Positions 1-64,000 of a stretch of 64,000 nucleotides of DNA are shown here, piece by piece (the first letter of the stretch is position 1; each line of letters opens with the position of its first letter). Below the pieces are notes generated by a model. That model saw nothing but the letters and a program-made list of their open reading frames with translations. It was not told the DNA's origin and did not search any database. Source of the DNA: Hymenobacter glacieicola (GTDB lineage: Bacteria > Bacteroidota > Bacteroidia > Cytophagales > Hymenobacteraceae); contig NZ_BMGS01000003.1 of assembly GCF_014640315.1 (NCBI RefSeq), positions 62,001 through 126,000 of the forward strand. Reading direction: 5' to 3'. Made by a program: the position numbers and the translations under genes.

Positions 1-175
1 CCGCCACGGCAAAGAAAATAGAGAGCGGGCCCGCAATGTGCGTGTGCGTGAGGCGCTCCAAAACCGGGTTTTCAAACAAGCGGGCCGAGCCCTTGTGCTT
101 CGGCTTGATGGCTTCGGGAGTTTTAACCGGCGTTACTGTAGTGCTGGTTTCCAGGATTTCAGGAGAGGTGTTCAT
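1..175 (-). CDS. N-terminal fragment of a membrane protein, possibly fatty acid hydroxylase/sterol desaturase family
   Basis: The window edge cuts this minus-strand gene, leaving 58 codons from an ATG at 173-175. The fragment starts with a polar stretch (MNTSPEILE...), then has KPKHKGSARLF and NPVLERLTHTHIAGPLSI, then runs into what looks like the first membrane segment. That arrangement resembles the N-terminus of Bacteroidota sterol desaturase/fatty acid hydroxylase proteins, but none of the diagnostic histidine boxes lies inside the window, so the family is a guess from memory of similar N-termini. It lies 70 bases downstream of shikimate kinase on the same strand and could share its transcript. 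The gene itself is well supported by frame and codon use; its function is not. Confidence 0.45.
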   Translation of the reverse strand, partial: MNTSPEILETSTTVTPVKTPEAIKPKHKGSARLFENPVLERLTHTHIAGPLSIFFAVA

Positions 176-244
176 GCCAATACAGGAATGATGAAGGCGC
201 AAAAGTACACAGGGCCGCGCAAATGCCGGGCCAACTACTACCCC

Positions 245-814
245 TCAGGCAGTAGTGAAATAGCGCGCTACCAACTGCTGCACGGCCTCCAAAGAGCAAG
301 TAGGAGCCGCGCAGTAAAGTGGGGCGCGGTCGTAAAACCGTTGGCGGGCAGCTAAGGTTTCGCGGAGGCGCGTTTCCAGACCGGCAGCATCCGGCAAGGC
401 GGCTAGCAGCGGGCGGCTGGCCGCCACGGCCTGCAGGCGCCGCACCAACTCCTCTACCGGCACGGCCAGGTACAGCGTTAGGCCAGTGGTGAGCAGCACA
501 TCCAGATTATGGTGAAAGCAGGGTGTGCCCCCACCGGTAGCCAGCACCACCCGGGAGTGGGTAGCCACCACGTCGCGCAGCACGTCGGCCTCCCGCTGAC
601 GGAAATACTCCTCACCTTCCTGGGCAAATATTTCGGAGACGCTGCGCTGCTCCCGCCGCACAATTTCTTCATCCAGATCTAGAAAGGGCAGGCCATAGGC
701 CACGGCTAGGGCCCGGCCCAGGGTGGTTTTGCCCGCGCCCGGCATTCCAATCAAATACAGCCGCTCGGCCGTGACGGGTAAAGCATACGGGGTGGAGGTA
801 AGGCGGGTCGTCAT
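245..814 (-). CDS. aroK: Shikimate kinase
   Basis: Phosphorylates shikimate at the 3-hydroxyl with ATP, the fifth step of the chorismate pathway to aromatic amino acids, in the cytoplasm. The 189-residue product has a P-loop GMPGAGKT at about 23-30, the LDLDEEI segment near 46-52 with a shikimate-binding aspartate, FRQRE near 73-77, and the GGGTP motif near 96-100. SRPLL near 133 fits the adenine-binding lid. Length is slightly above the usual 165-180, because of a short N-terminal extension before the first strand. The ATG at 812-814 is used. It lies 81 bases after the ABC permease gene on the same strand, so the two may be cotranscribed, although they have no known functional link. Confidence 0.93.
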   Translation of the reverse strand: MTTRLTSTPYALPVTAERLYLIGMPGAGKTTLGRALAVAYGLPFLDLDEEIVRREQRSVSEIFAQEGEEYFRQREADVLRDVVATHSRVVLATGGGTPCFHHNLDVLLTTGLTLYLAVPVEELVRRLQAVAASRPLLAALPDAAGLETRLRETLAARQRFYDRAPLYCAAPTCSLEAVQQLVARYFTTA

Positions 815-895
815 GGCAGGAGGAAGAGAAACTTCACGATCAAGGCGGCTCCTTAGGCTTTCCGCTTGCTCAGGTTACGGGGAAAGGTCCGCAGC

Positions 896-1954
896 TTATC
901 CCAGCTTCACGCGGGGGTCGAGCAAAGCGTAGAGCACGTCAACCACAATATTGACCACCACAAACAGCGCAGCAATAAAGATGGTAGCGCCCATAACGAT
1001 GGGGAAATCCAGGTTTTCTACGGCGCGCAGCGTCACGGTACCCAGGCCTTTCCAGTTAAAGATGTACTCAATAAAAAAAGCGCCCGCCATCAAGGAGGCC
1101 AACCACCCCGACACGGCCGTTATTACCGGATTCAGGGCGTTTTTTACGGCGTGGCCCATCACGGTGCGGTAGCCGGAAAGGCCCTTGGCCCGCGCCGTGC
1201 GGATGTAGTCCTGGCTCATTACCTCCAGCATGGAGGAACGGGTTAGCTGCACGATAACGGCCAGGGGCCGGATGCCCAGGGCAAAAGCCGGCAGCAGCAA
1301 GTTCTTCAGGGTCAGGTGGCGGCCGGTGAAGGCATCGGTTTCGTAGAGCTGCCCCGTTAGGTTCAGGCCCGTCCAGCTGCTCCAGTAGAACCCGAACGTC
1401 ATGGCAATGAGGATGGCGGCCACGAAGGACGGCACGGAAATTCCCAGCACCGAGGTGGACAGCAGCGTCCGGTCGAGCCAGGAATGAGGTTTCAGGGCGG
1501 CCACAATGCCGAGCCCGATGCCCAGCACCGCCGCCAGCAGCATGGCGGCCACCGCCAGCCACAGCGTGCCCGTAAAATGGTCAAGCAGGATGCTGAGCAC
1601 TTCCTTATTGCTTTGGAAGGAGCGGCGTAGGTAGGGCGTTTTCAAGACCAAGGCCTTTTCACTTCCGAGGGGTAGCAGCTGCACGCCGCCATACTTGGCC
1701 ACGCCCGCCGAGTCGCGCGGGTGCACGCCCAGGGGCGACACGTCATTCAAGTAACCCGCGAGTTGGGCAGGTAGGGGCTGGTCCAGGCCCAGGTCGGCGG
1801 CAATGGCGGCGCGGGTAGCAGCGTCGCTGCGCTGCCCGGCCAGCAGGGCCACCGGGTCGCCGGGCAGCACCTGAAACAGGAAAAACACCGTCAGGGCCAC
1901 CCCAATCAACACCAGTACGCCCTGCCAAAGACGGCTTAAAATGAAACCTATCAT
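896..1954 (-). CDS. ABC transporter permease, dipeptide/oligopeptide type (DppB/OppB-like)
   Basis: Inner-membrane permease of a peptide- or nickel-type ABC importer, 352 residues with an N-terminal membrane helix, a long periplasmic loop (about residues 30-125) and five further helices. The N-terminal RLWQGVLVLIGVALTVFFLF followed by LPGDP is the usual OppB start, and DYIRTARAKGLSGYR (about 240-254) is the cytoplasmic EAA loop that contacts the ATPase. No second permease, ATPase or binding protein is nearby, so this is a lone subunit whose partners must be encoded elsewhere, as is common for these transporters in Bacteroidota. The substrate cannot be told from the sequence. Confidence 0.88.
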   Translation of the reverse strand: MIGFILSRLWQGVLVLIGVALTVFFLFQVLPGDPVALLAGQRSDAATRAAIAADLGLDQPLPAQLAGYLNDVSPLGVHPRDSAGVAKYGGVQLLPLGSEKALVLKTPYLRRSFQSNKEVLSILLDHFTGTLWLAVAAMLLAAVLGIGLGIVAALKPHSWLDRTLLSTSVLGISVPSFVAAILIAMTFGFYWSSWTGLNLTGQLYETDAFTGRHLTLKNLLLPAFALGIRPLAVIVQLTRSSMLEVMSQDYIRTARAKGLSGYRTVMGHAVKNALNPVITAVSGWLASLMAGAFFIEYIFNWKGLGTVTLRAVENLDFPIVMGATIFIAALFVVVNIVVDVLYALLDPRVKLG

Positions 1955-2037
1955 GTATGTTCAGTTGGCAGTTGCTGGTTGGCGGGGGTTCGGGGTTGGG
2001 CATCAGTGTCAACCTGATACCTAATAAGTAGCAACGA

Positions 2038-3144
2038 TTACAGCAGTTCCTCCAGCTTGCTGGCTTCGGGGATGTCGTGGTAGTGGTACTTGCCCTTTAC
2101 TACCCCATCCTGCAGCAGAATAAAGCCCGGGTTAGAGCGGATCATGGATTTGAGCACGGTGGCGTCGGCGAAGTAGTAGGTACCGGCCAGGTTCACATCG
2201 TGGCGGAAGGCGTCGAACTCCTGGGGGCTGCTGCTGGTAATGATAAGGGGCCGAATCTGCTTGCGCGACTTGGCCGCGTCTTCCATCAGCTTGCTGATGT
2301 CCTTGAACCGGTCCCGGTCGGCCGTGCTGGCGCTTTGCACAATGAGCAGCAGCTTGTTGCCGGTCAGTATGTCCTGCGTGTGGTCTTTGCCCTCGGCATC
2401 GAATACCGAAAAGTCGGTGATGACGGGCTTGGACGTGAGCGGGTTGAGCACTTCCATGCTCTTGTACTTCCAGGTAGAGTCGGTGGGGTACTCCGTGAAC
2501 GTCTTGGTTTCGCCGTTGCGCTCCATCACGTACTGGTAGCGGGCCTGCTCCTGGGGCTTCATGAGCTTGCCAATGTCATTGCCCACCTTGTAGGGCAGGA
2601 AATCGAAGTAGGGCAAGTGGCCCAGGGCCCGCACCCCAATACCAATGGCCACGGCCGAGGCCAGGGTAATGTACATCACGCCCAGCGTGCCCTTGGCAAA
2701 CACCCGGCGCAGGTAGCGCTGGTTGAAGAACACCACGGCCCAGAGCACTAGCAGAAACAAATCCTTGAAGAAGGAAGTCCAGGGCGTGAGCTTGATAAAG
2801 TCGCCGAAGCAGCCGCAGTCGGTTACCTTGTTGAAGGCCGCCGAGTAAAACGTCAGGAACCCGAAGAACACCAGCAGGGCCAGCAGCACCCACAGGGTTT
2901 GGCGCAGCATCCAGCGCAGCAGCACGGCTACGCCCAGCACCACCTCCAGGGAGCTGAGCACAATGCTCAGGGTGCGGGAATGCGGAATAAAGATTTCGAA
3001 GAAAGAGCCGAAGTCCTTCGAGAACACCTCAAAGTACTCTTCCAGCTTCAGGGCCGTGCCCACGGGGTCGTTCAGCTTTACGAGGCCCGAGAAGATAAAC
3101 ACAACGCCCAGCAGCAGCCAGCAAATACGGGTAACTTGTTTCAT
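2038..3144 (-). CDS. BT_3928-like DoxX-family membrane protein
   Basis: A 368-residue integral membrane protein. The first helix and IFSGLVKLNDPVGTALKLEE (about 18-37) are the start of the DoxX/MauE-like fold; four helices fill roughly residues 1-165. A soluble C-terminal half (about 185-368) contains a region like a thioredoxin fold (KLLLIVQSAS, then PLIITSSS) but no CxxC pair is visible there; the only clear cysteines are DCGCFGD near 108-114 in the membrane part. Bacteroidota BT_3928 proteins have this same plan and are thought, without direct proof, to act in envelope redox or respiratory chemistry. It follows the DUF1599 gene on the same strand after 129 bases, a pairing often kept beside folP in the phylum. 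Confidence 0.8.
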   Translation of the reverse strand: MKQVTRICWLLLGVVFIFSGLVKLNDPVGTALKLEEYFEVFSKDFGSFFEIFIPHSRTLSIVLSSLEVVLGVAVLLRWMLRQTLWVLLALLVFFGFLTFYSAAFNKVTDCGCFGDFIKLTPWTSFFKDLFLLVLWAVVFFNQRYLRRVFAKGTLGVMYITLASAVAIGIGVRALGHLPYFDFLPYKVGNDIGKLMKPQEQARYQYVMERNGETKTFTEYPTDSTWKYKSMEVLNPLTSKPVITDFSVFDAEGKDHTQDILTGNKLLLIVQSASTADRDRFKDISKLMEDAAKSRKQIRPLIITSSSPQEFDAFRHDVNLAGTYYFADATVLKSMIRSNPGFILLQDGVVKGKYHYHDIPEASKLEELL

Positions 3145-3273
3145 GAACTCCGTTGAGTAACTGAGTAAATACGTAGCTGAGTAACTGCATTATGCCCAAT
3201 GCAGTTGCGGCAGAAAGCAGGTTTCGGGCTTACGGTGCCGAGGCTGATACGCAAATGTAGGTTCAGGAGCTGT

Positions 3274-3828
3274 TTACTCCGCTACCCGGCCGAAATCCAT
3301 CTTAATGAGCACAAACACGGCGTAGTTGAGCATGTCGCGGTAGTTGGCTTCCACGCCTTCCGAAACCCGGGTCAGGCCGCCCAAGTCCTCGATTTGCTTG
3401 GTGCGGTGCAGCTTCATGAGAATGATATCCGTGATGCTTTCAATGCGCATCTGCCGCCAGGCCTCGCCGTAGTCGTGGTTTTTGGCGAACAGCAGCCGGC
3501 GGTTTTCTGCTACCTGCGCGTCGTAGGCGGCCGCCACGGCGGCGGGCTCCAGCTCCAGGGGCGCTTCGGGGGGTAGACTGAGCTGCATCAGGGCAATAAT
3601 GCAGTAGTTGATGATGGCCACGAATTCCTCCTCTACCCCGTCGGCCACCAGTTGCACGCCCTTTTCCTGAATGCTGCGGATGCGCTGGGCCTTGATGTAT
3701 AGCTGGTCCGTGACGGAGGGTAGGCGCAGGATGCGCCAGGCCGTGCCGTAGTCGTGGGTTTTGGCCAGAAAGAGCTGCCGACACCGGGTAATGACCTGGT
3801 CGTATTCGTGCTGGGTTTGATTCTCCAA
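3274..3828 (-). CDS. DUF1599 domain protein, two tandem modules
   Basis: A 184-residue protein of unknown function made of two copies of the same module. The first copy has THDYGTAWRILRLPSVTD and RIRSIQEKG; the second has NHDYGEAWRQMRIESITD and RTKQIEDLGG. The family is DUF1599, whose members have been linked with nucleotide modification, though I cannot confirm that here. The reading frame stays open upstream to an ATG at 4042-4044, but that would run antisense into folP and adds low-complexity sequence; the TTG at 3826-3828 (LENQTQHEYD) fits the start of homologous proteins better. Divergently transcribed from folP with a 153-base gap, it leads into the DoxX-like gene. Confidence 0.85.
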   Translation of the reverse strand: MENQTQHEYDQVITRCRQLFLAKTHDYGTAWRILRLPSVTDQLYIKAQRIRSIQEKGVQLVADGVEEEFVAIINYCIIALMQLSLPPEAPLELEPAAVAAAYDAQVAENRRLLFAKNHDYGEAWRQMRIESITDIILMKLHRTKQIEDLGGLTRVSEGVEANYRDMLNYAVFVLIKMDFGRVAE

Positions 3829-3981
3829 GTTTTTCAGCCTATTTTGTTGCAATCCGCCTTTTGTCGTGCCAACGAAGGCCGCGCGTGTTGCCAGAAGATG
3901 ATTCCATGCCGAGCGGCTGCCGCCGGCAGAATGCTTTAGCGGCGTGGCCCCGATCAGGCAGGACGTTCCTTTCCGCCCCAC

Positions 3982-4869
3982 ATGATGCGCCAGGCCCTGC
4001 AAGATACGTGCTTTTCCCCGAGGCAAACCCTGCGCTGTGGCCACGGCCGGCTGCTGGATTTACGCCAGCCCCGGGTGATGGGCATCCTGAACCTAACGCC
4101 GGACTCCTTCTTCGCGGGCAACCGCATTGGCACTGCTGACGAGCTGCTGCGCCGGGCCGAGCAGATGCTGCGCGCCGGGGCCGCCGTCCTGGATTTGGGC
4201 GGCTACTCCTCCCGGCCGGGAGCCGAGCATATTTCCGCCGACGAAGAGAAAAAGCGCGTGCTGCCCGCCGTGGAGGCCGTGCGCCAAGCTTTCCCCGACG
4301 CCGTTATTTCCGTGGATACGTTCCGGGCCGCGGTAGCGGCCGAGGCCGTAGCTGCCGGCGCCGACCTGCTCAACGACATCAGTGGGGGCACCCTGGACGA
4401 GGACATGTTCGCCACGGTGGGCCGGCTAGGTGTGCCCTACATTCTGATGCACATGCGCGGCACGCCCCAAACCATGACCCAGCTTACCCAGTATGAGGGC
4501 GACCTGGTACTGGAGCTGGTGCGCTACTTCCGCGACAAACTGGCCGAACTGCGCCACCATGGGGTAGTAGATGTGGTGCTGGACCCCGGCTTCGGATTCG
4601 CCAAAACGCCCGCTCAGGGCCACGAGCTGCTGCGGCGGCTACGGGAGCTGCACGTGCTGGGCTTACCCATCCTGGTGGGGCTCTCGCGCAAAAGCATGGT
4701 GTATAAGCCCCTGGGCCTTACGCCCGAGGCTGCCCTGGCCGGTACCATCACCGTCAATACCCTGGCCGTGCTCAACGGTGCCCGCCTGCTGCGCGTACAC
4801 GATGTAGCCGAAGCGGTGCAGACCATCCAGCTCGTTTCGAATACTTACCCCCTACCCTACTCGTCGTGA
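3982..4869 (+). CDS. folP: Dihydropteroate synthase
   Basis: Condenses 6-hydroxymethyl-dihydropterin pyrophosphate with para-aminobenzoate to make dihydropteroate in folate synthesis; it is the sulfonamide target. The 295-residue product shows the first pterin signature VMGILNLTPDSF at about 32-43, GGYSSRPGAE near 77-86, DVVLDPGFGFAKT near 193-205 and VGLSRKSM near 231-238, all in the expected order of the TIM barrel. The last four bases overlap the GTG start of the diadenylate cyclase gene (GTGA), so the two are probably translationally coupled; folP followed by cdaA is a familiar Bacteroidota pairing. The start at 3982 is the first ATG; a start a few codons later is possible. Confidence 0.96.
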   Translation: MMRQALQDTCFSPRQTLRCGHGRLLDLRQPRVMGILNLTPDSFFAGNRIGTADELLRRAEQMLRAGAAVLDLGGYSSRPGAEHISADEEKKRVLPAVEAVRQAFPDAVISVDTFRAAVAAEAVAAGADLLNDISGGTLDEDMFATVGRLGVPYILMHMRGTPQTMTQLTQYEGDLVLELVRYFRDKLAELRHHGVVDVVLDPGFGFAKTPAQGHELLRRLRELHVLGLPILVGLSRKSMVYKPLGLTPEAALAGTITVNTLAVLNGARLLRVHDVAEAVQTIQLVSNTYPLPYSS

Positions 4870-5705
4870 TTGGCGCCTTCACCATCGGCTTCCTGCGCAT
4901 CGGCTGGATAGACGTCGTGGACGTACTTCTGGTCACGGCCCTGTTCTATCAGCTCTACAAGCTGCTGACGGGTAGCGTGGCCCTGAAGGTGTTTCTCGGG
5001 TTCATGTCGCTTTACCTGGTGTACCTGGTGGTAAAGGCCGTGGGCATGGAGCTGCTAACCAGCATTTTGGGGCAGTTTATGAGCGTGGGCGTGCTGGCCG
5101 GCATCATTTTGTTTCAGCAGGAAATCCGCCGGTTTTTGCTGAACGTGGGCAAGGCTACCTCGTTTGGCAACCGCCTGCGGATGTTTCCGTGGCGACGTGA
5201 GCCCCAGCAGGAACGCATGAACATCACCCCGTTTATTGAAGCCGCCAAAAGCCTGGCCAGCAAGCAAACCGGGGCCCTCATTGCCTTCAGCATGGCCTCC
5301 GACCTGAAGTTTTTTGCCGATTCCGGTGACCTGATTGACGCGGCCGTGAGCAAACGCCTGCTCATGAGCATCTTCAACAAAACCTCGCCCTTGCACGACG
5401 GGGCCGTTATCATCACCAATGGCCGCATCAAAGCCGCCCGCTGCATTCTGCCCGTCAGTGAAAACCCCGACGTGCCCGCTTCCATGGGCTTGCGCCACCG
5501 CGCCGCCATCGGCCTGACCGAAATTACCGACTCTATCGTACTGGTAGTCAGTGAAGAAACCGGCTATATTTCCTTGGTGCGGGGAGGCGAAGTATTCCGC
5601 AACCTCGCCCCTGCCGACCTGCGCGCCCGCCTCAACGAGTTCCTTTTCGACATGGCTCCCAAGCCCACGGCCTCGGCGGATTCGGCGGCAGAGGTAGCGG
5701 CGTAG
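4866..5705 (+). CDS. cdaA: Diadenylate cyclase (DisA_N domain)
   Basis: Makes the second messenger cyclic di-AMP from two ATP. The 279-residue protein has three N-terminal membrane helices (about 1-85) and then a DisA_N catalytic domain with the DGA motif (LHDGAVII, about 176-183) and the RHRAA motif (about 210-214), both needed for ATP binding and catalysis. The GTG start at 4866 overlaps the folP stop. A short variable tail rich in Ala and Pro ends the protein. Cyclic di-AMP usually governs potassium and osmolyte balance and wall integrity; the coupling to folP suggests shared expression rather than a shared pathway. CdaR, the partner in Firmicutes, is not in the window. Confidence 0.95.
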   Translation: MIGAFTIGFLRIGWIDVVDVLLVTALFYQLYKLLTGSVALKVFLGFMSLYLVYLVVKAVGMELLTSILGQFMSVGVLAGIILFQQEIRRFLLNVGKATSFGNRLRMFPWRREPQQERMNITPFIEAAKSLASKQTGALIAFSMASDLKFFADSGDLIDAAVSKRLLMSIFNKTSPLHDGAVIITNGRIKAARCILPVSENPDVPASMGLRHRAAIGLTEITDSIVLVVSEETGYISLVRGGEVFRNLAPADLRARLNEFLFDMAPKPTASADSAAEVAA

Positions 5706-5738
5706 GTAACGGTTTACCGCAAACTCACACCTACAAAA

Positions 5739-5845
5739 GCACGCCATCCTGAGCGTAGCGAAGGACTTGGTTATGCGCGACCGAGACGTTGTTACATCCT
5801 ACATCACGCATGACCAAGTCCTTCGCTACACTCAGGATGGCGTGC
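5739..5845. repeat. Intergenic inverted repeat, CATCCTGAGCG type
   Basis: Two arms of about 38 bases (5739-5777 and 5808-5845) pair almost fully: the left arm has CATCCTGAGCGTAGCGAAGG and the right arm its complement with a single change (TACACTCAGG). The loop is about 30 bases. It lies between the convergent cdaA and kbl genes and could act as a two-way terminator. The core matches the elements at 54716-54832 and 59266-59365. Confidence 0.85.
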
Positions 5846-5867
5846 GAAAGGCGGTTTGTACGCATCC

Positions 5868-7115
5868 TTACGGCGTGTTCGTCACTACCTGACCGGCTTC
5901 CGGCTGAGCGGCGCTACGGTCCTTCAGGGTACCCAGCTCGCGGCCTACCTCGATGAAGGCGTTAATGGCCTTGTCCAGATGCGCGCGGGTGTGAGCGGCG
6001 CTAAGCTGCACCCGAATGCGGGCCTGGCCCTGGGGCACTACGGGGTAATAGAAGCCGACTACGTAGATGCCTTTTTCGAGCATTTTGGCGGCGAATTCCT
6101 GGCTGAGCTTGGCGTCGTAGAGCATGACGGGCACGATGGGGTGCTCCCCGGGCTTGATGTCGAAGCCAGCTTCCGTCATGCGCTGGCGGAAGTATGTGGT
6201 GTTTTCTTCCAGCCGGTCGCGCAGCTCGGTGCTTTCCGTGAGCAGCTCCAGCACCCGCAGGCTAGCACCTACAATGGCCGGGGCCAGCGTGTTGCTGAAC
6301 AGGTAGGGGCGGCTGCGCTGGCGCAGCATGTCAATGATTTCCTTGCGGCCCGAGGTGAAGCCGCCCATGGCGCCGCCAAGGGCTTTGCCCAGCGTGCCGG
6401 TGATGATGTCGACGCGGCCCATCACGTTGCGGTACTCGTGGGTCCCGCGGCCGGTCTGGCCCAGAAAGCCCATGCTGTGGCACTCATCAATCATGACCAG
6501 GGCCTGGTATTTATCGGCCAGGTCGCAGATCTGGTCGAGGCGGGCGATGGTGCCGTCCATGCTGAACGAGCCGTCCGTAACGATGATGCGGTGGCGGGTG
6601 CCCTTCGCTACGGCGTCCTGGAGCTGCTTTTCCAGGTCCTGCATGTCGTTGTGGGCGTAGCGGTAGCGCTGGGCCTTGCACAGGCGCACCCCATCAATGA
6701 TGGAAGCGTGGTTTAGGGCATCGGAAATAATGGCGTCCTGCTCGTTGAACAGGGGCTCGAACACCCCGCCGTTGGCATCGAAAGCCGCCGCGTACAGATT
6801 GGTATCTTCGGTGCCCAGAAACTCGGCCAGTTTCTGCTCCAGCTGCTTGTGAATATCCTGGGTGCCGCAGATAAAGCGCACCGACGACATGCCGTAGCCG
6901 TGGGTATCAATGGCTTCCTTGGCCGCCTTTACTACCTCCGGGTGCGACGACAAGCCCAGGTAGTTGTTGGCACAGAAGTTCAGCACCTCGCCGGCTTCCT
7001 GGGTTTCAATTTCGGCGCCCTGGGGCGAGGTAATCACGCGCTCCTTTTTGTAAAGGCCCGCGTCCTTGATTTCCTGAAGCTGCTTTTCGAGGTCCGGCTG
7101 GAGGGTGGTGTACAT
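5868..7115 (-). CDS. kbl: Glycine C-acetyltransferase (2-amino-3-ketobutyrate CoA ligase)
   Basis: PLP enzyme that cleaves 2-amino-3-ketobutyrate with CoA to glycine and acetyl-CoA, the second step of threonine breakdown through threonine dehydrogenase. The ATG at 7113-7115 gives 415 residues; the frame stays open for 36 more codons upstream but those carry no family similarity. Visible motifs are [16 protein letters not shown] near 47-62, the [15 protein letters not shown] aspartate segment, and the PLP lysine in [14 protein letters not shown] near 243. Length is a little above the 398 of E. coli because of an Ala/Gln-rich tail. The partner dehydrogenase tdh lies 1.4 kb away beyond a patatin gene. 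A promoter-like pair is at 7177-7204. Confidence 0.95.
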
Positions 7116-7176
7116 CGGTGAAATGGTAAAGTTGTGGACTTGTGAGTGGGAAGTTGCAGTGTACGAGGCAGGGTAG

Positions 7177-7204
7177 CAAAGGTAAGCGTTTGGCGGGCAG
7201 TCAA
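7177..7204 (-). promoter_or_regulatory. Putative promoter of kbl
   Basis: Read on the minus strand, TTG (7202-7204) is followed after 17 bases by TACCTTTG (7177-7184), an exact match to the Bacteroidota -7 consensus TAnnTTTG. The spacing is about two bases shorter than usual. The kbl ATG is 62 bases downstream. This would let kbl be transcribed independently of the upstream patatin gene. Confidence 0.5.
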
Positions 7205-7250
7205 CCGTAGTTCTTGCACCCACCGCGTGGGGCCAGGATGAACCAGAAGA

Positions 7251-8348
7251 TTATTTTTCTCGTGCATAAAACACCCGCACGCCTTCCCGCCCGCTGTCTA
7301 GCAACTGCTGCTTCTGGGCATCGGAAATCCGCTTGATTTTCGGGTTGAAGCCCAGGGTGCTGATGCTAATGGTGCGGGGCCAATCCTCGGGCCGGGTGGA
7401 GTTCAGGTTTTCGATGGCTACCGTGTACAGGGCCCCCACGTAGGAGCCAAAATCCCGGATGGCGTAGGGCGCCAGCTGCTGCCGCCCGCCGGGCTGGGCA
7501 TCGTAGGCAATCTGCTCGGCGCGGTCGAGGCGTAGGCCCAGGGTTTCGGGGTTGGGGGTGCGCAGAGGGGTAGGCGCGGTGGCGGCCGTAGCTGCTTTGG
7601 CGGGCAGATAGCGCGGGTGGTCGAACAGGTCGATGGGGTAGTTAGCCAGCAGCCCGCCATCCACTAGCACCTCTACCGCCTCGCCTTTGGCGGGACGGCG
7701 CACCACCTGGCCCTGCTGGTTCAGGAGCACGGCCCGGAAGTAGAGCGGAATGCTCATGCTGATGCGCACGGCATCGGCCACGCGCAGGTGGGGGTGGGTT
7801 TCGTAGCTGAATACCTGCACGCGCTGGGTGGTAAGGTTGGTGCCCGTAGTGTACAGGTCGCGGTAGCGGGTGGGCTCCAGTTGAACCAGCTCGTGCAACT
7901 GGCCCAGCGTGAGGTCGGGGCGCTGGGTTTTGCGGGCTACCAGCTCGCTGAGGTAGCGGGTAAAGGCGTCGCCGCGGTACCAGCCGTACTGCTTGACCAG
8001 GCGGGTGCTGCCCCCGAAAAAGATAAGCCGCCCATCGTTCAGGCGCTGAATGGGCGTGTGGTTTACCACGTCTATAATTTCCTGGGGCGAGTAGCCTACC
8101 GCCAGCAACGCCGCCTGAATGGCCCCGGCCGAAGTGCCGCCTACCCGCTGCAAACCAGCCAGTACGCCCTGTGTCTCCAGCTCCTGCAGCGCCCCACCGT
8201 AGGCAATGCCCCGGATGCCCCCGCCTTCCATTACCAGATTACGGTAGACGGGGCGCCCGGCCAGGGTAGGGGGAGCGGTAGGCTGGGCCCCCAGCCGAGG
8301 GCAAGTGCCAAGCAGAATCAGAAAAAACGGAAGCGAAAAACGGAACAT
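7251..8348 (-). CDS. Patatin-like phospholipase, probably exported
   Basis: A 365-residue lipid acyl hydrolase of the patatin family. After a likely signal peptide (MFRFSLPFFLILLGTC, cleavage near AQP) come the oxyanion loop EGGGIRG (41-47), the serine nucleophile motif GTSAG (71-75, Ser73) and the DGG aspartate (VLVDGGLLANYP, near 229), which together complete the Ser-Asp dyad. The ATG at 8346-8348 was chosen because it starts the signal peptide; the longer open frame upstream crosses the tdh promoter region. It is transcribed toward kbl, divergent from tdh. Its substrate and any link to threonine metabolism are unknown; the neighbourhood may be accidental. Confidence 0.9.
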   Translation of the reverse strand: MFRFSLPFFLILLGTCPRLGAQPTAPPTLAGRPVYRNLVMEGGGIRGIAYGGALQELETQGVLAGLQRVGGTSAGAIQAALLAVGYSPQEIIDVVNHTPIQRLNDGRLIFFGGSTRLVKQYGWYRGDAFTRYLSELVARKTQRPDLTLGQLHELVQLEPTRYRDLYTTGTNLTTQRVQVFSYETHPHLRVADAVRISMSIPLYFRAVLLNQQGQVVRRPAKGEAVEVLVDGGLLANYPIDLFDHPRYLPAKAATAATAPTPLRTPNPETLGLRLDRAEQIAYDAQPGGRQQLAPYAIRDFGSYVGALYTVAIENLNSTRPEDWPRTISISTLGFNPKIKRISDAQKQQLLDSGREGVRVFYAREK

Positions 8349-8447
8349 ACGGCGGAGGTAGATGGCCAGAAGATACCGCGCAGCAGCCCTCGGTTGTATG
8401 GGTTCCGCGCATTTGAGCCTCGGCAGCCGAGAACTGTTCGGCCCCGT

Positions 8448-8455
8448 TATCTTTG
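8448..8455 (+). promoter_or_regulatory. Putative -7 element of tdh
   Basis: TATCTTTG matches the Bacteroidota -7 consensus TAnnTTTG exactly and lies 39 bases before the tdh ATG. No good TTTG at the usual 19-21 base spacing is visible, so only this half of the promoter is called. Confidence 0.45.
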
Positions 8456-8494
8456 TGGTCCCCAACCACCCATTTTCCTCAACCACCCTCGCGA

Positions 8495-9493
8495 ATGGCA
8501 ACATCCCGCACTTCGGCCGCTACCCCCAGCGGCGACACCATCCTTGTTATCGGCGCCGGCGGCCAGCTGGGCCTGGAGCTAACCCACGAGCTGCGCCAGA
8601 TCTACGGCGCCTCCAACGTGGTAGCCGCCGATGTGCGGGCCCCCAAGGACGCCGAAACGGCCGAAGCCGGTCCGTTTGAGCTACTGGATGTGCTGGATAA
8701 AAATCGGCTGGAAGAGGTAATCCGGCAGTACAAGCCCAAGCAGGTGTACCACCTGGCGGCCCTGCTATCGGCCACGGCCGAGAAGAATCCCAAGTTTGGC
8801 TGGCAGTTGAACATGGACGGCCTGTTTCACGTGCTGGATGCCGCCGTGGACTTGGGCGTGCAGCAGGTGTACTGGCCCAGCTCCATTGCCGTGTTTGGCC
8901 CCGATACGCCCCGCCAACACACGCCCCAGCTCACCATCATGAACCCCAACACGGTATACGGCATCAGCAAGCTGGCCGGGGAGCAGTGGTGCGAGTGGTA
9001 TTTCCGCAAGCACGGCCTGGATGTGCGCAGCCTGCGCTACCCCGGCCTGATTGGCTACAAGAGCCTGCCCGGCGGCGGCACCACCGACTACGCCGTGGAC
9101 ATCTACCACAAAGCCGTGGCGGGCCAGGCCTACGAGTGCTTCCTTTCCGAGGACACTTACCTGCCCATGATGTACATGTCCGACGCGCTGAAGGCTACCC
9201 TGGATCTGATGCACGCGCCCGCCGACAACATTAAAGTGCGCAGCTCCTACAACCTGGGCGCCATGAGCTTTAGCCCCCAGGAAATTACGGCCAGCATTCA
9301 GCGCCACTACCCCGAGTTTCAGGTAAGCTACCAGCCCGACCAGCGCCAGCAGATTGCCGACTCCTGGCCCGCCAGCATCGACGACACCAAGGCCCGTCAG
9401 GACTGGGGCTGGCAGCCGCAGTTTACCCTGGATAAGATGACCGACGACATGCTGCTGCACCTACGGCAAGCGGTAGCAGTGGGCGTACACTAA
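8495..9493 (+). CDS. tdh: L-threonine 3-dehydrogenase, SDR (epimerase-like) type
   Basis: Oxidises L-threonine with NAD+ to 2-amino-3-ketobutyrate, which kbl then splits. The 332-residue protein is of the extended short-chain dehydrogenase class: GAGGQLG nucleotide-binding loop at 20-26, HLAALLSATAEKNP after the fourth strand, SSIAVFG, and the catalytic YGISK (Tyr near 154). LRYPGLIGYK and GGGTTDYAVDIYHKA are characteristic of the SDR-type threonine dehydrogenases of Flavobacterium/Cytophaga and animals rather than the zinc enzyme of E. coli. The ATG at 8495 is preferred over an in-frame ATG 14 codons earlier because the extra segment overlaps the promoter. The presence of kbl nearby supports the assignment. 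Confidence 0.92.
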   Translation: MATSRTSAATPSGDTILVIGAGGQLGLELTHELRQIYGASNVVAADVRAPKDAETAEAGPFELLDVLDKNRLEEVIRQYKPKQVYHLAALLSATAEKNPKFGWQLNMDGLFHVLDAAVDLGVQQVYWPSSIAVFGPDTPRQHTPQLTIMNPNTVYGISKLAGEQWCEWYFRKHGLDVRSLRYPGLIGYKSLPGGGTTDYAVDIYHKAVAGQAYECFLSEDTYLPMMYMSDALKATLDLMHAPADNIKVRSSYNLGAMSFSPQEITASIQRHYPEFQVSYQPDQRQQIADSWPASIDDTKARQDWGWQPQFTLDKMTDDMLLHLRQAVAVGVH

Positions 9494-9544
9494 ACACTAA
9501 CAATCAGCGCACTCAAGCAATTTCGTGCCGCGCTGCTATGGTTG

Positions 9545-9589
9545 AAACGAGAACCGCTCCGCCTGTTGCAGGCGGAGCGGTTCTCGTTT
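9545..9589. terminator. Hairpin terminator after tdh
   Basis: A perfect 19-base stem (AAACGAGAACCGCTCCGCC and its complement) with a 7-base loop, ending in a T run on the plus strand and starting with an A run, so it could work in both directions. It separates tdh from the DUF3891 gene. Confidence 0.85.
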
Positions 9590-9648
9590 TACCAACTCTG
9601 TTGCGGGCTTGGCCGTTTGGCAATGCATACCCTTGCTGACACTCTATC

Positions 9649-10377
9649 ATGATTGTAAACCACGTACCAGCCGGCTGGCAGATTATTTACCAGCAAGCCC
9701 ACGCCCTGCTGGCGGCCCAGCTGCTACACCAGTGGCCCGCCTTCCTACCCTCCGACCAGTGGGTGGGCCTGCTGGCCGCCGCCGCCCAGCACGACGATGA
9801 GCAGCAGGACTGGGGCGGCCACTACGGCATTACACCGGCTGGGGCTCCCGCCAACTTCACCATGAAGGAGTTTTCCTTGGAGCAGGCGGCCGGCGTCATG
9901 AAGGCGGCCCGCTTCCAGGGCCGGTGGCGCAGCTTGCTTACCAGCATGCACTTGAGTACGCTCTATGAAAGCCTACGGGGGCAAAAAAAGGAAACGGATG
10001 CTTTCCTCGACGAGCAGCTGGCCAACCAGAAACGCTGGCTGCGGGAGCTGCACATCAAGAAGGCCGAGGCCCAGCAGTCCTACACGCTGCTGCACTGGTG
10101 CGACCGGCTAAGCCTGATTCTGTGCCGCCACGAAGTCCCGGAAATGGGCCGCGCCGTGGAAATTCATACGGGTCCCGATGGCAAGCACTACGAGCTGCTC
10201 CAACCCGAGCCCGAAGGCCCCATCCGGATTCAGCCCTGGCCGTTCCAGACCCAGCGCTTTACCGTGAGCGTGGAAGCCCTGGTACTGCACCAACTCCAGT
10301 TCAAAAACGACGCGGAGTTGGCCTCTGCCTTGCGTGATGCGCCTATTGAAACGTTGCGCTGGGAGCTAGCTAAATAG
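9649..10377 (+). CDS. DUF3891 family protein
   Basis: A 242-residue soluble protein of unknown function matching the DUF3891 family as I remember it: it opens with WQIIYQQAHALLAAQL, then AAQHDDEQQDWGG near 44-56 (a His/Asp cluster reminiscent of HD-type metal sites), FSLEQAA and SLLTSMHLSTLYES, with LHWCDRLSLILCRHEVP near 148-164. The tail repeats aromatic and hydrophobic strands. No signal peptide or membrane segment is present. It stands alone between a terminator and a repeat, on its own transcript. The HD-like reading is inference; metal binding has not been shown to my knowledge. Confidence 0.75.
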   Translation: MIVNHVPAGWQIIYQQAHALLAAQLLHQWPAFLPSDQWVGLLAAAAQHDDEQQDWGGHYGITPAGAPANFTMKEFSLEQAAGVMKAARFQGRWRSLLTSMHLSTLYESLRGQKKETDAFLDEQLANQKRWLRELHIKKAEAQQSYTLLHWCDRLSLILCRHEVPEMGRAVEIHTGPDGKHYELLQPEPEGPIRIQPWPFQTQRFTVSVEALVLHQLQFKNDAELASALRDAPIETLRWELAK

Positions 10378-10412
10378 CGTTAGACTCGTCTGAAAGAGAG
10401 GTATTAATAGAG

Positions 10413-10491
10413 TGTCATGGCGAGCATAGCGAGGAAAACTGGGTTCGGGCTACCAGGCCAACCCAGTTTCCTCGTTATGCTCGCCATGACA
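10413..10491. repeat. Intergenic inverted repeat, TGTCATGGCGAGC type
   Basis: Arms of about 32 bases (TGTCATGGCGAGCATAGCGA and onward, and its complement ending at 10491) pair with one bulge around a short loop. It lies between the convergent DUF3891 and lipoprotein genes. The ends TGTCAT...ATGACA are shared with the larger elements at 24882, 54716 and 59266. Confidence 0.8.
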
Positions 10492-10519
10492 AGTTCTTTT
10501 ACTGATGAAGCGCTACTTA

Positions 10520-11344
10520 CTACAGCTTCGCTACCGGTTTGGGGTCTTGCATGAGGCCGGCGGGCACCTCGTTGCGGGCCGAAATATGGCCCAGGCCGCG
10601 GCCGTCTTTGCCGTCGGAGCGGTCGGTGGCGAGCAGGATGCTGCCGTAGCGCTGGTAGTTGGTCCAACGGCGGCGGAAAGCGGGCTGGGCATCAGTGGCT
10701 TTGGGAAAGTAAGCCCACTCTTCCACCAGATTGGTTTTGGGGTTGATGAGCACCTCGTACTTGTTGTCGGGCGTGACCCCCACGTTTTTGAACGTCATGT
10801 TCAGCACCTCGGCGGGCGTACCATCCATGAGCTGGCCCGCGCCCTTGTACGTGAGCGTCACGCCGGAGTCCTTGAGCTTGAAGGGCATGAGCAGCCACCA
10901 GGAGTTATTTACCCAAATGGGATACATTTTTCCGAGTAGCTTTTCGCCGTCGGGGGTAGCGGAAATGTCGCGGCCCGAGCGGTACACGCGGCCCTGCTTG
11001 GAGGTAAGGTTGTAGAGGGCCACGGTGCTGTCCTTTTGCCAGCGGAAGTCACCGGTATGCTTGTCCCAGAGCTGGTAAGAGCCATCCAGGAAGTCCCAGC
11101 CCAACAGGCGAGTTTGCTGCCAGGCCGAGTAGCCACCCATTTGCTGCATCACCTTGTCAGCCAGAGCCATGGCTTTAGCGTCGGAGCCCGCTTGGTCGAA
11201 CCCCTCGGCCGCTGGGTAGGAGCCTTTTGTGGCCTGCAGGGTCGGCATGGGAGAAGTGGCCGTAGCCGGGTTTCCGGCCGGATTGCTCTGGCAGGCGGCC
11301 ACTCCGGCCAGGGTAGCCAGCAACGCAAAATGAAGAACACGCAT
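10520..11344 (-). CDS. Outer-membrane-type lipoprotein, LolA/LppX-like fold possible
   Basis: A 274-residue predicted lipoprotein. The signal peptide ends in a lipobox (GVAAC, Cys18), and the mature part begins with a Thr/Pro-rich spacer. The body has DKVMQQMGGYSAWQQTRLL and repeated beta-strand pairs ending in Trp/Tyr-rich segments (NNSWWLLMPFKLKD, KVMQ, LVEEWAYFP), a layout like the half-barrel lipoprotein carriers in which a lipid sits in a concave sheet. That fold assignment is only inference. The ATG at 11342-11344 begins the signal peptide. The gene is monocistronic, facing DUF3891 across an inverted repeat and divergent from the BrkB-like gene. Confidence 0.7.
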   Translation of the reverse strand: MRVLHFALLATLAGVAACQSNPAGNPATATSPMPTLQATKGSYPAAEGFDQAGSDAKAMALADKVMQQMGGYSAWQQTRLLGWDFLDGSYQLWDKHTGDFRWQKDSTVALYNLTSKQGRVYRSGRDISATPDGEKLLGKMYPIWVNNSWWLLMPFKLKDSGVTLTYKGAGQLMDGTPAEVLNMTFKNVGVTPDNKYEVLINPKTNLVEEWAYFPKATDAQPAFRRRWTNYQRYGSILLATDRSDGKDGRGLGHISARNEVPAGLMQDPKPVAKL

Positions 11345-11496
11345 AGGAGGATGAAAATCAGCGGACAACTACGCCGCCCGCTACGCCGGACAGCCCAGCT
11401 TCCTACGCAAATCAACGGTATTTGGCTAACACTACCGAACGCCGGGCCCCTGCTACTCGTACTACCCGCACCCTCCTTCCCCTGAAACCTTGCCTC

Positions 11497-12468
11497 ATGG
11501 CCACGCACTACCGCTTTTCTGACATTGTTGGTATTCTTAAGACTACCGCCAGTGAGTTCATGGTAAACAACTCCTTGCGCCACGCGGCAGCCTTGTCGTA
11601 CTACACCATCTTTTCCCTACCCCCGCTGCTGCTCATTGTCATTACGGTGGCCAGCTCCGTGTATGGCCACGAGGCCGTAACGGGACAGGTGTACGGGCAG
11701 ATGAAGGGCCTGGTCGGGGCTGATTCGGCCAAGTTTCTACAGGACAGCATTGCTGAGTTTACCAAGCAGCAGAAAGGCGGTATTGCCACCGCCATCGGCA
11801 TCGGCACCCTGATTTTCGCTGCCACTACCTTTTTCGTGACCCTGCAGGAAAGCATTAATGATATCTGGAATCTGCGGGTAAACACCGTGGGCATTGGCAT
11901 TGGGCAGTTTATCAAGCAGCGCTTCCTCTCGTTTGGACTTATTCTGAGCGTAGCCCTGCTGCTGCTGGTTTCCTTTGTGATTAGTGCCGTGCTCAGCGCC
12001 TTCACCACCAAGCTGCAGCAGTGGTTTCCCGAAATCGGAGTAATCGTCATTCGGTTGGTAGACTTCACGTTATCGTTGGGCGTCACGACCCTGCTGTTCG
12101 CCCTGATTTACCGCTTTCTGCCCGACGCCGTCATCCGGTGGCGCGACGTGGGTGTGGGGGCCTTTATCACGGCCTTGTTGTTCGTGCTGGGCAAGTTTCT
12201 GATTGCCTTCTACATTGCCAAGGCCGATCCGGGCTCTGCTTTCGGAGCTGCCGGCTCGGCCATCGTGTTGCTGGTGTGGGTTAACTACTCCTCCCTGATT
12301 ATCTTTTTCGGGGCTGAGTTTACCCAGGAATTCGCCGACGCCTTTGGCCAGAAAGTGCAGCCCAAAGCCCATGCCGTACGCATTGAAACTCGCGAGGTAC
12401 CGGCCGGCGAAACCAAGGAGGAAATCAGCACCGGCCGCCCCCGCTCCGAGGGCCGCTGGAAAAGCTAG
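11497..12468 (+). CDS. YihY/BrkB family membrane protein
   Basis: A 323-residue inner-membrane protein of the YihY/BrkB family. The N-terminal NNSLRHAAALSYYTIFSLPPL (read as NNSLRHAAALSYYTIFSL) is the family signature, followed by six helices and the segment LIYRFLPDAVIRWRDVGVGA that links the last pairs. The final 40 residues are a charged cytoplasmic tail. Family members were once called ribonuclease BN in error; their real role, perhaps transport, is unknown. The ATG at 11497 is chosen because an upstream in-frame ATG would add an unrelated 25-residue Arg/Thr-rich leader. A strong two-way terminator follows. Confidence 0.88.
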   Translation: MATHYRFSDIVGILKTTASEFMVNNSLRHAAALSYYTIFSLPPLLLIVITVASSVYGHEAVTGQVYGQMKGLVGADSAKFLQDSIAEFTKQQKGGIATAIGIGTLIFAATTFFVTLQESINDIWNLRVNTVGIGIGQFIKQRFLSFGLILSVALLLLVSFVISAVLSAFTTKLQQWFPEIGVIVIRLVDFTLSLGVTTLLFALIYRFLPDAVIRWRDVGVGAFITALLFVLGKFLIAFYIAKADPGSAFGAAGSAIVLLVWVNYSSLIIFFGAEFTQEFADAFGQKVQPKAHAVRIETREVPAGETKEEISTGRPRSEGRWKS

Positions 12469-12485
12469 CCGGCCCGGGCTACGCC

Positions 12486-12538
12486 AAAACCACACAGCCC
12501 CGGCTCGTTATGGAAACGAGCCGGGGCTGTGTGGTTTT
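12486..12538. terminator. Bidirectional hairpin terminator
   Basis: A 24-base perfect stem rich in G and C (core CACACAGCCCCGGCTCGTT and complement) flanked by AAAA and TTTT, placed between the convergent BrkB-like and DUF3575-like genes so that it can stop both transcripts. Confidence 0.9.
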
Positions 12539-12557
12539 AGGCTACTGGTTAGCTGCT

Positions 12558-13139
12558 TTAGAAAGCAATACCAAACGTAACGCCCGTCCGGAGGCCGAAG
12601 CCATCGAAGGGGCCCGGATCGAGGGTGTTGTCGCCGACAGTGGAGCCCTTCGTAGTGATGCTACCTCCGTTGTACGACGGACCCAGGAACACGTCCAGCG
12701 CGAACCGCTCCTTGAAAACCCACTGCCGGCCCACTACCACGCCACCCCCGAAGGTATTCAGCGTGCCTTCATCGGTGCTGGTATATTCCTCTCCGGTATT
12801 GGGGTCGTACTCAATGGAGCTGGTTTTCAGGTTCAGGTTCTGGTAGCGCAGGAAGGGGCCTACGTAGAAACCCTCGGGCGCTGCGTGCTTCTCGGAGAGG
12901 TAGAACCGGTACTCGGGGGTGATGGCAAAACCAGAAATCTTGGTTTCGTCGTCAATAGTCCAGTTGGTAAATAGTCCGCCGAGCTGCAAGGAGCTGTTAT
13001 CCGACACCTTATGCTCGTAAAAGAACGAGCCTGTTTTAACCAGCGGGCTTAGAATGTTCACTTTTACAATGTTGTTCTGCGCCAGAGCAGAGGTAGCGGA
13101 AGCTGCCACCACGGTGGCCACGAGTAAGAGTTTTTTCAT
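12558..13139 (-). CDS. Outer-membrane beta-barrel protein, DUF3575-like (copy 1)
   Basis: A 193-residue exported protein: signal peptide MKKLLLVATVVAASATSALA, then alternating strands typical of a small outer-membrane barrel, ending in the aromatic C-terminal TFGIAF expected for insertion by the BAM machinery. Shared landmarks with the next gene are TPEYRFYLSEKH, EGFYVGPFLRYQ, FGGGVVVGRQWVFK and FLGPSYN. This pattern is found in DUF3575-type Bacteroidota proteins, whose function is not known. It follows copy 2 on the same strand after about 90 bases, a clear tandem duplication with diverged loops. Confidence 0.85.
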   Translation of the reverse strand: MKKLLLVATVVAASATSALAQNNIVKVNILSPLVKTGSFFYEHKVSDNSSLQLGGLFTNWTIDDETKISGFAITPEYRFYLSEKHAAPEGFYVGPFLRYQNLNLKTSSIEYDPNTGEEYTSTDEGTLNTFGGGVVVGRQWVFKERFALDVFLGPSYNGGSITTKGSTVGDNTLDPGPFDGFGLRTGVTFGIAF

Positions 13140-13225
13140 AGAAAAGAAAAGAGAAATAAAGCCAGATCAGCAAGGCCAATCTGCGAGCCGAAACTATACA
13201 AGGCCATGCAGCCTAACTACTTGCT

Positions 13226-13849
13226 TTAAAAAGCCACTCCAAAAGTTACTGCTCCACGAATGCCGTAGTTGATATCGTCGTAGAAGCCCAAAAAGTCGTT
13301 TTTACTGATGTCGGAGTTATCGGATGATACACCCGATATCATGTAGGAAGGCCCCAGCAGAGCATCGAGAGAAAAGCGCTGCTTAAAAATCCAGTGGCGA
13401 CCTACCACTACCCCACCGCCAAAGGCATTGAGGCTGGCATCCACGGTGCGGGTGGTGGAAATGCCAGTATTGGGGTTAAACTGTTCGTACTGGCCGCTTT
13501 GGCTTAAGTACTGGTAGCGCAGAAACGGAGCGACATAGAACCCCTCCATAGCCGGGTGCTTCTCCGATAAGTAAAAGCGGTACTCAGGCATGAGGCCGAA
13601 ACCGGAGGTTTTACGGCTTTCAGAGGCGCCGTATAGCCAAGAGCCACCCTCTTCGTTGTAATTCGCGGTAATAGAAACTCCCAGTTGAAAGCTGCTGGAC
13701 TCGCTAAGCTTGTGCTCAAAGGAAAGGGCAGCCGTGTTCACAATTGGCTGAAAGATGTCAATCTTCAGCACGTTGGTCTGGGCGTGGGCGCGTGAGCAGG
13801 CTAGTAATGCGCCGGCTACCAGCAAGCCACGTACAATAGGAGAGAACAT
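13226..13849 (-). CDS. Outer-membrane beta-barrel protein, DUF3575-like (copy 2)
   Basis: A 207-residue paralogue of the preceding barrel. The ATG at 13847-13849 starts a signal peptide (MFSPIVRGLLVAGALLACSRA, cut near HAQT); a longer frame upstream adds an unrelated Cys-rich stretch and is rejected. It keeps MPEYRFYLSEKH, EGFYVAPFLRYQ, FGGGVVVGRHWIFK, LLGPSY and the terminal VTFGVAF of its neighbour, while the extracellular loops (for example around residues 70-80 and 175-190) differ in length and sequence. That is what one expects when surface loops diversify on a conserved barrel. Both copies probably share a transcript. Confidence 0.85.
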   Translation of the reverse strand: MFSPIVRGLLVAGALLACSRAHAQTNVLKIDIFQPIVNTAALSFEHKLSESSSFQLGVSITANYNEEGGSWLYGASESRKTSGFGLMPEYRFYLSEKHPAMEGFYVAPFLRYQYLSQSGQYEQFNPNTGISTTRTVDASLNAFGGGVVVGRHWIFKQRFSLDALLGPSYMISGVSSDNSDISKNDFLGFYDDINYGIRGAVTFGVAF

Positions 13850-14017
13850 GGAAGGTGAATAAGATAAGCTAAACGCCGTGCATAGCTCCTGAAAGCAAGA
13901 GTAATGAGTAGCTGTAATAGTTGCTTGCTGCCGACAAACTTCTATAAAATATCTTGAATATCTATAGCTCATAAGTAGCTGGCTTTATCGTCCGTTTTTT
14001 AGCCTTGCCGCAATACC

Positions 14018-14025
14018 TACCTTTA
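14018..14025 (+). promoter_or_regulatory. Putative -7 element before the duplicated Cys protein
   Basis: TACCTTTA matches seven of eight positions of TAnnTTTG, and a T run (13995-13998) lies exactly 19 bases before it in place of TTTG. The ATG at 14031 begins only five bases later, so a transcript from here would be almost leaderless. Confidence 0.4.
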
Positions 14026-14030
14026 AGGCT

Positions 14031-14717
14031 ATGAAACTCTATATTCTTCGTGTTGTATTGCTGATCGGCCTGTGCAGCACTGCTCTTCAGGGCTTAGCGC
14101 AAGTAGCCGCTACGGATTCCGTGGCTGAACAAAAACTAGTGCAACGCCTCGCGGGCAGCATGTGTACCCAGCTTCAGCAAGAAAACCAGAAAAAGCAATT
14201 GACTACCCTTTCCAAGGAGGAGGCAACTCAGTTGTTTACCCGCATGCTGATGACCAGCTTGCCCAATGAGCCGGAGCTGATGGCCCGGCTAACCAATGAC
14301 CCTACCAATGCCCGCGCGTACGGGGAGAAACTGGGCCGCCGCATTGGGCTGGATCTGGTAAAAAGCTGCGAGGTAAGTCGGCCCATGTTTCTGGCCATGA
14401 GTGGTCAGACCAGTGCTCAACTTAAGCCCGCGGAAGGGGCGGAAACCAAGCTGGTTAACATCCTGGCCACAGAGTTCTGCACCAAGCTTACGCCCCAACA
14501 AAAGCAGTTACAGGCCTTATCCGCCGACGAGCGGCTGAAAGTAGTGTCCGTCCAGTTGGAAAACAGCTTCAAGGCGCACGCCAAAGAAATTCAGCAGCTA
14601 TACGGCCCCGACGCCATGAGCAGCAACGAGAAGATGAAGGCCTTGGGTGCTAAGGTCGGCTACCAGGCAGGGCAGCAATGCACTCCCGTTATGCAGACGC
14701 TGCTGAACGCGAAATAA
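14031..14717 (+). CDS. Secreted protein with two tandem Cys-containing modules, function unknown
   Basis: A 228-residue exported protein with signal peptide MKLYILRVVLLIGLCSTALQ (cut near GLAQ). The mature part consists of two alpha-helical modules that resemble each other: KLVQRLAGSMCTQL ... LGRRIGLDLVKSC (about 36-114) and KLVNILATEFCTKL ... LGAKVGYQAGQQC (about 141-218). Each has one cysteine near its start and one at its end, which could form a disulfide within each module. No known family was recognised. It stands alone between a near-leaderless promoter and a strong terminator. The role is unknown; a periplasmic or secreted location follows from the signal peptide. Confidence 0.8.
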   Translation: MKLYILRVVLLIGLCSTALQGLAQVAATDSVAEQKLVQRLAGSMCTQLQQENQKKQLTTLSKEEATQLFTRMLMTSLPNEPELMARLTNDPTNARAYGEKLGRRIGLDLVKSCEVSRPMFLAMSGQTSAQLKPAEGAETKLVNILATEFCTKLTPQQKQLQALSADERLKVVSVQLENSFKAHAKEIQQLYGPDAMSSNEKMKALGAKVGYQAGQQCTPVMQTLLNAK

Positions 14718-14743
14718 CCCCCCTTTTTCTTTCACGCTTATAC

Positions 14744-14783
14744 GCCACGCGGCCCGTTCCTGAGCAGGAGCGGGCCGCGTGGC
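14744..14783. terminator. Hairpin terminator
   Basis: A 17-base GC-rich stem (GCCACGCGGCCCGTTCC and complement) with loop TGAGCA, followed on the plus strand by a T-rich stretch. It closes the upstream gene and lies before the end of the convergent rlmN. Confidence 0.85.
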
Positions 14784-14820
14784 ATTTCTATTTTCTTACT
14801 ACCCAGAAGGCTTGGTGCTC

Positions 14821-15888
14821 TTATGCTTCTGCTTTTTCCTTTACGGCCAACTGGCCGCAGGCAGCATCAATGTCTTTACCACGGGAACGACGCACGTTGG
14901 TTTGCACACCGCGGTCAGCCAGGTACTTATGAAAAGCCATCAACTTATCATCGGCGGTATTCACGTAGTCGGCGTTTTCGATGGGGTTGTACTCGATGAG
15001 GTTCACTTTGCAGGGAATCCACTTCGAAATCTGGAACAGCTCCTCCGCATCCTGCAGCGTGTCGTTGAAGCTCTCGAACACGATGTACTCATACGTCACC
15101 TTACGGCCCGTTACCTGGTGGTAATGCTTGAGGGCATCCTTCAGGGAAGCCAGGGAATTGGCTTCGTTGATGGGCATGATTTCGTTGCGCTTGGCGTCGT
15201 TCGGGGCGTGCAGCGAGAGGGCCAAGTTGGCTTTCACGCCGTCGTCGGCCAGCTTCTTAATCATCTTGGCAATACCGGCCGTGCTGACCGTAATGCGACG
15301 CGGGGCCATGTTCAGGCCGTCGGGGGCCGTGATGCGCTCAATGCTTTTTACTACGTTGGCGTAGTTGAGCAGCGGCTCACCCATGCCCATGTACACGATG
15401 TTGGTAAGGGGCGTGCCGTACTGGGCCTCGCACTGCTCCCGAATGCGCACCACTTGGTCGTAGATTTCGGCCGCATCAAGGTTACGCTTACGCTCCATAT
15501 AGCCGGTAGCGCAGAACTTGCACGTGAGCGAGCAGCCCACCTGCGAGCTGATGCAGGCCGTCATGCGGGTATCGTGCGGGATGAGCACGCCTTCCACAAT
15601 GTTGCCATCGTGCAGGCGAAAGGCCGATTTGATGGTGCCGTCGTTGGAGAGCTGAGAGTTCTGCACCTGCACACCATTAATAACGAAGTGGCGGGCCAGC
15701 AGCTCGCGCGTGGCCAAGGAAATGTTGTTCATCTCCTCGAAGGAGCCGGCCGTATTTTTCCACAGCCATTCCAGCACCTGCTTGGCCCGGAAAGGCTTTT
15801 CGCCGTGCTCTACCATAAAGGCCTTGAGCTCGTCGGGGGTGAGTTTGCGAATATCGCGCTTCGAAACTACTGGCAGGTCAATCATCAT
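14821..15888 (-). CDS. rlmN: 23S rRNA (adenine2503-C2)-methyltransferase / tRNA A37 methyltransferase
   Basis: Radical SAM enzyme that methylates C2 of A2503 in 23S rRNA and of A37 in some tRNAs. The 355 residues have the iron-sulfur motif CSLTCKFC (Cys119, Cys123, Cys126), MGMGEPLLNY after it, VSTAGI and the SLHAPND segment, and the conserved C-terminal cysteine in DAACGQL (Cys344) that is transiently methylated. Length and domain order are normal. Two ATG codons open the frame (MM); a TATCTTTG promoter element ends only five bases before the first, which suggests a leaderless transcript. The gene stands alone, downstream of a composite repeat. Confidence 0.96.
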   Translation of the reverse strand: MMIDLPVVSKRDIRKLTPDELKAFMVEHGEKPFRAKQVLEWLWKNTAGSFEEMNNISLATRELLARHFVINGVQVQNSQLSNDGTIKSAFRLHDGNIVEGVLIPHDTRMTACISSQVGCSLTCKFCATGYMERKRNLDAAEIYDQVVRIREQCEAQYGTPLTNIVYMGMGEPLLNYANVVKSIERITAPDGLNMAPRRITVSTAGIAKMIKKLADDGVKANLALSLHAPNDAKRNEIMPINEANSLASLKDALKHYHQVTGRKVTYEYIVFESFNDTLQDAEELFQISKWIPCKVNLIEYNPIENADYVNTADDKLMAFHKYLADRGVQTNVRRSRGKDIDAACGQLAVKEKAEA

Positions 15889-15893
15889 AGCGG

Positions 15894-15901
15894 CAAAGAT
15901 A
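15894..15901 (-). promoter_or_regulatory. Putative -7 element of rlmN, leaderless arrangement
   Basis: On the minus strand TATCTTTG is an exact match to TAnnTTTG. Transcription usually begins about 4-8 bases after this element, and the rlmN ATG is five bases after it, so the mRNA would start at or next to the start codon. Confidence 0.5.
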
Positions 15902-15986
15902 CAAGGCAGAAAGCCGAAGGTGTACGCCTTCTCTTCCAGAACACTGCTTAACCCGCTGAACGTAAAAAAAGTGCCGGCTACTTACG

Positions 15987-16233
15987 TGGTGAAATGGTGA
16001 GGTGGTGAAATGGTGAGATGGTGGGTTAGTGATTCAGCGAGCTAAAGCTACCTGTCCTCCGGAGCCGCGGGAAGGGCCTTAGCACGCTAAAACGAGTTGT
16101 TGGTACGAGGTTGTGCTACCGTAACAAGGTCCTTTGCAAGCTCAGGATGACAGGTGGGTTTTACAGACTGACGAGCGGCTTTAACTTGCTCATTTACTAT
16201 TTCACCACTTCACTAACTCACCACCTCACTCAC
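15987..16233. repeat. Composite repeat with GTGAG-type tracts at both ends (degenerate core)
   Basis: The 337 bases between rlmN and the thioesterase hold no gene. The left end (about 15987-16040) is built of GGTGAAATGGTGAGGTGGTG-like units; the right end (16190-16233) is the complementary form, ending CACCACCTCACTCACC. Between them lies half of a core arm (AAGGTCC...CTCAGGATGACAGG, about 16124-16154) whose partner is eroded. The right tract reaches into the thioesterase gene and supplies its TGA stop. Compare 54651-54942 and 59235-59401. Confidence 0.75.
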
Positions 16234-16654
16234 CCCGCAACCGGGCGGCGTATTCCTGGCTGAGGGGCAGCAGCTTGCGGGTGGTGTAGTTGAAGCCGAG
16301 CATACCGGTTTTGGCGCGGGCAATTTCGCGGCCGGTTTGGTTTTTCACCCAGTACACTAGGTCGAAGCCGTACTTGTTCAGGTCGGTAGCGGCCATTTGA
16401 ATGTGGAGGATGTCGCCCTGAAACCCTTCGCCTTTGTACTCAATGGCCACATCGGCCATAATGTGGCCCAGGCCCGTAGCCGGGTCATATTCCGCGCGAC
16501 CCAGGTGGCGCAGAAACTGCACCCGCGCCTCGTGCAGGATGCTCAGCAGGGCGTCGTTGCCGAGGTGGGCCCCGTAGTTGAGGTCGGTGATGCGAATGGG
16601 AATTTCGACGGTGAGCAGGTAGAATTCGGGAAGCTGGACATTTACGCGGGCCAT
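16226..16654 (-). CDS. Acyl-CoA thioesterase, hotdog fold (4HBT family)
   Basis: A 142-residue hotdog-fold thioesterase, expected to hydrolyse acyl-CoA or a related thioester in the cytoplasm. RITDLNYGAHLGNDALLSIL (about 22-41) contains the asparagine and aspartate/histidine region of the 4-hydroxybenzoyl-CoA thioesterase class; LGHIMADVAIEYKGEGF and RAKTGMLGFNYTTRK follow in the usual order. Its substrate cannot be read from the sequence. The final codons and the TGA stop (16226-16228) lie inside the GTGAG-type tract of the neighbouring composite repeat, so the last two or three residues are probably repeat-derived. Confidence 0.87.
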   Translation of the reverse strand: MARVNVQLPEFYLLTVEIPIRITDLNYGAHLGNDALLSILHEARVQFLRHLGRAEYDPATGLGHIMADVAIEYKGEGFQGDILHIQMAATDLNKYGFDLVYWVKNQTGREIARAKTGMLGFNYTTRKLLPLSQEYAARLRGE

Positions 16655-16828
16655 AACATGCTAGAAAAAACAGGATAAAACGACGCCTGACTAAATGAAG
16701 GCAGGAGGCTACAACTAGCTACTACCCCCGGGCAGGACTACCACCGCAATATCAAACGCAGTATATTAGCCAAACGCCGTCTTGATTTCCAGGGGCGTTT
16801 CTGCCTGTCCGCTTTCTTTTCCGCTTCC

Positions 16829-17515
16829 ATGTCTACGCCCCACGTTGAAGTTCGCGCTACCGCCGATGGCTCCAGCACGTTGTACGTGCCCGCCCTCAAT
16901 GAGCATTACCACAGCACGCACGGGGCCCTGCAGGAAGCCCGGCACGTGTACCTGGCCGCGGGCTTGGAGCCGGCCCTGGCCGCCAGCGCTACCCTTGTAT
17001 GGGTGCTGGAAATCGGGTTTGGCACCGGCCTGAACGCCCTCCTGACCCTGGAACGCAGCCTCACTACTGACTGCACCATCTTCTACGACACCATCGAGAA
17101 GTTTCCGCTGCCCTGGTCGGTGGTTAGCCAGCTGCACACGGAGCACTACCTCTCGGGCCCCGAACTACTTGACTATCAGCATCAGCTGCACGCCGCCACC
17201 TGGAACCGGCCCGTAAGCCTGACGCCCAACTTCGGCCTGCTCAAGCGCTCCGGGGAGTTGCAGGCCACGGCCCTACCCCAGGATACGTATCAGGTCATCT
17301 ACTTCGACGCCTTTGCTCCTGAAAAGCAGCCGGACATGTGGACTGACGAGGTTTTTGCCCAACTCTACGCGGCTACCGCGCCCGGCGGCGTGCTGGTGAG
17401 CTACTGCGCTAAGGGTAGCTTCAAGCGCAGCCTGAAGGCAGCCGGTTGGCTGGTCGAGAAGATTCCGGGCCCGCCCGGCAAGCGCGAAATGACCCGGGCT
17501 TGGAAAGTGCGCTAA
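16829..17515 (+). CDS. mnmD: tRNA (5-methylaminomethyl-2-thiouridine)(34)-methyltransferase, MnmD
   Basis: SAM-dependent methyltransferase for the last step of mnm5s2U synthesis at the tRNA wobble base. The 228 residues form the stand-alone MnmD (Methyltransf_30) domain: VLEIGFGTGLNALL near 59-72 is the SAM-binding loop, YDTIEKFPL near 86-94 holds the acidic adenosine contact, and YFDAFAPEKQPDMWT near 153-167 is the family signature. GGVLVSYCAKGSFKRSLKAAG fits the later strands. In E. coli this domain is fused with an FAD oxidase in MnmC; here it is separate, as is normal in Bacteroidota. A hypothetical gene follows after 15 bases. Confidence 0.93.
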   Translation: MSTPHVEVRATADGSSTLYVPALNEHYHSTHGALQEARHVYLAAGLEPALAASATLVWVLEIGFGTGLNALLTLERSLTTDCTIFYDTIEKFPLPWSVVSQLHTEHYLSGPELLDYQHQLHAATWNRPVSLTPNFGLLKRSGELQATALPQDTYQVIYFDAFAPEKQPDMWTDEVFAQLYAATAPGGVLVSYCAKGSFKRSLKAAGWLVEKIPGPPGKREMTRAWKVR

Positions 17516-17530
17516 CTAGTTGTACACACA

Positions 17531-18079
17531 ATGAAGCTCCATCGTCGTCTGAATCAGCTTACTGAAGCTGATTTGCGGTACCTATTAAGTAATCATCGGC
17601 GCTACACCGATTTTAACTCGCTGGGGCTATTCCGCAGTTTGCTTGAGAATGAGAAGCTGAACCTAGAGCAGCGCCAACATGTGCGGGATGCGGCTATCAA
17701 AGTTTTTCCCAAATTCTACGACTTTCTACCGCTGAAAGACCCGGACACCTACTTCCGCCTCAGCACCCTGGGGCAGGAGCTAACCGTGGCCGACGAGCGG
17801 GCAGCGTGGGATGAAATCAGCCGGGCGCAACAGCGTATCCTAACTGAGAAGCGTATCCGGCACCGCAATTTTGGCACGTACTCCAAGCATAACTGCCGCT
17901 ACGACACCTGCCCCTTTAACGGCCTAATGATCAGGCAAGGAACTCGCCTTGCGGAAGGTGTCATAGGGTTTGACACTGACAGACGGATTTGCTACAGTGG
18001 CCACTTCGACCACCGAGCGGAGCAGCGCCGCCGGGAACGGAAAGCCTGGGCCAATACGCGGAACCACTTGGAAGAATGA
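17531..18079 (+). CDS. Hypothetical protein with a CxxxxC segment, in tandem with mnmD
   Basis: A 182-residue soluble protein that I do not recognise. It is rich in Arg, Lys and His (N-terminal MKLHRRLNQLTEADLRYLL; C-terminal HRAEQRRRERKAWANT). A mid-region YSKHNCRYDTCPFNGLMIR carries Cys122 and Cys127 with a preceding His, which could bind metal or form a disulfide, and IGFDTDRRICYSGHFDHR adds a third cysteine and two histidines near 160. No signal peptide is present. It starts 15 bases after mnmD, so the two are probably cotranscribed, and the basic charge would suit nucleic acid binding; both points are inference. Confidence 0.6.
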   Translation: MKLHRRLNQLTEADLRYLLSNHRRYTDFNSLGLFRSLLENEKLNLEQRQHVRDAAIKVFPKFYDFLPLKDPDTYFRLSTLGQELTVADERAAWDEISRAQQRILTEKRIRHRNFGTYSKHNCRYDTCPFNGLMIRQGTRLAEGVIGFDTDRRICYSGHFDHRAEQRRRERKAWANTRNHLEE

Positions 18080-18125
18080 CCATGTGCCGGTCTACTTCCG
18101 GCATCCTGCGTAAGTTGCTGCCGTT

Positions 18126-19346
18126 ATGAGTCGCAAACTGTTAGAAACCGACGGGCAGGAGTGGGTGCAGCAAGGCATTATCACGGAGGCGCAGCGGGAG
18201 CAGCTACTAGCCCTCTACCCCACCGATACGGCCGCTATTGGCCTGTTGCCCCTGCTGGGTAGCCTGCTGGTAGGCCTGAGCGCGCTGAGTGTGGTAGCCG
18301 CCAACTGGCAGGGGCTGCCGGAGCTGGTGCGGCTGGGGCTGCTGCTCGGGGCCCTGTGCGGGGCTTACGCCGGCGGCGAGTATTTCCGGCGGCGTGGCAA
18401 CGACAACCTGGGCATGGGTCTGCTGGCATTAGGGCTGATTTTGTTCGGGGCCAGCATTGTGCTCACCAGCCAGCTCTACCAGCTTATTGGCTACGACCTG
18501 ACGGGGCTGCTGGCGTGGGCCGTGGCGGGCATGGGCCTGACGTGGCTGTACCGCAGCCGCCTGCTATTTCTGATGACGGCCGTTATCAGTGGCATTGTGC
18601 AGGGCTACAATACCGGGCAGCTTGGGGCCTTTAGCTACCTGACGGCGGCGGGTACAGCCCTGGGCCTGGGCTACTACTGGTGGCGCCGGCCCGATGCCCT
18701 GTTAGGCGGAGTGCTAGCCACGGGCCTGCTCTGGCAAGCCGCTCTGCTTATCAGCCACTTGCACGTTAAAATCACCTGGTTTTTTATTCCGGCCATGCTG
18801 GTGTACGCCTTCGGCGACTGGCAGCCCGACCGCCCGGCGGGACGGGCCTTGCAGGGTCCCCCGTTGGTAGCGGCTTTCCTGTTTACGCTGGGGCTGGCCT
18901 TGTTTGGCGAGTCTGATTTTTACGCCGGGCAGCTACGGGCCCCGCTGCTGCCGTACCTGGCGGCTTTGGGCGGCGTGCTGGCGCTTTCGGTGGTGGGCAA
19001 GCAGCGCCGGGGCCGCCTGGGCAGCCTCACCGACTGGCTACTGCTGCTGCCGGGGTTTTATTTTACCGGGGGGCTGGCCCTGGCCGTGGCCACGCTGGTC
19101 GTGCTCTATGCCTATTCCGGGGCGGTGCTGCTGCGGGCCCACCAGGAGCAAAACCAGGACCGGGTAACCCTGGGCACCGTATTGTTTATTCTGACTACGG
19201 CCGTGGCGTATTTCAAACTGACCTGGGGCTTCATGGATAAGTCGGTGTTTTTCCTGCTGGGAGGGTTGCTGCTGCTGGGGCTGAGCTGGTGGCTACGGCG
19301 GCGAGCGGCCCGAACCTTTTCCGCCTCAAGTTCTACCAAGCCATGA
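18126..19346 (+). CDS. DUF2157 domain membrane protein
   Basis: A 406-residue integral membrane protein with the DUF2157 domain at its N-terminus: a soluble helix pair (LETDGQEWVQQGIITEAQRE) followed by LLGSLLVGLSALSVVAANW and about ten further helices. Function unknown; the protein is usually paired with a GDYxxLxY protein, and here the stop overlaps the start of just such a gene (ATGA), so both are almost certainly made together and may form a complex. Membrane segments are spaced evenly to the C-terminus, which ends in a short basic tail. The ATG at 18126 is the first in frame and fits the family. Confidence 0.85.
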   Translation: MSRKLLETDGQEWVQQGIITEAQREQLLALYPTDTAAIGLLPLLGSLLVGLSALSVVAANWQGLPELVRLGLLLGALCGAYAGGEYFRRRGNDNLGMGLLALGLILFGASIVLTSQLYQLIGYDLTGLLAWAVAGMGLTWLYRSRLLFLMTAVISGIVQGYNTGQLGAFSYLTAAGTALGLGYYWWRRPDALLGGVLATGLLWQAALLISHLHVKITWFFIPAMLVYAFGDWQPDRPAGRALQGPPLVAAFLFTLGLALFGESDFYAGQLRAPLLPYLAALGGVLALSVVGKQRRGRLGSLTDWLLLLPGFYFTGGLALAVATLVVLYAYSGAVLLRAHQEQNQDRVTLGTVLFILTTAVAYFKLTWGFMDKSVFFLLGGLLLLGLSWWLRRRAARTFSASSSTKP

Positions 19347-19936
19347 GCGTACCTACTCCTACTTCTTCACACCCTGCTACCCCCAGGGAACAAGGAAGCG
19401 TAGCGCCCTTGCCTGACTTATCGGAGGGTAGTCGGCGGCGAGGGATGCGGTGGCTGGTGCTGGCGCAGGTGCTGTTCGTGCTGGGCGTGGCCGTCGCCGG
19501 CTACGCTACTGCCGCCCTGGGGCGTACAGTGGTGCTGCGCACCCGCCCCGTGGACCCACGCGACCTGCTCTACGGCGACTACGTGAACCTGCGCTACCAT
19601 GTAAGTGAATTGCCCGGCAGCCTGTGGCGGGGCCCGGCCATGCCCCGCCGCCACGACGCGGCCTACGTACTACTAGAGCCCCAGCCCGACGGCACCTACG
19701 AAGCCGCCGGTCTGTTCCCCGACAAGCCCGCCGTTACGGGCCGCCAAGCCGTGCTGCGCGCCTCCGTACAGGATGTGTGGCGGCGCGGCATTCGGTTGCG
19801 CTACGGCCTGGAGCGGTATTACGTGCCGGAGGGCATGGGCCGGAAACTGGAGCAGCGCCAAAGCCTGCGGGTACAGGTTAGCATCGCTCCCTGGGGCCAG
19901 GCGCGCATCACGAAGGTTGACATGAGCCCGGAATAG
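19343..19936 (+). CDS. GDYxxLxY domain protein
   Basis: A 197-residue protein with one N-terminal membrane helix (LVLAQVLFVLGVAVAGYATA, about 37-56) and a periplasmic beta domain. The diagnostic motif YGDYVNLRYHVSELP is at about 78-92, preceded by VVLRTRPVDPRDLL. A second family landmark is RLRYGLERYYVPEGMG near 153-168. Proteins of this type occur next to DUF2157 membrane proteins, and the ATG here overlaps the DUF2157 stop codon by four bases. The biochemical role is not known; a sensor or accessory subunit for the membrane partner is a reasonable guess. It closes the operon. Confidence 0.85.
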   Translation: MSVPTPTSSHPATPREQGSVAPLPDLSEGSRRRGMRWLVLAQVLFVLGVAVAGYATAALGRTVVLRTRPVDPRDLLYGDYVNLRYHVSELPGSLWRGPAMPRRHDAAYVLLEPQPDGTYEAAGLFPDKPAVTGRQAVLRASVQDVWRRGIRLRYGLERYYVPEGMGRKLEQRQSLRVQVSIAPWGQARITKVDMSPE

Positions 19937-20055
19937 TACCCTTCACTATTCATATATTATCTTGCTTTATTATATTGCCGGCCTAAAGTCGCGCTATCGT
20001 TTCCCTACCCTACCTACCTATTGCATGTTGCTGTATTCATTCCATTTTCTACCGC

Positions 20056-20196
20056 ATGAAAGTCAACCTATCCAATTTGTCACTGGTGCTGGCCGCTCAG
20101 CGCCAGACTGCTCAGCCTAACACTACTCGTAAAAAAACCGCCGCTCCTACCGAGCCTACGCTCCATTCTGTAGCGCCGACTACCCCTAAAAAGTAA
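20056..20196 (+). CDS. 46-residue orphan peptide, Pro/Thr/Lys-rich
   Basis: A short frame of 46 codons, ATG at 20056 and TAA at 20194-20196. It starts MKVNLSNLSLVLAAQRQTAQ, then turns polar with basic and Pro-rich stretches (TTRKKTAAPTEP ... SVAPTTPKK). It contains no cysteine and no double-glycine site. The upstream 119 bases are AT-rich for this genome and a hairpin terminator follows after six bases, so a dedicated transcript is plausible. It may be a leader, a small regulatory peptide, or non-functional. Presence in related genomes would settle whether it is real. Confidence 0.4.
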   Translation: MKVNLSNLSLVLAAQRQTAQPNTTRKKTAAPTEPTLHSVAPTTPKK

Positions 20197-20201
20197 AGCA
20201 A

Positions 20202-20235
20202 CATCGCCCGGACCTAGCAGTAGGCCCGGGCGATG
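20202..20235. terminator. Hairpin terminator after the 46-residue ORF
   Basis: A 10-base stem CATCGCCCGG/CCGGGCGATG with a 14-base loop, between the small plus-strand ORF and the convergent exbD remnant. The downstream T run is weak. Confidence 0.6.
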
Positions 20236-20262
20236 CGCATTTAGTAAGAATTGCCGATCAGT

Positions 20263-20759
20263 CTACAAGCGGCTATGGCGCAGCAATTCCTCATCCTTCT
20301 GGTTAAGGTCGACTAGTGCATACCGTTTCGTGTTGGTAATCTGTAGCTCATCCAGCGCGTCTACCATATTCTGATACGTAGCTTCGTCGCTAGGCTTGAG
20401 CAGTACTACTAAGCCATACTCGCTTTGGTACGACTGCAAAATCCTTCGTAGTCCGGCAGAGCTGAAATCCGTTTTACGGACAACGTCAGTATCCAGCCCG
20501 GGGTAGTAATACACCTGGTTGTTCTCCCCTAATAGCACCGTCAGGGCACTGGTACCGCCACATGTTGACCCATCCAGCATGCATGTTGGCTTCACTGGCA
20601 TAGCCAACTCCATGAGAGTTGGTCGGACGAAGGTGGTGGTCAGCATAAAGAACGACACGAGTAGAAAGCCTACGCCATTGGGGTCATATCCGGTGCGACT
20701 ATGCGGCGGAACATTCGGCGCGGCCGGTTACTGCGAATCCATTGGGTTAAATCGGTCAT
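20263..20759 (-). pseudogene. exbD-like biopolymer transport protein, frameshifted
   Basis: ExbD/TolR proteins pair with ExbB to use the proton gradient to drive TonB. Here the gene is split. From the ATG at 20757-20759 the frame gives MTDLTQWIRSNRPRRMFRRI then VAPDMTPMA and stops at TAG (20670-20672). The neighbouring frame continues at once with VGFLLVSFFMLTTTFVRP, the ExbD membrane helix, and the periplasmic domain ending LRHSRL (stop at 20263-20265). In family members MTPMADV joins these two parts, so about four bases have been lost at the junction near 20670. The downstream part is well kept (VVLLKPSDEATYQNMVDALD, NTKRYALVDL), so the lesion is recent or a sequencing error. No exbB is near. 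Confidence 0.8.
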
Positions 20760-20863
20760 AACGCTTGCGTATAAAGGTTGCTCTATCCAACGGCGCCTGC
20801 CTTCCGCTAGTATAGCTGGTCAGGAGTTGACACAACCCATGGGTTACACTAGCGCTGATCAGC

Positions 20864-21439
20864 TTACATGAACCGCCACACCCGGGCCGGTGTGAGGCAG
20901 GCGTGCAGGCGCGTGTCGCCCTCCCAAACGTCCGTGATGCGGGGCACGGGTGGCTCCAGGCTAACTCCTATCCGCACCACATCGGGGCGGCATTCCCGCA
21001 GAAACCGGTCGTAGAAGCCTTTACCGTACCCTACCCGGTGGCCGGTTTCGTCGAAGGCCAGCAAGGGAATCAGCACGGCGTCAAGTTGAAAGGGTAGCAC
21101 TTCTTCGGCTCCCACCGGCTCCGGAATAGCCCAGCGGTTATCAATTAACTGCGTTTCGGGGGTAAGGTGAAAGTGCCGCAGGGTCTGGCCGTTGGGCTGC
21201 ACCACGGGCACGGCCAGCTGCAAGCCCGGCAGTTCGGCCCACAGCTGCCGAATCAGGAGCCACGTATCGGGCTCCTGCTGCCGGGGAATGGGCAGAAACA
21301 CGTGCAGCCACTGCCACGCTGCCACCGGAAACGCCTGCTGCAGCTGCTGCCACAGGCCCGCGCTGCGGCGCGCCAGCTCCTCCTTCGTCAACTCCCGGCG
21401 GCGGGCCAGGGCCTCGCGGCGCAGATCAGCTTTCAGCAT
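20864..21439 (-). CDS. 5-formyltetrahydrofolate cyclo-ligase
   Basis: Converts 5-formyltetrahydrofolate to 5,10-methenyltetrahydrofolate with ATP in the cytoplasm, salvaging a storage form of folate. The 191 residues start with LKADLRREALARRRELTKEE, continue with PIPRQQEPDTWLLIRQLW near 51-68 and have the ATP/substrate loop FDETGHRVGYGKGFYDRFL near 131-149, which is the family signature. Length matches the family (180-200). It lies 92 bases downstream of bshC on the same strand and may be transcribed with it. Another folate gene, folP, is in the window but not linked. Confidence 0.93.
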   Translation of the reverse strand: MLKADLRREALARRRELTKEELARRSAGLWQQLQQAFPVAAWQWLHVFLPIPRQQEPDTWLLIRQLWAELPGLQLAVPVVQPNGQTLRHFHLTPETQLIDNRWAIPEPVGAEEVLPFQLDAVLIPLLAFDETGHRVGYGKGFYDRFLRECRPDVVRIGVSLEPPVPRITDVWEGDTRLHACLTPARVWRFM

Positions 21440-21531
21440 CGCTCTTCTCCTTTTCTACAAGGCAGTGGCCCGTACCACTGGGGCGCGGGCCGCATTACTC
21501 TTATAAGCTGGCGTTCAGGGCGCGCAGGCGG

Positions 21532-23127
21532 CTACTCCTCTTCCAGCAGGGTAAACTCCAGCGCCAACGGGTCGAAGGCCTCCAGGAGCTGCTGAATGAA
21601 TTGAGGATTGTTGATCAGAATGCTCAGCACATTGTCGGTGCGCTCCTGCAAGTGGCCACCGGGCATAAGCTTGTCCTTGAGGGCCGTCAGCTGGCTGTAG
21701 GCGGTTTCGTGCTTGGCCTCGGCGGCTTTGCTCAAGCGCTTTTCCAGGCCGGTCACGATGCCGCTTACTTTCTGCTGCTCGGCGGCTACCGTTTTCACCA
21801 GCGTCGGGTCCAGGCGCTGGGCCAGGTCGGACACGGCCTGAAAGGCGACCGCCAACTGCTGCTGCTGCTCCTGCAGGCTGACTTCCTCCTGGCCTAGCGC
21901 GGCGCCCACCTGCTTTTTCAGCTCCGACAGCGGCCGGAAGATGTCCGTAGCAGTTAGGCCCAGCTTGCGCAGCTTGCCGGCGTTGGCCTTGCCCACGTAC
22001 TGAGCTGAGTTGCGGGGTAGCAGAATGGGAAAGGGCACGCCGTTTTCCTCGAACACGCCTTTCAGCTGAAACCAGTACGCTACCTCGGCCCCGCCCCCAA
22101 TGTAGCAGAGGTTGGGCAGCAGCAATTCCTGGTAGAGCGGGCGCAACACCACGTTGGGGCTGAACTGCTCCGGGTGCTGCCGAACCAAGTCCAAGAGCTC
22201 GGCTTGGCTGTGGCAACGCTCCGTGTTGCGCACGGTAATTTGGGCGCAATCCTGGGCGGCATCGTACTCCAGCCGCTCCCGCTTGCCCGTGTCGGTAAGA
22301 AAGAACAGGTTAAGCGGCCGCGAGTACACCTGGGGCTTGTAGCCAGCCGCTTCCAGCCGGGCGTTGGCCTCCTGCACGGCGCGGTGGGAAGACTGCGTCT
22401 GAATTTCCTTTTCCAGCACCGGCACCAGCGCCTGCTTCAGGGCGGGCGCGTCGGCATCCAGACTCACCAGGCCCAGCTCGCCAAACAGGTCGTGGGTTAG
22501 CCGGCGGGTAGCGGCGGCCAGGGTATCGGCTTCTTCGTAGGCCTGGCGGAACAGGGCCGGTACATCGGCGGGCAGCTGACTCAGCAGCTCCTCCTGTAAC
22601 CCATCCAGCTTAAGCCGGCCGACGGGGCCACCGGTTTCGGCTGCGTTCCACTCGTACTTTTTTCCGAACAGGCTGAAGTGGTTGATTTCGGCGAAATCGT
22701 GGTCTTCCGTGGCCATCCAATACAGGGGCACGAAGTCGTACTGCGGATACTTTTCCTTGAGCTGGCGGCTGAGCTTTAGGGCCGTTACAATCTTGTACAC
22801 GAAGTACAAGGGTCCGGTGAGCAGGTTAAGCTGGTGGCCGGTAGTGACAGTAAACGTCGTTTCCTGGCGGAGCAGGTCGAGGTTGGCCTGCACGGCGGGG
22901 TGCAGCACGGCAGGCAGCGTAGCGTACTGCTCCCGCAGGGCCTCTACCAGCCGCTGCCGCGCTTCAGGGGTATAGGAAGCGCGCTTTTCTTCTACCTGAG
23001 CCGCAAATTCATCGAGGGCCGGAAAGCGGTGATAAAACGGGGTCAGAGCTTCGTGCCGGGCCAGGTAATCGGTCAGCAGGGAAGAAAACGCGCCGGTATC
23101 GGCGTAACGTAGAGTCGTGACGGACAT
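21532..23127 (-). CDS. bshC: Bacillithiol biosynthesis cysteine-adding enzyme BshC
   Basis: Adds cysteine to glucosaminyl-malate in the last step of bacillithiol synthesis, giving the low-molecular-weight thiol that replaces glutathione in Firmicutes and many Bacteroidota. The 531-residue protein has the expected HIGH-like and KMSK-like neighbourhood (TTGHQLNLLTGPLYFVYK near 96-113, with VPLYWMATEDHDFAEINH near 133-150), KPQVYSRPLNLFFLTD near 259-274, NVVLRPLYQELLLPNLCYIGG near 325-345 (shown in part) and a C-terminal coiled coil (about 400-490). Length is typical. BshA and BshB are not in the window. Confidence 0.93.
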   Translation of the reverse strand: MSVTTLRYADTGAFSSLLTDYLARHEALTPFYHRFPALDEFAAQVEEKRASYTPEARQRLVEALREQYATLPAVLHPAVQANLDLLRQETTFTVTTGHQLNLLTGPLYFVYKIVTALKLSRQLKEKYPQYDFVPLYWMATEDHDFAEINHFSLFGKKYEWNAAETGGPVGRLKLDGLQEELLSQLPADVPALFRQAYEEADTLAAATRRLTHDLFGELGLVSLDADAPALKQALVPVLEKEIQTQSSHRAVQEANARLEAAGYKPQVYSRPLNLFFLTDTGKRERLEYDAAQDCAQITVRNTERCHSQAELLDLVRQHPEQFSPNVVLRPLYQELLLPNLCYIGGGAEVAYWFQLKGVFEENGVPFPILLPRNSAQYVGKANAGKLRKLGLTATDIFRPLSELKKQVGAALGQEEVSLQEQQQQLAVAFQAVSDLAQRLDPTLVKTVAAEQQKVSGIVTGLEKRLSKAAEAKHETAYSQLTALKDKLMPGGHLQERTDNVLSILINNPQFIQQLLEAFDPLALEFTLLEEE

Positions 23128-23332
23128 ACGGAGGGAGAAATATTCGGCTATAACCGGCCAGCGCCCACAAAGTAACTGGCAATTTCCCGGACCCGCAGTT
23201 TTCGGCAGCGCCGGGCTTCAACTAGTGGCTCGTTAAGCACGGCAAAACCGCATTTCCAGTGAAATCTGCGCAGTGCCAATAAGCAAATTCTGGTTGTCGC
23301 CAGGCAGCAGACACTCCGCAAGCAGCCACAAA

Positions 23333-23364
23333 AAACCCTACCCCAATTTCTTGGGGTAGGGTTT
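23333..23364. terminator. Hairpin terminator between rimO and bshC
   Basis: A 14-base stem AAACCCTACCCCAA/TTGGGGTAGGGTTT with loop TTTC. It lies just downstream of rimO, whose stop is at 23384, and would end its transcript. Confidence 0.85.
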
Positions 23365-23383
23365 AGCAGAAAAGCCGTTTTTA

Positions 23384-24697
23384 TTAAATCAGCTTGCCAT
23401 ACAGGTCGAAGTCGGAAGCTTCGGTTATCTGCACTTGGGCGAAGTCGCCGAGGCGTACGTAGGTGTCCTTGGTAGCGGGCACCAGCACTTCGTTATCTAC
23501 CTCGGGCGAGTCGTATTGGGTGCGGCCTACGAAGTAGCCGCTTTCCTTCCGGTCGAAGAGAACTTTATAAGTCTGGCCTACTTTTTCCTCGTTCAGCTCC
23601 ATGGAAATGCCTTGCTGCAGCTCCATAATCTGGTCGGCGCGGTTTTGCTTTTCCTCCGCCGACACGTTGTCTTCCAGGGTGTAGGAGTGGGTGTTGTCCT
23701 CGTGCGAGTACGTGAAGATGCCCAGCCGGTCGAAGCGGGTATCCTCCACGAAGCGGTACAGCTCCTCGAAGTCCTGCTGGGTTTCGCCGGGGTGGCCGGC
23801 AATCAGCGTGGTGCGCAGGGCAATGTCGGGCACGCGCTGGCGGATGGTATCCACCAACTCAATCGTACGACGCTTGCTAATACCGCGACGCATGGTTTTC
23901 AGCATGTTATCTGAAACGTGCTGCAGGGGCATGTCCAGGTACTTGCAGATGTTGTCCCGCTCGTTCATCACGTCCAGGGCATCCATCGGGAACTGCGAGG
24001 GGTAGGCGTACTGCAGCCGGATCCAGTCGATGCCATTCACATCGGAAAGGTGGCGCATCAGGTCGGCCAGCTTCCGCTCGCCGTAGTGCTGCAGGCCGTA
24101 ATACGTCAGGTCCTGAGCAATGAGAATCAACTCCTTGGTACCCATGGAGGCCAGGCGCTTGGCCTCCTTCACCAGGTCCTCGATGGGGCGGTCCTGGTGC
24201 TTGCCGCGCATGAGCGGAATGGCGCAGAACGAGCAGGGGCGGTTGCAGCCCTCGGCAATTTTGAAGTAGGCGTAGTGCGCGGGGGTCGTCAGCAGCCGCT
24301 CGCCCACCAGCTCGTGCTTGTAGTCGGCCTCCAGCTTTTTCATCAGCTGGGGCAGCTCCAGGGTCCCGAAGTAGGCATCGACCTGCGGAATTTCCTTTTC
24401 CAGATCGTCCTTGTAGCGCTGGGAAAGGCAGCCCGTTACGTAGAGTTTCTCCAGGCGGCCAGCCTCCTTTTCGTCGGCGTAGCGCAGGATGGTGTCGATG
24501 CTTTCCTGCTTGGCGTTGTCAATGAAGCCGCAGGTGTTGATAATGACGATGTTGGCGTCGCTCTGGTCGGCTTCGTGCGTCACCTCAAACTGGTTGGCGC
24601 GGAGCTGGCCCATCATCACCTCCGAATCGACGAGGTTTTTGGAGCAGCCCAGGGTAATAACGTTGACTTTATTGGCCTGTTGGCTTCTTACTTTCAT
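23384..24697 (-). CDS. rimO: Ribosomal protein S12 methylthiotransferase RimO
   Basis: Radical SAM enzyme that adds a methylthio group to an aspartate of ribosomal protein S12. The 437 residues hold the three domains in order: the UPF0004 N-terminal domain with Cys18 (LGCSKNLVD), Cys56 (NTCGFID) and Cys90 (VTGCLS) for the second iron-sulfur cluster; the radical SAM core with CNRPCSFC (Cys151, Cys155, Cys158); and a C-terminal TRAM domain (about 375-437, including VGQTYKVLFDRKE). SxNLVDSE distinguishes RimO from MiaB. It has a TACCTTTG promoter element about 107 bases upstream and its own terminator, so it is monocistronic. Confidence 0.95.
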   Translation of the reverse strand: MKVRSQQANKVNVITLGCSKNLVDSEVMMGQLRANQFEVTHEADQSDANIVIINTCGFIDNAKQESIDTILRYADEKEAGRLEKLYVTGCLSQRYKDDLEKEIPQVDAYFGTLELPQLMKKLEADYKHELVGERLLTTPAHYAYFKIAEGCNRPCSFCAIPLMRGKHQDRPIEDLVKEAKRLASMGTKELILIAQDLTYYGLQHYGERKLADLMRHLSDVNGIDWIRLQYAYPSQFPMDALDVMNERDNICKYLDMPLQHVSDNMLKTMRRGISKRRTIELVDTIRQRVPDIALRTTLIAGHPGETQQDFEELYRFVEDTRFDRLGIFTYSHEDNTHSYTLEDNVSAEEKQNRADQIMELQQGISMELNEEKVGQTYKVLFDRKESGYFVGRTQYDSPEVDNEVLVPATKDTYVRLGDFAQVQITEASDFDLYGKLI

Positions 24698-24804
24698 AGA
24701 GTGCAGCGCGAGGTTTTGCTTCGCGAATCAGTGAACAGGCGGCCGGACAATTTCTTAACAGTGAGAAACTTGCCCGCTTACGGCCCGCGGCGAATTGAGG
24801 ACCG

Positions 24805-24812
24805 CAAAGGTA
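24805..24812 (-). promoter_or_regulatory. Putative -7 element of rimO
   Basis: TACCTTTG on the minus strand fits TAnnTTTG exactly, 107 bases before the rimO ATG. No TTTG is seen at 19-21 bases, so the call rests on one element. Confidence 0.35.
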
Positions 24813-24881
24813 CGCAGGAGCCAACGCCTTTTCCTACTGAGGAAGTTTCTTTGTGCGCTGAAGTCAGTCGCCATAAAAACA

Positions 24882-24974
24882 GTCATTCCGAGCGGAGCGA
24901 GGAAGCTGGCGTACGGACGTTGAGCTATTCTTGCAACGTCCGCACGCCAGCTTCCTCGCTCCGCTCGGAATGAC
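24882..24974. repeat. Intergenic inverted repeat, GTCATTCCGAGCGGAGC type
   Basis: Arms of about 41 bases pair nearly perfectly (GTCATTCCGAGCGGAGCGAG and its complement at the right end), with loop GAGCTATTCTT. It lies between ftsY and rimO, 19 bases after the ftsY stop, and may end the ftsY transcript. The ends GTCATTCC...GGAATGAC are also found in the element at 61663-61744. Confidence 0.85.
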
Positions 24975-24992
24975 AAGCTTAAATAGCCCTAT

Positions 24993-25970
24993 CTACTTCT
25001 TGAACAGTGAGTTCACGAACGTATGGCGGTCGAAAAGCTGCAGATCGGTCATCTTCTCGCCGACCCCGATGTAGCGCACCGGTACCTGCAGCTGGTCGGA
25101 GATGCCGATAACTACGCCGCCCTTGGCCGTGCCGTCGAGCTTGGTAATGGCCAGGGCCGATACTTCGGTGGCTTTGGTAAACTCCTTGGCTTGCAGAAAG
25201 GCATTCTGACCAGTGCTACCATCGAGCACCAGCAGGACTTCGTGGGGCGCATCCGGAATTACCTTCTGCATCACCCGCTTGATCTTGCTTAGCTCGTTCA
25301 TCAGGTTCACCTTGTTGTGCAGGCGGCCGGCCGTGTCGATAATCACTACATCGGCCTGCATTTCCACTCCTTTTTGCACCGCGTCGTAGGCTACGGAAGC
25401 CGGGTCGGTGTTCATGCCGTGCGAAATGACCGGCACGCCTACCCGCTGCCCCCAGATGATGAGCTGATCGACGGCGGCGGCCCGGAACGTATCGGCGGCA
25501 CCCAACACTACCTTCTTGCCGGCCGAATGGAAACGGTGGGCCAGCTTACCGATGGTAGTGGTTTTACCTACCCCGTTTACGCCCACCACCATAATCACGA
25601 AGGGCTGACCGGTATTGTCGGGCCGGTCGAGGATGGCGCGGGAGCCGGTGGCGCCGCTGTTGCGGTCCAGCAAATCGGCAATTTCCTCGCGTAGGATGCG
25701 GTCCAGCTCCGAGGTGCTCACGTACTTGTCGCGGGCCACTCGCTTCTCGATGCGGTCAATCACCTTGACGGTGGTATCAATCCCAACGTCGGCATGCACT
25801 AGCAGGGTTTCCAGGTCGTCGAGCACGGCCTCGTCCACGGTGCTTTTGCCCACCACGGCTTTGCTAAGCTGATCGAAGAAGCTGGTTTTGGTTTTCTGCA
25901 GCCCTTCATCGAGGGCCTGCTGCTGCTCCTTGCTTTCCTTGTCCTTCTTGAAAAAATCGAAAAGTCCCAT
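24993..25970 (-). CDS. ftsY: Signal recognition particle receptor FtsY
   Basis: GTPase at the membrane that receives ribosome-nascent chain complexes from SRP and hands them to SecYEG. The 325 residues are the NG core with only a short N-terminal piece (MGLFDFFKKDKESKEQQQAL) that can bind the membrane, and no long acidic A domain. G1 is GVNGVGKTT (130-138), followed by DTFRAAAVDQL, DTAGRLHNK (G3, near 216) and TKLDGTAKGG (G4 and insertion, near 282-291). It is the last gene of the cluster rpmG-DUF4295-ftsY; the gap to the DUF4295 gene is 188 bases and holds a hairpin, so partial termination is possible. Confidence 0.95.
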   Translation of the reverse strand: MGLFDFFKKDKESKEQQQALDEGLQKTKTSFFDQLSKAVVGKSTVDEAVLDDLETLLVHADVGIDTTVKVIDRIEKRVARDKYVSTSELDRILREEIADLLDRNSGATGSRAILDRPDNTGQPFVIMVVGVNGVGKTTTIGKLAHRFHSAGKKVVLGAADTFRAAAVDQLIIWGQRVGVPVISHGMNTDPASVAYDAVQKGVEMQADVVIIDTAGRLHNKVNLMNELSKIKRVMQKVIPDAPHEVLLVLDGSTGQNAFLQAKEFTKATEVSALAITKLDGTAKGGVVIGISDQLQVPVRYIGVGEKMTDLQLFDRHTFVNSLFKK

Positions 25971-25986
25971 GCGGTCAGGATGTAGG

Positions 25987-26089
25987 GCGAAGCTCCAGCT
26001 TCGCGCATCGTTGCTGAGGCTGAACAGCTTGTCTGGCTTCTAGGAACTCAGAATCAGCGGCTCAGCGGCACGAGGCTGGAGCTTCGTGC
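25987..26089. repeat. Inverted repeat, GCGAAGCTCCAGCTTCGCGC type
   Basis: The left end (25987-26006) and right end (26068-26090) are imperfect complements around GAAGCTCCAGCTTCG; each end is also nearly self-complementary, so two small hairpins or one large one could form. It lies between DUF4295 and ftsY. The element at 28403-28487 has a similar GCGCGAAGCTTCC arm. Confidence 0.65.
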
Positions 26090-26158
26090 TAGAACGCAAA
26101 AAAGTCCCACGGTGGCGGGACTTCTTCACTTCGGTTGGAATGCCACGAAGGCGCCGGA

Positions 26159-26320
26159 TTACTTAACGCCGGTGGCGATGTAGTCCTGCACTTTGTCAAC
26201 GGGCACCATTTCCTCTTTGAAGGTGTAAGCGCCGGTTTTCTCCGATTTCACAGCACGGATAACTTTAGCCCAGTCCTTGCCGCCGGCAGTTTTCAGGGTA
26301 GCTACTACTTTCTTAGCCAT
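26159..26320 (-). CDS. DUF4295 family small protein
   Basis: A 53-residue basic protein, MAKKVVATLKTAGGKDWAKV onward, ending IATGVK with stop at 26159-26161. The sequence and position identify it as DUF4295, a tiny Bacteroidota protein nearly always encoded directly after rpmG and before ftsY. It is thought to be ribosome-associated because of its place and its charge, but its role is not established. The stop codon is TAA and only eight bases separate the end of rpmG from its ATG, so it is surely in the same operon. It is too short to be found by length-filtered gene searches. Confidence 0.9.
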   Translation of the reverse strand: MAKKVVATLKTAGGKDWAKVIRAVKSEKTGAYTFKEEMVPVDKVQDYIATGVK

Positions 26321-26328
26321 TGCTCAGA

Positions 26329-26511
26329 TTACTTGATTTCCTTGTGAACGGTCATCTTCTTGAGCACGGAGTTGAACTTCTTCAGTTCAATGCGCTCAGG
26401 AGTGTTCTTGCGATTCTTGGTGGTGATGTAGCGCGAGGTGCCCGGCTGCCCCGAGTTCTTATGCTCAGTGCATTCAAGGATTACCTGCACCCGGTTGCCT
26501 TTCTTAGCCAT
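26329..26511 (-). CDS. rpmG: 50S ribosomal protein L33
   Basis: A 60-residue ribosomal protein of the large subunit, near the E site: [18 protein letters not shown] ... [19 protein letters not shown] ... VHKEIK. The zinc-binding cysteines of some L33 forms are reduced to one (ILECTEH), so this is the C-minus type. The ATG at 26509-26511 is chosen; an in-frame extension of 20 residues upstream would include the promoter. TTTG, 19 bases, TACCTTTG lies 31-61 bases upstream on the minus strand and should drive rpmG, DUF4295 and probably ftsY. Confidence 0.96.
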
Positions 26512-26541
26512 CTCGACGGGGGTTTTTGGTATTAAGGACTG

Positions 26542-26572
26542 CAAAGGTACAACCCTTTTTGGAATTGCCAAA
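26542..26572 (-). promoter_or_regulatory. Promoter of rpmG-DUF4295-ftsY
   Basis: On the minus strand TTTG (26569-26572), exactly 19 bases, then TACCTTTG (26542-26549). This matches both halves and the spacing of the Bacteroidota sigma-ABfr consensus. It is the best promoter in the window with that at 28795-28825. Confidence 0.8.
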
Positions 26573-26625
26573 CAGTCAGTGACATTCCGCGCAAAACTGT
26601 GGGCGGAGCTTTAACTGGTTGGCCC

Positions 26626-28266
26626 CTACTTCAGCGTGGGTAGCGTGAAATCATCCAGGGCGCTGGGCTGGGCCATCAGGCTTTCTACCTCCGCCACGGT
26701 GCGTGGAGCTTCCCGCGAAAGGTTCTCGAAGCCAGTGCTGGTAATTAACACATCATCCTCGATGCGTACGCCAATGTTCCACCACTTTTTGTCGCAGGGG
26801 CTGCCTTCAGGAATGTAAATGCCTGGTTCTACGGTAATTACACTACCCGTACGCAACGGGCCGTAGGTACCGGCGTCGTGCACGTCGAGGCCTAGGTAGT
26901 GGCTGGTGCCGTGCGGGAAGTACCGGCGGGCCTCCTCCGGCTTCTGGATAACACCCAACCGAAGCAGGCCTGCCGTTACTACCTGCTGGGCGGCTTTGTT
27001 GGGGGCCTGAAACTCGTTGCCGGGTTTGCAGGCGGCAAAGCCGGCTTCCTGAGCGGCCAGTACCAGCTCGTAAATCTGGCGCTGGGCCGGGCTGAATTTG
27101 CCGGAGGGCGGAATGGTGCGCGTGACATCGGCAGTGTAGCCGTGGTATTCGGCTCCGCAATCCATCAGCAGCAGGTCGTTTTTTACTTGGGGCTTGTCGT
27201 TTTCGGTGTAGTGCAGGATGCAGGCATTTTCACCGGCTCCCACGATGCTGGGGTAGCCCTCGAACTCGGCCCCGTACTTTTTATAAACGTATTCGTGCAG
27301 GCCCTGCAACTCCATTTCGCCCATGTCGGGGCGGGTCGCCTTCATGACCTCTTGCTGGCCCACGGCGCTGATGCGCACGGCCCGCCGGAGCAGGGCAATT
27401 TCCTCCGGCGTCTTCACTTCCCGTAACTGGGCCAGGGCCGCATCTAGCCCTTGGGAATCGTAGCGGCTGGCGGGCCGGTTGGCCACGGCTTTTTGCCGCT
27501 CAGCGTCGGTTTTGGCGCTGAGGTAGCCTTGCACGTAGGCATCCTGGGTTAGGGCCGGCTGCGTTTGCGCCAGGTTCTGTAGGTAGGGCACCAGCCGCGC
27601 CGACCCCGTCAGGCCCCGCTGCTGAATCAGCTGGTGGGCCTCCGCTACGGTGGGGTTTACGTCGACGGGTAGGGCGGCCTGCTGCCGAAACGTTGTGAGC
27701 AAATCATACAGGTCGGCGGGGTCCCGGCGGTCGTCGCGGACATCGGTAGCCAAGGGTGAGTAGGTAATCTGAGCGAAGCCAGCCCACCCAATACCGGCGG
27801 TAGCAAACTCTTTGTTATCGGCGACGAACTGCACCTGTAGCTGCTGCTTGGCTCCCTCCGCGCCTAGCCGGCGGCCGGTCCACTGCTCGGCCTGGGGGTC
27901 ACGGGGCTGTACGAACAGGGCTTCCGTAACGCCCGCTTGCCCTTTGATGGTCTGCGGCTCTTTGAACAGCACCAGCACGGCATCCGGCTCGGTGTAGCCG
28001 GTGAGGTAGTAAAAGTCGGGGCTCTGGTGGTAGGTGAAATCGACGTCGTTGGCGCGGTTGCGCACCGGGGCGGCAAACAGCACTGCTACCGAGCCCGCCG
28101 GCAAGGCCTGGCGCAGTAATTCCCGCCGCTGCTTGTGAAAAGAGGGCGCCAGAAAATCGGCGGGGCGGCCAGGGCCAGCGGCGCGCTGGGCCTGCGCTGC
28201 GGGAGCCGCCAGCAGGCCGGCGAGCAAAAGAAGGTGAGCGGGCTTGGGCAACAGCGAGGTAGGCAT
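26626..28266 (-). CDS. Exported aminopeptidase P family protein (Xaa-Pro aminopeptidase, M24B)
   Basis: Metallopeptidase that removes N-terminal residues before proline. The 546-residue protein starts with a signal peptide (about 1-24, LLLLAGLLAAPAAQA) and is therefore periplasmic or secreted. The N-terminal creatinase-like domain contains DFTYHQSPDFYYLTGYTEP near 75-93, and the M24 domain has the five metal ligands in order: LLLMDCGAEYHGYTADVTRT (two Asp), GTSHYLGLDVHD (His), TVEPGIYIPEG (Glu) and GVRIEDDVLIT (Glu). The ATG at 28264-28266 begins the signal peptide. It sits between rpmB and rpmG, which are adjacent in most Bacteroidota, and so interrupts that cluster. Confidence 0.92.
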   Translation of the reverse strand: MPTSLLPKPAHLLLLAGLLAAPAAQAQRAAGPGRPADFLAPSFHKQRRELLRQALPAGSVAVLFAAPVRNRANDVDFTYHQSPDFYYLTGYTEPDAVLVLFKEPQTIKGQAGVTEALFVQPRDPQAEQWTGRRLGAEGAKQQLQVQFVADNKEFATAGIGWAGFAQITYSPLATDVRDDRRDPADLYDLLTTFRQQAALPVDVNPTVAEAHQLIQQRGLTGSARLVPYLQNLAQTQPALTQDAYVQGYLSAKTDAERQKAVANRPASRYDSQGLDAALAQLREVKTPEEIALLRRAVRISAVGQQEVMKATRPDMGEMELQGLHEYVYKKYGAEFEGYPSIVGAGENACILHYTENDKPQVKNDLLLMDCGAEYHGYTADVTRTIPPSGKFSPAQRQIYELVLAAQEAGFAACKPGNEFQAPNKAAQQVVTAGLLRLGVIQKPEEARRYFPHGTSHYLGLDVHDAGTYGPLRTGSVITVEPGIYIPEGSPCDKKWWNIGVRIEDDVLITSTGFENLSREAPRTVAEVESLMAQPSALDDFTLPTLK

Positions 28267-28402
28267 AGCGAGGAAGCGAGGAGTTCGGCCCCCGGGGCTA
28301 CCTACGAAAGGCAGGATGCGGACCAGATGAACCGCAACTTCCGAAAAAAGCAGCACCTACGCCAGCCCAACCTATGGTGCCTGCTACCTGACCCCATACA
28401 AC

Positions 28403-28487
28403 AGCGCGAAGCTTCCGCTACCCGCAGAACCGAGAATCTCCGGAAATGGAAAGTCTCGAAATCTGTGCGTGGCGGAAGCTTCGCGCT
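28403..28487. repeat. Inverted repeat, AGCGCGAAGCTTCCGC arms
   Basis: Perfect 16-base arms (28403-28418 and 28472-28487) with a 53-base loop, in the 246-base gap between rpmB and the aminopeptidase gene. It could end rpmB transcription or be the edge of the segment that carries the aminopeptidase gene. Confidence 0.7.
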
Positions 28488-28512
28488 GAAGACGTACTGG
28501 TTTCCGAAGAAA

Positions 28513-28752
28513 CTAGTAAACGATGAAGCCTTGCTCCTTGGCCTTCTTCAGGACCGACATGATGCCGTTCTTGTTGATGGTGCGGATGGTGCTGGCGGCA
28601 ACTTTAAGCGTAACCCAGGCGTCTTGCTCGGGGATGTAGAAACGCTTCTTCTGCAGGTTCGGGTAGAACTTGCGCTTGGTCTTGTTGTTGGCGTGCGAAA
28701 CGTTGTTGCCTACGCGGGTACGCTTGCCGGTCAGATCACAAACTCGGGCCAT
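28513..28752 (-). CDS. rpmB: 50S ribosomal protein L28
   Basis: A 79-residue large-subunit protein: [20 protein letters not shown], then [18 protein letters not shown] and [18 protein letters not shown], all canonical for bacterial L28. The first Cys (Cys5) lacks the other members of the CXXC pair, so this is the zinc-free type. It has its own promoter (28795-28825) and is separated from rpmG by the 1.6-kb aminopeptidase gene, unlike the usual Bacteroidota order rpmB-rpmG-DUF4295-ftsY. Confidence 0.96.
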
Positions 28753-28794
28753 GATATCAGGAGCTTAGAGGTTTCAATGCTAGAAAAAGGGACG

Positions 28795-28825
28795 CAAATA
28801 TCCGAAGTATTTTGACAGAAGCAAA
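28795..28825 (-). promoter_or_regulatory. Promoter of rpmB
   Basis: Minus-strand TTTG (28822-28825), exactly 19 bases, then GATATTTG (28795-28802), seven of eight matches to TAnnTTTG. The rpmB ATG is 42 bases downstream of the -7 element. Confidence 0.7.
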
Positions 28826-28848
28826 CCCACGGGCTGAAAAATAGCGGG

Positions 28849-29097
28849 TTAGCCCGTTTTCGGGCCCGGACGGGGCTTCTTTTTGTCGCGCCCGAACTGC
28901 CAGGGGCAGTGTCGGCAGCCGTTGCCGCAGCACGTGCCCCGCCGCAAATGGTATTGTTCCGTGAATACCATATACCCTTCCGGGGTCAGGTAATAGTCGC
29001 CGGGCTGAAGGGGTTGGGGAACGGAACGGGCCACGAAACTACAAGGGATGGAGCCGCAAGATACGCAAGCCCGGCCGGAGCTGCACCCTGAAAACAT
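28849..29097 (-). CDS. DUF5522 family small Cys-rich protein
   Basis: An 82-residue protein whose C-terminal half has GDYYLTPEGYMVFTEQYHLR followed by the cysteine cluster CCGNGCRHCPW, the hallmark of the DUF5522 family, which probably binds a metal or an iron-sulfur cluster. A tail of Lys/Arg/Pro residues follows. The N-terminal 30 residues before the domain (MFSGCSSGRACVSCGS) are also Cys-rich but may not be part of the true product; a later start near residue 20 is possible. No partner gene is obvious. It is divergent from the exported protein at 29164 and starts 66 bases from it. Function unknown. Confidence 0.75.
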   Translation of the reverse strand: MFSGCSSGRACVSCGSIPCSFVARSVPQPLQPGDYYLTPEGYMVFTEQYHLRRGTCCGNGCRHCPWQFGRDKKKPRPGPKTG

Positions 29098-29163
29098 GTT
29101 GCTACCCTCGGCAGTATATAGCGTACTCCGCGCTTGGGCTTACGGCGCTGGTCGTTTTGCCTC

Positions 29164-29634
29164 ATGCGCCCTCTGCTACCCTTGCTCCTGGCTTTGCTGC
29201 TAACTGGTGCGGTGCACGCCCAACACCCCGGCGCAGGCGGTATTCCGCTGCTGGTAGAGCAACTGGCCCAGGCCCCGGAAACCTTGCCGGAACTCCCCCT
29301 GAAAGAAGCCCGCCGCACCCTACCCCAGGCCCGGCAGCGCTACCAACGCGGCTTGCCCACGGGCGCCAGCTTCTACCTGACAGCACGGATACTGAATGAA
29401 GCAGCCACCCCCGAAACCGTGGTGCTACTCGTTGACCAGTGGCAGGGCAGCCGCATCAGCGGCCGGATTCTGCGGCTGGACGGGAGCGGCCGCGCTACCC
29501 CCGGCTCCGCCGTTGAGTTCGAGGAAACGGCGGTGCTGGACTGGGTGCTGCTGCGGCCTAACGGGGCAGAGGAAGGCAACTACCTCGGCAAGTTCCTGGA
29601 CCTGGAGGACCGGCTGGCTACCCTGCACGACTAA
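29164..29634 (+). CDS. Exported DUF2314-like protein
   Basis: A 156-residue exported protein with signal peptide MRPLLPLLLALLLTGAVHAQ. The mature region contains GASFYLTARILNE near 71-83, VVLLVDQWQGSRISGRIL near 89-106 and VEFEETAVLDWVLLRPNG near 122-139. The pattern of an aromatic-ended strand, W-x-G-x-x-I-x-G, then E-x-x-x-x-D-W, resembles the DUF2314 (YegJ-like) domain; the match is from memory and only moderate. Its function is unknown. A start ten codons earlier is open but would spoil the signal peptide. It runs alone, convergent with the LEA-type gene. Confidence 0.55.
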   Translation: MRPLLPLLLALLLTGAVHAQHPGAGGIPLLVEQLAQAPETLPELPLKEARRTLPQARQRYQRGLPTGASFYLTARILNEAATPETVVLLVDQWQGSRISGRILRLDGSGRATPGSAVEFEETAVLDWVLLRPNGAEEGNYLGKFLDLEDRLATLHD

Positions 29635-29659
29635 GCGGCTTGGCTCGCCGGCCGCCGGT

Positions 29660-30562
29660 TTACTCGCCTTTCTTGGGAATATTCTTTAGGTCCTGCAAGG
29701 TGCCGCTGCTGTTAAAGCGCAGGGTCATGTCTTTGGGGTTGTGCTGGCCGGCCGCAACTATGGCGGCGCCCGTCAGCTTATAGTTAGTTTTCTTGGCTTT
29801 GAAGAGCGTTTTGAAGGCGACTTTGGGCAGTCCTTTGGGTTCAAACTTGACGCGGATGGGCATGAGCTCCGTGCCGCGCTTCCGAAACGAGACGTCCTTT
29901 TCCTCGACGCCTTGCACCTGCATATCGTCGCTGACGCGGAAATCGTAGCTCACGCGCCGCACCGTGACGGGGAAGGGGTTGTAGTTAGTCACCTTGAGCG
30001 TAACGACGGCTTCCCCGTTCTTGAGCCCCAAGTCTTTCACATCCACATCGGCCACTTCTATCTTGGGCAGCTTCGGCAGGTACACCCGTTTGGTGATGTT
30101 CACCGGAATCTTCTGGGGGCCCGCCACGGGTAGGCGGGTATAGAGGCTCATGGTCATTTGCACGTCGACGCAATCCTGCTGGCTGTTTTTGAGCGTGTTC
30201 TTGACGTTGCTTAAATCCACGGACATGGGCAGCTGCAGGTGGCTTACGGTGTTGGCCTGCATTACCGTAGGTTTGTCTTTGGTGCCTTCCGCCAGCAGCT
30301 TGCCCTCCACGCGGGTCTGGTAGCTCAGGCTGTCGATTTGCAGCGTCACGGGCATGTGGTTGCGCAAATCCGTCTTCATCTGGGCCTGTAGGCGGTCGGC
30401 CGTGATGTTGTTGATGGCCAGGGAAGTATTTTCCAGGGTTGGCAACAGTTCCTTGCCCTTATTGGTTGAAAAGTAGGCCCAGCCGCTACCCAACGCCAGG
30501 AGCGCGAGCAAGACCAACGTAAACGTCCACGCGGGGTGACGGCGCACAAAACCAACTGCCAT
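29660..30562 (-). CDS. LEA type 2 family protein (LEA14/WHy-like, two domains)
   Basis: A 300-residue protein with one N-terminal membrane helix (about 12-31) and a periplasmic part with two related beta domains, about 43-160 and 170-290. The second contains VEVADVDVKDLGLKNGEAVV-like strands and KVTNYNPFPVTVRRVSYDF, the characteristic NxNPxxVxxxxxxY pattern of the water-stress WHy/LEA14 fold; the first has NHMPVTLQIDSLSYQ in the same place. Bacterial members are envelope proteins of unclear function, possibly protective under drying. The gene is monocistronic and divergent from rocD. Confidence 0.8.
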   Translation of the reverse strand: MAVGFVRRHPAWTFTLVLLALLALGSGWAYFSTNKGKELLPTLENTSLAINNITADRLQAQMKTDLRNHMPVTLQIDSLSYQTRVEGKLLAEGTKDKPTVMQANTVSHLQLPMSVDLSNVKNTLKNSQQDCVDVQMTMSLYTRLPVAGPQKIPVNITKRVYLPKLPKIEVADVDVKDLGLKNGEAVVTLKVTNYNPFPVTVRRVSYDFRVSDDMQVQGVEEKDVSFRKRGTELMPIRVKFEPKGLPKVAFKTLFKAKKTNYKLTGAAIVAAGQHNPKDMTLRFNSSGTLQDLKNIPKKGE

Positions 30563-30728
30563 AGCATCAGGAGCTGCTCTGGAGAGTGAACCGGAATACC
30601 ACCGAATAGTATATACGGCTGAGCTTCAGGTATTTACAAAGCAACACTTTTCTCTTACTCCCCGGAGTAGGCAAATGGTTATAGCCGAGTTTGCGTTGGT
30701 GCCTCCTTACCAGGCAAGCCTTTTTCCG

Positions 30729-30736
30729 TAGTTTTG
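30729..30736 (+). promoter_or_regulatory. Putative -7 element of rocD
   Basis: TAGTTTTG matches TAnnTTTG and lies 39 bases before the rocD ATG. No TTTG is found at the right distance upstream. Confidence 0.4.
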
Positions 30737-30775
30737 AGCTAGTTGAGTCCGCTGTTAACCCAAACCACCCTTGTT

Positions 30776-32044
30776 ATGCAGTCTGCCCCCACCCACCCCA
30801 CTTCCGACGTGCTAACCCCAACCAGTCGCAGCCAGGAGCTTATGGCGCTGGAGGACCAGTACGGGGCTCACAACTACCATCCGCTGCCCGTGGTGCTGGC
30901 CCGGGGCGAGGGCGTGCACCTCTGGGATGTGGAAGGCAAACACTACTACGACTTTCTGTCGGCTTACTCGGCCGTAAACCAGGGCCACTGCCACCCACGC
31001 ATTATTGGGGCCCTTACCGAGCAGGCCCAGAAGCTCACGCTTACCTCGCGCGCCTTTTTCAACGACCAGCTGGGCCTGGCCGAAAAGCAGCTCTGCGAAC
31101 TGTTCAACTACGACAAAGCTTTGCTGATGAACTCCGGGGCCGAGGCCGTGGAAACCGCCCTGAAGCTAGCCCGCAAGTGGGGCTACCAGGAGAAAGGCAT
31201 TGCCCCCAATCAGGCCCGGATTCTGGTGGCCGAGCACAACTTCCACGGCCGCACCACCGGCATTATTTCCTTTAGCACCGACCCGGACTCTACGGGTGGC
31301 TTCGGACCGTACACGCCCGGCTACCAGGTAGTGCCTTACGACGATTTGGCCGCCCTGGAAGAAGCCGTGAAAGACCCGCACGTGTGCGCTTTCCTGGTGG
31401 AGCCCATTCAGGGTGAAGCCGGGGTAATGGTGCCTTCGGAGGGCTATTTGGCCCAGGCCGCGGCCATTTGCAAGGCCCACAAAGTGCTCTTCATTGCCGA
31501 TGAAATCCAGACCGGGCTGGGCCGCACCGGCGAGCTGCTGGCCGTGTGCTACGAGGGCGTACACGCCGACATTCTGATTCTGGGCAAGGCCCTGAGCGGG
31601 GGCGTGCTGCCAGTGTCGGCGGTGCTGGCCCGCAACGAAATTATGCTTACCATTCAGCCTGGGCAGCACGGCTCCACGTTCGGGGGCAACCCGTTGGCTT
31701 CGGTGGTGTTGCGGGCCGCGCTGGATGTGCTGCTGGAGGAAAAGCTCACCGAAAATGCCCGCGTACTGGGCGAGGTATTCCGGGAACGGATGCGCCGGGT
31801 GCAGCAGCAGCGCCCCGAGGTAGTAGAGCTCGTGCGCGGCAAGGGCCTGCTCAACGCCGTGGTTATCAAGCCCCACCCCGATGGCCGCACGGCCTGGGAC
31901 GTGTGCGTAACCCTGATGGAGCGCGGCGTACTGGCCAAGCCCACCCACGGCGACATTATTCGCTTTGCCCCGCCCCTGGTTATTACCGAAGAGCAGCTCC
32001 ACGAGGTCTGCGACATTATTGAGCAGGTAATTCAGGAGTTCTAG
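30776..32044 (+). CDS. rocD: Ornithine aminotransferase
   Basis: PLP enzyme that converts ornithine and 2-oxoglutarate to glutamate semialdehyde and glutamate, linking arginine breakdown to proline. The 422 residues include [20 protein letters not shown] near 29-48, [20 protein letters not shown] near 118-137, [13 protein letters not shown] near 216-228, [13 protein letters not shown] and the PLP lysine in [14 protein letters not shown] (Lys near 271). TFGGNPLAS is also present. These are specific to ornithine among class III aminotransferases. The ATG at 30776 is preferred; an in-frame ATG 11 codons earlier overlaps the promoter. Terminated by a hairpin at 32129. Confidence 0.95.
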
Positions 32045-32128
32045 GCTGCGTGAAAACGGGCCTACCTTCTTCGCCTGCCCGCAGGGTTTGCTTACCGAGC
32101 AAGACATTTCGCTGAAGTACCCTCTTGC

Positions 32129-32158
32129 AAGCGGGGCCTCTAGGTAGGGGCCCCGCTT
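32129..32158. terminator. Hairpin terminator after rocD
   Basis: A 10-base stem AAGCGGGGCC/GGCCCCGCTT with a 10-base loop, ending in a short T run, 85 bases after rocD. The rest of the gap to 32331 shows nothing I can name. Confidence 0.75.
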
Positions 32159-32331
32159 TGGCGTAGTACACGACCTGATTGTCGTACGGTTTATCCGGTT
32201 ACTCCGCACAAAAACGGAGCAGCCCCGCCGGGAAACACTGAATTTAAGCCCGTTGGCCGGCGCGGCCCCAACACGGATTTGGCTGCGGGAGTATGTTGGA
32301 GCATTCTTCACAAACTCTATGACTAGCATCT

Positions 32332-32901
32332 ATGCTACAGTCAGTTATGTATTCAAACTGGTGGGTAATGGCCCTGCGCGGACTGGCAGCTGTGCTATTC
32401 GGGTTGCTCACCTTTATAATGCCCGGCCTGACCTTACTGGTGCTGATAACCTTGTTTGGGGCCTATTGCCTGGTAAATGGCGTGCTGACCCTACTCACGG
32501 CCTTTCGCGGGGGGCGCAACCAACCGCGGTGGTGGGCCCTGGTGATGGAAGGAGCCGTCAGTCTGGTAGCCGGCGCCTTGACCCTAGCCTGGCCCGATCT
32601 TACCTCCCTGGTGCTTCTGTACGTGGTAGCCATCTGGGCCCTGGTTACCGGGCTGCTCCAGATTGGCTCGGCCATTCGGCTGCGCAAGCAAATAACCGGG
32701 GAGTGGGTGCTAATGGCCGGGGGCCTGCTTTCGGTACTGTTCGGGCTGATACTCATGATGAGGCCGATTACGGGCGCCCTGGTTATTGCCTGGTGGGTTG
32801 GGGCTTACGCGTTTGCCTTCGGGATTCTATTGGCAATACTGGCCTTCCGGCTGCGGCGGCGAGCCAGCCACCAGAGGGCTGCGGCAGCTTCGGCCAGCTA
32901 A
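32332..32901 (+). CDS. HdeD family membrane protein (DUF308)
   Basis: A 189-residue membrane protein with six helices in three DUF308 repeats, starting NWWVMALRGLAAVLFGLLTF (about 8-27) and followed by GAYCLVNGVLTLLTAFRGG, EGAVSLVAGALTLAWPDLT, IWALVTGLLQIGSAIRLRK and VLFGLILMMRPITGALV. HdeD proteins of enteric bacteria take part in acid resistance, but the family is widespread and its mechanism is unknown. Alternating short glycine-rich turns mark each repeat. It begins a run of small genes on the plus strand and ends in a Ala/Ser tail. Confidence 0.85.
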   Translation: MLQSVMYSNWWVMALRGLAAVLFGLLTFIMPGLTLLVLITLFGAYCLVNGVLTLLTAFRGGRNQPRWWALVMEGAVSLVAGALTLAWPDLTSLVLLYVVAIWALVTGLLQIGSAIRLRKQITGEWVLMAGGLLSVLFGLILMMRPITGALVIAWWVGAYAFAFGILLAILAFRLRRRASHQRAAAASAS

Positions 32902-33000
32902 TTGGCGGACCCGCTGCCACGCCCACCGACAAAACCGCGCTTCTGGCGGGGCCCGGCAGCCGGTTAGCCGAAGAAGCCAGCAGGGCGGTAGCTGAGGTAG

Positions 33001-33008
33001 TAGTTTTG
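33001..33008 (+). promoter_or_regulatory. Putative -7 element of the first small lipoprotein
   Basis: TAGTTTTG fits TAnnTTTG; the ATG follows 29 bases later. Only the -7 half is recognisable. Confidence 0.35.
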
Positions 33009-33037
33009 ACTCATTACTACTTCAACCTCTACTCGTT

Positions 33038-33259
33038 ATGCGTACTCGTCGGTTGCTTCTGCTGTGTGGTCTGGTGTCAATGTTGGCAAGCAGCTGCCAA
33101 ACCACCCGGTCGGCGTTTCAGGCCCGGCATTTAGGTCCGGTGATGTCGTTTGCTACGGACACGGCCACTACGGTTTTGCTGCTGCACGATTCCCAGGGGC
33201 CCCAGGCTACCCGGGTGCAGGTAACGGCCGCCGAGGCCGCCGCCTTCCGCCAGCAATAA
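33038..33259 (+). CDS. Small lipoprotein, first of three related genes
   Basis: A 73-residue predicted lipoprotein: signal peptide MRTRRLLLLCGLVSMLASSC with a lipobox ending at Cys20, then QTTRSAFQARHLGPVM. The segment just after the cysteine (C-x-T/S-x-x-x-A-F) is like the C-R-S-E-x-x-A-F segment of the two following genes. The remainder (residues 37-73) forms two predicted beta strands (TTVLLLHDS, ATRVQVTA). I do not recognise a family. The function is unknown; an anchored envelope protein is implied. Codon use and spacing to the neighbours look native. Confidence 0.6.
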   Translation: MRTRRLLLLCGLVSMLASSCQTTRSAFQARHLGPVMSFATDTATTVLLLHDSQGPQATRVQVTAAEAAAFRQQ

Positions 33260-33418
33260 GCCGCCGCACCTGGCGCGCCAAGCCTCTACTCTGATTTTCA
33301 TACACCACGCTGCCGTGGTCCAGCCTTCGGGGGCAGGGCCGCGGCGGTGGCGTTTTCCGTCGGCCTGTTCAGAGCGCCAGAAAAGAGGCCCGACGCGGGG
33401 TTTGTTTTACCTTGGGCC

Positions 33419-33940
33419 ATGCTTTTACTTAGATGGTGCCGCGGCTGGGCGGCAATTGCGCTGCTGTGTACTGGCTGCCGCAGCGAACAGGTGGCCTTTA
33501 CGTTTCGGCCGGCTTCTCCTCCTACCTCAACCCCGGCGTCCGGAACGCCGCCTGCCACTGCTGCCCCGGCACCGTCCGTGGCCCCGCGGCCGGCGCCTAC
33601 CCCCGTGGCTCCCGCTGCTACTCCGGTCCGGCCTGGCCCGCGGCAAGGGGCCCGTGCACCCCAGGTTGCCCAACACACTCATCACCAAGTTACTATTCGC
33701 CGCCGCCCGGAGGCCGCGGCCCGGCGGCACCCGCAGCTTCCGGCCAAGCGGGACACCTTCCATTTGCTGCTGGGTGGGTTGCTGATAGCAGCGGGAGTAG
33801 TAACCGGGCTGCTGCTGGGTGGCTGGCTGGGGCTGGGCGTGGGGGCGCTGATTGTGATTCTGGGTTACTACTTCGTGGTCCTGGGTATGGGCGGCCAGCA
33901 CGCGTGGCTGGAAATCTTCCAGGAGTTTTTCAATATGTAG
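33419..33940 (+). CDS. Lipoprotein with Pro/Ala-rich linker and C-terminal membrane helices, second of three
   Basis: A 173-residue protein. The start at 33419 gives MLLLRWCRGWAAIALLCTGC, a signal peptide ending in a lipobox (Cys20); an earlier in-frame start would bury the lipobox. The cysteine is followed by RSEQVAFTFRPA, then a 70-residue stretch very rich in Pro, Ala and Thr (about 32-90), a basic region (HHQVTIRRRPEAAARR) and two hydrophobic segments (about 120-165, LLIAAGVVTGLLLGGWLGLG). The layout suggests an outer lipid anchor joined to a membrane-inserted end, which is unusual. Sister to the gene at 33953. Function unknown. Confidence 0.6.
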   Translation: MLLLRWCRGWAAIALLCTGCRSEQVAFTFRPASPPTSTPASGTPPATAAPAPSVAPRPAPTPVAPAATPVRPGPRQGARAPQVAQHTHHQVTIRRRPEAAARRHPQLPAKRDTFHLLLGGLLIAAGVVTGLLLGGWLGLGVGALIVILGYYFVVLGMGGQHAWLEIFQEFFNM

Positions 33941-33952
33941 CCAGCTTATATT

Positions 33953-34459
33953 GTGAAGTTTATAAACTCCCGCCGGTATAAATACCTGCTGCTTGCCAGT
34001 GCTTTGGCTACGGGTTGCCGGAGTGAAAAGACTGCGTTTCCGTTTCGGCCAACGGCAGTGGTTGCCGGACCAAACGTGCCGATAAGCTCTGCCTCGCCGC
34101 CCGCCGCGAAGGTGGCGCAGATGATCCTGCCAGCCAACCAGCGCCTGCCGCTCTCCTCCCGGAGCCAGAGCAAACCACCGTACCCGGCAGCCCGGTGGCG
34201 GCAGCCTTCCGAAGCCACCAGCCACATCCGCCCGGGTGCCGTGCGGCACCGTCCGCAGCGGAAACCGTCGTTCCAATATCGGAGCCCGCGTGAGCTGCAC
34301 TTCGGGCCCAACGCCGGTACTTTCGTACTGCTGGCAGTTGTAGGGACCGTTGGCCTGCTTGCGGGAGCCATTATTGGTTCTACTGCTGGCATTGTGGTAG
34401 CTGTGGTAGGTTTGGCAGCCGTCGTGCTGGGCTTCCTGGGCTTTGTGAACCAGTGGTAG
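33953..34459 (+). CDS. Lipoprotein with C-terminal membrane helices, third of three
   Basis: A 168-residue protein with a GTG start at 33953, 12 bases after the previous stop. MKFINSRRYKYLLLASALATGC is the signal peptide and lipobox (Cys22), followed by RSEKTAFPFRPTA, which matches RSEQVAFTFRPA of the previous gene at the same place. A variable, Pro/Ser-rich middle (about 35-115) leads to the hydrophobic end (FVLLAVVGTVGLLAGAIIGS, VVLGFLGFVNQW). It is a clear tandem paralogue of the gene at 33419, with the two ends kept and the linker free to change. No database family was recognised. Confidence 0.6.
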   Translation: MKFINSRRYKYLLLASALATGCRSEKTAFPFRPTAVVAGPNVPISSASPPAAKVAQMILPANQRLPLSSRSQSKPPYPAARWRQPSEATSHIRPGAVRHRPQRKPSFQYRSPRELHFGPNAGTFVLLAVVGTVGLLAGAIIGSTAGIVVAVVGLAAVVLGFLGFVNQW

Positions 34460-34485
34460 CCCTGAGCTGCCAAGTTCCGCAACCT

Positions 34486-34493
34486 TACCTTTG
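34486..34493 (+). promoter_or_regulatory. Putative -7 element of hemB
   Basis: TACCTTTG matches TAnnTTTG exactly, 48 bases before the hemB ATG. The -33 half is not obvious. Confidence 0.45.
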
Positions 34494-34541
34494 CCGCGGT
34501 TGTTCTACCCCGTCAACTTAACCGCTAACTGAAAGCTACTC

Positions 34542-35534
34542 ATGCCTATTCTGCCCACGCACCGCCCGCGCCGCAACCGCAAGTCCCAGGTTATCCGCGA
34601 CATGGTGCAGGAAACCCGCCTCACCACCCACGACTTTATTTACCCGCTTTTTATTACCGAGGGCCAGAACCAGCAGGTAGAGATTAAGTCCATGCCGGGT
34701 ATTCATCGGTTTTCGGCCGACCGGGTTATCGACGAAATTGGGCGTTGCGTGGAGCTGGGTATCAAGAGCTTCGCGCCGTTTCCGCAGGTAAATGAGGTGC
34801 TGAAGGACCGGCTGGCCCGCGAGTCGGCCAATATGGAAGGTCTCTACCTTAAAACCGTGGCCGACATCAAGCGGCAGTTTCCGGAGGTAGTGTTGATGAC
34901 CGACGTGGCCATGGACCCCTACTCCAGCGACGGCCACGACGGTATTGTAGACCCCGATTCGGGCGAGATTCTCAACGACGCTTCCCTGGAGGTGCTGGGC
35001 CAGATGGCCCTGGCTCAGGCCCGCGCCGGCGCCGACATCATTGGCCCTTCTGACATGATGGACGGCCGCGTGGCCTGGATTCGGGAGGTGCTGGATAGCA
35101 ACGCGTTTTCGCACGTGAGCATCATGAGCTACACGGCCAAGTACGCCTCCGCCTTCTACGGCCCCTTCCGCGACGCCCTGGATTCAGCCCCCAAGCGCGG
35201 CGACAAAAAAACGTACCAGATGAACCCTGCTAACCGCCGGGAGGCCCTGCTGGAGCTAGCCCTGGACGAGCAGGAAGGCGCTGACATGGTGATGATTAAG
35301 CCCGCCCTGAGCTACCTCGACGTGATTCGGGAAGTGCGCGACAACACCCAGTTGCCGGTGACGGCCTACAACGTATCCGGGGAGTACGCCATGGTAAAAG
35401 CGGCGGCCCAGCAGGGCTGGCTTGATGGAGAAAGAACCATGATGGAGGTGCTGACCAGTATCAAGCGGGCCGGCGCCGATGCCATCCTGACCTATTTTGC
35501 CAAGGAAGCGGCCGAAGTGCTGCGCCGCGGTTAA
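34542..35534 (+). CDS. hemB: Delta-aminolevulinic acid dehydratase (porphobilinogen synthase)
   Basis: Joins two 5-aminolevulinate molecules to form porphobilinogen in tetrapyrrole synthesis. The 330 residues contain LTTHDFIYPLFITEG near 27-41, LMTDVAMDPYSSDGHDGIV near 124-142 (in place of the zinc Cys cluster, so the enzyme is the Mg-dependent type), GADIIGPSDMMDGR near 163-176, the Schiff-base lysines in YTAKYASAFYGPFRDA and in MVMIKPALSYLDV, and YNVSGEYAMVKAA near 277-289. Length matches the family. A strong symmetric terminator follows it; the gene stands alone. Confidence 0.97.
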   Translation: MPILPTHRPRRNRKSQVIRDMVQETRLTTHDFIYPLFITEGQNQQVEIKSMPGIHRFSADRVIDEIGRCVELGIKSFAPFPQVNEVLKDRLARESANMEGLYLKTVADIKRQFPEVVLMTDVAMDPYSSDGHDGIVDPDSGEILNDASLEVLGQMALAQARAGADIIGPSDMMDGRVAWIREVLDSNAFSHVSIMSYTAKYASAFYGPFRDALDSAPKRGDKKTYQMNPANRREALLELALDEQEGADMVMIKPALSYLDVIREVRDNTQLPVTAYNVSGEYAMVKAAAQQGWLDGERTMMEVLTSIKRAGADAILTYFAKEAAEVLRRG

Positions 35535-35540
35535 TGCGCA

Positions 35541-35594
35541 AACGCAGAAAAAAAGCGGAACGGGCTCAGGCCCGTTCCGCTTTTTTTCTGCGTT
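35541..35594. terminator. Hairpin terminator after hemB
   Basis: A 24-base perfect stem (AACGCAGAAAAAAAGCGGAA onward and its complement) with a CTCAGG loop. The A and T runs on either side let it work in both directions. Confidence 0.92.
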
Positions 35595-35621
35595 CTTTCC
35601 ACCCTACCATCGTAGCTCCTT

Positions 35622-36134
35622 ATGTCAACGCCGTTGCGCCTCGCCCTGCCTTCTGATATTCCGGCCATTCTTGGCATTGTTCGAAGGGTAGTGCCGCTGA
35701 TGCAGGCCGGCGGCAACCAGCAGTGGAGCCTCGATTACCCGAACGAGCAGGTGTTTCAGCGGGATATTGCCCGGGGCCACCTGTGGGTAGCGGAGCTGCA
35801 CGGCGCGGTAGCCGCCGTGGCCGCCCTCACCCACAACGACCAAGATGCCGAGTACGCCCACGCCGACTGGAACTTCGCGGAGCCGGCCCTGGTAACCCAC
35901 CGGCTGGCCGTGGACCCGGCCGCCCAGGGCCACGGCCTGGCCCAGGCGCTGCTGAAGGAGGCCGAGCACCTGGCCCGCGAGCAAGGCTTGCGCGTGCTGC
36001 GCGTAGACACCAACTCCGAAAACCAGGCTACCCAGCGGCTGTTCCCGAAGCTGGGCTACCGCTACGCCGGCGAAATAACGCTGGGTTTCCGGCCCGGGCT
36101 GCGGTTTTTCTGCTACGAGAAGTGGCTGGGCTAG
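35622..36134 (+). CDS. GNAT family N-acetyltransferase
   Basis: A 170-residue GNAT-fold acetyltransferase. The acetyl-CoA loop lies in THRLAVDPAAQGHGLAQALL (about 87-106, the Q/R-x-x-G-x-G/A form), followed by AEHLAREQGLRVLRVDTNSE and ATQRLFPKLGYRYAGEI, the typical last strands. The substrate is unknown; the family covers small amines, peptides and antibiotics. The start ATG at 35622 lies 27 bases after the hemB terminator. It is transcribed alone. Confidence 0.88.
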   Translation: MSTPLRLALPSDIPAILGIVRRVVPLMQAGGNQQWSLDYPNEQVFQRDIARGHLWVAELHGAVAAVAALTHNDQDAEYAHADWNFAEPALVTHRLAVDPAAQGHGLAQALLKEAEHLAREQGLRVLRVDTNSENQATQRLFPKLGYRYAGEITLGFRPGLRFFCYEKWLG

Positions 36135-36218
36135 CGCCGCCCGCGTAGTACCGGAGTCCAGCCGGGAGAGCCGGCTACTGACGTTATCTGTGTGTTCTTA
36201 CTTTATAATCTAGCTACT

Positions 36219-36740
36219 ATGAACCAGCATCTATTCCGCTTCCTGCTTCTGGCGGGCCTGACGGCATCCGCCTTCCGCGGCCACGGGCACCCCCCCGTTG
36301 CGGTTAGCAAGGCAAGATATGCGGTAGCCGAGCCGCTGTATCTGCTGAACTCGAATAGCATCATGAGCAGCGGATTTTTGCCCCAGCTTACCCCTGCTGC
36401 TATAGCCAAGGTTCATATTTATAAGCCGAACTATGTGCCGCCGCTCCTGGCGGGTTTGGATTGGGCGGGCATCGTTGCCATCAGCTACCCAAAACCGATT
36501 GCCAGCCAGTCGCTGGCGCAGATAAGCCGTCGGCACGGGGTGCGCGGGCCTTTTCGGGTGGTGATTGACGGCCGCCTGCTCAGCGCCGAGCAGGTAGCAA
36601 CCCTGCGCATGGTGCCGGAGGCCATTGGGCAAGTGCGCGTTACGCCGGCTACCCCCGCCGTGCCGGAGGCCGTTGTGGCCATTACGCTTACCAAGGCCAA
36701 ACCCGTGGAGCATCCGCCCGGTACCATCCTGATTCGGTAG
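36219..36740 (+). CDS. Exported protein resembling a lone TonB-receptor plug segment
   Basis: A 173-residue exported protein (signal peptide MNQHLFRFLLLAGLTASAF). Residues 118-160 read FRVVIDGRLLSAEQVATLRM and then VTPATPAVPEAVVAITLTKA, which follows the pattern P-x-x-x-x-D-G-x-x-x-S/E-x-x-x-x-x-x-x-P-x-x-I-x-x-V of the plug domain of TonB-dependent receptors and of related carboxypeptidase-regulatory proteins. There is no barrel, so it would be a free-standing plug. I would not go further than this. The ATG at 36219 is preferred over an earlier one because it begins a normal signal peptide. Convergent with the APC permease gene. Confidence 0.5.
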   Translation: MNQHLFRFLLLAGLTASAFRGHGHPPVAVSKARYAVAEPLYLLNSNSIMSSGFLPQLTPAAIAKVHIYKPNYVPPLLAGLDWAGIVAISYPKPIASQSLAQISRRHGVRGPFRVVIDGRLLSAEQVATLRMVPEAIGQVRVTPATPAVPEAVVAITLTKAKPVEHPPGTILIR

Positions 36741-36783
36741 GCTCTCCCTTGAGGTAGTGCCGGAGCACGCTGTCCTGGGGGGG

Positions 36784-38205
36784 CTACTTTTCAAAAGGCC
36801 AACGCCTTAAAGTTCTGCTCCAGAGCAAGAACACCACTACCCCCAGCCCCATCATGAGCAGGGCCGCCAGCTGAAACGGCAGAAACACGGTGGTGGCCCC
36901 CGTAAGCGTCAGCTGCACGCCGTCCTGAATACTGAAGAACACCCACAGCCACACGGCCACCGCTACCACTACCGGCAGCGGGTACAGGGGCATCCGGAAG
37001 GGTAGGCCCGCGGTGCCGCGCCGGCGACGCAGCAGCATCAGCCCCACGGCCTGGCCCACGAACTGCACCAGGATACGCATGGCCAGAATGGCGCTGATAA
37101 CCTCGCCGAGCTTAAAAAGCAGGCTGAACACAAACCCTACCCCGCCCAGCAGCAGCAAGGAAACGTGCGGGAAGTGCTTGGTGGGGTGGGTGCGGGCAAA
37201 CACGGGCAGAAACTCCCCGTCGGCGGCGGCGGCGTACGGGATGCGCGAGTAGCCCAGCAGCACGGCAAACAAGGAGGCAAACGCCACCCACAGCACCAGC
37301 GCCGTGGCTACTTTGGCGGCCGTAGCGCCGTAAATCCGCTCCACAAACGTGCTGACGATGAACTCGGAGCGGCTGGCTTCGGCCCACGGAATGACGGAGC
37401 CCACGCTCCAGTTCAGAAGCAGGTAGAGGGCCATGATGCCCAGAATGCTCAGGAAGATGCTGCGCGGAATGATTTTGTGGGGCTCCCGGACCTCGCCGCC
37501 CAGGTGGCAGACGTTGTAGTAGCCCAGGTAGCTGTAAATGGTTTTGACCGTGGCCTGGCCCATGGCGGCGGAAAGCAAGGCCCCGGGCAACGCCCCCAGC
37601 CCGCCAGTCGGGAGCCAGGCTACCGGGTGGGTAGCGTGCGTAACCCCACCCAGAATCAGCCAGCCCATGAGCCCCAGCACGCCCAGCCACAGCAGCACGC
37701 CCAGCCGCCCAATGTCCTCAATTTGCCGGTACAGCAGGGCCAGCAGCAGCAGCACTACCCCGCCCGATACCAGCTTGGGCTGCCACCACTCGGTTAAGGG
37801 CACCAGGTAGCCGAAGTACTGGGCAAAGCCAATGGCGCCGGAAGCAACTACCAGCGGGGCCTGCACCAGGGTTTGCCACACGTACAGAAACGACATCAGC
37901 CGGCCCCACTTCTGCTCCCCGTAGGCCAGCTTCAGGAAACGGTAGGAGCCGCCGGCCTCGGGGTAAGCCGCGCCCAGTTCGCTCCAGATCAGCCCATCTA
38001 CCAGGCTCAGGGCCGCGCCTACCAGCCAGGCCAGCAGAAAGTTCGGCCCCATGAACCCCATCACCAGCGGCAGCGTCACGAAGGGCCCGATGCCCACCAT
38101 GTCAATCATGTTCAGGGCCGTGGCCTGCACCAGCCCTAGCCGGCGGTGCAAGGGTGGCGGGGCCGGGGCGGCCGCTGGCGCGGGAGTAGAAGGAGGCTGA
38201 TCCAT
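36784..38205 (-). CDS. APC family amino acid permease
   Basis: A 473-residue secondary transporter with about 12 helices. The Pro/Ala-rich cytoplasmic N-terminus is followed by LGLVQATALNMIDMVGIGPF near 25-44, the first-helix break (GIGPF) used for substrate binding, and SELGAAYPEAGGSYRFLKLA near 78-97, a clear APC consensus. GEVREPHKIIPRSIFLSI near 250-267 is the conserved loop after helix 6. It probably moves amino acids or polyamines into the cell; the substrate is not readable. The ATG at 38203-38205 is used; a longer frame overlaps unrelated sequence. A 433-base gap upstream separates it from the divergent CDF gene. Confidence 0.9.
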   Translation of the reverse strand: MDQPPSTPAPAAAPAPPPLHRRLGLVQATALNMIDMVGIGPFVTLPLVMGFMGPNFLLAWLVGAALSLVDGLIWSELGAAYPEAGGSYRFLKLAYGEQKWGRLMSFLYVWQTLVQAPLVVASGAIGFAQYFGYLVPLTEWWQPKLVSGGVVLLLLALLYRQIEDIGRLGVLLWLGVLGLMGWLILGGVTHATHPVAWLPTGGLGALPGALLSAAMGQATVKTIYSYLGYYNVCHLGGEVREPHKIIPRSIFLSILGIMALYLLLNWSVGSVIPWAEASRSEFIVSTFVERIYGATAAKVATALVLWVAFASLFAVLLGYSRIPYAAAADGEFLPVFARTHPTKHFPHVSLLLLGGVGFVFSLLFKLGEVISAILAMRILVQFVGQAVGLMLLRRRRGTAGLPFRMPLYPLPVVVAVAVWLWVFFSIQDGVQLTLTGATTVFLPFQLAALLMMGLGVVVFLLWSRTLRRWPFEK

Positions 38206-38638
38206 AGGAAACGAGGTGAAGCTGTACAATCCGCAGAAGCCCCGATTGTTCACACGCCTACGCAACGAACCCGGCTCCGGCCAGCCCGCGGGCTGATCCA
38301 ACCTGAGTTTGCCGGGTTTCGTACCACCAACTCAATCACTGCGCTTTCTATGCCCCACAACTCCTCCGGCTCGTCCCGCTGAAGTAGCTCCGTTGGTTGG
38401 ATTACTTGGCAATACTGCTCTCGATTCTGCCTGATTCCACGGTGCAGCGCTGCCGCGCCGGCTTAGGCAGCATGCTGAGCTGACATGCCCGGCAGCGGGG
38501 AGCAGGCACCGGTTGCCCGGAATTTAGCCGCATCTTCGCGGCAGCCGCCTGGTGGCTATGGCCGCTAAATGGCTGTTACCGGGCGGGGTGCCGTTTGTCT
38601 TGTTAGCTTCTTCTTTATCTGCGCCCTAGCTCTAGCAC
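38206..38638. other. 433-base gap without a gene
   Basis: The region between the divergent permease and CDF genes holds no credible ORF, tRNA or repeat. It must carry both promoters, but I see no good TTTG/TAnnTTTG pair. A short GC-rich palindrome, AGCCCGCGGGCT (38284-38295), is the only structured feature noticed. Confidence 0.5.
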
Positions 38639-39601
38639 ATGGCATCACAGTCCTCGTCTAAAATTGCCATTTACGGAGCCATTGGGGCCAACGTCGCCAT
38701 TGCCATCAGCAAGTTTGTGGCGGCCTTTTTTACCGGCAGCTCGGCCATGCTTTCGGAGGGTATTCACTCCCTTGTCGATAGTGGCAACGGGCTGCTGATT
38801 TTATTTGGGGTGCATCAGGCCCAAAAGCCGGCCAACCCGCGTCACCCTTTCGGCCGCAGCAAGGAACTGTATTTCTGGTCCTTGATTGTGGCTATTCTAG
38901 TGTTTTCTGTGGGCGGCGGCATGTCGTTTTACGAGGGTATTGAGCACATCAAGCATCCGGCCCCCATCACGGACCCCACCTGGAACTACTGGGTGCTGGG
39001 CCTTTCGCTGGTTTTTGAAGGCATTTCCTGCTTTCTAGCTTTCCGCGAGTTCAACAAGAGCCGCGGCGAGGCCGGCTTTTGGGCCACGCTTGGGCGCAGC
39101 AAGGACCCTTCCGTATTCGCCATTCTGATGGAAGACCTAGCGGCCCTGCTGGGGCTTACCATTGCCTTGGCTGGGGTGTACTTCGGGCACCAGTTCGCAA
39201 ACTCTTACCTCGATGGGGCCGCCTCCATTTGCATTGGCGTGCTGCTGGTATCGGTGGCCGTGTTCCTGATTTATAAAACCAAGGGCCTGCTGGTAGGCGA
39301 AGGGGTAGCAGAAGAAACCCTGGATGCCCTGGAAGCACTGGCCCGGCAGCAGCCCGGAGTTGAGCAAATTCGCCGGCCCCTGACCATGTACCTTGGCCCT
39401 CAGGACGTGGTACTGGCCCTGGACGTTGATTTCCATGACCATTTATCGGCCGTTGAGGTTGAAAAAACCGTAGACGAGCTTCAAGATAGAATTCGGGCTA
39501 AGTACCCGGAATTTAAGCGCATCTTTATTGAGGCTACTGGCCTGGCCGGCAAGCAACGTAACCCGCTGGCGCCGCCAGACCCTACCTCGACCCCAATTTA
39601 A
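38639..39601 (+). CDS. Cation diffusion facilitator family transporter
   Basis: A 320-residue metal/proton antiporter expected to export Zn2+ or a similar cation. Six helices fill about residues 8-225. Metal-site residues can be seen in MLSEGIHSLVDSGNG near 37-51 (His and Asp of helix II) and in AILMEDLAALLGL near 161-173 (Glu/Asp of helix V); the latter resembles the ZnT9-type variant rather than the classical HxxxD. The last 95 residues form the cytoplasmic ferredoxin-like domain (VLALDVDFHDHLSAVEVEK near 267-285). The start is the first ATG. It is followed by the GH1-like gene after 61 bases. Confidence 0.92.
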   Translation: MASQSSSKIAIYGAIGANVAIAISKFVAAFFTGSSAMLSEGIHSLVDSGNGLLILFGVHQAQKPANPRHPFGRSKELYFWSLIVAILVFSVGGGMSFYEGIEHIKHPAPITDPTWNYWVLGLSLVFEGISCFLAFREFNKSRGEAGFWATLGRSKDPSVFAILMEDLAALLGLTIALAGVYFGHQFANSYLDGAASICIGVLLVSVAVFLIYKTKGLLVGEGVAEETLDALEALARQQPGVEQIRRPLTMYLGPQDVVLALDVDFHDHLSAVEVEKTVDELQDRIRAKYPEFKRIFIEATGLAGKQRNPLAPPDPTSTPI

Positions 39602-39662
39602 GGGCCACTCCTGCCCCGGCGGCTCCTGTTGCCGCCGCATCCGTTCCTCCTTTCCTGCTGCT

Positions 39663-40862
39663 ATGCCACACGACTTTCTCGCTAACTCCCCCTTTTCCTC
39701 CTTCTGGATGGCTGGCTTTGAGTGCACCGACCAGCAGAATGCCTTCGGCAACCGCGTCGACTTTCTCACGCTCACCGGCCACCTCCAACTCCTCGACGAC
39801 GACTACCAGGCCGTGCGCGCCTTTAACCTGGGCACCGTGCGCGAAGGCATCCGCTGGAGCCAGGTAGAGCGCACTCCCTACCACTATGACTGGAGCACAG
39901 TACAAGTACTGCTAGACGCGGGCCAGCGCCACGGTATCCAGCAGGTTTGGGACTTGTGCCACTTCGGCTACCCCGACGACCTGACGCCCTTGCACCCCAT
40001 GTTTGCCCGTCGGTTTGCCCACCTGTGCCGGGCTTTCGTGGAGTTTTACCGCAGCCAGCGCCCCGATGACGTCCTCATTGTAACGCCCATTAATGAAGTC
40101 AGCTTTATGAGCTGGCTGGGCGGCGATGTGCGCGGCACCTCGCCCTACTGCGTGGGTCAGGGCTGGGAAGTAAAGCGTGGGCTGATGCGAGCTTACATCG
40201 AAGGCGTAGCCGCCCTGCGCGAGGCCGACCCTGGCATCCGGATTCTGACCACGGAGCCCCTGATTAACATTGTGCCCCGCCACGGCGCCGGCCCCGCCGA
40301 AACGCGCCGCGCCCGCGAGTTTCACCTGAACCAGTTCCAGAGCGTGGACATGCTGGCCGGACGCCTGTGCCCCGAGCTGGGTGGCCGCCCGGAGTACCTG
40401 GACCTGCTCGGGTTCAATTTCTACTATGATAACCAGTGGCAGCTGGAGCCGCATCAGACCCTGCCCTGGGCCAACGACTATAACGACCCGCGCTTCCGCC
40501 CCCTTAGCCACCTGCTGAAGCAGGCCTACCGCCGCTACGGCCGGCCCGTTGTGCTCACGGAAACCAGCCACCCCGGCCAGGACCGCCCGCTGTGGCTGAA
40601 CATGATAGCCCGCGAGGCAGCCCGCGCCATTAAATCCGGCGTGCCTTTGCTGGGCGTCTGCCTCTACCCCATCATCGACCGGCCCGACTGGGACCACCTC
40701 ACGCCCTGGCACCGGGCGGGCCTCTGGGACGCCGACCTGACCCAGCCCGCTCCCGGCCTGACCCGCCTGCTGCACGAGCCCTCCGCCGATGCGCTAACCC
40801 AGGCCCAGTACGTCGTGGCCAAAGCTCTGCGGCAGCCCGCCGAGCAGCTTTCTTTCTCCTGA
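39663..40862 (+). CDS. Glycoside hydrolase family 1-like protein
   Basis: A 399-residue TIM-barrel hydrolase. The putative acid/base glutamate is in VTPINEVSF (Glu145) and the nucleophile in VLTETSH (Glu300), in the positions expected for clan A glycosidases (strands 4 and 7); WMAGFECTDQQ at the start resembles the GFEC/D-type opening of GH1-like proteins. The protein is shorter than standard GH1 enzymes (440-480) and is not exported. The substrate is unknown. The stop lies eight bases before the ATG of the PLD gene, so the two form an operon, and both follow the CDF gene by a short gap. Confidence 0.75.
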   Translation: MPHDFLANSPFSSFWMAGFECTDQQNAFGNRVDFLTLTGHLQLLDDDYQAVRAFNLGTVREGIRWSQVERTPYHYDWSTVQVLLDAGQRHGIQQVWDLCHFGYPDDLTPLHPMFARRFAHLCRAFVEFYRSQRPDDVLIVTPINEVSFMSWLGGDVRGTSPYCVGQGWEVKRGLMRAYIEGVAALREADPGIRILTTEPLINIVPRHGAGPAETRRAREFHLNQFQSVDMLAGRLCPELGGRPEYLDLLGFNFYYDNQWQLEPHQTLPWANDYNDPRFRPLSHLLKQAYRRYGRPVVLTETSHPGQDRPLWLNMIAREAARAIKSGVPLLGVCLYPIIDRPDWDHLTPWHRAGLWDADLTQPAPGLTRLLHEPSADALTQAQYVVAKALRQPAEQLSFS

Positions 40863-40870
40863 AGTAAGCC

Positions 40871-41593
40871 ATGAACGGTAGCCCTACCCCCGCCTCGGCG
40901 GAGCTGCTCCGGCAGTTTCAGCAGGCCTTCGCAGACGTAAATCTTTCCCCGGCGGAAGCTCACCAGTTGCGCGACCGGCTGGCGAGCTTTGCCGGGCAGG
41001 GCGGCGACGTGGGGCAGTTGCGCCACCAGGTATTTGCCTTGGCCCGGGAGCGGTTCAACACCTTCAAAGACAAGGCCGTGGTAGAGTGGCTAGAAGCGGC
41101 CACTATTCTGTTGCCCGATGCTGCCCTGCCGCTTGCGGAGCCCCAGAGCGGCGCCGAAGTGTATTTCAGTCCTGGCCCGGAGTGTGTGGCGGCCATTCGG
41201 CGGTTTATTCTGGAGGCCCGGACTACCCTGGACGTTTGCGTGTTTACAGTAGCGGATGACCGGCTGACAGATGCGCTGCTCGCCGCGCACCGGATGGGCG
41301 TACGGCTGCGCATCCTGACGGATAACGACAAGCTCTTTGACCGGGGCTCCGATGTGCGCCAGCTTCACGCCGCGGGCCTAGCCGTACGTACCGACTGCAC
41401 CGACTACCACATGCACCACAAATTTGCCGTGGCTGACCGCCGGCGGGTGCTCACGGGCAGTTACAACTGGACCCGCTCGGCCGCCGAGCACAATCTGGAA
41501 AACCTGCTCATCACCCCGGAGCCAGCCGTAGTGGCGCGCTACGCAACGGAATTTGAGCGTTTGTGGGCGCAGCTACCTGATTACAAAGCGTAA
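40871..41593 (+). CDS. Phospholipase D-like domain protein (single HKD motif)
   Basis: A 240-residue protein with one PLD catalytic motif, HMHHKFAVADRRRVLTGSYN (about 180-199), where His182-His183-Lys184 and the later Asn of GSYNWT form half of a PLD active site; it must dimerise to work, as Nuc nucleases and MitoPLD do. An N-terminal helical domain of about 85 residues precedes GAEVYFSPGPECVAAIRRFI and TLDVCVFTVADDRLTDALL. It may act on nucleic acid or phospholipid; the sequence cannot tell. It is cytoplasmic and probably cotranscribed with the GH1-like gene. A terminator follows. Confidence 0.85.
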   Translation: MNGSPTPASAELLRQFQQAFADVNLSPAEAHQLRDRLASFAGQGGDVGQLRHQVFALARERFNTFKDKAVVEWLEAATILLPDAALPLAEPQSGAEVYFSPGPECVAAIRRFILEARTTLDVCVFTVADDRLTDALLAAHRMGVRLRILTDNDKLFDRGSDVRQLHAAGLAVRTDCTDYHMHHKFAVADRRRVLTGSYNWTRSAAEHNLENLLITPEPAVVARYATEFERLWAQLPDYKA

Positions 41594-41625
41594 GTTCCTG
41601 CCTAGCCTGCCAAACCAGCTCGCAA

Positions 41626-41674
41626 AAAATGCCCGCCGCTCAGCTCCTGTTTGGAGCCAAGCGGCGGGCATTTT
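41626..41674. terminator. Bidirectional hairpin terminator
   Basis: A 15-base stem AAAATGCCCGCCGCT with its complement around a 19-base loop, between the convergent PLD and PA14/ricin genes. Flanking A and T runs suit both strands. Confidence 0.88.
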
Positions 41675-41697
41675 GGTGGGAGTTACACTGTTAGGGC

Positions 41698-43356
41698 TTA
41701 TTGGCCCGAAGTGGCCTGGGCCTGAGAACTTTCTGCCGAAGGACGGCGGATAATCAGGGGGAGTTTGGTGGTTTCGGTGCCTACAGTCAGGTTCAGGTTG
41801 TAGTCGCCGGCGGGCAGGTCCGTGAAGTCGAGGGACTGGTGGTGCGGACCGGCCGGCTGCTTGCGGTAGTCTGATACGCGCACGGCAATACCGCGCTGGT
41901 TGTAGAGCACCCAGCCCAGCGGCTTTTCCTGGCCCAACTGGTACGACATCTGCACGACCCCGTTGCTGGGGTTGGGGTACACACTCATTTGGTTGGCTCC
42001 CACGCCGGGCAGGCTCATGGCCGCTACTACCGGCGGGGCCTGGGCCGGGGCTACGGCCGTTAGCTTCCACTGCTGGGCTTCCTTGCCGGCGTAGCGCCGC
42101 TGCTCCACGCCGCCCCCTTCAGCAACGTCAGCGGAGTCTCTGACGGAAAGGGCTTTGCGGCTGTGCTTAGCCAGCAGCTTGTAGTAGCCGCCGCCCACTT
42201 CCTCAATGCGCCAGATCTGGTTGTTCCCGCTATAGTAGTTCCACAGGCTCATAGGGGCCCCGTTAGAGGTGGAGCTGCCCAGTACCTCCAGCACCTTGTT
42301 GCTGCCCTGCACCGAAATGCGGTAGAAACCTTCGCCGGCCGGCTCAATTTTCCACTGCGGGGCCTTGGCTTTGCTGTTGGGGTCCAGCACCCGGCTGGCG
42401 TAGCGGCCTTCGTCAGGCACTTCCAGCGGAGCCCCCGTGGTGCGTACCGTTAGGGTGTACACACCGGGAGTCAGGGGCACGGGCGGAGTAGCGGCGGCCG
42501 CAGCTTCAGCCGCCGCTTTGGCCTTGGCGGCAGCTTTGGCGGCGGCTTTTTCATCGGCCTTGGCTTTCGCCGCTAGGGTGGCGGCATTAGGGGCCGGGGC
42601 GGGTTTGGGAGAAGTTTTGGCGGGTGCCGCTGGCTTAGCCGCCGTAGCAGGCTTCGCAGCGGAAGTAGCGGCTGGCTTGGGTTTGGCGGCAGGAGTAGCG
42701 GCCGTTTTGGCAACTGGGGCCGGCTTGGGCGTAGCGGCTTTGGCTACCGGAGCCGGGCGCGGACCAGCCGGGTCGGGAGTGGTGGGAGAGCCCAAGGGGT
42801 AGAGGTTACCCATGGGAATAACCTGCGCAGCCTGTCCTGGCGGCACCCACTGCAGCTGTATGCCTGCTTCGCCGCCGCCATCGTTGTATTCCAGCCGGAT
42901 GGTAGTCTTTTCCCCGGCGGCTAGGCTTACATTCGGGTCGAGGGTGCTGTTCTTTTTTCCGTCCCAGGTATCCAGCACTTTTTTGCCGTTCACCCACAGC
43001 CGAACCTCATCCGAGGTAAGAGCCACAAAGCGGTAACGGCCGGTGCTTGGTGCGGCCAGCAACCCTTCCCAGCGCACGGAAAAATTGTCAGCCGGTACGC
43101 CGGCAGCCGGCGCAGCTATTCCCCACCGGAAGTCAATGGCGCCATCAACTCGCTGTAGGGCCGGGGCGCCGGCCAGGCTGCCATTGGTAAAGTAAAAGCC
43201 CGTCAGGCCGGTACCAAACCCTTGCACTGGCTTCACCACCTTACCCGCAGCAGCAGCCAAGGGCCTGGCTTCGGGCCGGCCGGGCGTAGCGGCGGCAGCA
43301 GACGTGCCGCCAGTGAAACCCAGCCAAGCCAGGGAACAGACTAGTAAATATCGCAC
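41698..43356 (-). CDS. Secreted PA14/ricin-lectin protein with T9SS sorting domain
   Basis: A 552-residue secreted protein. A GTG at 43354-43356 gives the signal peptide MRYLLVCSLAWLGFTGGTSA; an earlier TTG eight codons upstream would disturb it. Domains in order: PA14 (about 45-190, GLTGFYFTNGSLAG, FVALTSDEVRLWVNGKKV, TTIRLEYNDGGGEAGIQLQW), a 100-residue linker made of Ala, Pro and Lys, a ricin-type lectin (about 300-435, with repeated QxW-like ends NNQIWRIEEV and AQQWKLTAV), and a T9SS type A sorting domain (about 455-540, SVYPNPSNGVVQMSYQL, LPAGDYNLNL). It is expected to bind carbohydrate outside the cell. The last 14 residues run past the usual T9SS end. Confidence 0.85.
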   Translation of the reverse strand: MRYLLVCSLAWLGFTGGTSAAAATPGRPEARPLAAAAGKVVKPVQGFGTGLTGFYFTNGSLAGAPALQRVDGAIDFRWGIAAPAAGVPADNFSVRWEGLLAAPSTGRYRFVALTSDEVRLWVNGKKVLDTWDGKKNSTLDPNVSLAAGEKTTIRLEYNDGGGEAGIQLQWVPPGQAAQVIPMGNLYPLGSPTTPDPAGPRPAPVAKAATPKPAPVAKTAATPAAKPKPAATSAAKPATAAKPAAPAKTSPKPAPAPNAATLAAKAKADEKAAAKAAAKAKAAAEAAAAATPPVPLTPGVYTLTVRTTGAPLEVPDEGRYASRVLDPNSKAKAPQWKIEPAGEGFYRISVQGSNKVLEVLGSSTSNGAPMSLWNYYSGNNQIWRIEEVGGGYYKLLAKHSRKALSVRDSADVAEGGGVEQRRYAGKEAQQWKLTAVAPAQAPPVVAAMSLPGVGANQMSVYPNPSNGVVQMSYQLGQEKPLGWVLYNQRGIAVRVSDYRKQPAGPHHQSLDFTDLPAGDYNLNLTVGTETTKLPLIIRRPSAESSQAQATSGQ

Positions 43357-43577
43357 AATGTGGAAACTTTGGGTGGACAAATCAGGGGAAACGAAACCTG
43401 ATAGCAGCAGCTCGGAAAACCCTACGCCTTTTGTACATTTTCCGGGTTGGTACTATTTCAACAAGATAAACTATTTAGGCCAGAATCTTCCCATCTCACT
43501 GCCAGTCTGCACTTTTCGCCGCTGAACAGTCCCGCAAATATCGGATTTTAGGACGTAGATACGGTCGGGCAAGTGCG

Positions 43578-43585
43578 TATTTTTG
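43578..43585 (+). promoter_or_regulatory. Putative -7 element of ogt
   Basis: TATTTTTG matches TAnnTTTG and lies 17 bases before the ATG at 43603, so the leader would be very short. The -33 half is not clear. Confidence 0.4.
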
Positions 43586-43602
43586 ATCTTTCCCTTTTTA
43601 CC

Positions 43603-44109
43603 ATGACCGAGGCTATTGCTTATTTACCTACCCCACTGGGCCTGTTGGAGCTACGGGGTACGGAGGCGGGCTTACACGAGGTACAGTTCGTGAAGCAGCA
43701 CTTGCTTACGGCGGTTTCCGAGGCTGCTGCAACGGCGCCCGCGCCGGTTTGCTTGCAGGAGCCCCACCGGCAGCTACGGGCTTACTTTAACCGGGAGCTG
43801 CGCGAGTTTGACCTGCCGCTGGCCGTGACGGCTGGCACCGACTTTCAGCGCCGGGTCTGGGCTAGCCTGCCCACTGTGGGCTACGGCCGTACTGCTTCCT
43901 ACCTGGACTTGGCCCGCCACCTGGGCAACCCGGCGGCCGTGCGGGCTGTGGGAGCCGCCAACGGTCAAAATCCACTGACGATTATCTGGCCTTGCCACCG
44001 CATCATCGGGGCCAGTGGGCAACTGACGGGGTATGCCGGCGGCCTGGACCGCAAGCGGTGGCTGTTGGCCTTTGAACAGCCCCTGACCCAGACGACGCTG
44101 TTCGGCTAA
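43603..44109 (+). CDS. ogt: Methylated-DNA--[protein]-cysteine S-methyltransferase
   Basis: Repairs O6-methylguanine in DNA by taking the methyl group onto its own cysteine. The 168-residue product contains TDFQRRVWASLPTVGYGRTA near 80-99, the helix-turn-helix segment NPAAVRAVGAANGQNP near 113-128 and the active site IIWPCHRIIGASGQLTGYAG near 131-150. Trp rather than the usual Ile or Val precedes PCHR, a mild variant. The ATG at 43603 was chosen over an in-frame codon ten residues earlier because a -7 promoter element overlaps the extension. It is convergent with the esterase gene, whose stop is six bases away. Confidence 0.92.
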   Translation: MTEAIAYLPTPLGLLELRGTEAGLHEVQFVKQHLLTAVSEAAATAPAPVCLQEPHRQLRAYFNRELREFDLPLAVTAGTDFQRRVWASLPTVGYGRTASYLDLARHLGNPAAVRAVGAANGQNPLTIIWPCHRIIGASGQLTGYAGGLDRKRWLLAFEQPLTQTTLFG

Positions 44110-44115
44110 GCTGGC

Positions 44116-45021
44116 CTACCCCGCCGGCCGGGGTGTCAGCCCAACGAAGGCCAGCAATTCCCGATAAATGATGTTGTGCTGCCAGTACAGCTGCAGCACC
44201 ATCGGAATGTGGTTTTTGCCCGGCAGCACCCGGTAGCCCGGCGCCCGGCCCAGCGCCGTCAGCTTTTGCCGAAACCGCTCACTGCTGCTTTGAATTGACG
44301 GGTAAGTTTCGCCACCTACGTACACCAGAAAGGGCGGACTTTGGGTCGTCACGTGGTAGAGGGCCGATACTTCCCGCCAGCCTTCCGGCTTCTGCCCGAA
44401 TGACACGAGGTACTGGGCGTCGCCGGCGTACTGCTTTTTCTGGAGGTAATCGAACATGTCCAGGCCGGCGGGGTCGTCCAGAATAGCCCCGCGCACCGGG
44501 TTTTGGGCTACCCCTCGCCGCGCAAACAGGCGGTTATCGGCGGCCAGCAGCGCGGCCAGGCCCCCGCCGGCGGAGTGGCCCATTACAAAAATGCGGTTGG
44601 GGTCGCCGCCGTATTTCGTGATGTTGTTCGCGGTCCAGATAACGGCTCGGGTGCAGTCGTCGGCCATTTGCGGCACCTGCACCAGCGGGGCCAAGCGGTA
44701 GTTAATGATAACCGCTACCACGCCCTGCTTGGCCAGCCGCCGGCCAATAAACGAGTACAGGTTTTTACTGCCGCTGTTCCAGTTGCCGCCGTGAATAAAC
44801 ACCACCACGGGCCGTAGCGCAGGGCTGCTGGCCTTGGGCGCATACACATCCAGCCGGTGCCGTTGGTCGTGGTAAGCGGAGTCGGTGGCGGGCACGTAGG
44901 CCAGGTCCTGGGTGCGGCGGCTAGGGCGGGCCGTAGCATATTCAGTGGCAACGGCCAGCAGCAAGGCAAGCACTAGCACAGCGGGCAGAACCCGAAAAAA
45001 CAACGTGGGCATACGGAACAT
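44116..45021 (-). CDS. Exported alpha/beta hydrolase (esterase/lipase, HSL-like)
   Basis: A 301-residue alpha/beta hydrolase with an N-terminal signal or anchor (LFFRVLPAVLVLALLLAVAT). VVVFIHGGNWNSGSKN near 73-88 holds the HGG oxyanion site, FVMGHSAGGGLAALL near 147-161 the nucleophile Ser, and PGKNHIPMVLQL near 272-283 the likely catalytic His. The family includes carboxylesterases of the hormone-sensitive lipase and BD-FAE groups; the substrate is unknown. Two ATG codons compete (45019-45021 and 45010-45012). The gene is divergent from the TPR protein and has no partner. Confidence 0.85.
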   Translation of the reverse strand: MFRMPTLFFRVLPAVLVLALLLAVATEYATARPSRRTQDLAYVPATDSAYHDQRHRLDVYAPKASSPALRPVVVFIHGGNWNSGSKNLYSFIGRRLAKQGVVAVIINYRLAPLVQVPQMADDCTRAVIWTANNITKYGGDPNRIFVMGHSAGGGLAALLAADNRLFARRGVAQNPVRGAILDDPAGLDMFDYLQKKQYAGDAQYLVSFGQKPEGWREVSALYHVTTQSPPFLVYVGGETYPSIQSSSERFRQKLTALGRAPGYRVLPGKNHIPMVLQLYWQHNIIYRELLAFVGLTPRPAG

Positions 45022-45122
45022 AAAACGGCAGAAAGCAGGTACGCTCCCCGGCTTCGGCCGGATTGCGTGGCCCGCCCGGAAGGACCAACGGGCAGCCCGG
45101 GCGCAGGTTGCCTGCCGTGGGT

Positions 45123-45130
45123 TATCTTTG
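45123..45130 (+). promoter_or_regulatory. Putative -7 element of the TPR gene
   Basis: TATCTTTG is an exact TAnnTTTG match, 48 bases before the ATG at 45179. Confidence 0.45.
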
Positions 45131-45178
45131 AGACTTTCCCGACGCTTACTTTTCGGCGCTACTGTTCGTTAGGCTTTT

Positions 45179-45898
45179 ATGAAATCCACTTTTTTACTTG
45201 CCGCGGCCCTGCTCCTGTGGAGTGCCGCACCGGTGCAGGCCCAGCGCAAAAGCAAATCAACTGGCCCGGCCCTGGAAATGACTACCGCCGCCCGCCGCCT
45301 GCAACCCCTGTTCGGGGGCCTTACGCCCACCCAGGCCGAGCAACTGGTAGGTTCTACTTACCTGACCAAGGTAGCCGGTAGCTTTGCTTCGCGGGCGGAA
45401 GCCAGCCGCTTTTTCAGCACCAAAGGCTACGAGTACCTGCGGGAAAGCCAGCCCGATACGGCCGCTTACCGCTTTAACCTGGCCTGGGTACTGGACCCCG
45501 CCAATGCCGACGCCTACCGCGGCCTGGGCATTGTGGTCAGCCGCAACGCTACCCCCGACCAAGCCATTGACTTGCTTACCCGCGGCCTGGCCCTAGCACC
45601 CACCAACAACCTGCTACTCAGTGACCTGGGCACCAGCCACCTGATGCGCTACGAGCAGACCAAAAAGAAAAAGGACCTGACCACGGGCATTGAGCTGCTG
45701 GAAAAAGCCACCACCCAGGACGCCACCAATGCCGTAGCTTGGCAGCAGCTAGGCCGCGGCTATTACTACCAGGAAAAGTACGACCAAGCCTGGGCCGCCG
45801 TGCACAAAGCCCAGAGTACCGACCTTTCAGCGGTTGATTTTGACTTGGTTTCCGACCTGCTCACCCACCTTCCCGATCCGCAGGGCAAGTTCAAATAA
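45179..45898 (+). CDS. Exported TPR-repeat protein
   Basis: A 239-residue exported protein (signal peptide MKSTFLLAAALLLWSAAPVQ). From about residue 75 to 225 it holds tetratricopeptide-type helix pairs, including AAYRFNLAWVLDPANADAYR, GLGIVVSRNATPDQAIDLLT, LAPTNNLLLSDLG and NAVAWQQLGRGYYYQEKYDQ. Such modules hold other proteins, and nothing enzymatic is visible. The next gene encodes an outer-membrane barrel 77 bases downstream and the two may be cotranscribed, which hints at an envelope role. Confidence 0.8.
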   Translation: MKSTFLLAAALLLWSAAPVQAQRKSKSTGPALEMTTAARRLQPLFGGLTPTQAEQLVGSTYLTKVAGSFASRAEASRFFSTKGYEYLRESQPDTAAYRFNLAWVLDPANADAYRGLGIVVSRNATPDQAIDLLTRGLALAPTNNLLLSDLGTSHLMRYEQTKKKKDLTTGIELLEKATTQDATNAVAWQQLGRGYYYQEKYDQAWAAVHKAQSTDLSAVDFDLVSDLLTHLPDPQGKFK

Positions 45899-45975
45899 AG
45901 GCCTGCTTGCTGGCGTTAGGCAACGACTACCGCTCCGGCCGCGTATGCCGGGGGGCTCACCTACCGTCTACCCGC

Positions 45976-46731
45976 GTGAACATTCGTCCTCTTTCTTCCG
46001 CCCTAATGCTGCTCTCGGGCCTGGCCCTAACCCAGCAAGCAACCGCCCAGGATGGTGGCCCCGAACGCCGCCGCCGCTATTACGATGGCAATGCCCGCCC
46101 CTACTACCGCGGACCCATTCGGTTTACGCTGGGCGGGGGCGTGGGGCTGTACAGCGGCGACCTGACCAGTGGTCTGGGCGAGCAGTTCGTAGGGCCTAGC
46201 TTTAGCGCCGGGCTGCTCTACAAAGTGCGCCCTCACTGGCACGTGGGGGGTGAGGCATCCTACGTGCAGCTAGGTGCCAAGGACCAGTTGGTAGAGCGCA
46301 ACCTGGCCTTCCGGGGCCGCAACGGGTCGGGGGTAGTGCTGGTGCGGTTTGAGCCCTTCCGCGACGAGGCAGCCTTTGCCGATCCGCGCCGGCCGGCGGC
46401 CCTGGTTAAACCCTACATCAAAGCCGGCGTGGGCTTTCTGCTCTACAGCCCCAAGGCTTACAATGGCACGATGCGCCCCGATGACAATACCGTGTTCCTG
46501 CCTTCTGAGCGCAACGATTACCCCGCCATGGCCCTGGTAGTGCCCGTCGGCATCGGGCTTACCCTGCGCCTGACCTCCCAACTGAACGCCTCCATTGAAG
46601 GAGCCTACTCCTTCACTACCACGGATCAACTAGATGATATCAGCCCGGTGAGCGGCCGCTCTTCTTCTGACCGCAACGATGGTTTCGGGCAGGTGGAGTT
46701 GAAACTGGAATACGCTCCGTGGCGGCGGTAA
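45976..46731 (+). CDS. Outer-membrane beta-barrel protein
   Basis: A 251-residue protein with an N-terminal export signal (start taken as the GTG at 45976, giving VNIRPLSSALMLLSGLALT; the frame stays open 23 codons further upstream to an ATG). The mature chain consists of amphipathic strands with loop Gly/Asn/Asp clusters: RFTLGGGVGLYSGDLTSGLG near 49-68, FSAGLLYKVRPHWHVGGEAS, and the end GQVELKLEYAPWRR, which is near the aromatic end expected for outer-membrane proteins. It resembles DUF6089-like barrels of Bacteroidota. Function unknown. Confidence 0.75.
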   Translation: MNIRPLSSALMLLSGLALTQQATAQDGGPERRRRYYDGNARPYYRGPIRFTLGGGVGLYSGDLTSGLGEQFVGPSFSAGLLYKVRPHWHVGGEASYVQLGAKDQLVERNLAFRGRNGSGVVLVRFEPFRDEAAFADPRRPAALVKPYIKAGVGFLLYSPKAYNGTMRPDDNTVFLPSERNDYPAMALVVPVGIGLTLRLTSQLNASIEGAYSFTTTDQLDDISPVSGRSSSDRNDGFGQVELKLEYAPWRR

Positions 46732-46745
46732 CCAGCAACCGTAGC

Positions 46746-46784
46746 AACGCAAAAAGCCCGGCCGTGAGTCGGGCTTTTTGCGTT
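46746..46784. terminator. Hairpin terminator (plus-strand gene)
   Basis: A 15-base stem AACGCAAAAAGCCCG and complement with a 9-base loop, directly after the beta-barrel gene. Confidence 0.9.
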
Positions 46785-46800
46785 TTCGGGACTGTTCGCT

Positions 46801-46836
46801 CACAAAAAAGCCCACCAACTGGTGGGCTTTTTTGTG
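46801..46836. terminator. Second hairpin terminator (faces the M4 protease)
   Basis: A 16- to 17-base stem CACAAAAAAGCCCACCA with its complement and a three-base loop, 20 bases from the M4 gene stop. With the hairpin at 46746 it makes a pair of back-to-back terminators between convergent genes. Confidence 0.9.
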
Positions 46837-46855
46837 CTGGGAGTTTCTTGCCCGG

Positions 46856-49345
46856 CTATTCTTTCACGAACCGCTCGTGGAAGGTTTTCTGACCGTCGCT
46901 AACTGTGAGCAGGTAAATGCCTTTGCTCAGGCCGCTTACGTTCAGCTTGCCATTCTCGAAGCGGGCGTTGGCCGCGCGGGCGCCGCGCAGGTCCGTTACC
47001 GTTGCCGACAGCACCGGGGCCTTGCTGGCCAGGGCAATGTTCAGCTCGTCGGAAGCAGGGTTCGGGAAGAGCGTCACGGCTTTCTCAACCGAGTTGCTTA
47101 GGGCAGTAGTGCCGCCACTAGTGAGGGAAGCCACACTGCTGCTACCCCCATCCAGGGCCAGGGTACCGCCAGTGATGTTCACCGTGTAGTCTTCGGTTTC
47201 GCCGTAGCTGTAGCTGTTGCAGCTGGTGGTGGCCGAGGCGTCGCTCATAATTACGCGCAGGCGGGTGGCGCCCGACTTAGCCGTGGTGGGCACCGTGAAG
47301 GTAGCCGTGAGCGTGCCCGTGCTGGCCGAGGAGCCTGATACTACCGTTTCGCCGGCATCGGTAAACACGCCGTTCCGGTTGTAGTCGATGTATACTTTCC
47401 AGTACTCGGTGTAAGCCGTGGAGGCGAAACCGGCCGAGAAGCTGATGGTCTGCGAGGAGCCCGCAGCAAGGGAGGTAGAAGTAGCCGTGCCGTTGTAGTA
47501 ACCGCCATCGGCAGCCGAGGTGCGGGCAATAGTGCCCAGCTTCACGTAGTCAATCCACTCGTAGGCGGTGCTGGTGCCTTTAGAAGCGCAGTACGTGGGC
47601 GTGGTGGGCGGAGGCGTGGTACCACCGGCGGCAGCACCCACGCCTACGGCGTACCAGGCGTTGGTAACGGCCGTTACCTGGGCCGAGCCCGCCCCATACA
47701 GGTCCGTGGCGGCCGAAATGGACGCCGTGCGGGCGTTGGCGTACGTAGAGGAAGCCGTCAGGTACACGCTTTCGGTGCGGTAGGCAATTTTGGCGGCGGC
47801 ATCTATGCCAATACCAGTCACGGAATAGGCGCTGCCAATGTCATTGGTACCACTCTTACCCACCGAAAGAATGTAGAACCAGTGGTTCAGGACGCCCGAA
47901 TTGGTGTGCACGCCACCGTAATCGTTGGCCGAGGTGGGGGAGGTAGTGGTGGCTTTCCAGTAGGTGCCTTTGTAGGTGTCGGGCTGGCCCTGGGAATTCG
48001 GGTCGCTCATGGAGCGCAGGGCCGGCTGCTGCTTGTCGATGTCCTCGCCAATCAGCCAGGTCGATTTGGTCAGGCCCAGCTTGGCGGCGGTGTACTGCTC
48101 AATAGCGGCGCCCCAGATGTCGGAGAAGCCTTCGTTCATGGCACCCGACTCGTTCTGATAGGTTAGGTTGGCCGTTTTTTCGCACACGGCGTGGCCCACT
48201 TCGTGGGCGCACACATCCAGGGCCGTCAGGGGGCGGAAACGGGTAGCGCCGTCGCCGTAAGTCATGACCGAGCCGTTCCAGTACGCATTTTCATAGCCCA
48301 CGCCGTCGCCGGGCGTGTCGTCGAAGTGCACGTAGCTCTTGATTTTCGCGCCGGCATTGTCGAAGGAGTTGCGGTTGTGCACCAGCTTCCAGTAATCGTA
48401 GGTGGCCTGGGCACCAAAGTGGGCGTCGCCGGCTATGTTGTCGAAGTTGGCGTTGTTGTACTCCGTCCAGCTGTTGTCGGCGTCGGTGAAGTCAACGGCG
48501 GCCGTGTAGCTATTGCCTTTCCGGGCGTTGTAGGTTTCAATGCCCAGGCCGCGGGTGTACTCGCGCAGGCGGTACTGGCCGGCTACTACCGTTTCGTTGG
48601 CCAGGGAACGGGTGCCGCTGTAAGCCGTGGCAAACGTAGCGGTAGCCGCCGCGTGCTTGATAATGGCATCCTGCAGTACTACCTCACCGCTGTGCGCATC
48701 TACGTAAATAAAGGCGCGGCTCAGGGGCTGCTGGGCGTATACGTTGAACTTCCAGGCCAGCGTAGCCTTGCCCGCTGTCAGCGGATTATTGGAGCGCTGG
48801 TTGCGCACAATTACCAGCTCGCCCTGGGGCTTGTAGGTAGCGGCCGGGTTGTTTTCCAGCTGCTTCAGGCCGGCTTCCTCGGCGGCGTCCTGCCACATAT
48901 ACTTTGTAGCGCCCACAAACGACATAGCCCGCTCCAGGGCCGCCGATGCCGTAAGCGAGGGCGTCACGTTCAGGCCGCTGATGCGCTCAAATTGGCCGCT
49001 GATGCTGGTTACGTCGCCTTTCTGGGCGTGCACCGTGTAGGCCGCATGCTCTACTTTGATGCCTTTGTAGAACTGCTGGTACTTCTCGTGCACGTAATTC
49101 AGCTCATCGGTCGTGGTTTTGGCCCGGAGCATCTGGTCGTCGGTAGTGAGTTGCAGCTGTTCGCGGAGCACTTTGCTGGCCTCGCTGAGCTTGTAAGCCA
49201 TAGCCGCTGAGCGGAACTGCACCATGTAAGGCGTGCCGTTATCGTGGAGGACTTTGCTCTGCACCCGGGAAAAATCCTGGGCCAGGGTAGTTGAGGTCAA
49301 GCCCCCAAGCAACAGCAGGGTTACCGCGGAGTATTTGTGTAGCAT
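46856..49345 (-). CDS. Secreted M4 (thermolysin-type) metalloprotease with GEVED and T9SS domains
   Basis: An 829-residue zymogen exported by signal peptide MLHKYSAVTLLLLGGLTSTT (start at 49343-49345; an earlier frame adds a non-signal Cys-rich leader). It contains a pro-region with FTP/PepSY-type segments (about 40-240), the M4 catalytic domain with HEVGH (about 381-385) and NEGFSD (Glu near 402), the substrate-side loop YGGVHTNSGVLNHWF, then a GEVED domain (about 590-735, WKVYIDYNRNGVFTDAGE and SYGETEDYTV) and a T9SS type A sorting domain (about 755-829, FPNPASDELNIAL ... LSKGIYLLTVSDGQ). It should be secreted and self-activated to act as an extracellular endopeptidase. Confidence 0.94.
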   Translation of the reverse strand: MLHKYSAVTLLLLGGLTSTTLAQDFSRVQSKVLHDNGTPYMVQFRSAAMAYKLSEASKVLREQLQLTTDDQMLRAKTTTDELNYVHEKYQQFYKGIKVEHAAYTVHAQKGDVTSISGQFERISGLNVTPSLTASAALERAMSFVGATKYMWQDAAEEAGLKQLENNPAATYKPQGELVIVRNQRSNNPLTAGKATLAWKFNVYAQQPLSRAFIYVDAHSGEVVLQDAIIKHAAATATFATAYSGTRSLANETVVAGQYRLREYTRGLGIETYNARKGNSYTAAVDFTDADNSWTEYNNANFDNIAGDAHFGAQATYDYWKLVHNRNSFDNAGAKIKSYVHFDDTPGDGVGYENAYWNGSVMTYGDGATRFRPLTALDVCAHEVGHAVCEKTANLTYQNESGAMNEGFSDIWGAAIEQYTAAKLGLTKSTWLIGEDIDKQQPALRSMSDPNSQGQPDTYKGTYWKATTTSPTSANDYGGVHTNSGVLNHWFYILSVGKSGTNDIGSAYSVTGIGIDAAAKIAYRTESVYLTASSTYANARTASISAATDLYGAGSAQVTAVTNAWYAVGVGAAAGGTTPPPTTPTYCASKGTSTAYEWIDYVKLGTIARTSAADGGYYNGTATSTSLAAGSSQTISFSAGFASTAYTEYWKVYIDYNRNGVFTDAGETVVSGSSASTGTLTATFTVPTTAKSGATRLRVIMSDASATTSCNSYSYGETEDYTVNITGGTLALDGGSSSVASLTSGGTTALSNSVEKAVTLFPNPASDELNIALASKAPVLSATVTDLRGARAANARFENGKLNVSGLSKGIYLLTVSDGQKTFHERFVKE

Positions 49346-49639
49346 ACTGGATGAGCTGGTTGTGGAAAAGAAGAACTGAGCAAAATCGACGCAGTGCCTT
49401 ATTGCGCACGCTGACAATAAAGCACATGCCAAATTACATATTTTACAATCATTACCTCTTTTACTAACATTATTTTCAATTTTTACTGTTTTGCTTACTT
49501 AATTATTAAAACCACAGTATCTCCTTTTACCCAGAGTTACTTATCTCCTTACGTATTGCTTTGTGGCTGACTGCCCACACTTTTGCCGGCGGGCGTATCC
49601 TTACCGAGCGCAGAATTTTACGCATTCAAGAAATTCATC
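49346..49639. other. AT-rich divergent gap
   Basis: The 294 bases between the M4 protease and the SDR gene include a markedly AT-rich stretch (about 49430-49550) in an otherwise GC-rich window. It must hold both promoters, but I cannot place a good TAnnTTTG pair. The low GC is the only clear property. Confidence 0.5.
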
Positions 49640-50425
49640 ATGCACACTTCATCTTCCCAACCGGGGCGCTGGAACCTAACGGGCCAGGTGGCCTTGGTTA
49701 CGGGCGCTTCCAAAGGCATTGGCGCGGCCGTTGCAACTGAACTGCTGACCCTGGGTGCTACCGTGCTAGCCGTAGCCCGCACGGCTTCCGACCTGGAGCA
49801 GCAGGTAGCGCAGTGGCACCAGCAGGGCCTGAACGCCCACGCCCTACCCGCCGACATGAGCACCCCGGCCGGCCGGGCCCACCTGCTGGCTACGGTAGGG
49901 CAGCAATGGCCACAGCTGCATATTCTGGTTAATAACGTGGGCACCAACATTCGCAAGCCCACCGTGGAGTACTCCGAGGAGGAGTACCGCTACCTGCTGG
50001 CTACCAACCTGGATTCGGCCTGGGAGCTAAGTCGGGGGGTGCAGCCGCTGCTGGTAGCTGCCGGCGGGGGCAGCATCGTGAATATTTCCTCGGTGGCGGG
50101 GCTGGCCCACGTGCGCACCGGCGCCGTCTACGGCATGACCAAGGCGGCCCTGATTCAGCTGACCCGCAACCTGGCCGTGGAGTGGGCCGGGCTGGGTATT
50201 CGGGTGAACTGCGTGGCGCCCTGGTACATCAAAACCCCGCTGGCCGCCGGAGTGCTGGGCAACGAGGCTTACCTGAATGAAGTGCTGAGTCGCACGCCCA
50301 TGCGGCGCGTTGGGGAGCCGGAAGAGGTAAGTGCCGCCGTGGCCTTCCTGTGCCTGCCCGCCGCCGCCTACATCACGGGCCAAACCATCAGCGTTGACGG
50401 GGGCTTCTCCGTAAATAGCTTCTAA
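49640..50425 (+). CDS. SDR family oxidoreductase (tropinone reductase-like)
   Basis: A 261-residue classical short-chain dehydrogenase. [20 protein letters not shown] near 21-40 is the NAD(P) glycine motif, NNVG near 94-97, the catalytic Ser in NISSVAGLA near 145-153, and [20 protein letters not shown] near 162-181 has the Tyr/Lys pair. The C-terminal [18 protein letters not shown] is canonical. Proteins of this subgroup are often annotated tropinone or gluconate reductases, but the substrate is open. ATG at 49640 follows an in-frame ATG 19 codons earlier, which would add a non-family leader. The stop lies five bases before the first GGATTTAGACGG repeat. Confidence 0.9.
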
Positions 50426-50431
50426 TATCAT

Positions 50432-50471
50432 GGATTTAGACGGATTCATCGGATTACACGGATTCGTTCTG
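50432..50471 (+). repeat. GGATTTAGACGG repeat, copy 1
   Basis: A 40-base copy starting GGATTTAGACGGATTCATCG and ending GGATTCGTTCTG. It is the exact reverse complement of copy 2 (50600-50639), so the pair could fold into a long stem with a 128-base loop that carries a terminator hairpin. Confidence 0.9.
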
Positions 50472-50529
50472 CTGAGCTTGAGCTACATGATGCGCTAAGC
50501 GGTGAACCGCCAGCCATAGTTCGACAACG

Positions 50530-50561
50530 AAAAAGGACAACCCATATGAGTTGTCCTTTTT
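50530..50561. terminator. Hairpin terminator between repeat copies 1 and 2
   Basis: A 12-base stem AAAAAGGACAAC/GTTGTCCTTTTT with an eight-base loop, between the convergent SDR and ATP-grasp genes. Confidence 0.8.
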
Positions 50562-50599
50562 GCATGACTAAGGCGCAGATCATCAAATGGATCAAACAA

Positions 50600-50639
50600 C
50601 AGAACGAATCCGTGTAATCCGATGAATCCGTCTAAATCC
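50600..50639 (-). repeat. GGATTTAGACGG repeat, copy 2 (inverted)
   Basis: The exact 40-base reverse complement of copy 1. Its right part extends as AATCCGTCTAAATCCGTGATG (50624-50644), of which 21 bases are the perfect reverse complement of the start of copy 3. The stop codon of the ATP-grasp gene (TAG at 50632-50634) lies inside it. Confidence 0.9.
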
Positions 50640-51513
50640 GTGATGTTAGCTGTTGCAAGGCGGCTTCGTAGCGCGGCAGGGAGCCTTCGGCGGAGGCCAG
50701 GTAGAGGAAGGGCTCGATCAGCTCCAGCTCCATGAGCAGGAACTCACCGTTTTGGTCCAGGCCATCGACGCGGGCGTAGAGGCAGCCGACGGCAAACTGC
50801 TGCACAATGGCATCGGCGGCCTGGCGCAGGTGGGCGGGCGCCTGCCGGGGCTCAATGCCACCGCCGAGGTAGTGCTGCACCCGGAAGTCGCCGGACTTGG
50901 GCGTTTTGAGCACGCAGTGGCTGAACTCGCCGCCGAAGTAAATCAGCGACCATTCGCCTTCTTCCTGAATTTCGGGCTGGAAGGGCTGCACCAGGAAATC
51001 TTCGTCGCGCAGCAGCTCCTGCAGGTGGGGCTGGCGGATGGCCGACTCCTGCCGCGTAAGCACGAAGGTGTTTTTGGCGCCCCCGCTCACGGCGGGCTTC
51101 ACTACCAGCGTATCGTGGCCCAACTTGTCGAACAAGGCTTCCGTTTCTACGGCCTGGCCGCGGCTAAGCCAGTGGGTAGGCACGATGCGCACCCCGGCCT
51201 GCTCCATGTCCAGCAGGTACTTTTTATCGGCGTTCCAGCGCACGGTAGCCGCGGGGTTCAGCATCTTCACGCCCAGGCTTTCCATCCGGTCGAGCCACTC
51301 ATAAAATTCCCCGACCCGGTCGAAGTAGTCCCAGGGCGACTTCACCACTACCACATCGTAGCGCAGCCAGTCCACGGCCGGGTTGGTCCAGACGCGGGGC
51401 TCCACGGTATGGCCCTGCTCGCGCAGGTAGCGGGTTAGCAGGCCGTCTTCGTCCTCCACGTTGGGAGCGGCATACTGAGCAAGGCTTTCACAGGTAACGA
51501 GGGCAATATTCAT
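50632..51513 (-). CDS. ATP-grasp domain protein (RimK/DcsG-like ligase), bracketed by repeats
   Basis: A 293-residue ATP-grasp enzyme, expected to join a carboxylate to an amine with ATP. MNIALVTCESLAQY near the start, DYDVVVVKSPWDYF-like (YDVVVVKSPWDYFDRVGEF) near 54-72, VRWNADKKYLLDMEQAGVRI near 91-110, LVVKPAVSGGAKNT near 137-150, and the metal-ligand strand YARVDGLDQNGEFLLMELEL near 251-270 give the classic order. Closest in my memory are DcsG-type and glutathione-synthetase-like ligases; the substrate is unknown. Both ends of the gene lie in the GGATTTAGACGG repeat: the ATG (51511-51513) is the first base triplet of copy 3, and the TAG stop lies in copy 2, so the last residues SRI are repeat-encoded. 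Confidence 0.85.
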   Translation of the reverse strand: MNIALVTCESLAQYAAPNVEDEDGLLTRYLREQGHTVEPRVWTNPAVDWLRYDVVVVKSPWDYFDRVGEFYEWLDRMESLGVKMLNPAATVRWNADKKYLLDMEQAGVRIVPTHWLSRGQAVETEALFDKLGHDTLVVKPAVSGGAKNTFVLTRQESAIRQPHLQELLRDEDFLVQPFQPEIQEEGEWSLIYFGGEFSHCVLKTPKSGDFRVQHYLGGGIEPRQAPAHLRQAADAIVQQFAVGCLYARVDGLDQNGEFLLMELELIEPFLYLASAEGSLPRYEAALQQLTSRI

Positions 51514-51548
51514 CACGGATTTAGACGGATTTTTCGGATTTCACGGAT
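51511..51548 (+). repeat. GGATTTAGACGG repeat, copy 3
   Basis: CATCACGGATTTAGACGGATT at 51511-51531 is a perfect 21-base reverse complement of 50624-50644, and the copy continues TTTCGGATTTCACGGATG. It overlaps the start codon of the ATP-grasp gene. A weaker hairpin (about 51628-51671, GCTAAGCTGCC ... GGCTTAGC) lies in the rest of this 180-base gap. Confidence 0.85.
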
Positions 51549-51693
51549 GCAGGCGCCCGTTGGCCGCCTGCGCGTGGGCTACTAGACGGTAAAGTTGCCG
51601 TGCGGTTGCGCTTTGCTTGCCCGATAAGGCTAAGCTGCCTATTTGAAGGCAGTTGGAGGCAGGCTTAGCTTGCGCTGCTGGGGTTTGGGTTTG

Positions 51694-53013
51694 TTATTTC
51701 TTAGCGGCCGTGAGGTAGTCGGCAGCCAGGGTGGCTAGGGTTTTCACGCCCAGGGTCAGCCCGCTTTCATCCACGAAAAAGCCGGGGGTGTGGTGTGGGG
51801 CCGTGTCGGCGGGGTTCTTGCCCTTGGGCATGCCGCCCACGAACACGAACAGGCCGGGCACTTTTTCCTGGAAGTAGGCAAAGTCCTCGGCCCCAGTCAC
51901 GGCCTTTTGCACCCGCACGTTGGGGGCGCCGGCGGCCCGGTTTAGGCTGGGTACCATCTGCTCGGTCAGGCGCAGGTCGTTGTAGGTGACGGGGGCGTAG
52001 TTCACGATGTCGACCTCGGCCGTGGCACCGGCGCTTTCGGCAATGTTGGTGGCCGTGCGGCGCACGGCCGCCCATATCTTCTGCTGCATGTCTTTGTTGA
52101 GGCAGCGGATGGTACCGGTCAGCTCCACCTGCTCCGGAATGATGTTGTTGCGCACCCCACCGTGCACCATGCCTACCGTCAGCACCGCCGCGTCCTCGGT
52201 CAGCTCGGTTTGGCGGCTGACGATGGTTTGCAGGCCCAGAATAATCTGGGCGGCCGTCACTACCGGGTCGACGGCCAGCCAGGGGTAGGCGCCGTGGGCC
52301 GATTTGCCCTTCACTTTAATATTGAATACATCCGAGGAAGCCATTTCCCCGCCGGGCCGGTAGGAAAGCTGCCCTACCTCGGTCTGGGCCTGGATGTGCA
52401 CTCCAAAAATGGCGTCTACCTTGGGCTTCTCCAGCGCCCCTTCCTGCACCATGAGGCGGGCGCCGCCTACCACGCCGGGCAGGGAGCCTTCTTCGGCGGG
52501 CTGAAAAATAAACTTTACCGTGCCGGGCAGGTCTTTTTTTACCTGACTCAGCACCTCGGCAGCGCCTAGCAGCATGGCCACGTGAGTATCGTGGCCGCAG
52601 GCGTGCATGACGCCGACCTCCTGGCCGTTGTAGGTGGTGCGGGCTTTGGAGGCGAAGGGCAGGCTGTTGCTTTCCGTCACGGGCAGGGCGTCCATATCCG
52701 CGCGCAAGGCCACGACCGGACCGGGCTTGCCCCCCTTCAGAATCCCGATTACGCCGGTCCGGGCCACGCCGGTTTGCACCTCAATGCCCAGCTTTTTCAG
52801 GTGCTCGGCCACCAGAGCGGCGGTGCGGGTTTCCTGGTTGCCGAGCTCCGGGTGCTCATGCAGGTCGCGGCGCCAGGCAATTACTTTCGCTTCCTGCTGG
52901 GCCGCCAGCTTGGCAATTTGAGCGTCGAGGGCCGTGTTCTGGGCGGCGGCGGGGGCAGTGGCAAATAAGGCAGCCGAGAGAGTAGTAACGGTAGCAGCAG
53001 TAAAAAGCTTCAT
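51694..53013 (-). CDS. Exported M20 family amidohydrolase (N-acyl amino acid hydrolase type)
   Basis: A 439-residue metalloenzyme with signal peptide (MKLFTAATVTTLSAALFATA). RRDLHEHPELGNQETRTAAL near 48-67 opens the M20D domain, followed by VVALRADMDALPV near 99-111, MHACGHDTHVAMLLGAA near 135-151 (metal ligands Cys/His/Asp), PAEEGSLPGVVGGARLMV near 171-188, and ESGLTLGVKTLA at the end. Domain order and length fit hippurate/IAA-amino acid hydrolases that split amide bonds of N-acyl amino acids. The ATG at 53011-53013 begins the signal peptide. It would act in the periplasm. Alone on its transcript. Confidence 0.92.
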   Translation of the reverse strand: MKLFTAATVTTLSAALFATAPAAAQNTALDAQIAKLAAQQEAKVIAWRRDLHEHPELGNQETRTAALVAEHLKKLGIEVQTGVARTGVIGILKGGKPGPVVALRADMDALPVTESNSLPFASKARTTYNGQEVGVMHACGHDTHVAMLLGAAEVLSQVKKDLPGTVKFIFQPAEEGSLPGVVGGARLMVQEGALEKPKVDAIFGVHIQAQTEVGQLSYRPGGEMASSDVFNIKVKGKSAHGAYPWLAVDPVVTAAQIILGLQTIVSRQTELTEDAAVLTVGMVHGGVRNNIIPEQVELTGTIRCLNKDMQQKIWAAVRRTATNIAESAGATAEVDIVNYAPVTYNDLRLTEQMVPSLNRAAGAPNVRVQKAVTGAEDFAYFQEKVPGLFVFVGGMPKGKNPADTAPHHTPGFFVDESGLTLGVKTLATLAADYLTAAKK

Positions 53014-53191
53014 AGGTGGTTCAGGGGTAGGGGCGCGAAGGCCGTTGGGAAGGAAAAGTACGCCGCAAACCGTTTCCGACCGAAAGCGCCCCGCAAAAAA
53101 CCGCCCTACCCGAAATGGCAGTAGGTTTGCCGCCGCCAAGCCAACTGCCCGCCGACGCGGAAAGGCCGGGGCGCTATACTGCTTTAGTTAC

Positions 53192-53851
53192 ATGGTTTCC
53201 ACTTCTCTTACCTGGCCGGAAGCGTGGCGGCACGGGACCTTCCGCCGGCGTCTGCTGCTGGTGCTGGGCTTGCTGCTGGGGCTAGCGGCCGCGCTGCCCC
53301 GCTTTTTCGCCTGGGTGCAGGCCCGCCCCGGCTACCGCCTCCCCGATCCGTTGCTAGCCGCCTTACCCGCCCACGATGTATCCGGCCCCACGTTTCTGGT
53401 TATTTACCTGGGCATTGCCGGCGGGGTAGCCCTGCTGTTGCCCCGGCCGCTTCGGCTGCTGCGGGCCCTGACGGCCTACCTGCTTCTGCACGGGTTTCGG
53501 TGCCTTACGCTGGCGCTGCTCCCTCTGGAGCCTCCGGCCGGCCTAGTACTCCTCCGCGACCCGCTGGTGGATCAGCTGTTTTACGCGGCCCCTGCCCCCA
53601 TCACCAAGGACTTGTTTTTCTCCGGCCACACGGCCACGCTGCTGCTGCTGGCGCTAGCCGTGCCGGCCGGTTGGCCGCGGCGGGCCTTATTGGTTGCTAC
53701 CCTGGCTATTGCAGTATTAGTACTAGTGCAGCACGCTCACTATACCTACGATGTGCTGGCCGCCCCGCTGTTTACTGGTCTAAGCTTCTGGCTGGCGAGC
53801 CAGCTCACGGCGTCGGTGGCGCGGGAGTCGGCGGCGCGGGACCGGGAGTGA
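53192..53851 (+). CDS. PAP2_C / sphingomyelin synthase-like membrane protein
   Basis: A 219-residue membrane protein with about six helices. Near the end KDLFFSGHTATLLLLALA (about 147-164) and VLVQHAHYTYDVLAAP (about 182-197) give the SGHT...H...D pattern of the PAP2-type active site, in the spacing of the sphingomyelin synthase-like subfamily rather than the classic PAP2 phosphatase. That suggests a choline- or ethanolamine-phosphate transferase or a lipid phosphatase. The ATG at 53192 is used; a long upstream frame is antisense to the M20 gene and is rejected. Convergent with the following SDR gene, with a five-base gap. Confidence 0.8.
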   Translation: MVSTSLTWPEAWRHGTFRRRLLLVLGLLLGLAAALPRFFAWVQARPGYRLPDPLLAALPAHDVSGPTFLVIYLGIAGGVALLLPRPLRLLRALTAYLLLHGFRCLTLALLPLEPPAGLVLLRDPLVDQLFYAAPAPITKDLFFSGHTATLLLLALAVPAGWPRRALLVATLAIAVLVLVQHAHYTYDVLAAPLFTGLSFWLASQLTASVARESAARDRE

Positions 53852-53856
53852 GGCTT

Positions 53857-54642
53857 TTATTTCAGGTGCTTTTCGTAAATACCGGCGGCTATGCGCTCCG
53901 TGAGGCCCTTGGGTACCAGGGAGGTAAGGGCCGCCGATACTTTGTTTAAGGCGCCGGGTATTATCTCCGCTTCGCCGGCCAGCAGGGCGGCAATGCCCGC
54001 TTCGGCTACCTGTTCCGCCGTCATAGATACTTTGTTGGCCACGGCTTGTAGGTCGGAGTTCATGCCGGCGCGGTCAGCAAAATCGGTGGTAGTGGCACCG
54101 GGGCTCAGGCACGTTACCGAAACGCCGGTTTCGCGCAGCTCGTAGCGCAAGCCCCGTGAAAAGCTGAGCAGAAACGCCTTGCTGGCGGCGTAGAGGGTAA
54201 GCGTGGGTACGGCCTGGTAAGCCGCCGTACTTGCCACGTTCAGAATGTAGGCCCTGGGCTGACGACGTAGCAAGGGCAGCAGAGCATAGGTCAGCTCCAC
54301 GGGCAAGTGCATGTTGAGCTGCAGCATGTTCTGCTGCTGGGCCAGGGGTAGCTCCTCAAACCGTCCCCACAGGCCATAGCCGGCATTGTTTACCAGCACG
54401 ACCAGCTCCTGGGTCTGGCTCGCAACCCAGGCGGCCAGTTGCGTAGCGGCCCCGGCGCTGGCCAGGTCCAGGGGCAGCACCTGGGCCGAGCGCCCCAGGT
54501 GCCGGGCCTCAGCAGCAACCTGCTCAAGCTGGTCGGCGGAGCGGGCGGTAAGCAGCAGGTCGTAGCCCCGGCGGGCCAGCGTTAAGGCCATGGCTCGCCC
54601 AATTCCGCGGGAAGCACCGGTAACGAGAGCAGTCTTTTTCAA
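53857..54642 (-). CDS. SDR family oxidoreductase
   Basis: A short-chain dehydrogenase of about 261 residues. The TTG at 54640-54642 gives LKKTALVTGASRGIGRAMAL, the usual opening; the frame continues 33 codons upstream, but that part is read from the flanking composite repeat and is rejected. Motifs: TGASRGIG near 9-16, VNNAGYGLWG near 84-93, catalytic Ser in NVASTAAY, and YAASKAFLLSFSRGLRYELR (Tyr/Lys). The C-terminal region (NKVSAALTSLVPKGLTERI) is typical of membrane-near SDRs acting on lipid-like substrates; the substrate is unknown. The start codon is eight bases from the edge of the repeat. Confidence 0.8.
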   Translation of the reverse strand: MKKTALVTGASRGIGRAMALTLARRGYDLLLTARSADQLEQVAAEARHLGRSAQVLPLDLASAGAATQLAAWVASQTQELVVLVNNAGYGLWGRFEELPLAQQQNMLQLNMHLPVELTYALLPLLRRQPRAYILNVASTAAYQAVPTLTLYAASKAFLLSFSRGLRYELRETGVSVTCLSPGATTTDFADRAGMNSDLQAVANKVSMTAEQVAEAGIAALLAGEAEIIPGALNKVSAALTSLVPKGLTERIAAGIYEKHLK

Positions 54643-54650
54643 GGGGGAGG

Positions 54651-54942
54651 CTGTGAAGTTGCGAGATTGTGAAGGGGTAGTGGCGAGTTGGTAACGTAGT
54701 GAGGCAAACCCGGCTGTCATCCTGAGCATTGCGCGCATCAAGCGCCGCCGAAGAACTTATCACGCCTGAACGAGCATCGTTGCAACAACTCGTTCAGGCG
54801 TGTCAAGGTCCTTCGCCAGCCCAGAATGACAGACGGCTTTTCCAGATGACAAGTGGTTTTCGAGCTGACGGGTAGCTGCTTGCACCAGCGCTAACAAAAG
54901 CCCACTGAATCAGTCACTAACTCACTGACTCACTATTTAACC
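54651..54942. repeat. Composite repeat: GTGAG-type tracts around a GTCATCCTGAGC core
   Basis: The gap between two minus-strand genes is filled by this element. Left tract (54651-54705) of G/T-rich GTGA units; core 54716-54832 with arms GTCATCCTGAGCATTGCG and its degraded complement ending AGAATGAC, and an inner palindrome CGCCTGAACGAG...CTCGTTCAGGCG; right tract (about 54903-54942) CACTAACTCACTGACTCACT. The right tract supplies the TAG stop of the PhyH gene at 54933-54935. Confidence 0.8.
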
Positions 54943-55748
54943 AAGTGAAGAAACCGCAGATAGAACGGGGTAGGGCTGTTTTCGTGCTTGGGCTCGTACT
55001 TGCCGGCAATGATGGGCACGTACATCACCCGGCGGCGGGAAGCCTCGCCCACCAACGGCGACTGGGCCACGCGGTGCCACATGCGGCCATCGTGCACGGT
55101 CAGGTCGCCGGCTTCGGTTTCCACGGCTACCTCGTGGGGGTCGGGGCCTACGTCTTTGTAGTATTTCTTGCGAAAGAGAATGTCGCGCAGGCCTTGGCGG
55201 TGAGTGCCCGGAATCAGACGCAGGCCACCATTGGTGACGGGAGTACCATCAAGATGGACGCCTACGTTGAGCATGGGCCCAATTTTCTTGCCGTAGAATA
55301 CGTCGCGCAGGGAGTCGGTGTGCCAGCCCATCTGCGAAAACTCCGACCCGGCCACGTTCACGTAGTGGTTGATGACCAGCCCATCCTTCTCGTTTTCGCC
55401 TACCCGACCACCGGGCGCTTCCAACAGCGGAAACAGGGCCCGAAACCGCGGATCTTGCAGAAATTCGTTTAAAACAGGGCTGTGGTGGGAAGCAAAGGCG
55501 AAGCGCTGCACAATAGGTGAGCCATCCACATCCTTGCCGTACTTAATAGGCACCCCGTTTACTTTCTTCACGTCGTCGGCCAGCCACTGGCGCTGTACCT
55601 GCTGGGAAGCCTGCAACAGGCTTCGAACGGTTTGTGGGGAGATAAAGGCGCGAAAGTGCAGAAATCCATGCTCCCGAAAAAAGGAAAGCTGCTCGGCCGT
55701 CAGGCTCTCTCCTAGGGTAAAGCGAGGATAAGTTTCTTGTAAGGGCAT
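54933..55748 (-). CDS. Phytanoyl-CoA dioxygenase (PhyH) family protein
   Basis: A 271-residue Fe(II)/2-oxoglutarate dioxygenase. LTAEQLSFFREHGFLHFRAF near 16-35 opens the PhyH domain; MGWHTDSLRD (His and Asp ligands, near 139-147), RLIPGTHRQGLRDI near 176-189, and VHDGRMWHRVAQSP (distal His, near 220-233) complete the HxD...H site, with a following Arg for 2-oxoglutarate. Probable hydroxylation of a lipid or small metabolite; the substrate is unknown. The ATG at 55746-55748 is used; a TTG two codons earlier is possible. The TAG stop lies in the GTGAG-type tract of the neighbouring repeat. A TATCTTTG element stands 38 bases upstream. Confidence 0.88.
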   Translation of the reverse strand: MPLQETYPRFTLGESLTAEQLSFFREHGFLHFRAFISPQTVRSLLQASQQVQRQWLADDVKKVNGVPIKYGKDVDGSPIVQRFAFASHHSPVLNEFLQDPRFRALFPLLEAPGGRVGENEKDGLVINHYVNVAGSEFSQMGWHTDSLRDVFYGKKIGPMLNVGVHLDGTPVTNGGLRLIPGTHRQGLRDILFRKKYYKDVGPDPHEVAVETEAGDLTVHDGRMWHRVAQSPLVGEASRRRVMYVPIIAGKYEPKHENSPTPFYLRFLHLVK

Positions 55749-55786
55749 AAGCAAAGGCGGTCAGCAAAACGCCTAATGAGGGGAGG

Positions 55787-55794
55787 CAAAGATA
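55787..55794 (-). promoter_or_regulatory. Putative -7 element of the PhyH gene
   Basis: TATCTTTG on the minus strand fits TAnnTTTG exactly, 38 bases before the ATG. No TTTG at 19-21 bases is visible. Confidence 0.4.
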
Positions 55795-55975
55795 CGATAC
55801 CAAGGTTGTCGCCGCAGAAAAAGTGCTTTCGAACACTGGAATCCGACAAAGCTGCACTGTGGGAGGTAGCAGCCGCGGCGCAGAACGCGTGAATCAACCG
55901 CCGACCCTGCGTTTGGTTTAGCGCCGCTGCGTACCTTAGCTGCAATAGCCGGGGCTCACCCAGGCCTTGTCGCGC

Positions 55976-56746
55976 ATGAAACGCCCTCTATTCCTGCTCT
56001 TGTTGCTGATGCTGGCGGCCGCTAGCCCTGCGTGGGCGCAAACCGCTACCTCCCGCCTGGTGCCCTTTCGGCAGGGCAGCAAGTGGGGGTACGCCGACCA
56101 GTCCCGGCGGCTGGTGCTGCCCCCGCGCTACGACGAGGCCGGGCCCTTTGTGGAGGAAATTGCCTGGGTGCGCCAGGGCCCGCTCTACGGCTACATTGAT
56201 GGCGGAGGCAACCCCGTAACACCCCTGCAGTTTACCCGCGCCACTTCCTTTCGGCGGGGCCGCGCTACTGTGGAGCTGAACGGCGAAACCTTCGACCTGA
56301 GCTCTACCGGCCAGCGCCTGAGTGAGCCTGCTCCCGCCGAGCCAGAAGAAGAACCGCTGGAGCACGGCGACCTGGTGCGTAAGGAAGGCAAGGTAGGCTT
56401 CCGCTTCACGGTAGGCAGCGGCAGCGTACCGGCCCTCTACGACGAAATCCGGGAGAACTACAACGGTCTGCTCTTTGTGCGCCAGGGCGCGAAATGGGGC
56501 GTCATCGACAGCCGGGGCAAGCTGGTGCAATCCGTGCGCTACGACGCCATCCGGCTGACCGGCAACCTGATGTTTCCAGTGGTGCAGCTGGGTCAGCTGT
56601 TCGGCTACCTCGACGAGGAAGGCAACGCCCTCACCGACGTCCGCTACCCCCAGGCCGAGCCCTTTCTCGACGACCTGGCGCGCGTACTGGCCCCCGACGG
56701 GCAACCCGGCTATATCAACGCCAACGGTCAGGAGTTCTGGGAGTAA
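55976..56746 (+). CDS. Exported WG-repeat protein
   Basis: A 256-residue exported protein (signal peptide MKRPLFLLLLLMLAAASPAW). WG repeats cover the mature chain: GSKWGYADQSRRLVLPPRYD near 34-53, GPLYGYIDGGGNPVTPLQF near 67-85, GKVGFRF, GAKWGVIDSRGKLVQSVRYD near 172-191, GQLFGYLDEEGNALTDVRYP near 205-224 and PDGQPGYINANGQEFWE at the end. Each unit is G-x-x-x-G-Y/V-I/A-D plus a beta strand, a form of short solenoid. The role of such proteins is generally unknown, possibly protein binding at the surface. The ATG at 55976 begins the signal peptide. Confidence 0.85.
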   Translation: MKRPLFLLLLLMLAAASPAWAQTATSRLVPFRQGSKWGYADQSRRLVLPPRYDEAGPFVEEIAWVRQGPLYGYIDGGGNPVTPLQFTRATSFRRGRATVELNGETFDLSSTGQRLSEPAPAEPEEEPLEHGDLVRKEGKVGFRFTVGSGSVPALYDEIRENYNGLLFVRQGAKWGVIDSRGKLVQSVRYDAIRLTGNLMFPVVQLGQLFGYLDEEGNALTDVRYPQAEPFLDDLARVLAPDGQPGYINANGQEFWE

Positions 56747-56831
56747 CGAAGCGGTAGCCGCATAATTGATGAGCAAGTCGAGCGGTCAGAGCGTATATTC
56801 CGGCAGGTGCTCCTATTGTTATTCGCTACCT

Positions 56832-57629
56832 ATGCTGCCGCTCCCTATCCTTAACGTCCGCCTGCAGACCTGCCCCGAAGATTGGCAGCAGATGACGCCC
56901 GTAGCCCAAGGCCACCACTGTGCCCAATGTAACCGCACGGTACTGGATTTTACCAGCGGCACGCAGGCTGAGCTAGAAGCCGCCTTCCGGGCTTCCCCGG
57001 ACGGGCGCGTCTGCGGACGGTTTCGGCCGGAGCAGTTGGCCCCTACCCCCCAACTGCGGCCCAAGCTGCGGCGGTTTCTGGTGGCCTTGGTGCTGGTGTG
57101 CGGGCTGGGCCTGACGGGCCGGGAGGCGGTGGCGCAGGTGCAGAAGGTGGCTCGCACCTCTGCCGCGAAGCATCCGTTAGCCCAGCCAGTTGCAACACCC
57201 AGCGCTACAGAGGAATTACCGGACCGCGCCCAGCTTATCCAGCTTAAACCAGATACGGCGACCAAACAAGCTGCTCAATACTTCATCGGCTATGTTGAGA
57301 GGCTGCCAGTATTTAAAGGTGGGCAAGACGCACTGCTTACTTTCTTAGCCCAGAATATTCACTGGCCCGACGAGGTACCCCAAACCACCAGCGGGCGGGT
57401 GTTTATTGAATTTCAAGTTACCGAAACCGGAGGCGTTCATAACGCTAGGGTCAAGCAGCGCCTGCACCCGGCCCTGGATGCGGAGGCCTTGCGCGTAGTT
57501 CAGCTATTGGACGGCAAATTCAGCCCTGCCACGCAAAGCAACCGCCCGGTAGCGGTGGGCTACACCATTCCGATTACGTTCGAGGGAAGCGAACCTATCC
57601 CCAAGCCTCCGACCCGAAAAAGAAAGTAG
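56832..57629 (+). CDS. TonB-family protein with N-terminal cysteine motif
   Basis: A 265-residue protein in three parts. Residues 14-65 hold CPEDWQQM, HHCAQCNRTVLDFTSG and GRVCGRF, a Cys-x-x-Cys-type site that could bind zinc. One membrane helix follows (about 82-102, FLVALVLVCGLGLTG). The C-terminal third (about 170-255) has YVERLPVFKGGQDALLTFLA, VPQTTSGRVFIEFQVTETGG and LHPALDAEALRVVQLLDGKF, the TonB C-terminal fold. It would be anchored in the inner membrane with the Cys motif on the inside. TonB proteins with this extra N-terminal module occur in Hymenobacter-like genomes. The start at 56832 gives the intact first motif. Confidence 0.8.
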   Translation: MLPLPILNVRLQTCPEDWQQMTPVAQGHHCAQCNRTVLDFTSGTQAELEAAFRASPDGRVCGRFRPEQLAPTPQLRPKLRRFLVALVLVCGLGLTGREAVAQVQKVARTSAAKHPLAQPVATPSATEELPDRAQLIQLKPDTATKQAAQYFIGYVERLPVFKGGQDALLTFLAQNIHWPDEVPQTTSGRVFIEFQVTETGGVHNARVKQRLHPALDAEALRVVQLLDGKFSPATQSNRPVAVGYTIPITFEGSEPIPKPPTRKRK

Positions 57630-57683
57630 CCGTAAACTCTCCTACTTTCCCTTCTCTCCCGAACTCCCAACTGCTCCCGCCCT

Positions 57684-59240
57684 ATGCTCTTCACGCCCAG
57701 CCCCATGCTGCTCAAGCTGCTCTACACCCGCGGCAGCCTGCACAACACGCCCGAGGGCGTGGCCTTCAGCATCAAGAATCGTTTGGATACGGTCCGCGTG
57801 ACGCGCATTGACCACGTCCGGATTGGGGAGGTGACAATTCCGGCCGAGCAGATTGCCCTGGACTTGGGCGACGGAAACGTACGGCCCGCCACGGTGCTTA
57901 ACGCCGATGGCTCCGGGATTAACCTGCCCGTGGGCCAGGCTGCTACCTTTCATCTGGCCACTAGTCCGCTCCCGGAAGGCATGCACAAGGTGCAGGTGCA
58001 GTTTGCGGCCGAGCCCTTCGGCGACCTGACCGTGGAGGTAGAAGACGCCATTGCCCACCAGCCGGAAAACCGCACCCGCATTCCGCGCTCCGAGCAGGAC
58101 GACTACTCCGAAGCCGCCGTTCGGGCCCGGCAACAGTTTGCCGAAGAGTTTACGGGTCAGCAGTTTCATCACCTGAAACAATACTCCTTCGATGCCCACG
58201 ACCTGCAAGGAAACTGCGAGCATTTCACGGGGGTAGCCCAGATTCCGGTGGGCCTGGCCGGGCCCCTACGCGTAAACGGCGAGCATGCCCAGGGCGACTT
58301 CCTGATTCCGATGGCTACCACCGAAGGCACCCTGGTAGCTAGTTATAACCGCGGCATGCAGGTGCTTAACCTTTGCGGGGGCGTGAAGTGCACCGTTATC
58401 GGCGACGCCATGCAGCGGGCTCCGGTGTTCGTGTTCGATGATGCCCGGGGGGCCCGGGACTTTGGGCAGTGGGTAGCCGCGGAGCTTGAGCGGATTCGGC
58501 CCGAGGCGGAAAGCACCTCCCGCGTGGCCAAGCTCCAGTACATCGACACCTATTTGGCCAATAAATTCGCCTACCTGCGCTTTAACTTCAGTACCGGCGA
58601 CGCGGCAGGCCAGAACATGGTGGGCCGCGCCACCTTTGCGGCCTGCTCCTGGATTCTGGAAAACTACAAGGGCGCGCCCATCCGCCATTTCTACCTCGAG
58701 TCCAACTTCGCTACCGACAAAAAAGCCTCCCAAATCAACGTGATGCGCACCCGCGGCAAGCGCGTGGTAGCCGAGTGCGTTATCAAGCGCGACATTCTGC
58801 AGCAGCGCATGCGCGTGACCCCGGAGCAGCTGGCCTACCACGGGCAGGTTAGCAACGTGGGCGCCTTTCTGTCGGGGGCCAACAACAACGGGGCCCACTC
58901 GGCCAACGGCATCACGGCCCTGTTCATTGCTACTGGCCAGGATGTTGCCAACGTGTCGGAGTCCTCGGCCGGGGTGCTCTACTCGGAAGTTACCAAGGAA
59001 GGCGACCTGTACCTGAGCATCACCATTCCCTCCCTGATTGTGGCGACCCACGGCGGCGGCACCGGCCTAGCCACCCAAAATGAGTGCCTGCGGATGCTGA
59101 ACTGCGTGGGCCGCGGCACCGTGAACAAGTTTGCCGAAATAGTGGCCGGCGTGGTGCTGGCCGGGGAGCTAAGCCTGGGCTCCGCCATTTCCTCCTCCGA
59201 TTGGGTCAGCAGCCACGAGCAATACGGCCGGAATCGGTGA
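57684..59240 (+). CDS. Hydroxymethylglutaryl-CoA reductase with N-terminal beta domain
   Basis: Reduces HMG-CoA to mevalonate with two NADPH, the committed step of the mevalonate route to isoprenoids. The 518 residues hold an N-terminal beta-rich domain (about 1-125, LLKLLYTRGSLHNTPEGVAF) and the catalytic domain with EHFTGVAQIPVGLAGPL, ATTEGTLVASYNRG (Glu), FATDKKASQIN (Lys), THGGGTGLATQ and a conserved His near the C-terminus (VSSHEQYG, near 511), which together are class I-like. The beta extension is standard in Bacteroidota. The TGA stop (59238-59240) lies in the GTGAGTAGTGAG tract of the neighbouring repeat. It implies isoprenoids are made from mevalonate in this organism. Confidence 0.92.
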   Translation: MLFTPSPMLLKLLYTRGSLHNTPEGVAFSIKNRLDTVRVTRIDHVRIGEVTIPAEQIALDLGDGNVRPATVLNADGSGINLPVGQAATFHLATSPLPEGMHKVQVQFAAEPFGDLTVEVEDAIAHQPENRTRIPRSEQDDYSEAAVRARQQFAEEFTGQQFHHLKQYSFDAHDLQGNCEHFTGVAQIPVGLAGPLRVNGEHAQGDFLIPMATTEGTLVASYNRGMQVLNLCGGVKCTVIGDAMQRAPVFVFDDARGARDFGQWVAAELERIRPEAESTSRVAKLQYIDTYLANKFAYLRFNFSTGDAAGQNMVGRATFAACSWILENYKGAPIRHFYLESNFATDKKASQINVMRTRGKRVVAECVIKRDILQQRMRVTPEQLAYHGQVSNVGAFLSGANNNGAHSANGITALFIATGQDVANVSESSAGVLYSEVTKEGDLYLSITIPSLIVATHGGGTGLATQNECLRMLNCVGRGTVNKFAEIVAGVVLAGELSLGSAISSSDWVSSHEQYGRNR

Positions 59241-59401
59241 GTAGTGAGTAGTGAGTAAAAGGTACGTCATCCTGAGCGCAGCGAAGGACCTTATCACGCA
59301 GAAACGAGTCGTTATTTTGACTGCTGTTTTAGCGTAATAAGGTCCTTCGCTGCGCTCAGGATGACAGATAGTTTTAACTCACTACTCACCATCTCACCAC
59401 C
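59235..59401. repeat. Composite repeat: GTGAG-type tracts around a perfect hairpin core
   Basis: The best-preserved element. Left tract GGTGAGTAGTGAGTAGTGAG (from 59237) contains the HMG-CoA reductase TGA stop. Core 59266-59365 has perfect 29-base arms that start GTCATCCTGAGCGCAGCGAA. Right tract ACTCACTACTCACCATCTCA ends next to the TAG stop of the lipoprotein gene (59401-59403). So it fills the gap between two convergent genes from stop to stop. Confidence 0.9.
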
Positions 59402-59931
59402 TACAGCGGATCGGCGGTTACTTTAAAGCGCGAATCGGTGCGGATGGTGATGTCTCGGCTGATAGGCTTGCGGATTTTAGCTTCCGTGGACAAGGTGTAG
59501 CTACTGGCTTTCACGTACTTGTCCAGCTTCTGGGAGGTAGGCGTGAGCTGCAGCGTGTTCACGCCGGTCGGCACGTTATCCAGCGAGGCCAGCAGGATTT
59601 TGTCGTTGCTGTCGGTGCTGATGTAGATGGTGATGCTCTGCAGAAAGTCGAAATTCTCGGAGCTGGGGTCGGTGATGGAGAGCGTGAGCCGGTCGAGCTT
59701 TACGTCCTTTACCAGGTTGGCGCTGGTGTTTTCGTTTTTGAACTTCTCGTCGGAGCGCGTGGTCACGGCAATGGGCGTGAGCGGCACTACTTGCCCGATG
59801 GGGAAAGCGCTGGCAATCTTCACCGACTGCGAATCCTCGATGTAGAAAGTCAGCAGCTTATCAAGTTTGTCACAGCTGGAGAGGAAGGCCAATACAACCA
59901 GAAGTGGCGTTAGGAACAGGATTTTTTTCAT
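59401..59931 (-). CDS. Lipoprotein, function unknown
   Basis: A 176-residue predicted lipoprotein: signal peptide MKKILFLTPLLVVLAFLSSC with lipobox cysteine at 20, followed by DKLDKLLTFYIEDSQS. The rest is beta-rich (VKIASAFPIGQVVPLTP, VKLDRLTLSITDPSSENFDF, IYISTDSNDKILLASLDN), with no family I recognise. It may be an immunoglobulin-like envelope protein. The TAG stop (59401-59403) sits right at the edge of the composite repeat. Alone on the minus strand, convergent with HMG-CoA reductase. Confidence 0.7.
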   Translation of the reverse strand: MKKILFLTPLLVVLAFLSSCDKLDKLLTFYIEDSQSVKIASAFPIGQVVPLTPIAVTTRSDEKFKNENTSANLVKDVKLDRLTLSITDPSSENFDFLQSITIYISTDSNDKILLASLDNVPTGVNTLQLTPTSQKLDKYVKASSYTLSTEAKIRKPISRDITIRTDSRFKVTADPL

Positions 59932-60363
59932 GGCGTTGCAGTTTTGGCGAAGTTACGAAATCTGTGCCTTTGTAGGTCTGTTAGCACCGGCCGGACACCA
60001 GCCCCGTTGCTAAGGCACGCAACGCCAACGGCCTTCTCCGCCGTAGCCAGCTGCCGGAATCATGCCCTCAACCATCCGAACGATGTAGAAACGCAATATT
60101 TTGCGTCTCGTCGTTGCGGACGTTGTTTCTTTGGCTATTCCTCTGCGTCGAAATGACAGGTGAGCTTGGTTGTCCTAGCTCTATCGTTCCCAGCCCGAGA
60201 CCCAGCCCTCCGCGTCTTTACGGTGGGTGATTAGCCAACGGGTTTAGCGTGCTACGCCCTTAACGCTACCGTACGTCAAGGGCGTAGCACGTTTGTTAAC
60301 TGCATCACAGAAGGAAGTTGTCATGCATTGCGCTGCTTGCCAGAACAACTCACTGAATCACCG
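59932..60363. other. 432-base gap with two hairpins
   Basis: No credible gene. It holds a small palindrome ACGCAATATTTTGCGT (60091-60106), beside remnants of a repeat that end in AAATGACAGG (about 60151-60160), and an inverted repeat with 14-base arms CGTGCTACGCCCTT/AAGGGCGTAGCACG (60248-60261 and 60278-60291). The second hairpin could end transcription from homogentisate dioxygenase. The rest is plain. Confidence 0.6.
60248..60291. repeat. Inverted repeat with 14-base arms
   Basis: CGTGCTACGCCCTT and its perfect complement around a 16-base loop, downstream of homogentisate dioxygenase. It has no T run, so its role as a terminator is uncertain. Confidence 0.65.
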
Positions 60364-61572
60364 CTAATCCATCATATCGGCGGCGCGGGGCGGGTCGTGC
60401 TGGAAGTCGGGCTGCCAGCTCATGGGGTAGCGCGGGTCCACGTAGGGTAGGGCGGCCTCCGTCAGGTAAAGCGGGCGGAACGTGTCCACCATCACGGCCA
60501 GCTCGTGGGTTTCCTTCTTGCCGATGCTGGCCTCCACGGTGCCGGGGTGCGGGCCGTGCGGGATGCCGCTCGGGTGCCAGGTAAACGAAGCCAGATCTAC
60601 CCCGCGCCGCGACATGAAGTTGCCCGCCACGTAGTACAGCACCTCGTCGGAGTCGACGTTGGAGTGGTTGTAGGGCGCCGGAATAGCCAGCGGGTGATAG
60701 TCAAAGAGGCGCGGCACGAAGGAGCAGATCACGAAGTTGTGGCCCTCGAACTGCTGGTGCACGGGTGGGGGCTGGTGAATGCGGCCGGTAATGGGCTCGA
60801 AATCGTGGATGCTGGTGGCATAGGGGTAGAAGTACCCGTCCCAGCCCACCACATCGAAGGGCGAGTGGCCGTACACCAGCGTGTGCAGCAGCCCGTCCTT
60901 TTTCACCCGTACCTCGTACTCGCCCGACTCGCGCACATCACCCTCAATGAGCTCCGAGGGGCCGCGGAAGTCACGCTCGCAGTAGGGCGCGTGCTCCAGC
61001 AGTTGCCCGAAGTGGTTGCGGTAGCGCCGGCAGGTTTCCACGGGGCTAAACGACTCAATGATGAGCAGGCGCACCGGTCCTTCCTCGAAGTGCAGCTGAT
61101 GAATAATAGTGCGCGGAATCACCACGTAGTCGCCGGGCTCGAAGGCCAGCTTGCCCAACTGGCTCCAGAGTTCCCCCCGGCCTTCGTGCACAAAAATCAC
61201 CTCATCGGCCAGCGCATTCTTATAGTAGTAGTCCATGCGCTGCTGCGTGGGGTTGCAGATGCTCATGGTCACGTCGGCGTTGCCGAGCAGGGTCTGGCGG
61301 GCCTGCAGGTAGTCGCCGCCGGTGGTGGTTTGGGCCAGGGTGCGCAGATGGGCCGGCTCCAGGGGCCGGTCTTTGAGCAGTTTGGGCGCGTAAGGCCGGG
61401 GCTCCCCCACCTTCCGGATTTCGGTGGGCGCGTGGCGGTGGTAGAGCAGCGACGAGACGCCGTGAAAGCCCAGCGTACCCACCAGTTGCTCGTGGTAAAG
61501 CGAGCCGTCGGGTTGGCGGAACTGGGTGTGGCGCTTGCGCGGAATCTGGCCTAGACGTTGATAGAAGGGCAT
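60364..61572 (-). CDS. hmgA: Homogentisate 1,2-dioxygenase
   Basis: Iron-dependent ring-cleavage enzyme that opens homogentisate to maleylacetoacetate in tyrosine and phenylalanine breakdown. The 402 residues include YYYKNALADEVIFVHEGRGE near 115-134, the cupin stretch GDYVVIPRTIIHQLHFEEG near 146-164, YNHSNVDSDEVLYYVAGNF near 299-317 and WHPSGIPHGPHPGTVEASIG near 330-349, which provides the conserved His/Glu iron ligands. Length is near normal (about 390-440). No other gene of tyrosine breakdown is next to it, so the pathway must be spread across the chromosome. Monocistronic between gaps. Confidence 0.93.
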   Translation of the reverse strand: MPFYQRLGQIPRKRHTQFRQPDGSLYHEQLVGTLGFHGVSSLLYHRHAPTEIRKVGEPRPYAPKLLKDRPLEPAHLRTLAQTTTGGDYLQARQTLLGNADVTMSICNPTQQRMDYYYKNALADEVIFVHEGRGELWSQLGKLAFEPGDYVVIPRTIIHQLHFEEGPVRLLIIESFSPVETCRRYRNHFGQLLEHAPYCERDFRGPSELIEGDVRESGEYEVRVKKDGLLHTLVYGHSPFDVVGWDGYFYPYATSIHDFEPITGRIHQPPPVHQQFEGHNFVICSFVPRLFDYHPLAIPAPYNHSNVDSDEVLYYVAGNFMSRRGVDLASFTWHPSGIPHGPHPGTVEASIGKKETHELAVMVDTFRPLYLTEAALPYVDPRYPMSWQPDFQHDPPRAADMMD

Positions 61573-61662
61573 ATGGGCGGGAAGTAGCGGGTGGGAACTA
61601 TAGGTAGGATGCCGTAGCGTGAAGGTACAAAGTTTGGCCGGCGTGCGTTCTACCGGCTTCTG

Positions 61663-61744
61663 GCATTCCGGGAGGAGCGAGGAATGTGGATTGCCTTCAA
61701 TTCAACAGCATCACCCAGACTCCTTGCTCCCCTCCCGGAATGAC
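61663..61744. repeat. Imperfect inverted repeat, CATTCCGGGAGGAGC type
   Basis: Arms CATTCCGGGAGGAGCGAGGA and its imperfect complement ending CCCGGAATGAC, with a loop of about 30 bases. It lies between the divergent homogentisate dioxygenase and transglutaminase genes, so it is not only a feature of transcript ends. Confidence 0.7.
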
Positions 61745-61828
61745 AAGGCGTACGGTGAACCAGAACAATCTTCCGTGTCGTTTCTTTGTACGTTGATTAT
61801 TAGCGGCAACTCGGCTGCCTTCTTCGCT

Positions 61829-62809
61829 ATGCTCTCGTTTCTACTCCCCTTACTTTCCCTGCTTTCGGTAGCACAGCCGCCCACCCCTACGCCCCGCAGC
61901 CGCACCTTCACGTTCGATTACACTGCTACCATTCCAGCCCAGCCAGCCGGTACCAGAACGGTAGACCTGTGGCTACCCGTGCCCCACGACGATAAATCCC
62001 AGGATATCCGCGACTTGCAGGTGACTTCACCGGTGCCGTATGATATCCAGACCGGCGTATACGGCAACCGGATTCTGCACCTGCGCGCTACCGGCCCGGC
62101 CCTGCAAGGCTTCACGGTGGATATGCGCCTGCGCGCTACCCGGCGCGAGCACCTGGCCCCGGCCCTGAGTGGGCAGCGTCCGCCCCGCGAGGCCCCCGAC
62201 CCCAACCTGCAGCGCTGGCTGGCCCCCGACAGCCTCGTGCCACTTGATCCGCAAATTCGGCTCTGGGCCCTGGAGGTAGCCATCAAAGCCCAGGCTAAAA
62301 CCAATCTGGAAAAGGCCCGCGCCGTTTATGAGCACGTGGTCAGCACCGTGAAATACGATAAGACGGGCCAGGGCTGGGGCCGCGGCGACATCTACTACGC
62401 CTGCGACGCCCGCCGGGGCAACTGCACCGATTTTCACGCCGTGTTCATCGGCTACTGCCGGGCCCTGGGCATTCCGGCCCGCTTCAGCATCGGCTTCCCG
62501 CTGCCACCCGAGCGCGGCGCGGCCGAAATCAAAGGCTACCACTGCTGGGCGGAGTTCTACACGCCCGAAACCGGTTGGGTACCCGTTGACGCCTCGGAAG
62601 CTGCCAAAAACCCCGACCGTCGCAATTACTTTTTCGGGGCCCACGATGAAAACCGGCTGGAATTCACCCGCGGCCGGGACCTGGTGCTGGTGCCGCGCCA
62701 AAACAACCCGGCGCTTAACTACTTCATCTACCCCTACGCCGAGGCCGATGGCAAGCCCCTGACTGGTATCAAGCAAGAGTTCCGGGTGCAGGACCTAGTT
62801 AAGAAGTAG
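61829..62809 (+). CDS. Exported transglutaminase-like domain protein
   Basis: A 326-residue exported protein with a short signal peptide (MLSFLLPLLSLLSVAQ, start 61829; the longer frame runs into a repeat). A beta-rich N-terminal part (about 25-115, FDYTATIPAQPAGTRTVDLW) precedes a transglutaminase-fold core with the catalytic triad Cys199 (GNCTDFHAVFIGYCRALG), His237 (GYHCWAEFY) and Asp254 (VPVDASEA). Bacterial members are usually cysteine proteases or cross-linking enzymes of the envelope; the activity here is unknown. A terminator follows. Confidence 0.85.
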   Translation: MLSFLLPLLSLLSVAQPPTPTPRSRTFTFDYTATIPAQPAGTRTVDLWLPVPHDDKSQDIRDLQVTSPVPYDIQTGVYGNRILHLRATGPALQGFTVDMRLRATRREHLAPALSGQRPPREAPDPNLQRWLAPDSLVPLDPQIRLWALEVAIKAQAKTNLEKARAVYEHVVSTVKYDKTGQGWGRGDIYYACDARRGNCTDFHAVFIGYCRALGIPARFSIGFPLPPERGAAEIKGYHCWAEFYTPETGWVPVDASEAAKNPDRRNYFFGAHDENRLEFTRGRDLVLVPRQNNPALNYFIYPYAEADGKPLTGIKQEFRVQDLVKK

Positions 62810-62915
62810 CACGGAGTTCTGCCAGTTGTACGCAAGGTGGATGAGGCAGACTACCCCGGCTTGCACAGGCGAAACCAGGCGGCCAGCAAAGGGTGGCGCT
62901 ACCGTAACTGCATAA

Positions 62916-62958
62916 CTCACAGGGCCGCTACTCTTCACAAGAGTAGCGGCCCTGTGAG
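62916..62958. terminator. Bidirectional hairpin terminator
   Basis: A 19-base perfect stem CTCACAGGGCCGCTACTCT/AGAGTAGCGGCCCTGTGAG with a five-base loop, between the convergent transglutaminase and S41 genes. It lacks a long T run but is very stable. Confidence 0.8.
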
Positions 62959-62979
62959 TTAAGGCGGGTAGGAACGGTT

Positions 62980-64000
62980 TTATTTACCCAATAAGCCCAA
63001 CATGGCCGTAGTACCAGGCTCCTGAATGGCGCGCAGGGCGTGCTGCATTTCAGCGTCTTCTTGGTTCAGGACTTGGTAGTAGGCTGACTTGCCGTAGGCG
63101 CTACGCGCAATCAGGGCTTTGAGCTGGTTACGTAGCAAAACCGCACTACGGCGCATATCAGCGGAGTTTTGGGGAACACCGTCGCGGGCGGCTTTGGTAG
63201 CCAGTTGCTGCAGCTGTACGTCGCTGATGTGGAAGTTGTGGTTGAATTGATCAAACCGTAGGGCTTCCAACTCGGCTTTGTGCTCCTGGTAATAGGTCAA
63301 GGCAAACTCGCGCACCAGGTTCAGGCTTTGCAGGCGGGTGTAGTAAGCGGAGTGAGCCGTGGTGTCCCGGGGTACAAACAAATCGGGCATGATGCCCCCG
63401 CCGCCGTACACGGCGCGGCCGTGGGCTGTGCGGAAGCGTAGCGAGTCGGCGAAGTGGATGCTGTCGGCGTGGAAAAACTCACCGTGGCGCTGCCGGTTCT
63501 GTAACTCCTGCTCATAAGCAGCCAGCCCGCCGCGGTAGGATTTCTGAATGCTCCGGCCCGAAGGCGTGTAGTAGCGGGCAATGGTCAGGCGCAGCTCCGA
63601 GCCATCATTCAGGGCAATGGGTTGCTGCACCAGGCCCTTGCCAAAGGTGCGGCGGCCCACCAGCAGAGCCCGGTCGTGGTCCTGCAGCGCCCCGGCCAGC
63701 ACTTCGGCGGCGGAGGCGCTGCCTTCGTCCACGAGCACCACCAGGGCGCCTTCCTCGAAGTCACCGACTACCCGCGAAAACGTCTGGGTATCGTACTGGT
63801 CGCCTTTGCCGTCGGTATACACTATCTTCTTGGTGCCCCCAATGAACTCATCGGCCATTTTGGTGGCGCGGTCGAGGTAGCCACCAGGGTTGCCGCGCAA
63901 GTCCAGCACGAGGCGCGCGAGGCCCTGCCGGCGCAAATCGCCCAGAGCCGACTTAAACTCGTCGTATGTACCGCTGGCAAAGCGGCTTACCTTGATGTAG
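62980..64000 (-). CDS. S41 family C-terminal processing peptidase (partial)
   Basis: The C-terminal 340 residues of a serine protease; its N-terminal part (signal, PDZ) lies beyond the window. FASGTYDEFKSAL and LVLDLRGNPGGYLDRATKM lead into the catalytic serine in EGSASAAEVLAGAL and the lysine in RRTFGKGLVQQPI, the Ser-Lys dyad of CtpA-like enzymes. IARYYTPSGRSIQK follows. After the domain comes a long helical tail (about 150 residues, rich in Gln, Leu and Arg) that ends TAMLGLLGK, typical of Bacteroidota S41 proteases. It trims C-termini of periplasmic or outer-membrane proteins. Confidence 0.9.
   Translation of the reverse strand, partial: YIKVSRFASGTYDEFKSALGDLRRQGLARLVLDLRGNPGGYLDRATKMADEFIGGTKKIVYTDGKGDQYDTQTFSRVVGDFEEGALVVLVDEGSASAAEVLAGALQDHDRALLVGRRTFGKGLVQQPIALNDGSELRLTIARYYTPSGRSIQKSYRGGLAAYEQELQNRQRHGEFFHADSIHFADSLRFRTAHGRAVYGGGGIMPDLFVPRDTTAHSAYYTRLQSLNLVREFALTYYQEHKAELEALRFDQFNHNFHISDVQLQQLATKAARDGVPQNSADMRRSAVLLRNQLKALIARSAYGKSAYYQVLNQEDAEMQHALRAIQEPGTTAMLGLLGK

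Follow-up and report, generated by a model that had tools for sequence, protein, structure and literature searches.

Two families of bacterial intergenic repeat have been described that come close to the arrangement found here. In the passages of Di Nocera et al. 2013 (PMC3733652) cited here, the CGTC-tagged REP superfamily is made up of units with a stem of 8-9 bp, a loop of 4-5 nt and a CCA-like tail, which carry a (C/T)GTC outer tag followed by AT, form head-to-head dimers with structured spacers, lie in convergent or co-directional gaps, often less than 20 bp from ORF ends, and are in some cases nested in larger palindromes. The same passages name no dedicated transposase for the CGTC REPs, state that GTAG REPs often provide TAG stops, and mention the Rickettsia palindromic elements. 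The TAACTGA heptamers, in the cited parts of MacGregor 2015 (PMC4679880), are exact direct repeats of 7 nt in the intergenic DNA of some Bacteroidetes, which may overlap gene ends, carry stops in three frames in one orientation and lie mostly before start codons in the main genome studied. As far as the cited passages extend, the first of these texts already covers REP dimers at gene ends, their overlap with stops and their nesting within palindromes, and the second covers heptamers closing all frames and overlapping gene ends.

The locus examined here is the gap of 160 nt between the TGA of an HMG-CoA reductase gene and the TAG of a convergent, small lipoprotein-like gene, the latter without a Pfam match (Table 1). 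This gap is a nested palindrome, in which an inner, REP-type head-to-head dimer lies within an outer palindrome whose arms consist of 7-8-nt GTGA units. Folded from TGA to TAG, it forms a single hairpin of -103.1 kcal/mol, compared with -39.9 (sd 4.0) for shuffled sequences, none of 200 shuffles being as good. An earlier sequence-only reading had described a perfect-arm hairpin of 29 bases, and the arms are indeed complementary over exactly 29 nt counted from the outside, with 40-nt arms at 93%. It was also right that GTGAGTAGTGAG tracts frame the core on each side, in inverted orientation, and that the second of them runs up to the lipoprotein TAG, which adjoins it. The further statement that both tracts carry stops in all three frames holds for the reductase side, where each frame meets a stop within 18 nt (TAA in one of the three), but not for the lipoprotein side, where the tract leaves frame 2 open.

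The first GTGA unit ends in the reductase TGA (59238-59240), and to this extent the tract can be said to supply it, as had been proposed. However, the reductase C-terminus VSSHEQYGRNR* is identical at 30 of 30 loci (29 relatives and the present genome, ranked best among 57 genomes that gave a match), whether a tract is present or not, and we conclude that the TGA is native and that the tract begins on the stop.

In the window (the whole 64,000-nt stretch of Hymenobacter glacieicola DNA that was analysed), the core pattern has two matches, namely the two arms, and none in 100 shuffles. GTGAGTAGTGAG, allowing up to two mismatches, is only weakly over-represented there (6 matches against 2.67 expected, a number reached by 4 of 100 shuffles), and the three exact matches among the six are all in this gap; its real significance comes from the genome-wide scan of 4-mers and periods described below. 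No family reached its gathering score in an Rfam scan of the window. Two further composites, near 15987 and 54651, had likewise been said to touch stop codons. Each contacts one stop, the inverse tract of the former containing the TGA of a thioesterase-like minus-strand gene (16226-16654) and that of the latter lying at the TAG of a PhyH-like minus-strand gene (54933-55616), but neither has a stop on its other side. A separate repeat in the window consists of four GGATT boxes at 9-nt spacing (GGATTTAGACGGATT..GGATTACACGGATTCG, ~50443-50480; C3:112442), with very similar runs in the same genome at C4:157812 and C4:428523, and a GATT/AATC signal of period 9 was present in all four genomes scanned for it.

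Table 1. Coordinates of the features discussed, in window positions unless a contig is given.
Feature	Position	Strand	Remarks
REP dimer, same model	5743..5841	.	convergent gap; oriented tract within 70 nt: none
Second composite	15986..16233	.	GTGA tract ~15986-16034, degenerate REP dimer 16054-16151, inverse tract ~16196-16233
REP dimer, sister type GTCATTCCGAGC	24882..24974	.	oriented tract within 70 nt: none
Third composite	54651..54935	.	weak tract, degenerate REP dimer 54734-54830, inverse tract
HMG-CoA reductase gene	57684..59240	+	PF00368, E 1e-128
Left GTGA tract	59237..59258	+	7-nt spacing, stops in three frames
Whole hairpin	59238..59396	+	both tracts and REP dimer in one stem; z -15.8
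REP dimer	59266..59365	.	100 bp, head-to-head, CGTC-like, 29-nt perfect outer arms; family covariation
Right tract	59377..59400	-	minus-strand GTGA units, ends at lipoprotein TAG, one frame open
Small lipoprotein-like gene	59401..59931	-	TAG 59403-59401
GTGA palindrome in RNase P RNA gene, P12	C4:91419-91509		own genome
In-frame GTGA palindrome in valS	C4:433079-433151		own genome; 27 residues
AGTT-wrapped terminators, G062	C1:550210-550288, C7:130799-130875, C7:1075808-1075888		

Both layers of the palindrome belong to dispersed repeat families. With up to two mismatches the REP core pattern has 37 matches in the genome, its reversed control having none, and 22 of the 37 make up 11 inverted pairs, nine of them spaced 70-72 bp apart. 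At one mismatch or fewer it is found in this genome and in 20 of 24 others of the genus, compared with none of 14 genomes outside it. A set of 30 loci provided 19 distinct two-armed elements (two loci had no second arm at the threshold and the remainder were duplicates), and a covariance model built from these 19 gave at least 147 strand-wise matches in the whole genome, a lower bound since 150 of 1550 candidates were scored. Within 1.22 Mb of the genome it gave 120 strand-wise matches, merged by hand into 61 places at E values up to 0.1, with sister REP types such as GTCATTCCGAGC counted in. The arms covary as one long hairpin, with two-sided changes at 17 pairs compared with 8.5 in shuffled alignments and none of 500 shuffles as high. 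The model elements were picked by the similarity of both arms to the consensus, so that unbiased covariation can come only from the free NNN columns; the column pair 13/88, left free during that choice, is paired in 19 of 19 elements through five pair types.

The outer tag of this family recalls the CGTC REPs: C or T stands ahead of the tag at 108 of the 122 ends of the 61 places, and GTCA makes up the first four bases at 93. The dimers, mostly head-to-head, also share with them, as described in the cited passages of PMC3733652, the AT after the tag, the structured spacers, the nesting of some copies in larger palindromes and the placement in convergent and co-directional gaps, often close to ORF ends. 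Of the 61 places, 24 lie in convergent, 33 in unidirectional and 4 in divergent gaps, the totals for all gaps longer than 30 nt being 142, 557 and 166 respectively. Judged by inspection, however, the single unit TCCTGAGC-NNN-GCGAAGGA has two tandem G-A mismatches, a 3-nt loop and no CCA tail, and so falls outside the stem and loop definition given there, for which reason we call the family CGTC-like. The covariation of the arms as one long hairpin and the position of some copies in word tracts are further differences from the CGTC REPs of that text. A REPIN/RAYT system has a RAYT/Y1_Tnp gene encoded in the genome. In a search restricted to the Y1 family, PF01797 gave no match in this genome, 5 of 14 control genomes being positive, and among relatives inspection showed no clear tie between the presence of a Y1 gene and REP number; we therefore rejected a RAYT-driven origin.

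To characterise the tracts, we scanned 201 kb of intergenic DNA (gaps of 30-800 nt) for every 4-mer recurring with a period of 5-12, and GTGA/TCAC at period 8 stands out. GTGA triplets of period 8 number 62 in intergenic DNA against 0.01 expected, with one in 908 kb of coding DNA from which 30 nt at either gene end were excluded, and the preferred spacings are 8 (143), 7 (24) and 16 (20) over a background of about 4. Genes were called by codon score at a coding share of 78-80%, so that some are missed and starts are rough, while stops are exact for called genes. The repeating unit is GTGA followed by 3-4 variable nt, and the arms are inverted and, by inspection, complementary (for example at C3:132261-132350, with no REP inside); compared with the exact direct heptamers of the cited parts of PMC4679880, to which the tracts are otherwise alike in being intergenic repeats of about that period at gene ends with three-frame stops in one orientation, these are words with a variable spacer, in inverted arms, and they start at stops. 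A signal of AATT at period 7 is also over-represented in intergenic DNA, with 12 triplets in this genome and 6 in G040.

The two families occur together more often than chance would have it. An oriented tract pair lies within 70 nt of 10 of the 61 REP dimers, none having a pair in the wrong orientation, compared with 165 of 4000 random intergenic boxes. Among 40 gaps with a tract of at least three units, both arms are present in 24, and 6 of those 24 contain a REP dimer. Tract and core are therefore associated, being found together above the random rate, yet separate, since most dimers are free of tracts; an obligate composite was rejected on these counts, and the claim that the reductase gap is one element gives way to two nested repeats that also occur apart. 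Association of the tracts with the core elsewhere, which the sequence-only reading had set as a test of its idea, is thus borne out above random boxes, but the two are usually apart.

Where the tracts do occur, they sit at gene ends in a definite orientation. Of 944 gene ends, 45 have a sense GTGA tract that begins no more than 30 nt from the stop, compared with 2 of 944 for the opposite orientation, and in 44 of those 45 it begins within 12 nt. The proposal that the elements are placed at gene ends is strongly supported by these counts and, for the REP places, by their mostly convergent and unidirectional gaps. The tracts appear to be phased to the stop codon, GTGA offsets after stops peaking at 3-4, 7, 11-12, 18-20 and 27-28 nt as read from the histogram. 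Ten of the 45 tract ends have TGA as their stop, against 91 of 944 gene ends overall, and the phasing is not merely a consequence of a shared TGA, because the 14 tract ends with TAA are similarly offset (first GTGA at 2, 3, 3, 3, 3, 4, 4, 4, 5, 5, 8, 10, 11 and 12 nt). Of the 45 tract ends, 34 have every frame shut within 30 nt, compared with 42 of the 812 others.

Elsewhere in the genus, such palindromes are made of different words. In a 4-mer scan of 0.4 Mb from each, AGTT of period 7 was found in G065 and G020, and GTGA together with GGGT of period 8 in G040. There, a GGGTAG tract wraps the same GTCATCCTGAGC REP dimer as here and contains the stop codon, as an AGTTGA tract in G065 does around another REP. 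In G062, three AGTT tract pairs among the matches listed form inverted arms around canonical U-tract terminators. Of 61 genomes of the genus, this one included, 35 contain GTGA palindromes and 39 contain AGTT palindromes, while reversed-word controls gave none in any of the 61; with both words in 22 and neither in 9, a scheme of one word per genome was rejected. The present genome has 12 GTGA palindromes and no AGTT palindromes, and outside the genus there was a single GTGA match, in 1 of 14 genomes. Words also differ in their content of stop codons: in frame-closure counts from other genomes, hand-picked among the matches listed, all three frames are closed within 24 nt at 14 of 20 ends of AGTTRA palindromes and 10 of 16 of GTGA palindromes, but at only 2 of 28 ends of AGTTG(T/C)C palindromes.

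Comparison of the same gap between species, as the sequence-only reading had suggested, gave gaps with and without a tract beside an unchanged reductase C-terminus. The lipoprotein gene lies within 1.2 kb downstream of the reductase at 12 of the 30 loci, its product ending in VTADPL* at 10 of the 12, and is the adjacent convergent neighbour at 9 of the 30. By inspection of these nine gaps, that of the present genome alone holds the composite of tract and REP. A U-tract terminator occupies the gap in G003, G053 and G071; G049 has a GTGA palindrome without a REP dimer, the reductase stop again being TGA; G002 has a GAGTA palindrome following TAA, also without a REP dimer; G055 (L135) has REP arms GTCATTGCGAGCC..GGCTCGCAATGAC around an ordinary terminator; G015 has another hairpin; and the G051 gap, 26 nt long, contains a short GC stem. 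Such differing contents indicate that hairpins of different origin occupy one site. At G005:C1:3399587-3399975 the HMG-CoA reductase frame is interrupted, giving a two-piece match with one internal stop.

Similar palindromes are found at two sites inside genes. The tip of helix P12 of RNase P RNA, surveyed in 51 of the 61 genomes, falls into a short class of 26-46 nt (21 genomes) and a long one of 87-120 nt (30 genomes), and the 30 long forms are 15 of GTGA type, 6 of AGTT type and 9 others, by simple counts with word classes that we set. On a tree of the remaining RNase P RNA, with bootstrap values not settled, the long P12 needs 15 changes, at least 10 of them forced by well-supported branches, and the long forms show no more clustering on the tree than chance would give (143 of 500 shuffles as low). 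The word in P12 goes with the word elsewhere in the genome: GTGA palindromes elsewhere accompany 14 of 15 GTGA-type P12s against 16 of 36 others (p 0.0014), and AGTT palindromes likewise accompany the AGTT type (p 0.013), the species in both comparisons not being independent. The second site is the valS loop ahead of VATSRPET, for which we examined 40 of 80 loci and parsed 35 (two of the 5 unparsed being from Hymenobacter). This loop has 7 residues in 14 of the 20 parsed Hymenobacter loci, which include two MAGs, and 15-30 in 6; by inspection five of the six long loops, and that of the present genome, are word palindromes of several different words, the latter read in frame without stops. Inspection of the P12 and valS sites revealed no clean empty site and no target-site duplication, which together with a related transposase would mark a MITE, and the changes there resemble replacements. 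Thus the palindromes come, go and change word between species at P12 and at one gene gap, and the outer palindromes sit at gene borders up to native stops, in the P12 tip and in the valS loop.

STRR sequences, short tandem repeats within cyanobacterial RNase P RNA genes, were reportedly described by Vioque in 1997; the P12 repeats here differ in their palindromic arms and in a word that varies between genomes. Rickettsia palindromic elements are palindromes lying in frame within protein genes, unlike the present ones, which are built of tandem words and are mostly intergenic.

An intrinsic terminator has a GC stem followed immediately by a U-run; a scan of 59100-59600 for such structures, which allows loops of 3-8 nt only, found none, and the run of four T after the core sits inside the folded stem. 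Genome-wide, T-runs lie on either side of the REP dimer at 28 of 61 places compared with 17% of random boxes, and on both sides at 6 of 61 compared with 0.9%; for the 24 dimers in convergent gaps the numbers are 10 and 4 respectively. Two-way termination at this gap would be plausible, and the enrichment of T-runs speaks for it, but the terminator scan and the convergent-gap T-run counts do not favour it.

We lean towards the explanation that this is spreading palindromic DNA which is confined to gene borders and would serve there as a two-way 3'-end hairpin, our confidence being held to little better than even mainly by the scan and the T-run counts. Arms would spread through intergenic DNA by copying, or by template-switching at hairpins, together with slippage, which would also keep the arms complementary, and purifying selection at stop codons would fix where the arms end. 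Against this account stand the apparent phasing, which suits arms that begin at a stop codon more than arms that only come to a halt there, the lack of target-site duplications and of a Y1 transposase (the only family searched for), and a long P12 state unclustered on the tree. Between convergent genes the hairpin could then form the 3' end of both mRNAs, replacing an ordinary terminator, and would for that reason be tolerated or useful in convergent gaps.

Two other readings are possible, and each seems to us doubtful. A hairpin in a gap, be it a terminator, a REP dimer or another, might lengthen its stem outward, fold-back copying at the replication fork adding a favoured word 7-8 nt at a time, and growth would end on reaching a stop codon, a start codon or the base of an RNA helix; if favoured words shift between lineages, the same site would come to hold different words in different species. 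Alternatively, the outer palindrome might be mobile, of a MITE- or REPIN-like kind preferring stop-like GTGA/TAG targets and moved by a putative mobilising enzyme, with REP dimers entering the loops of tract palindromes. The hot spots at P12 and valS would suit such an element, as would an inner core like GTTTGATGTTC, which by inspection recurs in many GTGA copies across genomes, and REP dimers within target palindromes are described for other CGTC/GTAG families in the cited passages of PMC3733652. Set against this are the different words borne by the same site in different genomes, the lack of a Y1 transposase in this genome (the only family searched for), and the three G062 terminators, which are wrapped by tracts and are not mobile.

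Ordinary microsatellite drift, that is, functionless short tandem repeats left by polymerase slippage, we consider unlikely. The cited parts of PMC4679880 consider slippage at 7-nt repeats in other bacteria, and the near absence of tracts from coding DNA would agree with it, but a 4-nt word that by inspection stays constant while its spacer varies, arms that by inspection are complementary and oriented placement at stops speak against drift. Quite unlikely, although compatible with the other explanations, is a translational or mRNA-stability element, in which a hairpin at the stop codon would stall ribosomes or block 3' exonucleases; tract starts so close to the stop fit it, and E. coli REPs up to 15 nt from a stop are reported to stall ribosomes in the cited part of PMC12306157, yet it leaves the words and the intragenic sites unexplained. 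The ready-made stop module of the sequence-only reading, in which GTGA tracts would be selected at gene ends to close all frames on both strands and catch read-through or frameshifted ribosomes, can draw on the frame closure at tract ends in this genome and at AGTTRA and GTGA palindromes, on periods 7 and 8 that rotate the frames and on the phasing to the stop, but is very improbable given a reductase stop that is native with or without the tract, the open frame on the lipoprotein side, palindromes inside RNase P RNA and in frame within valS, and the stop-poor AGTTG(T/C)C type, because of which we rejected it as the shared function.

In the open-licence literature searched, we found neither species-dependent word palindromes interchanging at a gene gap, P12 and valS, nor Hymenobacter together with intergenic palindromic repeats or a REP term, and the 12 papers in which the REP core sequence occurs do not, judged by title, deal with bacterial repeats. 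The mechanism behind palindromic DNA that would spread along gene borders, the preferred explanation, is open to direct testing, since one and the same site is long in some species and short in others. These palindromes amount to a natural experiment that bears on the origin, spread and lasting pairing of such structures where no transposase is known, and on the question whether the hairpins take the place of ordinary terminators.
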